Source: an uncultured Lachnospiraceae bacterium
Lineage (GTDB): Bacteria > Bacillota > Clostridia > Lachnospirales > Lachnospiraceae
NCBI GenBank assembly: GCA_947366105.1
Contig: CANAZK010000010.1
Location: 1-34,512 of the forward strand
Length of the DNA stretch: 34,512 bases
Direction of reading: 5' to 3'
In this document: one piece after another, positions 1 through 34,512 of the stretch
Layout: each line of letters opens with the position of its first letter
Position numbering within the stretch: position 1 is the stretch's first letter
Made by a program: the position numbers and the translations under genes
The notes under the pieces: model-generated
What the model was told of the DNA's origin: nothing
Seen by the model: only the letters and a program-made list of their open reading frames with translations
Databases searched by the model: none

Positions 1-1327
1 TCAGTTTGTTCGGATCTGACATATTTAAAGAAATCTTATCCTCCCGGTAACTGTTCTTGAGATTTATAACGCCCTCCGCTTTCCTTCCAATACCCGCTTT
101 CACAACGAAGCTTTTTTTAGCATCTTTGATAAGATTTTGAATTCTCTTCCTATCTGCCTGAAGAAGACTTCTGAATTCCCTCTCTTTCTGCGCATCCCAT
201 TCCTCGCGTACAACAACAACCTTATCAAAATCACTTTGAATAATCGAATCCGATAAGCATTTTTTCACACTTTCTCTCAAAACATTAACATCATTCATTC
301 TCATATTAATATCTTCCGGACTCTTTCCATCCTTATATTCAAGACCAAACACAATGACCTGATATACTTTATCTATGGACATGCCTAAAAGCCTTGTACT
401 CCTTTTAATCTCTTCTGCGGAGCAGGCCTCGCCGCTCAAAATACCGTGCAGTAAATCATTTTGGTATTTTTTCTCCATCTCCGCAACCGCATACCTCCTT
501 GAAATCTCATATTGCAGCGCTGAAACGGCTCCTTCTATTGCAATATAGTCCATCACATCCAGCTTCGGACCCATCTCTGTCACAACCAAATACAGCTTCG
601 TTCCCCAAATTTTCTTCATGGTCACAAGATACTGATCCACTTTGCGATCTTCAGCCTCCAAATAAATCCTCTGCTTCATATAACAGTAATTTGAAGCGGC
701 CTCCGGTTCGAACTCATGCGGTCCCTCTACAACCCTGTAATTTTCAGGACTCTTCTTCGTTCTCCCAAGGCACACGCCGTTCTGCTCATACACGGCAGCC
801 GGGTTGCCGAGAAGCTTGTACAATACATGCAGAAATTTCTCAATTCCGTCTTCATGAGATGAAAGCGAGAGAATCAAGGCTTCAAAATTATCGCGGGTTG
901 TCTTAAAATACTTTAGACGCTTCACCTCCTCGCTAAACAATTCCTCCATGATAAGTCTCATAATATCCTTAAAAGAAACGTCAAACGTCACTTCAAGCAT
1001 AGGAATTCCACATTTTTTTGCATACTCTTTAAAAAGCCCGATCTTTTCTTCAGCAGATTCTACGTCGCGCCCTCTTTTAAATATCAACCCACTGATTTTT
1101 TTCCTCTCAAGCTCCCCTATACGCCTTTCAACATCATCAAGACTGTCATATCTAAAAGCATATAATCCTGTGAGCAGAATTTCACCGCCGTTAATAAATT
1201 TAACAATATCCGGCGCCTCGATAATGGTTGCGCCTTTAATTTCATTATCAAGCCCCTCTTCTCCCGCAACTAACTTTACCGGCTGCAGATTCTCCCATTT
1301 AAGCAGTTCTCTTACTATCAAACCCAT
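1..1327 (-). CDS. PucR-family transcriptional regulator (N-terminal and central part; C-terminus lost off the left edge)
   Basis: My minus-strand translation from ATG at 1327 is open to base 1: MGLIVRELLKWENLQPVKLVAGEEGLDNEIKGATIIEAPDIVKFINGGEILLTGLYAFRYDSLDDVERRIGELERKKISGLIFKRGRDV... This resembles the PucR N-terminal domain. GAGGGTG-type RBS upstream. Absent from the ORF track because no stop lies in the window. Confidence 0.85.
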   Translation of the reverse strand, partial: MGLIVRELLKWENLQPVKLVAGEEGLDNEIKGATIIEAPDIVKFINGGEILLTGLYAFRYDSLDDVERRIGELERKKISGLIFKRGRDVESAEEKIGLFKEYAKKCGIPMLEVTFDVSFKDIMRLIMEELFSEEVKRLKYFKTTRDNFEALILSLSSHEDGIEKFLHVLYKLLGNPAAVYEQNGVCLGRTKKSPENYRVVEGPHEFEPEAASNYCYMKQRIYLEAEDRKVDQYLVTMKKIWGTKLYLVVTEMGPKLDVMDYIAIEGAVSALQYEISRRYAVAEMEKKYQNDLLHGILSGEACSAEEIKRSTRLLGMSIDKVYQVIVFGLEYKDGKSPEDINMRMNDVNVLRESVKKCLSDSIIQSDFDKVVVVREEWDAQKEREFRSLLQADRKRIQNLIKDAKKSFVVKAGIGRKAEGVINLKNSYREDKISLNMSDPNKL

Positions 1328-1480
1328 TTTGTCACCCTCATCCAATCCTAGAATATTGCCTTGTATTATATCATCATTTTCCATAAATAACCATGTGAAA
1401 AATCATTTCCCCGAGGGTCACCTAAAAAGTTATAAAATCTATGTTCTTTTCTAATTTTTTTACCTCATGTCCAGGTTTCC

Positions 1481-1509
1481 TTTACGTTTATTTCCCACTG
1501 CTCTATAAT
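1481..1509 (+). promoter_or_regulatory. Candidate sigma-A promoter for GH43 gene (TTTACG - 17 nt - TATAAT)
   Basis: TTTACG at 1481-1486, 17-nt spacer, perfect TATAAT at 1504-1509, about 48 nt upstream of the start codon. Confidence 0.5.
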
Positions 1510-1556
1510 ACAATACAGAACAGTTTATTAAACAAAAAGGAGATGATTTCCAAGGT

Positions 1557-3689
1557 ATGAACTATCAGACACACAACTCCGATTCCCTCGCTTCTGTCTG
1601 GATTGCAGATAACGGGGATGGAACTTACACAAACAATGTACTGTGGGCAGACTTTCCCGATACCGATATCATCCGTGTAGAAGACACTTATTACCTTATT
1701 TCTACAAGCATGCACCTGTTTCCAGGGGCGCCGGTTCTAAGTTCCAAAGACCTCGTCCACTGGCATTTTGAAAGCTATGCTCTTCCTTATGACCAGGTAC
1801 TTTCCTTGGCAAACCGGGAACACGCAATGGATCTGCAGCAGGGACATATTTACGATATGGGCGCTTGGGCAGGAAGTATCCGATATCACTCCAAACTACA
1901 TAAATTTTACTACCTCGTAAATATGCAGGATGGAACTCCCGAGGAATATGCTGTCCTCAGTGTTTCCGATACTGCCCGCGGTCCCTGGACGCTTTACCGG
2001 CTAAGTCAGAGATTATATGATCCCGGACTGCTTTTTGATGAGGATGGAACCGCTTATGTCATTCACGGACAGGGGCAGCTCTACCTGACACGCTTAAAGC
2101 TTGTAGACCTGGACACAGGAGAATACGCGGTTGATGAGACATTTGCCGATGCAGATGAGAATGGATGCCGCAACAAACCTTTTTACAATTATTCCGGCGG
2201 ATATTATAACGAGGGGTCCCATGCCTATAAGATAAACGGCATTTATTACATACTGACTACTCCGACATGGGGAAATACGGGCACTAAAAAAGAGATTTGT
2301 ATACAGACAAAAGATCTGATTCATGGTCCTTACGCAGTCCGTGATATCCATTCCGGTTTTATGAATTTTGGCGAAAACGGCATTCACCAGGGCGGCATCG
2401 TCGATGTTCCATTGAAAGACGGGACAACAGAATGGTGGTCTATTATTTTCCAAGACCGACACAAACTTGGACGTACTCCTACTTTGCAGCCTGTATTTTG
2501 GGAAATGGACAATGACGGACTCTTATGGCCAATGATCGGCGCAAAAGGCAAAAATGGCTGCCTGTCCGTTTCTACGTTTCAAAAGCCATTCATAGAAACC
2601 GGAATTACTAATATTTCTACCGTACAGATAGCTTATAGAGACGACTTTTCGTCAGACACACTTGATTTATGCTGGCAATGGAATCACATTCCAAACGACA
2701 AGAAGTGGAGTCTCTCCCAAAGACCCGGATATCTGCGGCTCTATACCGCTACTGTCACAGAAGATTTTTCCAAATCACAGAACACATTACGCCAGCGCGT
2801 CATCGGTCCGGAAAGCTCGGCAGCAATTAAACTTGAGCTCTCCCATATGACTTGCGGAGACCTTGCCGGACTTGCCGTACATCAGCAGGAATATAACTAT
2901 ATCGGCGTACAATGTATCTCCGAAAGCGGAGAAAAGAAACTCCTAATCAACGACCGCGGTACGGAAGTCCTTTCCCAAATACTTCCATCCCACACGAACA
3001 CGCTTTGGCTTTGCGCCTCCGCAGTCCGGATGGAATACCGCAGTACATTTTCTTATAGTTTGGACGGCATACACTACCAAAACTTTGGGGACGTCTACGA
3101 AATGCACTATGGAGATTACGTTGGCATGGGCTATGGCATTTTTCATTTTGCCACAAAAGCACTTGGCGGATACGTAGACCTTGATTGGTTTGAACTTACC
3201 ACAAACACTCCAAACCATAATTTAAAACCTTTCGGGACACAAATCGAAGCCGAACATTATGACAATCAAAAATACGAGTTGTATGAAGGACAGGAACCAC
3301 AGTACGTGAATAATCCTCTGACTACATGGACTTCCGATATCCATCAAACAGAAATTCTGACTAAATGGGGCAGCGCTTACGATTTGGCAGTCTCCAATCT
3401 CCATAACGGAGACTGGGTACAATATAACAGAATTGATCTTGGTGATGGCGCCAGCGAGGTGATTATCCGGGCTTCTTCTACCATTTCCGGCGGACGGCTC
3501 GAATTTCGGGAAGATACTTTGGAGGGCAGATTACTTGCATCCGTCACACTTCCAAATACAGGAGGAGAAGAATGTTTCCAGAATCTGTATGCCAAAACAG
3601 ATCCTTCCCTTACCGGAATCCGGAAACTGTTCCTCATCTATTACGGAACCGATAACACTTGCCGGGTCAATTGGTTTTTATTTCATTAG
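1557..3689 (+). CDS. Glycoside hydrolase family 43 (beta-xylosidase/alpha-L-arabinofuranosidase type) with C-terminal beta-sandwich and CBM6-like domain; no signal peptide
   Basis: GH43 motifs WADFPDTDIIRVEDTYYLISTS, LYDPGLLFDEDGTAYV and YNEGSHAYKINGIYY; C-terminal IEAEHYDNQ...NGDWVQYNRIDLG...VNWFLF is CBM6-like. Confidence 0.88.
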   Translation: MNYQTHNSDSLASVWIADNGDGTYTNNVLWADFPDTDIIRVEDTYYLISTSMHLFPGAPVLSSKDLVHWHFESYALPYDQVLSLANREHAMDLQQGHIYDMGAWAGSIRYHSKLHKFYYLVNMQDGTPEEYAVLSVSDTARGPWTLYRLSQRLYDPGLLFDEDGTAYVIHGQGQLYLTRLKLVDLDTGEYAVDETFADADENGCRNKPFYNYSGGYYNEGSHAYKINGIYYILTTPTWGNTGTKKEICIQTKDLIHGPYAVRDIHSGFMNFGENGIHQGGIVDVPLKDGTTEWWSIIFQDRHKLGRTPTLQPVFWEMDNDGLLWPMIGAKGKNGCLSVSTFQKPFIETGITNISTVQIAYRDDFSSDTLDLCWQWNHIPNDKKWSLSQRPGYLRLYTATVTEDFSKSQNTLRQRVIGPESSAAIKLELSHMTCGDLAGLAVHQQEYNYIGVQCISESGEKKLLINDRGTEVLSQILPSHTNTLWLCASAVRMEYRSTFSYSLDGIHYQNFGDVYEMHYGDYVGMGYGIFHFATKALGGYVDLDWFELTTNTPNHNLKPFGTQIEAEHYDNQKYELYEGQEPQYVNNPLTTWTSDIHQTEILTKWGSAYDLAVSNLHNGDWVQYNRIDLGDGASEVIIRASSTISGGRLEFREDTLEGRLLASVTLPNTGGEECFQNLYAKTDPSLTGIRKLFLIYYGTDNTCRVNWFLFH

Positions 3690-3706
3690 AAAGGATAAAT
3701 CACTAT

Positions 3707-4333
3707 ATGAAAAATATTTTTAATATAGACAATAAATTCTTTACCTTTATGTCAAAAGCAGCGGACATAATGATACTTAACATGCTGTTTATACTGACTT
3801 CGCTTCCGATTATTACAATCGGGACTTCCCTCACAGCGCTGTATTCCGTATCTTTGAAACAAAGCGCCGGAACTTCCGCCTATGTTGCGAAAGAATACTT
3901 TCATGCATGGAAAGAAAATTTCAGACAGAGTACCATCTTATGGGTTGGTTCCCTGTCCGCTTTTATCCTGCTATGTCTGAACCTAGCATTAAAAGTAGAC
4001 GGAACGTTTTATTTCTTTATGCGTTTTATGATGTTTCTTTCTTTAGTGTTATATATCATGGTTACACTCTACGCGTTTCCGCTGCTTGCAAAGTTTGAAA
4101 ATACATTAAAACATACAATTGTCAATGCGTTTTTAATGTCCATCCGACATTTTTTCACAACTTGTACCCTATTTGGAACGGCAGCACTTTTTCTTTTCAT
4201 TACCGTTGCTTATCCGTCCATGATTAAACTGACTTCTATGGCATGGTTTTTATTCTTCTTCGCAATCATTGCAAGAATTCAGGCAACCTTGTTAGACAAA
4301 ATTTTTAACCGATATCTTTCTCAATTTGAATAG
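3707..4333 (+). CDS. DUF624 (YesL-like) multi-pass membrane protein
   Basis: MKNIFNIDNKFFTFMSKAADIMILNMLFILTSLPIITIGTSLTALYSV is typical of YesL/DUF624; GAAAGGAT RBS upstream; ATG at 3707 preferred over the ORF-track start at 3659. Confidence 0.85.
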   Translation: MKNIFNIDNKFFTFMSKAADIMILNMLFILTSLPIITIGTSLTALYSVSLKQSAGTSAYVAKEYFHAWKENFRQSTILWVGSLSAFILLCLNLALKVDGTFYFFMRFMMFLSLVLYIMVTLYAFPLLAKFENTLKHTIVNAFLMSIRHFFTTCTLFGTAALFLFITVAYPSMIKLTSMAWFLFFFAIIARIQATLLDKIFNRYLSQFE

Positions 4334-4335
4334 GC

Positions 4336-4381
4336 AAAAGAAAGGATGAAACACTTTGTAACACGTTTCATCCTTTCTTTT
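4336..4381. terminator. Bidirectional intrinsic terminator between convergent DUF624 and GH35 genes
   Basis: Perfect 17-bp inverted repeat AAAAGAAAGGATGAAAC (4336-4352) / GTTTCATCCTTTCTTTT (4365-4381), 12-nt loop, A/T tracts on both sides. Confidence 0.85.
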
Positions 4382-4400
4382 CCATCATATTCACCTTCTC

Positions 4401-6146
4401 CTATCCTAATTTCGGTTCGTCCATCAGACGAATCGTGTCTGCTGCTTTTCCGTCTGTCTCGAACAAGACAATCTCATTTTCTCCTTTCCGTAACATCGGT
4501 CCCGGGATATAAAGCCTTCTCTGCGGCCCCTCATCCCAAAATCGCCCAATGTTTCTTCCATTCACGAAAGCCACGCCTTTTCCGAATCCCTCCAAATCAA
4601 GGAACGTATCTCCTGTTTCATCTGCCCGGAATGCAAATTTATAAAATGCAGGCATTCCTTCCTGATATCCGCGGGAATAATCCACCTTTTCCACATTGTC
4701 TAACGGAAGGGAATACATATCCCATCCCATATGGAATGTCCCGTTAATTAGCACACCCTGCGTAATTCCCTTTTTCTGAAGCTCGATTTCCGGACCATAA
4801 TTGACCCTTCCCATATTTTCCATAAGGATGTCCAAAGAACCGCTCTCTTCCTTTAAAGTAAAGCCGTCTCTTCTGTCCATCTCATCGTCATCGCGAATCT
4901 CCACTTGTCTGCCATCCGCAAAAATAATTGCACGATCCATGCCGCCGCGGATTTTGCAGGAGCCAATTTCTTTCCCTCTCGTAATCGTACTTCTGTAAAG
5001 TACATATCCATAATTCTGTCCCAGCTCTTCCATAGATAACGGCATCGCATCGCGAACCGGAGAGGATAACGTATCAAGTGTTTCAAACAGACCCGCCTTT
5101 ACCCGAAGAGAAATCTCCCCATACGCCTTTCTTACAATCGGCGTTGTAAATTCCACTTTCGGAATCTCTCGGAATTTGGAAATCACTTTCTGGAATTCCA
5201 GATATTTTTGCGTAATCCGTCCGTCTTCTGTAAGCGGCGCATCATAATCATAAGAGGTTACATCTGCACCGATTTTATCATCATAATTAGAACCATTCAT
5301 AAAACCTAAATTGGTTCCGCCATGGAACATATAAAAATTCACATGTCCTCTCTCCAGCATTTCCTCTAGAGATTTTTTATGTTCTGCATAATCCACCACA
5401 CTGTGGTCTTTCATCTTCCAATGATCAAACCAGCCTACCCAGAACTCCATGCACATTAAAGGCTGGTCGCCGATGATTTTCTTCACCTCCTCAAAACGCT
5501 CTTTGCCTTTGGAGCCAAAGTTTGCAGTTCTCCATGCTCCCTCCAGATATCCATCATCCATGTACTGTCTGCCAGGTCCATCCGATGTAACAAAAGGAAT
5601 CGTAATACCTCTTCCTGCCATCATATCTTTCAGCGCCTGCAAATACTCTTTATCATTTCCATAGGAACCATACTCATTTTCAATCTGAAGCATGAGAACC
5701 GGTCCTCCCTTTGTAATCTGATATGGGGCAATCAACGGAATCAGTTTATCATAATAACGCGCAACGCAGTTTAAATATACTTTGTTGTAACAGCGCAGCC
5801 GAATTCCCTGTTTTGTCAAAAGCCATGCCGGGAAACCGCCGAACTCCCACTCCGCACAGATATACGGGGATGGACGTAAAATAACATATAATCCCAATTC
5901 CTGTGCAATCTCAATAAATTTGCAAAGATCTGCACCGCCCTCAAAGCAGAATTCACCTTCTCTTGGTTCATGGACATTCCACGCCACATAGGTCTCAACC
6001 GTATTACAGCCCATTGCCTTTAATTTTTCCAAACGATCCCTCCAGTATTCCGGTACCACACGGAAATAATGAATACTTCCGGAAATAATCTGAAATCTTT
6101 CCCCATTCATGTAAATCTCATCTTTTATTTCAAATATATTCTGCAT
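4401..6146 (-). CDS. Glycoside hydrolase family 35 beta-galactosidase
   Basis: MQNIFEIKDEIYMNGERFQIISGSIHYFRVVPEYWRDRLEKLKAMGCNTVETYVAWNVHEP; acid/base QIENEYGSYG; nucleophile region CMEFWVGWFDHW. Start at 6146 has GGAGAAAGGA RBS; the longer track ORF would run into the GH2 gene. Confidence 0.93.
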   Translation of the reverse strand: MQNIFEIKDEIYMNGERFQIISGSIHYFRVVPEYWRDRLEKLKAMGCNTVETYVAWNVHEPREGEFCFEGGADLCKFIEIAQELGLYVILRPSPYICAEWEFGGFPAWLLTKQGIRLRCYNKVYLNCVARYYDKLIPLIAPYQITKGGPVLMLQIENEYGSYGNDKEYLQALKDMMAGRGITIPFVTSDGPGRQYMDDGYLEGAWRTANFGSKGKERFEEVKKIIGDQPLMCMEFWVGWFDHWKMKDHSVVDYAEHKKSLEEMLERGHVNFYMFHGGTNLGFMNGSNYDDKIGADVTSYDYDAPLTEDGRITQKYLEFQKVISKFREIPKVEFTTPIVRKAYGEISLRVKAGLFETLDTLSSPVRDAMPLSMEELGQNYGYVLYRSTITRGKEIGSCKIRGGMDRAIIFADGRQVEIRDDDEMDRRDGFTLKEESGSLDILMENMGRVNYGPEIELQKKGITQGVLINGTFHMGWDMYSLPLDNVEKVDYSRGYQEGMPAFYKFAFRADETGDTFLDLEGFGKGVAFVNGRNIGRFWDEGPQRRLYIPGPMLRKGENEIVLFETDGKAADTIRLMDEPKLG

Positions 6147-6165
6147 GTCCTTTCTCCTGTCAAAT

Positions 6166-9100
6166 TTAAAAATATATACGGTAAACCCGCACGCCTTTTC
6201 CCGAAGCCGATTGTACCTGTATTTCCACTGTTCCATCACAAGTTTCCCACCATACAGTAATTGGTGTCACAGAAATGATTCTATGGTCTTTCGGGTGTTC
6301 TACTACCTTACCGTCAACACGCACCTCTGCCTTTTCATCAAAAGCCAGCGCCTGTATCTTCAATTCTTCCTGCTTTGGAAGTCTGTATTCCAAACATTCC
6401 GGAGCAAATTCAAGATCATTGTTCTTCACCACAATACCGGAAAGCGCATACTCATTGACTGAATCCACTCCAAAGTCCTCATAAATCTCGAACTGCTGAA
6501 TCCCCGCACAAAGTCTTCCATCTACCTGCAGAAATCTGACTTTCACATATCGCACGTTTTGCGCAGTAAAATAATCCAGCACACCATTTGACCACGAAGT
6601 CCTCCGATTCTCCGCCCGCTTCTCCCAGTGCGCTCCATCCAAAGAAGTATAAATCTCATATTCATAAAACGTGCAGTCTGAACCCATCTGTCCTCCGACA
6701 AAGACTTTCGCATTACGCACATGATGCACACCGCCCAAGTCTACCTGCCATTCCTGAAATCCTTCTCTCGGATTCTTCCCAAACCAAATTCCGTCATTCC
6801 ACACATCCTGTGCGCATTCCGGATTCACAGATGCCGTTGCTGTTTTTCCAAAAGCAATATTTTCAGAAAGCTCTGTCTCTTTCTTGGCGAGCTTTTCTTC
6901 CCACAGATACGGAGACAACAATACAACCTCTGTCGGGACTTCCGCCCGGAATTCAATACGCATTTCTTTCGCGCCCTCTACGCAAAGCTTAACATCTGCG
7001 ACTTTTCCTCTATATCGTAACACATCATCCAAATAAAAGAAAAGCTCTGCTTCTCTGTCTCCGCTTAATACTTTATATCCGGTCTGAAAATACGTCTCGC
7101 CTCTTAACTTCCATACAGTAGTTCCTTTCAGGAGGATACTTTCAGGATACTGTTCGCCGTCTGCCTCCGCCTTAGAAAGCGCTCTCGCATCTCCTGTCCA
7201 CTCATGGCTTAACAAATTGAATCTTCCCTTACACAAGGTATCTGTTCCAGCAAAAACGTTTCCATCGATTCCACCTCTTTCAGACGGTTGAAGTTCGAGT
7301 TCTGTCTCCCCTTCCAAAAGCCCTTTTCCGGATGCGCATACAGTAATCTTTCCTGAAGTGTGCCCGCTTCTTATGTAGGCAGATGCAATTCCCGCCTCCG
7401 CCCACGCCGGATTGGTTCCGGCCAGCAGATTTCCATCCCCGACGATCCGGGCATCCCCCTCGATTGTGAAGAAAATCTTCTGTTCTGCATCTGTACAAAG
7501 CACACCCTGTTCATCCAAAATCTCTGCCCGGACAAGTACCAAATCATTTCCGTCCGCATGAACCGGAACTCCAAGTGTATCCACCGATACTCGCAGATGA
7601 TGAGGTTCTCCCGCTGTTTTCCTTACATCCTCTGCAAGAAGATTTTCTTCGGAACCATATCCCCTCGCCCTCAAAAGTGTTCCTGTTTCATATGGAACAG
7701 AGGCAAAGTAAAATGGCGGATGCGGTAAATATGCGGCATTCTCTTCCTTATACGGAACCTCTTCTTTTTCCCACAGGACTTCCCCCTGACGTTCCACTGT
7801 CAAAACGACTTTCGCCACATTGCTATACACATAGATTTCTCTATATGCATCCGAACCGATTGTCACCGGCTTATCACTTTTATCTAAAGAAGGCGCATGC
7901 TTGGTCCACTCGCTTGCAATATAAAGAATCGTCCGTTCTTCCTGCTGGCTTGCATATGCCCAATACGCAGTCTTCGGTATACGGTATCCGTCCCAGATTC
8001 CACACGGAGACATAAGACTTCCCGCACCGCGGCTGTCTATCCCTGTCCAGATTGCAGCGCCGACAAATGCCGGATTCTCACTCCGTATCTGATAGCACCT
8101 TGCCAGACTGTAATCCTCCGGCAGATTTCTAAATAACATCTGATTCGCTTTCACAAGATTTCTCGCCTCTCCATGCGGATAGAATCCATCTGTAGTTCCT
8201 CTTGTTACTCTCCGGGAATGAAAATCACCATAATATTCAATATAGCAGTCTGTATATTCTCTTAAGAACATCACTGCTTTTTCCGTCTTCTCAAGAGGAT
8301 CCTGAAATCCATATATGAAATCAGCCTCACAGTCAATTCCATTCGCTTCCGGTCTTGCATCATATCCATAACTCTCTGCCGCTATTTTTGCAGACTTCTG
8401 CTCTGCAAGTGCAGTAAGCGCAGATTTTCTGGAAAAGCCATACGGAACATGGTACGTCTCATTCAACACTGTTTCGTACGCAAGAACGCAAGGGTGATTC
8501 CTGTCTCTCCGCACCATCTGGCGGATATTCTCCCACACTCTTGCTGAAAATGGTTCCGGCTGATCCGTCGGATACCACTGCCATCCAGGCGTTGCTTCAA
8601 ATACAAGAATCCCCAGCTCATCACATGCATCCAAAAATGCTTCTGACATCGGATAATGGGCTGCTCGTACTACCTTAAAACCTGCTTCCTTAATCAGAAT
8701 TGCATCTCTTCTCTGCATAGATGCAGGCGCTGCATTTCCGATAACCGGATAATCCTGATGGCGGTTCACCCCGGATAAGAAAGGCTGTACTTCACCGTTA
8801 ATGAGAAGTCCCTTTTCCCTATCCACTTCAATTTCCCGGATTCCAAACCGGGTTGTTTTTTGTTCTGTTACTGTTCCTCCAACCGAAATTGTAACCCGAA
8901 ATGTATAGAGAACCGGTGCACTAAGATTCCAAAGCGAAGGTTTGTCTATCTTAAATTCAGCCAATACATCCTGCACCGAATTTGCCGCAAGAGAAATACT
9001 TTGTTCGTCTTTTTCCACGACTGTTTTTACTCTATCTAACACTTCACATAGAACGGTAATCTGTTCTTCCGTATTTCTAGTAGAACGCACCTGTACTTTT

Positions 9101-9690
9101 GCAGAAATCTCAGCCTCTTCTTTGGAGACCTTGGGATATTCCAGTATAATGCCTCCGCCTCTTTCTACATTTTCATAGAGCGGATCTGTCACAAAAATAT
9201 CCTCTGCCACATCCAGCCATACGTCCCGGTACATTCCTCCAAAATAAGTGAAATCCAACAAGTCCTGCGGTTTCCCGGGTGGAACCTGTCCATTGTCCTC
9301 ATTATTTGTCCGCACAACAAGAACATTATCCCTTCCGTCAAAATATGCCGCATCACTTAAGCAGACAACGAACGGAAGGTACCCACCATAATTTGTATGT
9401 AAGAGAACTCCGTTTAACCAAACATCTGTCACTCCCATTACTGCATCAAATGTCATATACAGATTCTTATATTTCATTTCTTCCGGAAATTCAAAATATC
9501 TTACATAAGTCCCGATTCCCTGTGCCGTTGTTACGCCCCGTTTTGCATACGGTTCCAGCCGGAATGTATGCGGAACAGTCACTTCCTGCCAATTGGAAGG
9601 CCACAGCCCGGGGGCTTTCTCCCCCAAACATTCCGCAGCATCCTCATCAATAAAATACCATCCCTGATGTAATCTCCATCTTTCTCTCAT
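6166..9690 (-). CDS. Glycoside hydrolase family 2 (beta-galactosidase-like) with C-terminal F5/8 type C (discoidin-like) domain
   Basis: GH2 jelly-roll, Ig-like and TIM-barrel motifs (GVNRHQDYPVIGNAAPASMQRRDAILIKEAGFKVVRAAHYP; acid/base LNETYH); F5/8C-like NIAFGKTATASVNPECAQDVWNDG...WQVDLGGVHHVRNAKVFV. Confidence 0.9.
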   Translation of the reverse strand: MRERWRLHQGWYFIDEDAAECLGEKAPGLWPSNWQEVTVPHTFRLEPYAKRGVTTAQGIGTYVRYFEFPEEMKYKNLYMTFDAVMGVTDVWLNGVLLHTNYGGYLPFVVCLSDAAYFDGRDNVLVVRTNNEDNGQVPPGKPQDLLDFTYFGGMYRDVWLDVAEDIFVTDPLYENVERGGGIILEYPKVSKEEAEISAKVQVRSTRNTEEQITVLCEVLDRVKTVVEKDEQSISLAANSVQDVLAEFKIDKPSLWNLSAPVLYTFRVTISVGGTVTEQKTTRFGIREIEVDREKGLLINGEVQPFLSGVNRHQDYPVIGNAAPASMQRRDAILIKEAGFKVVRAAHYPMSEAFLDACDELGILVFEATPGWQWYPTDQPEPFSARVWENIRQMVRRDRNHPCVLAYETVLNETYHVPYGFSRKSALTALAEQKSAKIAAESYGYDARPEANGIDCEADFIYGFQDPLEKTEKAVMFLREYTDCYIEYYGDFHSRRVTRGTTDGFYPHGEARNLVKANQMLFRNLPEDYSLARCYQIRSENPAFVGAAIWTGIDSRGAGSLMSPCGIWDGYRIPKTAYWAYASQQEERTILYIASEWTKHAPSLDKSDKPVTIGSDAYREIYVYSNVAKVVLTVERQGEVLWEKEEVPYKEENAAYLPHPPFYFASVPYETGTLLRARGYGSEENLLAEDVRKTAGEPHHLRVSVDTLGVPVHADGNDLVLVRAEILDEQGVLCTDAEQKIFFTIEGDARIVGDGNLLAGTNPAWAEAGIASAYIRSGHTSGKITVCASGKGLLEGETELELQPSERGGIDGNVFAGTDTLCKGRFNLLSHEWTGDARALSKAEADGEQYPESILLKGTTVWKLRGETYFQTGYKVLSGDREAELFFYLDDVLRYRGKVADVKLCVEGAKEMRIEFRAEVPTEVVLLSPYLWEEKLAKKETELSENIAFGKTATASVNPECAQDVWNDGIWFGKNPREGFQEWQVDLGGVHHVRNAKVFVGGQMGSDCTFYEYEIYTSLDGAHWEKRAENRRTSWSNGVLDYFTAQNVRYVKVRFLQVDGRLCAGIQQFEIYEDFGVDSVNEYALSGIVVKNNDLEFAPECLEYRLPKQEELKIQALAFDEKAEVRVDGKVVEHPKDHRIISVTPITVWWETCDGTVEIQVQSASGKGVRVYRIYF

Positions 9691-9693
9691 ATT

Positions 9694-10587
9694 CTAACCC
9701 TTTACACTTCCAAGCACCAAACCTTTGGTGAAATATTTTTGCAAAAACGGATAAATGACCATAACCGGAATTGTTCCCAAGAACAACTGTGCCGCACGTC
9801 CTGTTCTTTCGTTCAAGTGCGCCATCATCGCAGCCATGTCTCCATTTCGTCCCTGTTGAATCATCCTACTAAAATTCTGCAACAATGTTTGCAGATAAGT
9901 CTGTAACGGATAATTATTAATGTTATCCATATATATCAGTCCCGAAAACCAGTCGTTCCAATGTGCCACAATACAAAACAGACCTACCGTTGCAAGTGCA
10001 GGTTTCAACACCGGCAGTAGTACCCTGACAAGAATCTGGATTGGACTTGCACCGTCAATAGCCGCCGCCTCTTCCATTTCCTCCGGAAGTTCCCGCATAA
10101 AGTTCATCAACACAATCATATTATACACCGGAAGTGCTCCCGGAAGAACCAATGCCCAAATCGTATCCTTTAAGCCCAATGATGTTACAACAAGATACGT
10201 CGGAATCATTCCTCCACTCACTAACATTGTGATCATAAAAAATACCATATAAATGTTTCTGCCTGCAACCTGCTTTTTTGTCTTAGAAAGCGGATATGCT
10301 GTAAGAATCATTAATACAAGATTAATTCCAACCCCTAAAATTACCCTCTCAAACGATATCAGCATCGAATGTATAAATCTCCCTCCTGTCAATGCAAACT
10401 CATAAGAAGCCACATTGAAATCAATTGGAAGAAATCCTACTTTTCCCGCCGAAACAGCCGTTGCAGAACTAAAAGATACCGCAAGTAAATGTATAAACGG
10501 AAGAACACAGGTCATTGAAATAATAATTAACAGTATAATATTAACGATATTAAATATCTTCCTTCCTTTTGATTTATATAAATTCAT
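9694..10587 (-). CDS. Carbohydrate ABC transporter permease (LplC/YtcP type)
   Basis: EAA loop EEMEEAAAIDGASPIQILVRVLLPVLKPALATVGLF; ends with YPFLQKYFTKGLVLGSVKG. Confidence 0.92.
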   Translation of the reverse strand: MNLYKSKGRKIFNIVNIILLIIISMTCVLPFIHLLAVSFSSATAVSAGKVGFLPIDFNVASYEFALTGGRFIHSMLISFERVILGVGINLVLMILTAYPLSKTKKQVAGRNIYMVFFMITMLVSGGMIPTYLVVTSLGLKDTIWALVLPGALPVYNMIVLMNFMRELPEEMEEAAAIDGASPIQILVRVLLPVLKPALATVGLFCIVAHWNDWFSGLIYMDNINNYPLQTYLQTLLQNFSRMIQQGRNGDMAAMMAHLNERTGRAAQLFLGTIPVMVIYPFLQKYFTKGLVLGSVKG

Positions 10588-10601
10588 TTCCTTCTTCCTC
10601 C

Positions 10602-11489
10602 TTAGAATACACGATATCCCGCAACCTTATCTGCAAGGAAATAAGATAATCCGACTAATATACATGAAACAACAGACTTAAATAATCCAACCGCGGTACC
10701 AACAGAATACTGTGCCTGCTGAATACCAAGACGGTATACATAAGTATCAATGACGTCACCTGTCTCATATACAATCGGAGAATATAGGTTGAAGATCTGG
10801 TCAAATCCCGCACTTAATACATTACCCAATGATAACACAAACATTAAAATAATGGTCGGCATCAAAAGTGGAATGGTAATGTAAATAGTTTGTTTCCATC
10901 TTTTTGCGCCATCCATCATAGCCGACTCATAAAGCCCCGGATCAATTCCGGAAAGGGCCGCCAAGTACACAACCGTACCGAATCCAAATCCTTTCCAAAT
11001 ATCTGTTACAATCATCGTCCACGGGAACACTCCGGAGTCTCCAAGGAAACTAATCGGCTCAATTCCGATCATGCCTAATACCTGATTTACCGCACCATTT
11101 CGAGATAATATCTCCATTAACACACCCGCCATAATAACCCATGACAGAAAGTTCGGAATATATACAAGTGTTTGGAAAATTCTCTTGATCTTTTCAGACA
11201 CCAGTTCATTTAATAATAATGCAACAATTACCGGAACTACAACACCGCCAATTAACTTAAAGCATGCGATATATAAAGTATTCCAAATCGTTTTAACAAA
11301 TGCCGGTTGACTAAACAAATATGTAAAATTATCTAATCCAACCCAAGGAGAAGCAAATCCCGTTCCCGGATTATATTCCTGAAATGCAATTATAAGACCA
11401 TACAATGGAATATAGCTAAAGATAAATACAAGAATCACTCCCGGTATAAGCATTGCATGATACTGCCACTGTCTTTTTAATGTCTTCAT
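10602..11489 (-). CDS. Carbohydrate ABC transporter permease (LplB type)
   Basis: MLIPGVILVFIFSYIPLYGLIIAFQEYNPGTGF; EAA loop ALSGIDPGLYESAMMDGAKRWKQTIYITIPLLMPTIILMFVL. Confidence 0.93.
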   Translation of the reverse strand: MKTLKRQWQYHAMLIPGVILVFIFSYIPLYGLIIAFQEYNPGTGFASPWVGLDNFTYLFSQPAFVKTIWNTLYIACFKLIGGVVVPVIVALLLNELVSEKIKRIFQTLVYIPNFLSWVIMAGVLMEILSRNGAVNQVLGMIGIEPISFLGDSGVFPWTMIVTDIWKGFGFGTVVYLAALSGIDPGLYESAMMDGAKRWKQTIYITIPLLMPTIILMFVLSLGNVLSAGFDQIFNLYSPIVYETGDVIDTYVYRLGIQQAQYSVGTAVGLFKSVVSCILVGLSYFLADKVAGYRVF

Positions 11490-11504
11490 AGTTTTTCCTT
11501 TCTT

Positions 11505-11539
11505 AAAAATATAACGGGAATCACTCCCGTTATATTTTT
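11505..11539 (-). terminator. Intercistronic stem-loop (partial terminator/attenuator) between binding-protein and permease genes
   Basis: Perfect 15-bp inverted repeat AAAAATATAACGGGA / TCCCGTTATATTTTT with a 5-nt loop; on the minus strand the stem ends in a run of five T. Confidence 0.75.
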
Positions 11540-11545
11540 CATTAT

Positions 11546-13165
11546 TTATTTCCCATAAATTTCATTGACTTCTTTTGTTGCCTTTTCTCCACCGGCTTTT
11601 GCCCAGTCCCCTACAAGTGTATCGAAGTATTCTACTGGTTTCTCGCCAACAATAATCTTTGTAAATCCTTCTTTCAAAATATCATCCAATGTACTTCCTG
11701 ATTTAGAAAGTGTTGTTGGAGGCGCCCCCCAAAGCATATCCTCAAGAATTAAGTTTTTTTCTCTTGCCAATGCGCCTACTTCATTAAAGCAATGTTCTTT
11801 TCCGTAGACCAAATACTCTCCTCCACCACCAGCATCATTTTCTTCAATAACTCTTATACATTTGCTCCACAATTCTGCAGTCCGTCCCCAGTTAGAAGTA
11901 TCTGCTTTAGAGCCTTCTGGCAAAGCTTCTTGTATTTTCAGATATCTTTTATATTCTGCTTCTGTATCAAACATACGAAATGGTCCCGGAATTGTTCCTA
12001 AATTGAATAATTTCTTTTCCATTTCTGCGTCCAGCCCCGCTTCTCCATCCGAAGCAGCTACATAGTAGTTCATTAAACGGATGGCAGCTTCTGGATTCGG
12101 ACAATCTTTGCTTACTACAGTATATCCATAGTTTGCAAATTTTACTGGTACTTTCGCTTCTTCTCCTGTCGCAGTCGGTATCGGGAAGGCATCGTAAGTT
12201 CCATCCACTCCCCACTGTTCAATTGAATCCGGTCCAACTCCCCATACAAAATAGCTTGAAAACGGACTAACACCTGTATCTCCAGCCAACACTTTTTGGA
12301 ACATCTTCTCAGCATCTGTAATTGTAAATTCAGGATCGATTAGCCCTTCCTTATACCATCGTGCATATGTTTCCAATACCTGTTTCATTTCCGGCTGGAC
12401 AGAACCATACTCAATAGAACCATCTTCTTTCTCAATCCAGATACCTGGATATGCTCCCCAAGCCGGAGCCATTCCCTTCATTCCATCAAGGTCTGATGTC
12501 TCAGTAAATCCAAATTTGCCATGTTTAGATTGGATTGCTTTTACTAATTTTTCAAAATCTTCAACTGTTTTAATCTCTTTTATACCAGTTTCTTTCATCC
12601 AGTCTTTCTTTACCCATACACAAAGCATATCTTCTTCTGCTCCTTGACTTAATTGAGGAATTCCATATAACTTTCCATCAATTTTGCCCGAATCAAATGT
12701 CGCCTGTGCTTTTTCCGCATAACTCTTCAGAAGATCAGATGCATTTTCTTCCCAAATTTCCGTTAAATCCCAAATCATATCTGCTTCTTTTAATTCTTTT
12801 ACCTGTTGTGCTTTGGCTGAAAAAACGTCCGGTATATCTCCTTCTGCAATTGCCAAATTTATCTTTGTAGCATTATCACTGCTGACCCATTCATTCTCTA
12901 CATTAATGTTAAAACGTTCTTTGTACTCGCGGAACCAAGGATTATCATCATAATCATCCCCTTCATCCCAGCGTATGGCTACATTTTCATTTTGAATTGT
13001 GCTTATTGTCACTTCCTCTTTGTACGGTTCCCATATGTCCTTCGGAACTTCTACCGCTGTTCTGTTCTCTTTTGTTTTTTTTCCATTTTCCTTTTTCATA
13101 CAGCCTACAGCTCCGAAAACCATACTAACCGCCAGTAAAACTGCCAATACCTGTTTCATTTTCAT
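11546..13165 (-). CDS. Extracellular solute-binding lipoprotein of carbohydrate ABC importer (LplA type)
   Basis: Lipoprotein signal MKMKQVLAVLLAVSMVFGAVGC; family-1 SBP pattern (LAIAEGDIPDVFSA, GKLYGIPQ); directly upstream of two permease genes; GGAGGAG RBS. Confidence 0.93.
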   Translation of the reverse strand: MKMKQVLAVLLAVSMVFGAVGCMKKENGKKTKENRTAVEVPKDIWEPYKEEVTISTIQNENVAIRWDEGDDYDDNPWFREYKERFNINVENEWVSSDNATKINLAIAEGDIPDVFSAKAQQVKELKEADMIWDLTEIWEENASDLLKSYAEKAQATFDSGKIDGKLYGIPQLSQGAEEDMLCVWVKKDWMKETGIKEIKTVEDFEKLVKAIQSKHGKFGFTETSDLDGMKGMAPAWGAYPGIWIEKEDGSIEYGSVQPEMKQVLETYARWYKEGLIDPEFTITDAEKMFQKVLAGDTGVSPFSSYFVWGVGPDSIEQWGVDGTYDAFPIPTATGEEAKVPVKFANYGYTVVSKDCPNPEAAIRLMNYYVAASDGEAGLDAEMEKKLFNLGTIPGPFRMFDTEAEYKRYLKIQEALPEGSKADTSNWGRTAELWSKCIRVIEENDAGGGGEYLVYGKEHCFNEVGALAREKNLILEDMLWGAPPTTLSKSGSTLDDILKEGFTKIIVGEKPVEYFDTLVGDWAKAGGEKATKEVNEIYGK

Positions 13166-13372
13166 ATTTTTCTCCTCCTATGTTTTGATGAATACATTTT
13201 TATATATTTCGACATAAAAATCTATAAAATATCTTTCGTTTTTTATAATTTTTATACTCTATTCATCATTTTTCTCATTATTTTATAAATTATAAAAAAT
13301 TTTATATATATGATTTCCATGAATAATACGGTATACTAATTAAATAAAGAAACATACTTAACAGGAGACGCT

Positions 13373-15106
13373 ATGAAATCGCATAATACATTACTGAAAA
13401 AAACTGTCTTACTCTTTGTCGGCATTTTCATTCCGCTGACAACAATTGGAACCATCGCTATCATCCACAGCAACCACAAGTTAAAAGAACAGATTCTTTC
13501 TTCTATTGATTCCAACAGTGAGAATTATGTTTCACAACTAAATACCATGTTGGACAATCTCTATATTAATGGGTATAACTTGATAAATCAGTCTAATTTT
13601 ATGAAGTTTTCCAATACTTATAATAATTTTTCACCTTACGACAAACGAACACAGGTGAAGCTTCTTCAGGATCAGTTATCGGGATTAAGGCTTTCCTCAC
13701 CTTTGGTAGAAGCCGCACACGTATATTTTTTCGACTATGCCATTGCATTTCATTCACGTGGATATATGTATGGAAGTTTCCACGACTTATCAGAAGAACA
13801 TATAGAAATTCTACAGAATTTCACACAAGGCAAAAGTCTGAATTATTATGAAAATCCACTGAATTGTGAATTGGCTCTGAATTTATTCATCTTACCGGAA
13901 TATTCCGATAAATACTGTGCCGAAATCACAATCTCCCAACAGGAAATCAAAAAATACCTGAATGCAAATGCAACTTACAAAAACGAAAGTTATCTTCTCT
14001 ATTCCAATACAGCTTTTAGAATTGACAATCTTTCTGATTCTATCAAAGAAGATACGTTCACTCTCCAAAAAAAGCTGGAAGAAAAAGGGGATTCCAGGGC
14101 GCTTGCACCAATAACTCTGAGCAATACGGATTACTATGTATTTTCCTACGAACTTCCAAGCCTGTCGGCACATTACATACGCTTAATACCGGCAGACTCA
14201 CTGTTCAGCAAAATCAATGCGACGCCTATTTTACTTTTACTCGTTTTCATGTTTGTATTCGGCGCCTGTATCTTGTTCTTTATCGGCGTGTACCGACTGA
14301 TTCACAAACCTTTGTATCAGCTCACAACTGCGTTTGATGAATTAGAAAACGGTAATTTCTCCGTTACAATACACGATATGCAAAATGCAGAATTTGCTTA
14401 TTTATTTCATGCTTTTAACAACATGACAGCAAAGCTGAACCGTCTGATTGAACAGGATTACAATCAAAAGATGCTTTTACAGAAGGCAGAATTAAAACAG
14501 CTGCAGGCGCAGATTAACCCACACTTTTTATACAATAGTTTCTTTATGTTACAAAGAATGATAAAAATGGATATGTCCAAGGAATCCCAGGAAACAGCAA
14601 GTGCACTCGGAAAATATTTTCACTATCTTACAAGAAACAGTATGGACAATGTAACATTAATGACAGAATACGAACATGCGAAAACCTATGCTTATATTCA
14701 GGGTCTTCGTTTCGCAGGACGCATTCAGATTCAGTTTGATGAACTTCCTGCAGAATTTCAGAGTCTGCCTGTCCCGAAATTAATCCTGCAGCCTCTGCTT
14801 GAAAATGCATTCAACTATGGCTTAAATAACAAAATGGATAACGGATTTTTAAACATCCATTTTTCCCATCACGGCGATCTTCTTGCAATCATCGTAGAAG
14901 ATAATGGGGAGGAACTGACAGACGAATTGCTTCAGACGTTACAGAACAATTTGAATATTGCAAAAGAGACATCGAATAATTATGAAACGACTGGTCTTCT
15001 CAACATTCAGAGAAGACTTTCCATCTTTTCAGATTATTCCTATTCTCTTAATATTTCCCGTTCAACTATAGGAGGACTTTGCGTTTCTATCTGTTTAAGA
15101 AAATAA
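13373..15106 (+). CDS. YesM-type sensor histidine kinase (TM - sensor - TM - HAMP - His_kinase)
   Basis: HAMP region IHKPLYQLTTAFDELENGNFSVTI; H-box QAQINPHFLYNSFFMLQRM; N-box KLILQPLLENAFNYGL. AGGAG RBS. Confidence 0.93.
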   Translation: MKSHNTLLKKTVLLFVGIFIPLTTIGTIAIIHSNHKLKEQILSSIDSNSENYVSQLNTMLDNLYINGYNLINQSNFMKFSNTYNNFSPYDKRTQVKLLQDQLSGLRLSSPLVEAAHVYFFDYAIAFHSRGYMYGSFHDLSEEHIEILQNFTQGKSLNYYENPLNCELALNLFILPEYSDKYCAEITISQQEIKKYLNANATYKNESYLLYSNTAFRIDNLSDSIKEDTFTLQKKLEEKGDSRALAPITLSNTDYYVFSYELPSLSAHYIRLIPADSLFSKINATPILLLLVFMFVFGACILFFIGVYRLIHKPLYQLTTAFDELENGNFSVTIHDMQNAEFAYLFHAFNNMTAKLNRLIEQDYNQKMLLQKAELKQLQAQINPHFLYNSFFMLQRMIKMDMSKESQETASALGKYFHYLTRNSMDNVTLMTEYEHAKTYAYIQGLRFAGRIQIQFDELPAEFQSLPVPKLILQPLLENAFNYGLNNKMDNGFLNIHFSHHGDLLAIIVEDNGEELTDELLQTLQNNLNIAKETSNNYETTGLLNIQRRLSIFSDYSYSLNISRSTIGGLCVSICLRK

Positions 15107-15122
15107 GTTTAGGAGGAATTAT

Positions 15123-16754
15123 ATGCGCTTATTAATTGTAGATGATGAGCACCACATTGTAAATTATCTTACGGTTCTTATTGCAGAACAACAATTTCCG
15201 GAACTGGAGATTTATAAATGTTATTCAGGAAAAGAAGCTCTTTCCATCGTCCGCACTTCTTTGATTGATTTGATGCTTTTGGATATACACATGCCGGGAA
15301 TGTCAGGACTTGATGTAGCAGCTTCCGTCACAAAACTATTACCTCGCTGCCGTATCATTTTTCTGACGGCGTATGATAGGTTTGACCACGTTTATGAATC
15401 CAATAAGTTAAAACACACACGGTATTTATTGAAAACAGAAGACGACCAGGTTATTCTAAATGAGATTTCCTGCGCATTGGAAGAATTAGAAGAAGAAAAT
15501 AACCGGCTTCTTCTATTGTCCGAAGCCCAGCAGAAATCTTTCCTGCTCTCCCACCTCCTTCAGCAGAATATATTGAAAGGAATTGTTGCGGGACATCCCA
15601 TCGAAAAACTGGAACGGGAATTAAGTATTACCGGCTCTGATTTTACATTGGATTTATATCAGCCGGTTTATTTGATGTATACACAGATCCACTATAAAAC
15701 ATTAGATGAGATGAACCTTACTAATTCTTCTCATACGCTTCAGTATCTGCAGTTGATAAATAAGCTCTTAGAAGAAAACTTTAAGTTTTCAATGCTGGAT
15801 TTGGGAAAAGGGATGCTGCTTCTATTTTTCCAGCCTCTACCCCCTTTTTCTTCTGAATTTGAGTTTCTGCAGTCTGTTGCCAATGATTTTGCTGATTATT
15901 ATTTTACAAAATATAAACGGCAGGTCACTACTGTACTCTACCCAGAGAGTTCACAATGGAACGAGGTATACAACCGTTTTCATGTGCTGCAGCAATATGC
16001 GGAATCCTCAAGAGATGCCGTACCTTTAATCTACTCGGCTTCCAATGCACCGGAAGATGAGATTTCAATGGTTTTGCCAGGCAAAGACTCTGTAAACCGA
16101 ATCTCTCTTGAGAAAAAACTGCAGGAACTTTCTTTTTATCTTTATCAGAACTCTGAAAAAGATTACTTACGTACTTTGAAACAACTAGGTATGGAATGCA
16201 TCCATATCCGCAGCATGCACAGTCTCTCTGCCATCAAAATCTACCATTCGATAACACTGACTTTGATGCAGTATATTGATTTATACCATTTACAAGAGAA
16301 GATTATTTCCAAAGTTGCCCTCTATCCTTTGTACTATATCCACGATTTTTCTTCCTGGAAAGATGCCTTTTATTATTTGGAAAAGCTCTCCAGACAGATT
16401 TTCGATATTATGACTTCAAAGAAACTGGACAGAAACGAACAACTAGTACAAAAGATTAAAACTTACATTCGTGACCATCTTGCAGATTCTTTGACACTTA
16501 CCACAATCTCACGAATCGTAAATTATAACGAAGCGTATATTTCCCGGCTTTTCAAACAGATTAACGGAATGGGAATCTCGGAATATATCTCTCAGGAACG
16601 TATTTCCGCAGCAAAGAATCTGCTCATTACAACGACTGATTCCATGCAAAGTATTGCAACAGCCACCGGTTTTGATACCGCACAATATTTCTCTCTTGTA
16701 TTCAAGAAGACAACTGGAGTCTCTCCCAGCGAATACAGACGTTCTCATATGTAA
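15123..16754 (+). CDS. YesN-type response regulator with AraC-family DNA-binding domain
   Basis: REC: MRLLIVDDEHHIVNYL, DLMLLDIHMPGMSGLD; AraC tail: LTLTTISRIVNYNEAYISRLFKQINGMGISEYI...IATATGFDTAQYFSLVFKKTTGVSPSEYR. Confidence 0.94.
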   Translation: MRLLIVDDEHHIVNYLTVLIAEQQFPELEIYKCYSGKEALSIVRTSLIDLMLLDIHMPGMSGLDVAASVTKLLPRCRIIFLTAYDRFDHVYESNKLKHTRYLLKTEDDQVILNEISCALEELEEENNRLLLLSEAQQKSFLLSHLLQQNILKGIVAGHPIEKLERELSITGSDFTLDLYQPVYLMYTQIHYKTLDEMNLTNSSHTLQYLQLINKLLEENFKFSMLDLGKGMLLLFFQPLPPFSSEFEFLQSVANDFADYYFTKYKRQVTTVLYPESSQWNEVYNRFHVLQQYAESSRDAVPLIYSASNAPEDEISMVLPGKDSVNRISLEKKLQELSFYLYQNSEKDYLRTLKQLGMECIHIRSMHSLSAIKIYHSITLTLMQYIDLYHLQEKIISKVALYPLYYIHDFSSWKDAFYYLEKLSRQIFDIMTSKKLDRNEQLVQKIKTYIRDHLADSLTLTTISRIVNYNEAYISRLFKQINGMGISEYISQERISAAKNLLITTTDSMQSIATATGFDTAQYFSLVFKKTTGVSPSEYRRSHM

Positions 16755-16865
16755 AAATATAAGGACAAAAACAAAGAGTTGGAACTTAAGACTGGTAAAA
16801 CGAAACCAGCGGAAAAGGATAATGAGATTGCGGAACTAAAACGTCAGCTTGCCGCCCATAGGTAG
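16755..16865 (+). pseudogene. Start-less coiled-coil coding remnant, in frame after the response-regulator stop
   Basis: Translation KYKDKNKELELKTGKTKPAEKDNEIAELKRQLAAHR*; charged, heptad-like; no start codon of its own. Possibly an IS3 OrfA-like tail, but the family is uncertain. Confidence 0.35.
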
Positions 16866-17031
16866 TGTAAAATATTGTAGGAAACCACTACATCATCAAA
16901 TGGTTAGACGGCGACGACAAGAACATTCTCCTTTTTCCTCTTTTTTCCTGTATCTGATGTTGCACCTTGATTTATTTTCTGCTACCATAACATATACCAT
17001 GACCTACAAAAAACTTACAGGAGGTATTAAA

Positions 17032-17988
17032 ATGAAAATCAGTTTATTAGAACCGCTCGGCGTATCCGCCGAGTATATTCAAAAATTTGCAGATGCATGC
17101 AGGGCAAAGGGACACACTTTTACTTATTATGACAATAAGACCACAGACATAGAGGAATTAAAACGCCGTTCAGAAGGTCAGGATATTGTTATGATTGCCA
17201 ACAATCCATATCCTGACGAAGTTGTACGTTCGGCAGATTCCCTCAAAATGATTGCCGTTGCATTCACAGGCATCGACCATGTCGGACTTGCCGCATGTAA
17301 GGAAAAAGGAATCACCGTATGCAACTGTGCCGGATATTCAAATGTATCTGTTGCAGAGCTTTCTATCGGAATGACAATCGGTCTTTTGCGTAAATTCCAT
17401 GAATGTGACGAAGCCGTCCGCACGCAGAAGACAAGCGCGGGTCTTATGGGAATGGAGATTGCGGGGAAAACAGTCGGCATTGTAGGCTGCGGCAAAATCG
17501 GATTGCGGGCGGCAAAATTATATCAGGCATTCGGCGCAGATGTTCTCGCATATGCAAGAACCCCAAAAGCTGAATGGGCAGAGGAAGGCATTAAAGCCGT
17601 TGATCTTGAATCTCTTTTGAAAGAAAGCGATATCGTTGTAATCATGCTTCCTCTCAACGACTCTACACGAGGATTCTTAGACAAAGATAAATTAGCGCTT
17701 ATGAAACCGTCCGCACTTCTTATTAACTGCGCAAGAGGTCCAATCATTGACAATGCCGCTTTAGCAGACGCATTAAACGAAGAACGTATCGCAGGCGCCG
17801 CAATAGATGTATTCGATATGGAACCGCCGATTCCTTCCGATTACTGCCTGCAGAATGCAAAAAATATACTTCTCACGCCGCACATCGGCTTTTTAACAAA
17901 AGAGGCTATGATCAGAAGAGCCGATATTGAATTCGACAATGTACTTTCTTACACAGATGGAATTGTAAAAAACCAGTGCGCAGTCTAA
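17032..17988 (+). CDS. D-isomer-specific 2-hydroxyacid dehydrogenase, NAD-binding
   Basis: VGIVGCGKIGLRAAKLYQAFGADVLAYAR Rossmann motif; LLINCARGPIIDNAALADAL; DVFDMEPP; LTPHIGF. AGGAGG RBS before ATG 17032, preferred over the track start at 16849. Confidence 0.92.
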   Translation: MKISLLEPLGVSAEYIQKFADACRAKGHTFTYYDNKTTDIEELKRRSEGQDIVMIANNPYPDEVVRSADSLKMIAVAFTGIDHVGLAACKEKGITVCNCAGYSNVSVAELSIGMTIGLLRKFHECDEAVRTQKTSAGLMGMEIAGKTVGIVGCGKIGLRAAKLYQAFGADVLAYARTPKAEWAEEGIKAVDLESLLKESDIVVIMLPLNDSTRGFLDKDKLALMKPSALLINCARGPIIDNAALADALNEERIAGAAIDVFDMEPPIPSDYCLQNAKNILLTPHIGFLTKEAMIRRADIEFDNVLSYTDGIVKNQCAV

Positions 17989-18011
17989 AATGAATAAAAC
18001 CGGCAAATATA

Positions 18012-18056
18012 CCCCTTATTCCCAAAAACCTTCAAAATTTTGTCAGGAATAAGGGG
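18012..18056 (+). terminator. Candidate intrinsic terminator after the dehydrogenase
   Basis: CCCCTTATTCC (18012-18022) / GGAATAAGGGG (18046-18056), followed by ATTTTG; 23-nt loop and short T-run. Confidence 0.55.
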
Positions 18057-18121
18057 ATTTTGCAAACCAAAGGTACTCGGAAGCAGAAATACAATAAAAG
18101 AAATTATGGAGGACAGCCAAC

Positions 18122-19501
18122 ATGACAGCTAACGAGATTAAACAAATTGTGGATGCACAGCGGAAATTCTTCTATACAGGCGCTACATTGAATGTGGATT
18201 ACCGCCTGACTGCCCTCAAGAAATTAAAAACGTCCGTTCTCTCCCACGAAAAGGAAATCAACGAGGCGTTAAAAAAAGATTTGGGTAAAAGTGCATTTGA
18301 AAGCTATATGTGCGAAACGGGACTTGTATCAAGCGAACTAAGCTACATGATAAAACATACTCGTACGTTTGCAAAGGAGAAAACCGTTTTCACGCCTCTG
18401 GCACAGTTCCACTCAAGAAGCTATAAGAAACCTTCACCATATGGCGTTACCTTGATTATGAGCCCGTGGAATTATCCGTTCATGCTGACCATCGAGCCGC
18501 TTATAGACGCAGTTGCGGCGGGAAATACAGCAGTGCTGAAACCAAGCGCCTACTCTCCTCACACAAGCGATATTATTAAGCTTATTGTCGAAGAATGTTT
18601 TCAGCCGGAATATGTATCCGTTGTCATGGGCGGACGTGAAGAAAACACCTGCCTCCTGGAAGAACACTTTGACTACATTTTCTTCACCGGAAGCCCGGCG
18701 GTGGGAAAAGAAGTGATGCGAAATGCTTCCCGGCGCTTAACACCCGTGACATTAGAACTTGGCGGAAAAAGTCCTTGTATCGTGGAAAAGACCGCAAATC
18801 TAAAGCTCGCCGCCAGACGGATCGTATTCGGCAAATATTTAAACTGCGGACAGACCTGCGTAGCCCCGGATTATATTTACTGCGACGCTTCTGTCAAAGA
18901 CGAATTGGCAAAACGGCTTAAGAAAGAAATTGTAAGACAATTTGGACGTGCCCCGCTTACTAATAAGAACTACGGCAAAATAATCAACGGGAAACATTTC
19001 CACCGCATTGCCGGGTTGATTGACCGGGATAAAATTGTTCACGGCGGAAAAATAAATGAAAAAACTCTCCAAATTGAGCCGACGGTTCTTGACAATGTAA
19101 ACTGGAACGACGGCGTAATGCAGGAAGAAATTTTCGGTCCGGTGCTTCCAATCGTAACATACCATGCTATCGACAGCGCTATTGCCAAAATAAACTCCAT
19201 GCCGCACCCGCTTGCGCTCTACATCTTCACTTCCAATCAAAAAGCAGCCAAAAAAGTAACTACCAAATGCAGTTTCGGCGGAGGCTGCATCAATGATGTC
19301 GTCATCCACCTTGCTACAAGCGACATGGGATTCGGAGGCTTCGGCGAAAGCGGAATGGGTTCTTATCACGGAAGAGACGGATTCAACACCTTCTCCCATT
19401 ATAAGAGCATTGTCGATAAGAAAACATGGATAGACCTGCCCATGCGTTATCAGCCTTACCGCAGGATAAACGAGAAATTAATACGAATGTTTTTAAAGTA
19501 A
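18122..19501 (+). CDS. Aldehyde dehydrogenase family protein (class 3-like)
   Basis: SPWNYPFMLTIEPLIDAVAAGNTAVLKPS; FFTGSPAVGKEVM; LELGGKSPCIV; catalytic Cys in GKYLNCGQTCVAPDY. Confidence 0.95.
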   Translation: MTANEIKQIVDAQRKFFYTGATLNVDYRLTALKKLKTSVLSHEKEINEALKKDLGKSAFESYMCETGLVSSELSYMIKHTRTFAKEKTVFTPLAQFHSRSYKKPSPYGVTLIMSPWNYPFMLTIEPLIDAVAAGNTAVLKPSAYSPHTSDIIKLIVEECFQPEYVSVVMGGREENTCLLEEHFDYIFFTGSPAVGKEVMRNASRRLTPVTLELGGKSPCIVEKTANLKLAARRIVFGKYLNCGQTCVAPDYIYCDASVKDELAKRLKKEIVRQFGRAPLTNKNYGKIINGKHFHRIAGLIDRDKIVHGGKINEKTLQIEPTVLDNVNWNDGVMQEEIFGPVLPIVTYHAIDSAIAKINSMPHPLALYIFTSNQKAAKKVTTKCSFGGGCINDVVIHLATSDMGFGGFGESGMGSYHGRDGFNTFSHYKSIVDKKTWIDLPMRYQPYRRINEKLIRMFLK

Positions 19502-19519
19502 CTCCAAGCCTCTCCAATC

Positions 19520-19556
19520 AAATCAGCGCCGCCGACTAAATCGGTGACGCTGATTT
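19520..19556 (+). terminator. Intrinsic terminator after aldehyde dehydrogenase
   Basis: AATCAGCGCCGCCGA - CTAAA - TCGGTGACGCTGATT, 15-bp stem with one mismatch and one G.U pair, followed by TTTT. Confidence 0.7.
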
Positions 19557-19559
19557 TCA

Positions 19560-19805
19560 CTACTCTTCATTTTGTATAATTCTTTTCTGTATCTTATTAT
19601 AGTTCTCTCTCTTATGCGGAAACAAACAATTACTGCAGTCCTTGATTCCTTTTTCCGTATAAGTAAAATTACCTCCGCACTTATCTCCCTTCAGATACAA
19701 CGGACAATAACAGAACAGACAGTTGAAATTCTCCGTATCGTCTGTTCTATGGCACGGAAAGTATTCGCACTCTCTGTGCTGAAAAAATTTATAGTTTTCC
19801 GACAT
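19560..19805 (-). CDS. Cysteine-rich small-domain protein
   Basis: ECEYFPCHRTDDTENFNCLFCYCPLYLKGDKCGGNFTYTEKGIKDCSNCLFPH: regular Cys motifs as in the Cys_rich_small family. Confidence 0.8.
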   Translation of the reverse strand: MSENYKFFQHRECEYFPCHRTDDTENFNCLFCYCPLYLKGDKCGGNFTYTEKGIKDCSNCLFPHKRENYNKIQKRIIQNEE

Positions 19806-19822
19806 ATGATTCTCCTCACCTT

Positions 19823-21856
19823 CTATCTAAAAAGTCCGCTTATTTCTTTATCTGAAAGTATGTGCAACTCATGAAGAGCTCTCGTAATCGCAACATACAG
19901 AAGCTTCGCATCCTTCGGATTATTCCCGTAGGTATCTGAATCCGGCTTCCAAAGAACTACCGCATCGAACTCAAGCCCCTTCGTCCCGGCGACGGAAAGC
20001 ACCATGACTCCATTGTGAAATGTATCCTCCTGCTCGATTCCAAGAAGCTGTTTCACCTTTCCAGCCTCCTCCTCTGTTTTGCATATAACCGCAATCGTCT
20101 CATATTCCGCCTTTAAAAGCCCTTGAAGCGTCATCTCCAACTGTCCGTGAAGCTTACCGCTTTCCACCATCTTCACACACACTTCCCTGCCGCGGCGTAT
20201 CACCGGCTCAATCTTGTATTCACCCTGAGACGCCTTTTCCAATACTTTACCCGCACATTCCGATATCTCGATGGTATTCCGGTAACTCTTAAGAAGCATA
20301 TAAAAACTGTCAGTTTCCTTTTCAAAAACAGCTTCTTTCAGCCCATCCCAATGGTTCATTCCTGTATCATAATGAATATTCTGAGACACATCGCCCATAA
20401 TCGTAAAATAGCATTCAGGCAGCAGCTGTTTCAAAACATAATAAATCATCTCGCCAAAATCCTGCGCCTCATCAATGATAATCTGGCTGAATTCGTCCTC
20501 TTCCTTCTTCATAAAAATTCTTCGCCAAATCAGGGCAATAGCCGCAGTATCGTATATGTCCAATTCATTTTTCCAAATGCCGTTTCTAGTCCCGGTAAAG
20601 TCATAGTCCGAATTTTGGGATTCCAGTTCAAGCAAAAACTCATTATAGATCTGTATCTCTGTCCATCTCTTTTTGTCTGAGTGATAATAATTCCGGTACT
20701 TTCCCAATACAGCCCTTCTATCATCCGGTTCCATATCCGAACATAAGAATTTGATTTTAGATGAAATGCGGGAATTATATAATTTCTCTAACTGAAAAAG
20801 CGATAACCGTCCGCTGCTCCTGTAAGTTTCCTCTAAATTCTCGGCAGATAAAATCCGTCCGATTTTATCATCATAAATCTCTTCCAATGAAATATTTTCA
20901 CTTCTCCATCTGCTTAAGAATTGTTCTAACGCTTTTACAAACTTAAGCTTGCTTTTTATTCCTGCATCATCCCGGTCCCGCACTATCTTATATTTTTTCT
21001 TCCAGCCCTTGTACATCAAGTAAGGAAGAAATACGTCCATCCGCATCTGCTTCACATGGTTCACGTCCAATTCCGGAAGTCCGCTGCTGATATAGTTAAG
21101 AAGCATATCGCTGCTCCCCACAATGCAGAACTCTGACGGCTTATATCTATCCTCGTAATTATACAGAAGATAGGAAATCCTGTGAAGCGCCACCGTTGTT
21201 TTTCCGCTTCCCGCCACTCCCTGTACAATTATATTCTTGGTCGGCACATCACGGATAATCTGATTCTGCTCCTTTTGAATTGTTGCTATAATATCGCCAA
21301 GAGCCGCCTCTTTATTCTGCGAGAGATATTTGATAAGCAGCTCGTCATTAGCGGCTGCATCATCATCATAAAATCCCAACAGCTTTTCTTCAGCAATATC
21401 ATAAGTTCTTTTCTTCTTTAAATCAATCGGAACTTCCGTCTGCCCCAATACACTAAACGTACCTTTCCCCAACTCATTTTCATAATATACACTGGCAGCG
21501 GGCGCGCGCCAATCCACAATCACCACATCGGTCTGTTCTGTAGTCACACCATTTTTCCCTATATACAGCGACATATCCGAACATTCTTCAATGTTCCGGT
21601 AATCAATCCTTCCGAAATACGCTTTCTTAAGCGCCGCCCTGCTTTTTCTTATGGAATTTCTCGTGTGTTCTAAAATATGCATACCCGCAATTAACGCTCC
21701 ATAGGAATCGCCGTCGCCCTTTTTCACATTCTGCGTCAGCACAGTCACCTCTTTTTTATATGCACGCTCTTTCTGTTCATATACATCAAGGTTCTTACGG
21801 ATAATTGCAAGACATTCATCCAGATGCTTCTGTTCCTCTAATCTCTCTCTGTCCAT
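19823..21856 (-). CDS. helD: HelD-like UvrD/Rep-family helicase (RNA polymerase recycling type)
   Basis: N-terminal coiled coil, YIGKNGVTTEQTDVVIVDWRAPAASVYYENE, Walker A GVAGSGKTTVALHRISYLLYN, IIIDEAQDF, AGTKGLEFDAVVLW. Start at 21856 has GGGAGAAGAA RBS. Confidence 0.88.
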   Translation of the reverse strand: MDRERLEEQKHLDECLAIIRKNLDVYEQKERAYKKEVTVLTQNVKKGDGDSYGALIAGMHILEHTRNSIRKSRAALKKAYFGRIDYRNIEECSDMSLYIGKNGVTTEQTDVVIVDWRAPAASVYYENELGKGTFSVLGQTEVPIDLKKKRTYDIAEEKLLGFYDDDAAANDELLIKYLSQNKEAALGDIIATIQKEQNQIIRDVPTKNIIVQGVAGSGKTTVALHRISYLLYNYEDRYKPSEFCIVGSSDMLLNYISSGLPELDVNHVKQMRMDVFLPYLMYKGWKKKYKIVRDRDDAGIKSKLKFVKALEQFLSRWRSENISLEEIYDDKIGRILSAENLEETYRSSGRLSLFQLEKLYNSRISSKIKFLCSDMEPDDRRAVLGKYRNYYHSDKKRWTEIQIYNEFLLELESQNSDYDFTGTRNGIWKNELDIYDTAAIALIWRRIFMKKEEDEFSQIIIDEAQDFGEMIYYVLKQLLPECYFTIMGDVSQNIHYDTGMNHWDGLKEAVFEKETDSFYMLLKSYRNTIEISECAGKVLEKASQGEYKIEPVIRRGREVCVKMVESGKLHGQLEMTLQGLLKAEYETIAVICKTEEEAGKVKQLLGIEQEDTFHNGVMVLSVAGTKGLEFDAVVLWKPDSDTYGNNPKDAKLLYVAITRALHELHILSDKEISGLFR

Positions 21857-22024
21857 ATTTCTTCTCCCATTCTCAAATTCCACCCGTTCCTTCCCGTAAG
21901 TATTATTACAAAAAAAAGATAAAGATATAGACTTTTATTTTCATTTATGTTAAGCTGATATTAATATTCGTATGTATTTTAATTGTCTGATAACTCATAA
22001 TCCATGTTCACATATTCAGAAATT

Positions 22025-22747
22025 TTATTTTGTCGCTTCATACAACGCAATGCTTACCGCTATCGGAAGATTCAAACTATCAATTTCCTTACTATGCCGT
22101 ATAATAATACTCTCCCCAATATTATTAAACTCAGCCGGCAGCCCTGTAGCTTCATTGCCAAATATTAGAGAATAAGGCTGGTTAAAACGGCTGTCTGCCA
22201 ATGCTGCCTTTGCATCCAGCATAAAAGGATGAAGTGAACGGGAAGAATGACATTCCAAATATAGGTCAAAGTTATCATAATACTGTATGTCCACTCCAAA
22301 AAATGCCCCCATAGAGGCCCGGATTACTTTAGGCTCAAATAAATCCACCGACGGGCCGATGACAGCAATATTTCTAATTCCAAATCCTAAACAGCTTCTT
22401 ATAATAGTTCCGAGGTTTCCCGCATTTGAAGGATTCACCAGCACTACATGATTCTCTTCATTCTGAATTTTCATTTCGTATTTTTTAAATTCTCCTATCA
22501 CATAGCAGTTTTCTTTCTTGGATAATATGTGAAATACTTTGTCATTAATGCTGTATGCAACATTGTGATTATTACAAAGCATAATTAATTTATCATACGC
22601 CTCACGATCAACAAACGAAGAATGAATATATATATGCGTTACCATATCCGGCTTTTTATTCAAAAGTTCAAACGTTAAGGTTATTCCTAAGGAATATGAA
22701 ACATCACTCTCCTTTTTGTATCGCTTTACATTCGTTTTTGCACCCAT
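22025..22747 (-). CDS. TrmH/SpoU-family RNA methyltransferase
   Basis: Knot motifs NPSNAGNLGTIIRSCLGFGI, LIFGNEATGLP, SLNLPIAVSIALYEA. Confidence 0.9.
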   Translation of the reverse strand: MGAKTNVKRYKKESDVSYSLGITLTFELLNKKPDMVTHIYIHSSFVDREAYDKLIMLCNNHNVAYSINDKVFHILSKKENCYVIGEFKKYEMKIQNEENHVVLVNPSNAGNLGTIIRSCLGFGIRNIAVIGPSVDLFEPKVIRASMGAFFGVDIQYYDNFDLYLECHSSRSLHPFMLDAKAALADSRFNQPYSLIFGNEATGLPAEFNNIGESIIIRHSKEIDSLNLPIAVSIALYEATK

Positions 22748-22771
22748 ACGATGTACCTCCTATCACAAAGC

Positions 22772-22820
22772 AAAAAATATAGACCCAACTCTTTGAATTA
22801 ATACTAAAAGTTGAGTCTAT
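22772..22820 (-). terminator. Intrinsic terminator for the BtrH-like gene
   Basis: Minus strand ATAGACTCAACT ... AGTTGGGTCTAT (12-bp stem with one G.U pair), followed by ATTTTTTG. Confidence 0.7.
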
Positions 22821-22890
22821 TAACTTGCACGCCCTGAATATTAAATCACAAATTCCTATTGTCTATAATACAATAATTTAAAAATCTGTG

Positions 22891-23955
22891 TCAAGACCTT
22901 TTACTTACCCCTTCCCACATTTCATTTAATAAAATTTTTGAAAACACGTAGTCCTCTTTATGTATTTTATCTATCTTTCTAATGATTTCTTCATCAGAAT
23001 CCTGATTGTTTGAACACGTTCTTTTTAAAATAACATTTCTTAACAAAGTACTCATTCTAATCAATTCCGAACACTTATCCCTTAATATCTCCACATTTTG
23101 AACCAAACCTTTCCCAAAGAAATACTCTATTCTTTTTGCCATTAATTCTTTATGGAGCACTAAAACATGCGCCGCTTTTACCGCATCCCAATTCTTCATA
23201 TACATTTGTTTTAATCCGTCATAAAAAGCAAGACCAAACACAAAGTCAAAACCATGCTCCACATTCTCTGCAATTGCATCTTCAGATTCATTTGTAAAGT
23301 AATGATATAAGCCGTCCATATACATATTTTTTGATTCAATATAATTTTCTAATTGAAGAATTGTATTTTTATAATCAAACTTAAAATCTACCGCATCTAC
23401 TTTCTTAAAAAATCGATATAGTATATATTTATAATCCAACCCTTCAATATCAAAGGCTTTTTCAACTTCTTCAAAGCTGCATGTTTCAAAACTCAATTTC
23501 CCGTCTGCAAAAAAATCAGCCACATAAAAAATACCTTTTTCCTGATCATATCCATATAATAACGGGTTGTGGGTGGTGTTCCGCTTACTTGCATAATTGC
23601 TGATACATGCTCTGTTCAAATATGTATAAGCGTAAAAACCGTTGGAAATTTGATTCATAAAAAATTGGGGTATATTCGATGTATTATTTATAATAAAATC
23701 CCTTGTCATTCTATTTTCATAAATAAAATAGCAATTGTACCACATATCCGTTCTAAAAAAATCATTATAACCAATTTTAGGGTTCATTCTTATATTAATG
23801 AAATTTCCCATTATCCAATCCATTTCTGCTTCCGTATCTCCAATAACAGATAACAGAAACGAATCCGCAGGTATGTGATTAATAATAGGTTTATGAATCG
23901 GCAATATTATTTTCTTTTTCATTTTACATAACGCATTCCTTCCAAAATACGCCAT
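22891..23955 (-). CDS. Protein resembling BtrH N-terminal-like proteins seen near non-ribosomal peptide synthesis clusters; function unknown
   Basis: Central HNPLLYGYDQEKGIFYVADFFADGKLSFETCSFEEVEKAF resembles the YGYD..KQ.FYVADFF...F signature of that family, from memory. Start could be 23955 or 23922 (MKKKII). Confidence 0.6.
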   Translation of the reverse strand: MAYFGRNALCKMKKKIILPIHKPIINHIPADSFLLSVIGDTEAEMDWIMGNFINIRMNPKIGYNDFFRTDMWYNCYFIYENRMTRDFIINNTSNIPQFFMNQISNGFYAYTYLNRACISNYASKRNTTHNPLLYGYDQEKGIFYVADFFADGKLSFETCSFEEVEKAFDIEGLDYKYILYRFFKKVDAVDFKFDYKNTILQLENYIESKNMYMDGLYHYFTNESEDAIAENVEHGFDFVFGLAFYDGLKQMYMKNWDAVKAAHVLVLHKELMAKRIEYFFGKGLVQNVEILRDKCSELIRMSTLLRNVILKRTCSNNQDSDEEIIRKIDKIHKEDYVFSKILLNEMWEGVSKRS

Positions 23956-24147
23956 TCCCTCCTTCGTAAAATATTTTTACTAAATATTATATAATTTCTA
24001 TCGAAGGCAATAAACGAACGAAAGGTAATGTATATTATCTCAATTGTTCCATACTATATTAATTTTTGGTAAAAGTTTCAATAGTATGCTTTGCATCTTA
24101 TTTTAACTGTGATAAAATAAAACTTACTATAATTAAGGAGCTGCCAT

Positions 24148-24753
24148 ATGAAAGAGAAATCCTACATATCCCGGAAAGAACAAGCTGTTCTGACCAAAAA
24201 GAAAATATTTGATACCACCGTGCTTCTCATAAAAAAGAAAGGTTACAATAAAATTACAATCCGCGAGATTTGCAACAATGCCGAAATCTCAGTGGGTACC
24301 TTTTATCTGTATTTTCTCTCCAAAGACGATATCCTTTTGGATATCTATAACGGGCTTGTCCAAAACCTTACAGATGCACAGCTTCCAGATTCCAACCTTA
24401 CAGTTTCCGGACAGATTCTACAGTATATTGAATACTTTTTGAGACAGCTTCAGAACTCCTTTGACAAAGATCTGATTCAGGAAATCTATCGTATTAACAT
24501 TTCCTCCGGACAGGATGTTGTTCTTTCCCCGGATAATACTTTATTTCAGTCTATTGTGCGGCTTCTTGAACATCCAACTGATACGGAGCATGTTCTTTAC
24601 AGCTGTACTCCGGAAACTTTAACCCGCAGAATCATGATTTTCGTTCATGGATTTCTTATGCACTGGCTTGTAGAAGAATCTGACGATTTTGAAAAAATGC
24701 TCGGTGAGTGCCTCACCGAGCTTAATCACTATCTCTCTCTTTATTTTGTGTAA
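24148..24753 (+). CDS. TetR/AcrR-family transcriptional regulator
   Basis: N-terminal HTH KKKIFDTTVLLIKKKGYNKITIREICNNAEISVGTFYLYFLSKDDILLDIY; AAGGAG RBS. Confidence 0.93.
   Translation: MKEKSYISRKEQAVLTKKKIFDTTVLLIKKKGYNKITIREICNNAEISVGTFYLYFLSKDDILLDIYNGLVQNLTDAQLPDSNLTVSGQILQYIEYFLRQLQNSFDKDLIQEIYRINISSGQDVVLSPDNTLFQSIVRLLEHPTDTEHVLYSCTPETLTRRIMIFVHGFLMHWLVEESDDFEKMLGECLTELNHYLSLYFV
24692..24721 (-). terminator. Intrinsic terminator of the minus-strand pepT operon, inside the tetR coding sequence
   Basis: Perfect 10-bp stem GCTCGGTGAG-TGC-CTCACCGAGC (24699-24721) with an A6 tract on the left, read as ATTTTTTC on the minus strand, 20 nt past the pepT-like stop. Confidence 0.85.
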
Positions 24754-25976
24754 TCTGCCGCCGCGAGACGGATAATATTTACCACAGCTTCCACAGCTTT
24801 TTCCATGGTCTGTACGGAGATAAATTCATACACGCTGAATCCGTTACGCCCGCCTGAAAACAAGTTCGGACACGGGAATCCTTTGTAAGAAATCGTCACC
24901 CCGTCCGTACCGCCGCGTACCGGAAGAAACTTCGGACTGAGTCCCGTCATTGATATTGCTTTCTCCGCTATTTCCTTTATTTCCGGATAACAGTCAATCT
25001 TCGGCTTCATATTCAGATAATAGTCCTCCACAGACACTTCAAAAGTGTCTTCGCCATAACAACCGTTTAAAAACACTGCGGTTTCCTGTATCCTCTTCTT
25101 CCGCGCTTCGTAACCCTCCTTACTGAAATCCCTGATATGACATGTCATTACACATTGATCCACACTTCCAAGAATATCCGTCACGTTATAATAACCTTCG
25201 TAGTCAAGGGTACTGGACGGCGCCTCGCTTTCCGGAAGGCAGGAAATAAATTTCTGTGCCAAAAGTACGGCATTTTTCATTTTATTCCTTGCCATTCCCG
25301 GATGAATACTCCTTCCATTTACTTTAATCGTCGCAATAGCGGCATTAAAATTTTCACAGTTGATTTCACCGGGAGTCCCTCCCTCCAGTGTAAATCCAAA
25401 ATCAACCGGAATCTTTTCCATGGAAATATAATCCGTACTGTACCCCAGCTCTTCATCCGGTGTAAATACAATATAAATATCTCCGTGCCGGATTTCCGGA
25501 TGCTCGATTATATATCTGACCGCCTCCATAATCTCCGCAATACCGGCCTTGCCGTCTGCCCCGAGAAGCGTCGTACCGTCAGTAACAAGCAGATCGTCGC
25601 CAATATACTCCCTCATAACAGGAAATTCTTTTGGCGAAAGGATAATATTTTTACCCCTGTTCAAAATAATATCGTCTCCCTGATAGTTTTCCACAAGCCT
25701 TGGTCTGATGTTCTCTCCCAGCACCTCCGGATTCGTATCCAAATGTGCAAGAAATGCCACCGCCGGTACGTGTTCAGAGATATTCGCCTCCATATGCGCA
25801 TACAAAAAACTTTTATCGTCAACCTCCACATGCTCCACTCCCATCTCTAGAAGTTCATCCTGAAGCAGTTCCGCCAAAAGTCTTTGATTCTCATTACTCG
25901 GACAACATTTTTTCTGCTCATCAGCCTGTGTGTCGATTGCAACGTATCTGGAAAACCTTCTAACTATTTCTTTCAT
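24741..25976 (-). CDS. PepT-like M20 peptidase paralogue with altered metal-site residues
   Basis: PepT fold motifs FLAHLDTNPE, LLGADGKAGIAEIM, VFTPDEELG, IHPGMA, PVRGGTDG; but TLEGG in place of TxDGG and NGFSVYEF where PepT has N-x-H. Confidence 0.88.
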   Translation of the reverse strand: MKEIVRRFSRYVAIDTQADEQKKCCPSNENQRLLAELLQDELLEMGVEHVEVDDKSFLYAHMEANISEHVPAVAFLAHLDTNPEVLGENIRPRLVENYQGDDIILNRGKNIILSPKEFPVMREYIGDDLLVTDGTTLLGADGKAGIAEIMEAVRYIIEHPEIRHGDIYIVFTPDEELGYSTDYISMEKIPVDFGFTLEGGTPGEINCENFNAAIATIKVNGRSIHPGMARNKMKNAVLLAQKFISCLPESEAPSSTLDYEGYYNVTDILGSVDQCVMTCHIRDFSKEGYEARKKRIQETAVFLNGCYGEDTFEVSVEDYYLNMKPKIDCYPEIKEIAEKAISMTGLSPKFLPVRGGTDGVTISYKGFPCPNLFSGGRNGFSVYEFISVQTMEKAVEAVVNIIRLAAADYTK

Positions 25977-26024
25977 ATCTGTTTGCTCCTTTCGTCCTCT
26001 TCTTCCCGGGCAAACGTCGTGACC

Positions 26025-27251
26025 TTATGATTCTGCAAATAGACGAATAATGTTTAAAATCACTTCCATTGCCTTCTCCATTGATTGTACCGTACAATAC
26101 TCATAAATGGAATGGGAATTTGCGGATCCCATAAAAATATTTGGACATGGCATACCCATAAAAGAAATAGAAGAGCCATCCGTGCCGCCGCGGATTGGAA
26201 TGACAATCGGCTCAACCCCTGCCATTTTCATCGCTTTTAACGCATTTTCCTTGACAACCGGACATTTATCGACTTCAATTGCCATATTCAGATAATAATC
26301 TTCAATTTCGGTTTCAAATGTTCCTTCCCCATAATAACCGTTTAAGTGCTCCGTAATCTCCTGCACCCTTTTTTTCCGATACTCATAGCCATCTTCAAAG
26401 AAATCGCGGATTGCAATTGTAATCTCTGCCTGGTCTACGCTTCCGCTGATGTTGGTTACATGGTAAAAACCTTCATAGCCTTCTGTATTGACCGGAGATT
26501 CTCTCCAAGGAAGATGATTGATAAAATCCGTTGCAAGCATAATGGCATTTTTCATCTTTCCTTTTGATTCGCCCGGATGAATCGCAACTCCGTTTACCTT
26601 AACCGTTGCCGTGGCAGCGTTAAAGTTCTCAAAATTAATTTCTCCCAGTTCACCGCCGTCCATTGTATATCCATACTTTGCCGGAACATTTTCAATCGGA
26701 ATATACTCTGTACTGTTTCCGATTTCTTCATCCGGCGTAAAACAAATATGTACTTCTCCGTGCTGGAATTCCGGATGCTCCATAATGTATTTCGCAGCCT
26801 CCATAATCTCTGCAACTCCGGCTTTGTCATCTGCGCCAAGCAAAGAATTTCCATCTGTTACAATCAAATCCTTTCCTATGCTTGCCTCAAGATATGGGAA
26901 TTTTGAGATACTGAGAACCGCGCCTTTTTGTTCATTCAGCACAATATCGCTTCCGTCCCAGTTTTCTACAATTCTCGGATTTACATTTGCACCTGTTTCA
27001 TCCGGCGCTGTATCCAAATGTGCAAAAAAGGCAATCGGCGGAACATCCTTCTCCGTGTTAGCCGGAATGTGTGAAAATACATACGCCTTATCATCCATCC
27101 ATGCGTTGTCAATTCCCATTTCCTTTAATTCATCCACAAGAAGCTGCCCAAGTACAAACTCATTTGCAGAGGCCGGAACCGTCTCCGCCTCCCATGTGGA
27201 TTGTGTATCAATTTTCACATAACGAAACAAACGTTCAATAATCGGTTTCAT
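26025..27251 (-). CDS. pepT: Peptidase T (tripeptide aminopeptidase), canonical copy
   Basis: FFAHLDTAPDETG, LLGADDKAGVAEIMEA, CFTPDEEIG, YTMDGGELGEINFENFNAA, IHPGESKGKM, PIRGGTDGSSISFMGMPCPNIFMGSANSHSIYEY. Confidence 0.93.
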   Translation of the reverse strand: MKPIIERLFRYVKIDTQSTWEAETVPASANEFVLGQLLVDELKEMGIDNAWMDDKAYVFSHIPANTEKDVPPIAFFAHLDTAPDETGANVNPRIVENWDGSDIVLNEQKGAVLSISKFPYLEASIGKDLIVTDGNSLLGADDKAGVAEIMEAAKYIMEHPEFQHGEVHICFTPDEEIGNSTEYIPIENVPAKYGYTMDGGELGEINFENFNAATATVKVNGVAIHPGESKGKMKNAIMLATDFINHLPWRESPVNTEGYEGFYHVTNISGSVDQAEITIAIRDFFEDGYEYRKKRVQEITEHLNGYYGEGTFETEIEDYYLNMAIEVDKCPVVKENALKAMKMAGVEPIVIPIRGGTDGSSISFMGMPCPNIFMGSANSHSIYEYCTVQSMEKAMEVILNIIRLFAES

Positions 27252-27270
27252 ACGCGAATCCCTCCTTATT

Positions 27271-28851
27271 TTAAATCAATCCGATATAAGGCGACACAAT
27301 AAGTACCAGTGTACCTACCAACAGCAGCACAGCCGCATACTTCACGGAATATTTCAAAAATTTCTCATAAGGCACATTTGTCAGCTCTAATACACCCATA
27401 ATCGGGGCGTTCGGATATACGACAAACCAAAAGTTAAATCCAATTGTAAATGCAGATACAAGAATCATCTGTCCTGCTTCTGTTCCAATTGTACTTCCTG
27501 TAAAAAGAGCCATCGCAACAGCGCCAAGCACCGGCATTGTAATACCGGAAGCCGAACTTGTTCCAAGAGGAAGAAGTCCTACAAGAATATAAGCTACAAC
27601 TGCTGCAATTACGAATCCCCATACCGGAACACCGTTCAGCATATTCTGAATCCAATATACAAAAGTAATACCCATACCTTCTGTGTTGCTTCCCATAATC
27701 TGTGACACACCTCTTGACACGGCAACAATAATTGTCAGTGAACAAAGGTCGCAGCAGCCTTGGATGAAATTATTTGTAAAATCTTTCAGAGACATTCTGT
27801 CAATCCATGCAACAATAACGGAACCAATTAAGAATACAATTGAGAACTCGTCAAAATACCAGTCTCCAAAGTATGTAAATTTATCTGCTCCCAGGAAATC
27901 ACCAAGCGCCGGAACATTTTCCATCATCCATACAGCCGGGTAGTTTACAACATCATACATTGTTCTTCCGTCTGCAAGTTCAATTGCGCTCCACGGAATA
28001 TAACCGATTACAATTACAAGAATCATAATACCGAACACTACCAGTTCTAATATTCTCTTCTTTGTAAGTTCTACAACCTGTCCTTCTTCCTTTTTTGTTG
28101 TCAGATCATTGATTCCTTCACATCCTGCGATTACAGATGCCCCCGGCGTCTTTTTCACGCCTTCTGCGTATTTTAAGAGCATTACTGTTCCCACAATATA
28201 CATAACAACAAATACTACCATACGCATAACGATACCGGTTCCGAGAGATAACTCTGAATTACCGATTGCCGCAACTGCCGCACCGGTAGAGTACGGATTT
28301 ACCACAGAGGCCATGTTACCAATCATCGCGCCGCCGAACAGCGCCATGATACCGGTCACAACATCATATCCTGCCGCGATACAAAGCGGAATCAGAACTA
28401 ACGCGTATGCCGGAAGCTCCTCGCAGGAACCATATACCGTTCCCATTAACGCAAACACAAACATCAAAATAGCAAGCAGCTTCTTTCCACGGTATTTCTT
28501 GAGAAGCGCTCCGATTCCCGCATCAATGGCGCCTGTTGCATTGATAATTGCGAGAAACGCTCCCGAAATCAAAATCGAGAAACTTACGTCCGCTCCATCC
28601 TGAAAACCTTTAATCGGTGCAAGAAACAAATCCCAAATTCCTGCCGGCTGTGTTCCCACATTGTTAATAATAGAACCGTCCTCTGCCATCATGGAATTAT
28701 AATGTACAACTCTTTCTCCACTATCACTTATCGTTACCGTTGACACCGGTACAAACCAACTTAACAGTACCATAAACGCCAAGACGACAAACAACAAGAT
28801 TAGCGCCGGCGGCAGTGTAAACTGCTTCTTTTCTTTTTTTGCTTTTGTCAT
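27271..28851 (-). CDS. YfcC-family (AbgT/DcuC-like) multi-pass carboxylate/amino-acid carrier
   Basis: FTLPPALILLFVVLAFMVLLSWFVPVSTVTISDSGERVVHYNSM; ELPAYALVLIPLCIAAGYD; MIGNMASVVNPYSTGAAVAAIGNSELSLGTGIVMRM; PLGTSSASGITMPVLGAVA. Start placed at the RBS-spaced second Met. Confidence 0.85.
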   Translation of the reverse strand: MTKAKKEKKQFTLPPALILLFVVLAFMVLLSWFVPVSTVTISDSGERVVHYNSMMAEDGSIINNVGTQPAGIWDLFLAPIKGFQDGADVSFSILISGAFLAIINATGAIDAGIGALLKKYRGKKLLAILMFVFALMGTVYGSCEELPAYALVLIPLCIAAGYDVVTGIMALFGGAMIGNMASVVNPYSTGAAVAAIGNSELSLGTGIVMRMVVFVVMYIVGTVMLLKYAEGVKKTPGASVIAGCEGINDLTTKKEEGQVVELTKKRILELVVFGIMILVIVIGYIPWSAIELADGRTMYDVVNYPAVWMMENVPALGDFLGADKFTYFGDWYFDEFSIVFLIGSVIVAWIDRMSLKDFTNNFIQGCCDLCSLTIIVAVSRGVSQIMGSNTEGMGITFVYWIQNMLNGVPVWGFVIAAVVAYILVGLLPLGTSSASGITMPVLGAVAMALFTGSTIGTEAGQMILVSAFTIGFNFWFVVYPNAPIMGVLELTNVPYEKFLKYSVKYAAVLLLVGTLVLIVSPYIGLI

Positions 28852-28880
28852 AATTCTCATATCCTTTCTTGTCCTTTGGA

Positions 28881-29846
28881 TTATTCACCCCAGTAATTTT
28901 TCATAAATTTTTCTGCATTTCTATAACAAATTCCTTCAATTTCACTTCCCGTAAATCCGTTATGCTCCATAGCCGAAACCAGCTTATCCATCTGATGGCA
29001 TCCTTCAATCTCCAGCAAATCCTCAACTCCGTCAAAGTCCGTGCCGAGACAAATCACTTCGCTGCCGCCCACACTCATAATGTGCCGTATATGGCGCAGC
29101 ATCGCCTCAACTGTACTCTTTCCGTCTTCCCGGAGAAATGCCCCGCCCAGATTCAGTCCGGTTACTCCGCCTTTTTCCGCAAGTTTCCGAATCATGTCAT
29201 CAGTAAGATTTCTTTCATGCATACAAACACTTCGTGCATTGGAATGCGTTGCAATAAACGGACGTTTTCCATGACGGAATACATCCTCAAATCCCGCATC
29301 GGATAAATGAGATACATCTACTACAATTCCAAGCTCATCCATCCTCTCCAGCGCTTCAAATCCAAACGGTTTCAGTCCCCGGTTTTGGTATTTGAGTCCT
29401 ACGTTCGGAAACCCGAGACAGTTTTCATAATTCCACGTCAAAGTAATTATGCGGACGCCATTCTCTGCAAGTTCATTTAGACGCTCAAGCTTATTTTCCA
29501 AAATACCGCCTTCTTCCACCGTTAAGAACGCTGAAAATTTTCCGTTTTCTTTATTTTTCAAATACTCCCGGTAATTTCCCGCAAGAGCTGCCGCCTCTGA
29601 ATGTTCGGCAATCTCACTTTTCAGCAGTTCACACATTGCTAATGCATCTTGATAAAAGCTTTCTTTTACCGGCTTTCCTTCAAACCACAAAAAGCACGCA
29701 AAAAATTGTGCCAGATTTCCAGATTCTATAAGTCTCTTCAAGTCTATATGCCCTTCATTCTGCCACAAATTTTCTTTATGATTTCCGGTTGTTATCAAAT
29801 CGTACAGACGCATCAGTGTGTCACAGTGAAAATCAATGATTCCCAT
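28881..29846 (-). CDS. Membrane dipeptidase / peptidase M19 (renal dipeptidase family)
   Basis: MGIIDFHCDTLMRLYD (M19 HxD motif), LTWNYENCLGFPN, VVDVSHLSDAGFEDV, ATHSNARSVCMHERNLTDDMIRKLAEKGGVTGLNL, ICLGTDFDG. Start at 29846 preceded by GGAGGGGGGAG. Confidence 0.92.
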   Translation of the reverse strand: MGIIDFHCDTLMRLYDLITTGNHKENLWQNEGHIDLKRLIESGNLAQFFACFLWFEGKPVKESFYQDALAMCELLKSEIAEHSEAAALAGNYREYLKNKENGKFSAFLTVEEGGILENKLERLNELAENGVRIITLTWNYENCLGFPNVGLKYQNRGLKPFGFEALERMDELGIVVDVSHLSDAGFEDVFRHGKRPFIATHSNARSVCMHERNLTDDMIRKLAEKGGVTGLNLGGAFLREDGKSTVEAMLRHIRHIMSVGGSEVICLGTDFDGVEDLLEIEGCHQMDKLVSAMEHNGFTGSEIEGICYRNAEKFMKNYWGE

Positions 29847-29908
29847 GTTTTCTCCCCCCTCCTTCCTACATCTAATTTCATAAAATTCTTTTTCATAAAC
29901 ACATTCAC

Positions 29909-29920
29909 TGAACATGTTCA
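29909..29920. promoter_or_regulatory. Candidate repressor operator TGAACATGTTCA
   Basis: Perfect 12-bp palindrome starting about 7 nt downstream of the inferred +1 of the promoter for the dipeptidase operon. Confidence 0.5.
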
Positions 29921-29933
29921 TTTATAGGCAAAT

Positions 29934-29961
29934 TTTATAATATAATAGATAACCTTGTCAA
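29934..29961 (-). promoter_or_regulatory. Candidate sigma-A promoter of the M19/yfcC/pepT operon (TTGACA - 16 nt - TATAAA)
   Basis: Minus strand TTGACA (29961-29956), 16-nt spacer, TATAAA (29939-29934). Confidence 0.65.
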
Positions 29962-30081
29962 TAAAATTTCCGTATTTTTCTCTCTTTCGACATATTATAC
30001 AAAATCATTTATCCACTTTTGTTAAATAAGATGTACAGAGGGTGCCGCTTAACCATCTAACTGATGATTTTGCAGTGAGAC

Positions 30082-30117
30082 AAAAAAAGCCCAATTCCTT
30101 ATTACAAAGAATCAGAC
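30082..30117 (-). terminator. Intrinsic terminator for the P-loop kinase gene
   Basis: Minus strand GTCTGATTC - loop - GAATTGGGC (9-bp stem with G.U pairs), followed by seven T. Confidence 0.65.
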
Positions 30118-30138
30118 TTTTCTTTTCCATTTACTAAA

Positions 30139-30694
30139 TTAATCATGAAACCCAAAATGTACGGCTACCCTATTGACTAATTCATCAATTTTTACGCTTC
30201 CATCATTTATAATAGAACGGTATTCGTTTTCTCGACATTGTTTTTGCACTTCTTGGGCAAACAAAATATCTCTATCCATCCAATTACAAAAAATGGAAAA
30301 CTTGAAACTCTTTTGCAGGTGTAATAGAAATATATCTGCTGCTCGGAATGCCTAACTGCTTTATCAATTTAGGTACATATGCCGCCCCTTCTGTAATAAT
30401 GCCATTTTTGCTATTAATCCGTTTCAAATCTGCTAATACATATTCAAAAATCTCTTCATAGAATTCGAATTCCTCTCTGCATTGGAGTAATGGTTCCCTC
30501 ATCCAAATCTGTTCCGCGTTCATCTCGACTGTTTTTTTACATATCGGATAGCCTTTTAACGCCCCCTGTTTAGTATAATCATCAAGGAAATCATCTACTT
30601 TAAAGTAATATAAATCGTATTTCTGTGAAAGTATTTCAGCTACTGTGCTTTTTCCCGCACACGGCGAGCCGCCAATATAATATGTGTTTATCAT
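30139..30694 (-). pseudogene. P-loop nucleoside/shikimate kinase-like protein, frameshifted at an A6 homopolymer (30288-30293)
   Basis: Walker A GGSPCAGKSTVAEIL; frame ends at 30284 with ...AKEFQVFHFL*. Removing one base of the A6 run continues as ...FHFCNWMDRDILFAQEVQKQCRENEYRSIINDGSVKIDELVNRVAVHFGFHD* to 30139. Confidence 0.8.
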
Positions 30695-30707
30695 CTATTC
30701 CTCCTAC

Positions 30708-31136
30708 TCATAGATATCCCCGTTTCTTTGCCTCTTTCATCAAATGAGGTTGGATATCGGGATATGTCCACTCCTCTGGTAATTCATCCATAAGCGCAAT
30801 CTTCTCAATCTCGTTATGTAGCTCTACCTCAAAACGCTTTATATCTGCAAAAAACAGCATACCGAAAGATTCACAGCCATCAAATTTATCAGGTATTGTG
30901 ACAGAATATACACAGATAGGTTTTATATCAAATTTCAAGGCGCCCGTTTCCTCATACAGTTCCCTCTCAGCTGTATTCATGATATTTTCTCCGGATTCCC
31001 GATGACCTCCGGGGATTTCCCACGTATCTCTATTCCTGTGTTTGCAAAACACATATTTATCTTGCGCTTTAGATATTATTACAGCAAACTTAAGCAATTC
31101 ATCAGCTATATTTTCGTAAAATTTAATTTCAGTCAT
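30708..31136 (-). CDS. NUDIX hydrolase
   Basis: NUDIX box GGHRESGENIMNTAERELYEETGA; start MTEIKFYENI at 31136 with GGAGG RBS, so the track start at 31283 is probably too long. Confidence 0.88.
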   Translation of the reverse strand: MTEIKFYENIADELLKFAVIISKAQDKYVFCKHRNRDTWEIPGGHRESGENIMNTAERELYEETGALKFDIKPICVYSVTIPDKFDGCESFGMLFFADIKRFEVELHNEIEKIALMDELPEEWTYPDIQPHLMKEAKKRGYL

Positions 31137-31210
31137 TTTAGTCATTCCTCCATTCTGATACAAAGAATTTAGAATCCATACCATACTCTTTAATTTTCTT
31201 ACCCGTATAC

Positions 31211-31240
31211 AAAAAATCCCGCCTTGTAAAAGACGGGATT
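31211..31240 (-). terminator. Intrinsic terminator of ppdK
   Basis: Minus strand AATCCCGTCTT-TTAC-AAGGCGGGATT (11-bp stem, one G.U pair), followed by TTTT. Confidence 0.88.
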
Positions 31241-31269
31241 CTCTATTTAAATTATATAAATCTGAAGTC

Positions 31270-33894
31270 CTACTTATTTGCAATAGCCGCCTGTGCTGCC
31301 GCTAATCTTGCGATTGGCACACGGAACGGTGAACAAGACACATAATCCAAACCAATCTTATGGCAGAATTCCACAGAACTTGGATCTCCGCCGTGCTCTC
31401 CACAGATACCTACATGTAAATCCGGGTTAGCAGGTCTTCCTAATGTAACTGCTGTTTTCATTAATTTACCAACACCAACCTGATCTAATTTAGCAAATGG
31501 ATCATTCTCAAAGATCTTAGCATCGTAGTAAGCCTCTAAGAACTTGCCGGCATCATCACGCGAGAATCCAAATGCCATCTGTGTTAAGTCATTTGTACCG
31601 AAACAGAAGAAATCAGCTTCCTGCGCGATTTCATCAGCTGTAAGAGCAGCCCTTGGAATTTCAATCATTGTACCAACCTGGTATTTTAATTCAATGCCTG
31701 ATGCCGCGATTTCAGCATCTGCTGTTTCTACAACCGTCTTTTTAACATACTTTAACTCTTTGACATCGCCAATCAGAGGAATCATAATCTCAGGACAGAT
31801 ATTCCAATCAGCGTGTGCTTTCTTAACATTGATTGCCGCACGGATAACCGCTCTTGTCTGCATCTTAGCAATTTCCGGATAAGTAACCGCAAGTCGGCAT
31901 CCACGGTGTCCCATCATAGGGTTGAACTCGTGAAGCGAATCAATAAACATCTTGATTTCCTCCACTGTTTTACCCTGTGTATCAGCTAATTTCTTAATGT
32001 CTTCTTCTGTTGTAGGAACAAACTCATGAAGCGGCGGATCTAAGAAACGGATTGTAACCGGATTTCCTTCTACTGCCTCGTATAATGCTTCGAAGTCTCC
32101 CTGCTGATATGGAAGAATTTTCTCAAGCGCTGCTTCTCTTTCTTCTACTGTATCAGAACAGATCATTTCACGGAATGCTGCAATTCTGTCTTCCTCAAAG
32201 AACATATGCTCTGTACGGCAAAGTCCGATACCCTCTGCACCAAGCTCACGCGCTTTTTTAGCATCTGCAGGAGTATCTGCATTTGTTCTTACACCTAATA
32301 CTCTGTATTTGTCTGCCCAAGCCATAATTCTGCCGAATTCGCCGGCAATCTCTGCATCAACTGTTGGGATGATTCCATCGTAAATGTTACCTGTTGTACC
32401 ATCAAGAGAAATTGCATCTCCTTCGTGGAATTCTTTTCCTGCTAATGTAAATTTCTTATTTTCTTCGTCCATTGCAATATCGCCGCATCCTGATACACAG
32501 CATGTACCCATACCACGTGCAACAACGGCTGCGTGAGATGTCATACCTCCGCGCACAGTCAAGATACCCTGTGCGGATTTCATGCCTGTAATATCTTCCG
32601 GTGATGTCTCAAGACGCACAAGGACAACCTTTTCTCCTCTTGATGCCCATTCTACCGCATCCTCTGCTGTAAATACAATCTTACCGCATGCTGCTCCCGG
32701 AGAAGCTCCAAGACCCTTACCCATCGGTGTGGCAGCTTTTAATTCAGCTGCATCAAACTGCGGATGAAGTAATGTATCTAAATTACGAGGATCGATCATA
32801 GCAACAGCTTTCTCTTCCGTGATCATTCCTTCGTCTACTAAATCACATGCAATCTTTAAAGCAGCCTGAGCTGTTCTCTTACCGTTACGTGTCTGTAACA
32901 TATAAAGTTTCTTATCTTCAATAGTAAATTCCATGTCCTGCATATCTCTGTAATGATCTTCAAGAGTATTGCAGATACCTACGAACTGCTCGTAAACTTC
33001 CGGCATAACTTCTTTTAACTGGTCAATCTTCTGAGGCGTACGAACACCGGCAACAACATCTTCACCCTGAGCGTTCATTAAGAACTCACCCATTAAGTGC
33101 TTCTCACCTGTAGCAGGATCACGTGTAAATGCAACACCTGTACCAGATGTTTCACCCATATTACCAAATGCCATCATTTGAACGTTTACAGCTGTTCCCC
33201 ATGAATAAGGAATATCGTTGTCACGACGGTAAACATTTGCACGAGGGTTGTCCCATGAACGGAATACTGCTTTTACGGCTCCCATTAACTGTTCCTTTGG
33301 ATCTGTTGGGAATTCTTCACCGATTTTTTCTTTATATTCAGCTTTAAACTGGTTAGCAAGTACCTCTAAATCTTCTGCTGTAAGGTCTACGTCCTGAGTA
33401 ATACCTTTTTCTTCTTTCATCTTGTCGATAAGTTCTTCAAAGTATTTCTTGCCGACTTCCATAACTACATCAGAGTACATTTGGATAAATCTTCTGTAGC
33501 AGTCCCAAGCCCAGCGTGGATTTCCTGATTTCTCAGCTAATACTTTAACAACCTCTTCGTTTAAACCAAGGTTGAGAATTGTATCCATCATACCTGGCAT
33601 AGAAGCTCTTGCCCCTGAACGAACAGATACAAGAAGCGGATTTTCTTTATCACCGAATTTTTTTCCGGTAACCTCTTCCATTTTAACGATTGCATCCATA
33701 ATTTGGTTCATGATTTCATCGTTAATTGTTCTTCCATCCTCATAATATTGAGTACAAGCATCTGTTGTGATTGTGAAGCCCTGTGGAACCGGAAGACCTA
33801 ACTTTGTCATCTCAGCAAGGTTTGCACCTTTTCCACCAAGGGTGTTTCTCATACTTGCGTCACCTTCGGTGAACATATAAACCCATTTTGCCAT
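31270..33894 (-). CDS. ppdK: Pyruvate, phosphate dikinase
   Basis: MAKWVYMFTEGDASMRNTLGGKGANLAEMTKLGLPVPQGFTITTDAC; catalytic His loop GGMTSHAAVVARGMGTCCVSG; GLCRTEHMFF; CGEHGGDPSSVEFCHKIGLDYVSCSPFRVPIARLAAAQA. Confidence 0.98.
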   Translation of the reverse strand: MAKWVYMFTEGDASMRNTLGGKGANLAEMTKLGLPVPQGFTITTDACTQYYEDGRTINDEIMNQIMDAIVKMEEVTGKKFGDKENPLLVSVRSGARASMPGMMDTILNLGLNEEVVKVLAEKSGNPRWAWDCYRRFIQMYSDVVMEVGKKYFEELIDKMKEEKGITQDVDLTAEDLEVLANQFKAEYKEKIGEEFPTDPKEQLMGAVKAVFRSWDNPRANVYRRDNDIPYSWGTAVNVQMMAFGNMGETSGTGVAFTRDPATGEKHLMGEFLMNAQGEDVVAGVRTPQKIDQLKEVMPEVYEQFVGICNTLEDHYRDMQDMEFTIEDKKLYMLQTRNGKRTAQAALKIACDLVDEGMITEEKAVAMIDPRNLDTLLHPQFDAAELKAATPMGKGLGASPGAACGKIVFTAEDAVEWASRGEKVVLVRLETSPEDITGMKSAQGILTVRGGMTSHAAVVARGMGTCCVSGCGDIAMDEENKKFTLAGKEFHEGDAISLDGTTGNIYDGIIPTVDAEIAGEFGRIMAWADKYRVLGVRTNADTPADAKKARELGAEGIGLCRTEHMFFEEDRIAAFREMICSDTVEEREAALEKILPYQQGDFEALYEAVEGNPVTIRFLDPPLHEFVPTTEEDIKKLADTQGKTVEEIKMFIDSLHEFNPMMGHRGCRLAVTYPEIAKMQTRAVIRAAINVKKAHADWNICPEIMIPLIGDVKELKYVKKTVVETADAEIAASGIELKYQVGTMIEIPRAALTADEIAQEADFFCFGTNDLTQMAFGFSRDDAGKFLEAYYDAKIFENDPFAKLDQVGVGKLMKTAVTLGRPANPDLHVGICGEHGGDPSSVEFCHKIGLDYVSCSPFRVPIARLAAAQAAIANK

Positions 33895-33921
33895 GTCTTT
33901 ACGACCTCCTGTTTATTTTTT

Positions 33922-33956
33922 TAATATCCTGCAGAAATAATTTCTGCAGGATATTA
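33922..33956. repeat. Perfect 16-bp inverted repeat (stem-loop) in the ppdK 5' UTR
   Basis: TAATATCCTGCAGAAA - TAA - TTTCTGCAGGATATTA, between the inferred promoter and the ppdK RBS; no T-run on the ppdK strand. Confidence 0.85.
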
Positions 33957-33968
33957 TTATCGAATACG

Positions 33969-33989
33969 ATATGACAATTTCTGTCATAT
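33969..33989. promoter_or_regulatory. Candidate operator ATATGACA-N5-TGTCATAT upstream of ppdK
   Basis: Perfect 8-bp inverted repeat with 5-nt spacer, at about +2 to +22 of the inferred transcript. Confidence 0.5.
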
Positions 33990-33998
33990 ATCATATAT

Positions 33999-34027
33999 AT
34001 TTTAAACGCTTTGCAAGGGTTCGTCAA
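33999..34027 (-). promoter_or_regulatory. Candidate ppdK promoter (TTGACG - 17 nt - TAAAAT)
   Basis: Minus strand TTGACG (34027-34022), 17-nt spacer containing AAAGCGTTT (partial cre-like core), TAAAAT (34004-33999). Confidence 0.6.
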
Positions 34028-34028
34028 G

Positions 34029-34117
34029 GGGTTTTACCTTAAAAGGGGACGTAGTGTTTTGTAATTATACTACGTCCCTAAACCCAAAGAAGTATGTCCC
34101 CAATTGCAGAATCCCCT
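34029..34117. repeat. REP-like palindromic cluster with repeated GGGAC/GTCCC motifs
   Basis: GGGACGTAGT (34046-34055) / ACTACGTCCC (34069-34078), nested in GGGTTT / AAACCC (34029-34034 / 34080-34085), followed by AGTATGTCCCC (34091-34101) and CCTGTCCC. Confidence 0.65.
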
Positions 34118-34128
34118 GTCCCATTTTG

Positions 34129-34468
34129 TTAATGTATATATCTTTTCTTTAGCTCTCCCCAAACTCTATCACTGGCTCTTATTGAAATTTTCATCTTTTC
34201 TCTTAAGTATTCTTTAAATCTTTCCCTCAATCCTTTTTCTTCAATAATATACTCTGCTCTATCAAGTCCCAGTTCCTGCTGCATCTGCAACAAATATCCC
34301 AAAGCAATCTCTAATTCCTGCCTTTTTATATCATCATTGGTATCAATAAAAACGGTGCGTTGCGTTTTATTATGAAAATTCATAAAATCCTCCCAATCTT
34401 CAAATTTATCTGAAAAAAGCACGAATGCATTCTTATGTAAAATCTGAAGTTCCATTTTTTTATACTCA
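34129..34468 (-). CDS. Hypothetical protein, 5' end truncated by the contig end
   Basis: Frame is open from 34129 up to the adapter junction (GAG TAT AAA AAA ATG GAA CTT...); the track Met at 34455 has no good RBS and is probably internal. Family not recognised. Confidence 0.55.
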
Positions 34469-34512
34469 AGATCGGAAGAGCGTCGTGTAGGGAAAGAGTG
34501 TGTCAGTACGTG
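34469..34512. other. Illumina TruSeq adapter plus i5 index read-through (assembly artefact)
   Basis: AGATCGGAAGAGCGTCGTGTAGGGAAAGAGTGT (34469-34501) matches the TruSeq adapter; then GTCAGTAC (reverse complement of GTACTGAC, i5 index D508 as I recall) and GTG (start of GTGTAGATCTCGG). Confidence 0.98.

Follow-up and report, generated by a model that had tools for sequence, protein, structure and literature searches.

The window, a stretch of 34,512 nucleotides on one contig of an uncultured Lachnospiraceae bacterium, contains two adjacent genes for proteins of the peptidase T (PepT) family, referred to below as copy 1 and copy 2. They are the last of four genes on the minus strand, which in the order of transcription code for an M19-family protein, a transporter of the DcuC superfamily, copy 2, and copy 1 as the final gene before a terminator-like hairpin. 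The features, in positions of the window, are:

24148..24753, plus strand: gene of a TetR-family regulator that converges on copy 1, the two overlapping at their 3' ends (24741-24753)
24699..24721, minus strand: terminator-like hairpin of 10 pairs, 7 of them G-C, with a T run, right after copy 1
24741..25976, minus strand: copy 1, PepT-family protein of 411 aa with E198, F380 and G142 replacing Salmonella D196, H379 and D141; TIGR01882 (NCBIfam peptidase-T), 411 bits
26025..27251, minus strand: copy 2, PepT of 408 aa with complete metal ligands and catalytic residues; TIGR01882, 451 bits
27271..28860, minus strand: DcuC-superfamily (YfcC-like) membrane transporter of 529 aa; PF03606, 151.6 bits, the YfcC model scoring far below its cut-off
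28881..29846, minus strand: M19 'membrane dipeptidase' family protein; PF01244, 282 bits, likely start ATG at 29846 with AAGGAGG upstream
29932..29961, minus strand: promoter-like TTGACA-18-TAAAAT upstream of the M19 gene, with 11 of 12 positions matching; such sites are not above chance in this region

The gaps between the four genes are short, and this spacing, the shared strand and the terminator suggest that they form one transcript. Possibly, the operon is regulated by the TetR-family protein, within whose coding sequence the terminator hairpin sits. The longest open reading frame for the M19 protein starts at 29921, nearly on the promoter-like -10 box; the start at 29846 suits the family alignment better. 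A 354-aa protein without a Pfam or NCBIfam match is encoded at 22891-23955, within a low-GC stretch (about 0.31-0.33) that spans approximately 22.0-24.5 kb.

The two PepT genes have intact reading frames and are homologous from end to end, as the original prediction held, with an identity of 55% that points to an old duplication. Both proteins score far above the TIGR01882 cut-off of 286 bits. In the PepT tree they form a sister pair with a support of 100/100, and their branch lengths are alike (0.83 changes per column for copy 1, 0.70 for copy 2). Both were aligned to 1FNO chain A (Salmonella PepT) with the initial Met added, where the metal ligands H78, D140, E174, D196 and H379 fall at exactly these numbers. 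Copy 2 possesses all five ligands and reads H, D, D, E, D and H at the six aligned positions; copy 1 deviates from the ligand set at D196 and H379. The relevant codons are:

24837..24839, minus strand: copy 1 Phe380 (TTC), aligned with the site-2 zinc His (H379 in 1FNO)
25383..25385, minus strand: copy 1 Glu198 (GAG), aligned with the site-1 zinc Asp (D196 in 1FNO)
25449-25451, minus strand: copy 1 E176 (E174 in 1FNO)
25551..25553, minus strand: copy 1 Gly142, aligned with D141 of 1FNO, directly behind the bridging Asp; the position is Asp or Asn in 194/194 other PepTs
25554-25556, minus strand: copy 1 D141, the bridging Asp (D140 in 1FNO)
25743-25745, minus strand: copy 1 H78
26112-26114, minus strand: copy 2 His380 (CAT), at the H379 position

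The Phe, Glu and Gly of copy 1 and the complete ligand set of copy 2 had been predicted, and the alignment bears them out exactly, down to positions and codons. The proposed loss of a zinc ligand stands with a shift in emphasis. Judged by its sequence, copy 1 has truly lost the site-2 histidine through H379F, with a bulky hydrophobic side chain in its place (RNGFSVYEF in copy 1, ANSHSIYEY in copy 2). D196E, however, is the exchange of one ligand for another and no removal, because Glu is the normal ligand at this place in M20 aminoacylases and carboxypeptidases. Apart from E384, a conserved residue of the PepTs examined, the few positions around F380 contain no His, Asp or Glu as a replacement, and in sequence register no alternative His or Asp occupies the ligand position, the observation that had been named as speaking against a lost ligand. 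Copy 1 retains H78, D80, the bridging D141, the general-base Glu175, E176, and the lid residues H225 and R282, and thus has counterparts of both the catalytic D80 and the general base E173 of the Salmonella enzyme. Its changes at otherwise conserved positions that are absent from copy 2 include D198E, H380F, K230R, H264N, F262Y, and Y195F, with K230R and H264N (K228R and H262N in Salmonella numbering) located in the lid. Several of these changes lie in or near metal-site motifs or in lid motifs; those confined to copy 2 affect no ligand. Taken together, the changes of copy 1 may represent a single remodelled pocket. K230R, H264N, and G142 next to the bridging Asp, which occur in no other PepT of the survey described below, likely are on the substrate side. 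Directly before Ile281-Arg282, copy 1 carries Cys279-His280 (25137-25142), a place taken by Tyr-Ile in nearly all other PepTs; copy 1 moreover is cysteine-rich.

To assess how rare these replacements are, 194 other PepT proteins were surveyed, comprising copy 2, the Salmonella protein, two further paralogues of the same genome, and the best matches from searches of the genus, family, order, class, and phylum and of a named genome collection. This set is weighted toward the nearest relatives of copy 1 and was not drawn at random from the family; within it, H78, D80, D140, E173, E174, D196, and H379 are each present in 194/194 proteins. The lid residues H223 and R280 (Salmonella numbering) are likewise invariant (194/194); at D141, 165 proteins have D, 29 have N, and none has G. 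Copy 1 alone among the 195 sequences has another residue at D196 or H379, and these are the only two of 32 invariant columns from which it departs. When each of the 195 sequences was left out in turn, 182 showed no departure from the columns invariant in the rest, 12 showed one, and copy 1 showed two. The single departures never concern a ligand among the cases listed, and both departures of copy 1 do; two departures placed at random among the 32 invariant columns would both fall on the five ligands with a chance of 0.02. Going by its residues, copy 1 is a PepT homologue but probably no longer an ordinary two-zinc tripeptidase, and the label 'di-zinc tripeptidase' should not be applied to it, since it lacks the full set of five ligands that all 194 surveyed proteins, copy 2 among them, possess. 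In another genome of the family, two PepT genes lie about 2.2 kb apart (1563-6206) and both encode all metal ligands. Close multiple copies are thus not by themselves tied to ligand loss.

The searches covered 10 genomes of the genus, 397 of the family, 344 of the order, 341 of the class, and 399 of the phylum, together with the named genome collection and a further round through 395 relatives, in all approximately 1,400 distinct genomes. Among these, no orthologue of either copy was found; the matches listed are about 37-51% identical and all are ordinary PepTs. The paired-profile score fell from 860 for copy 2 to 511. A search of viral contigs gave no match, and among the best matches listed from plasmids none exceeded 45% identity. 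The finding therefore is a single occurrence in one draft genome that is 85% complete. The transporter gene of the window is absent from the nine other genomes of the genus. Eight of these nine do have the nearby dikinase gene, at 86-94% identity, and its neighbourhoods in five of the nine share no other gene with the window. Both results indicate that the operon is lineage-specific there.

Substitutions between the two copies affect 62-65% of the least conserved columns, compared to 11% (7/66) of the columns that are at least 97% conserved (Fisher p = 1.8e-13). Neither a broken frame nor changes made regardless of conservation, the marks of a pseudogene, are seen in copy 1. Synonymous sites between the copies are saturated (NG86 undefined, LWL85 dS 2.5), which makes dN/dS uninformative here. 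A strong ribosome-binding site, AAAGGAG, lies ahead of copy 1. The pattern of constraint, the branch length, the ribosome-binding site and the terminator-like hairpin fit a selected, expressed protein, and copy 1 probably is both well preserved and expressed. The earlier view that its changes do not reflect simple decay is well supported by the intact frame, the strong ribosome-binding site, the position in the operon, and the avoidance of conserved columns. A duplicate in an early stage of decay, with a frame still unbroken, would explain the ligand loss and the occurrence in a single genome, but is improbable: the duplication is old, yet the substitutions are strongly biased away from conserved columns, the signals for translation are in place, the branch length is not in excess, and one of the two changes at invariant columns is a functional ligand swap. 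An artefact of assembly or base calling might be suspected in a draft of 209 contigs that is 85% complete. However, the replacement of His by Phe requires at least two base changes and so is no one-base sequencing error, the gene of copy 1 is unlike that of copy 2 throughout, which argues against a collapse or chimera of the two, and the pyruvate phosphate dikinase gene on the same contig is 94% identical to that of a congener. An artefact thus is extremely improbable.

In comparison with 1FNO, the AlphaFold model of copy 1 (nine-row alignment, mean pLDDT 83) reached a TM-score of 0.93, and copy 1 is predicted to have the two-domain M20 fold of this structure. The mono-zinc DapE structures 3ISZ and 4O23 were among those named in the comparison. 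The model has low confidence at residues 177-179 and 355-363, near the active site and metal site, the model of copy 2 is poorer, and both are too coarse for metal geometry.

Copy 1 may be a remodelled PepT paralogue that holds at most a single metal and has a changed specificity, likely for substrates with a blocked or acylated N-terminus, a reading to which we give close to, but less than, an even chance. The retention of the site-1 His, Asp, and Glu together with the general base favours such a single-metal hydrolase. The narrower proposal, that copy 1 is a naturally evolved mono-metal hydrolase of the PepT family for N-blocked peptides, beside an unaltered sister in one operon, is tentative and, as formulated, rather unlikely. 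Stated for the metal site, the same claim is that the loss of the site-2 His and the D-to-E change at site 1 converted a di-zinc aminotripeptidase into this mono-metal hydrolase, and it is unlikely to the same degree. If metal 2 were held by another residue, such as the lid His280 or one in a remodelled loop, copy 1 could be an ordinary two-metal tripeptidase after all. His280, two residues before R282, does replace the Ile or Leu of 191/194 others, but it is located on a lid-domain strand and not near the site-2 position in sequence register, and we know of no M20 enzyme in which a lid residue serves as metal ligand; this explanation is very improbable. A stronger competitor, and quite possibly correct although we hold it to be somewhat less probable than a remodelled single-metal paralogue, is a catalytically dead pseudo-peptidase that either partners copy 2 in a structural or regulatory role, in a hetero-dimer formed via the lid/dimerisation domain, or binds peptides. 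Where M20 enzymes are dimeric, each active site is completed by lid residues of the partner subunit. A dead subunit could therefore still serve a live one, which would agree with the loss of the H379 equivalent in a protein that keeps the lid His and Arg and likely is co-transcribed with an intact paralogue. The dimerisation domain of DapE is required for catalysis (PMC4012986). In ArgE, removal of the equivalent His (H355A) made zinc-dependent activity undetectable and lowered Co(II) activity 380-fold, with one metal still binding (PMC4320195). The remaining metal binding and Co(II) activity of this variant speak for a single-metal enzyme, but from its lack of zinc-dependent activity a single-metal copy 1 may be inactive. 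Our literature searches found no work plainly on M20-family pseudo-enzymes and nothing usable on the oligomeric state of PepT. At odds with a dead subunit, D80, E175, and E176, which have no evident role but chemistry, are unchanged in a protein that differs from copy 2 at about 45% of its positions, and two lid residues (K230 and H264) are altered as well. With the general base and D80 in place, which points to chemistry, and the ArgE result pointing the other way, the single-metal hydrolase is preferred only narrowly over the dead partner subunit.

As a single-metal hydrolase, copy 1 would fold as PepT and bind no more than one metal firmly, with H78, D141, and E198 of site 1 as its ligands and Glu175 acting as base. 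It would cleave a substrate that is not cut by copy 2, most likely an N-blocked or acylated peptide or amino acid. This choice of substrate is suggested by the Glu at the D196 position, which in M20 enzymes goes with aminoacylase or carboxypeptidase specificity, whereas Asp is found in aminopeptidases and dipeptidases, according to a passage in PMC6271292 that cites Lindner 2003. Copy 1 has the aminoacylase/carboxypeptidase-type residue (E198) but does not group with CPG2, Acy1, or DapE; its best score is to PepT, and in the PepT tree it is the sister of copy 2. By analogy, the rule, which was derived in other M20 subfamilies, favours a changed specificity. The original prediction had left the choice between a pseudo-enzyme, a mono-metal peptidase, and a changed specificity rather than decay. 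Its rejection of decay and the loss of the His hold, the three options are not fully separable by sequence, and the Glu rule tips the balance toward the last of them.

From its gene content, the operon is best read as serving peptide uptake and breakdown. The transporter would import peptides, copy 2 would trim tripeptides with a free N-terminus, the M19 protein would split dipeptides, and copy 1 would deal with the blocked remainder. On another contig of the same genome (2-3557), a third PepT with all ligands is encoded beside a DcuC/YfcC-type transporter, followed by a PepV-like gene. On yet another contig (1-4268), a transporter copy 59% identical to that of the window lies between two genes of C45 acyltransferases/hydrolases. 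These neighbours suggest, without proof, that peptides or acylated amino acids are the cargo of the transporters.

The metal ligands of PepT are otherwise invariant in the survey, and copy 1 has replaced two of them with an intact copy alongside. The pair thus is a natural experiment on whether both metals are needed in M20 peptidases and on how aminopeptidases change their specificity. It also is a warning, because model-based annotation would name copy 1 a tripeptidase, both copies scoring as peptidase T.

Among known enzymes, copy 1 resembles PepT (M20B; 1FNO, 3IFE, 1VIX) in an identity of approximately 42% over the full length, the same fold, and the retention of H78, D80, D140, E173, E174, and the lid His and Arg. 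It differs from PepT in Glu for D196, Phe for H379, Gly for D141, K228R, and H262N, none of which occurs in copy 2. Pseudo-enzymes of other metallopeptidase families resemble copy 1 in that the fold is intact and the metal ligands are lost in one paralogue. Carboxypeptidase G2 and aminoacylase-1, also of M20, share its Glu at the D196 position but keep the site-2 His, act on carboxypeptidase or N-acyl substrates, and are distant in sequence. The mono-zinc form of DapE and ArgE H355A have one-metal M20 active sites like that proposed for copy 1, whereas wild-type DapE and ArgE have the second-site His, and DapE is only about 15% identical to copy 1. Site 1 of DapE is formed by His, Asp, and Glu, and exactly this set is left in copy 1.
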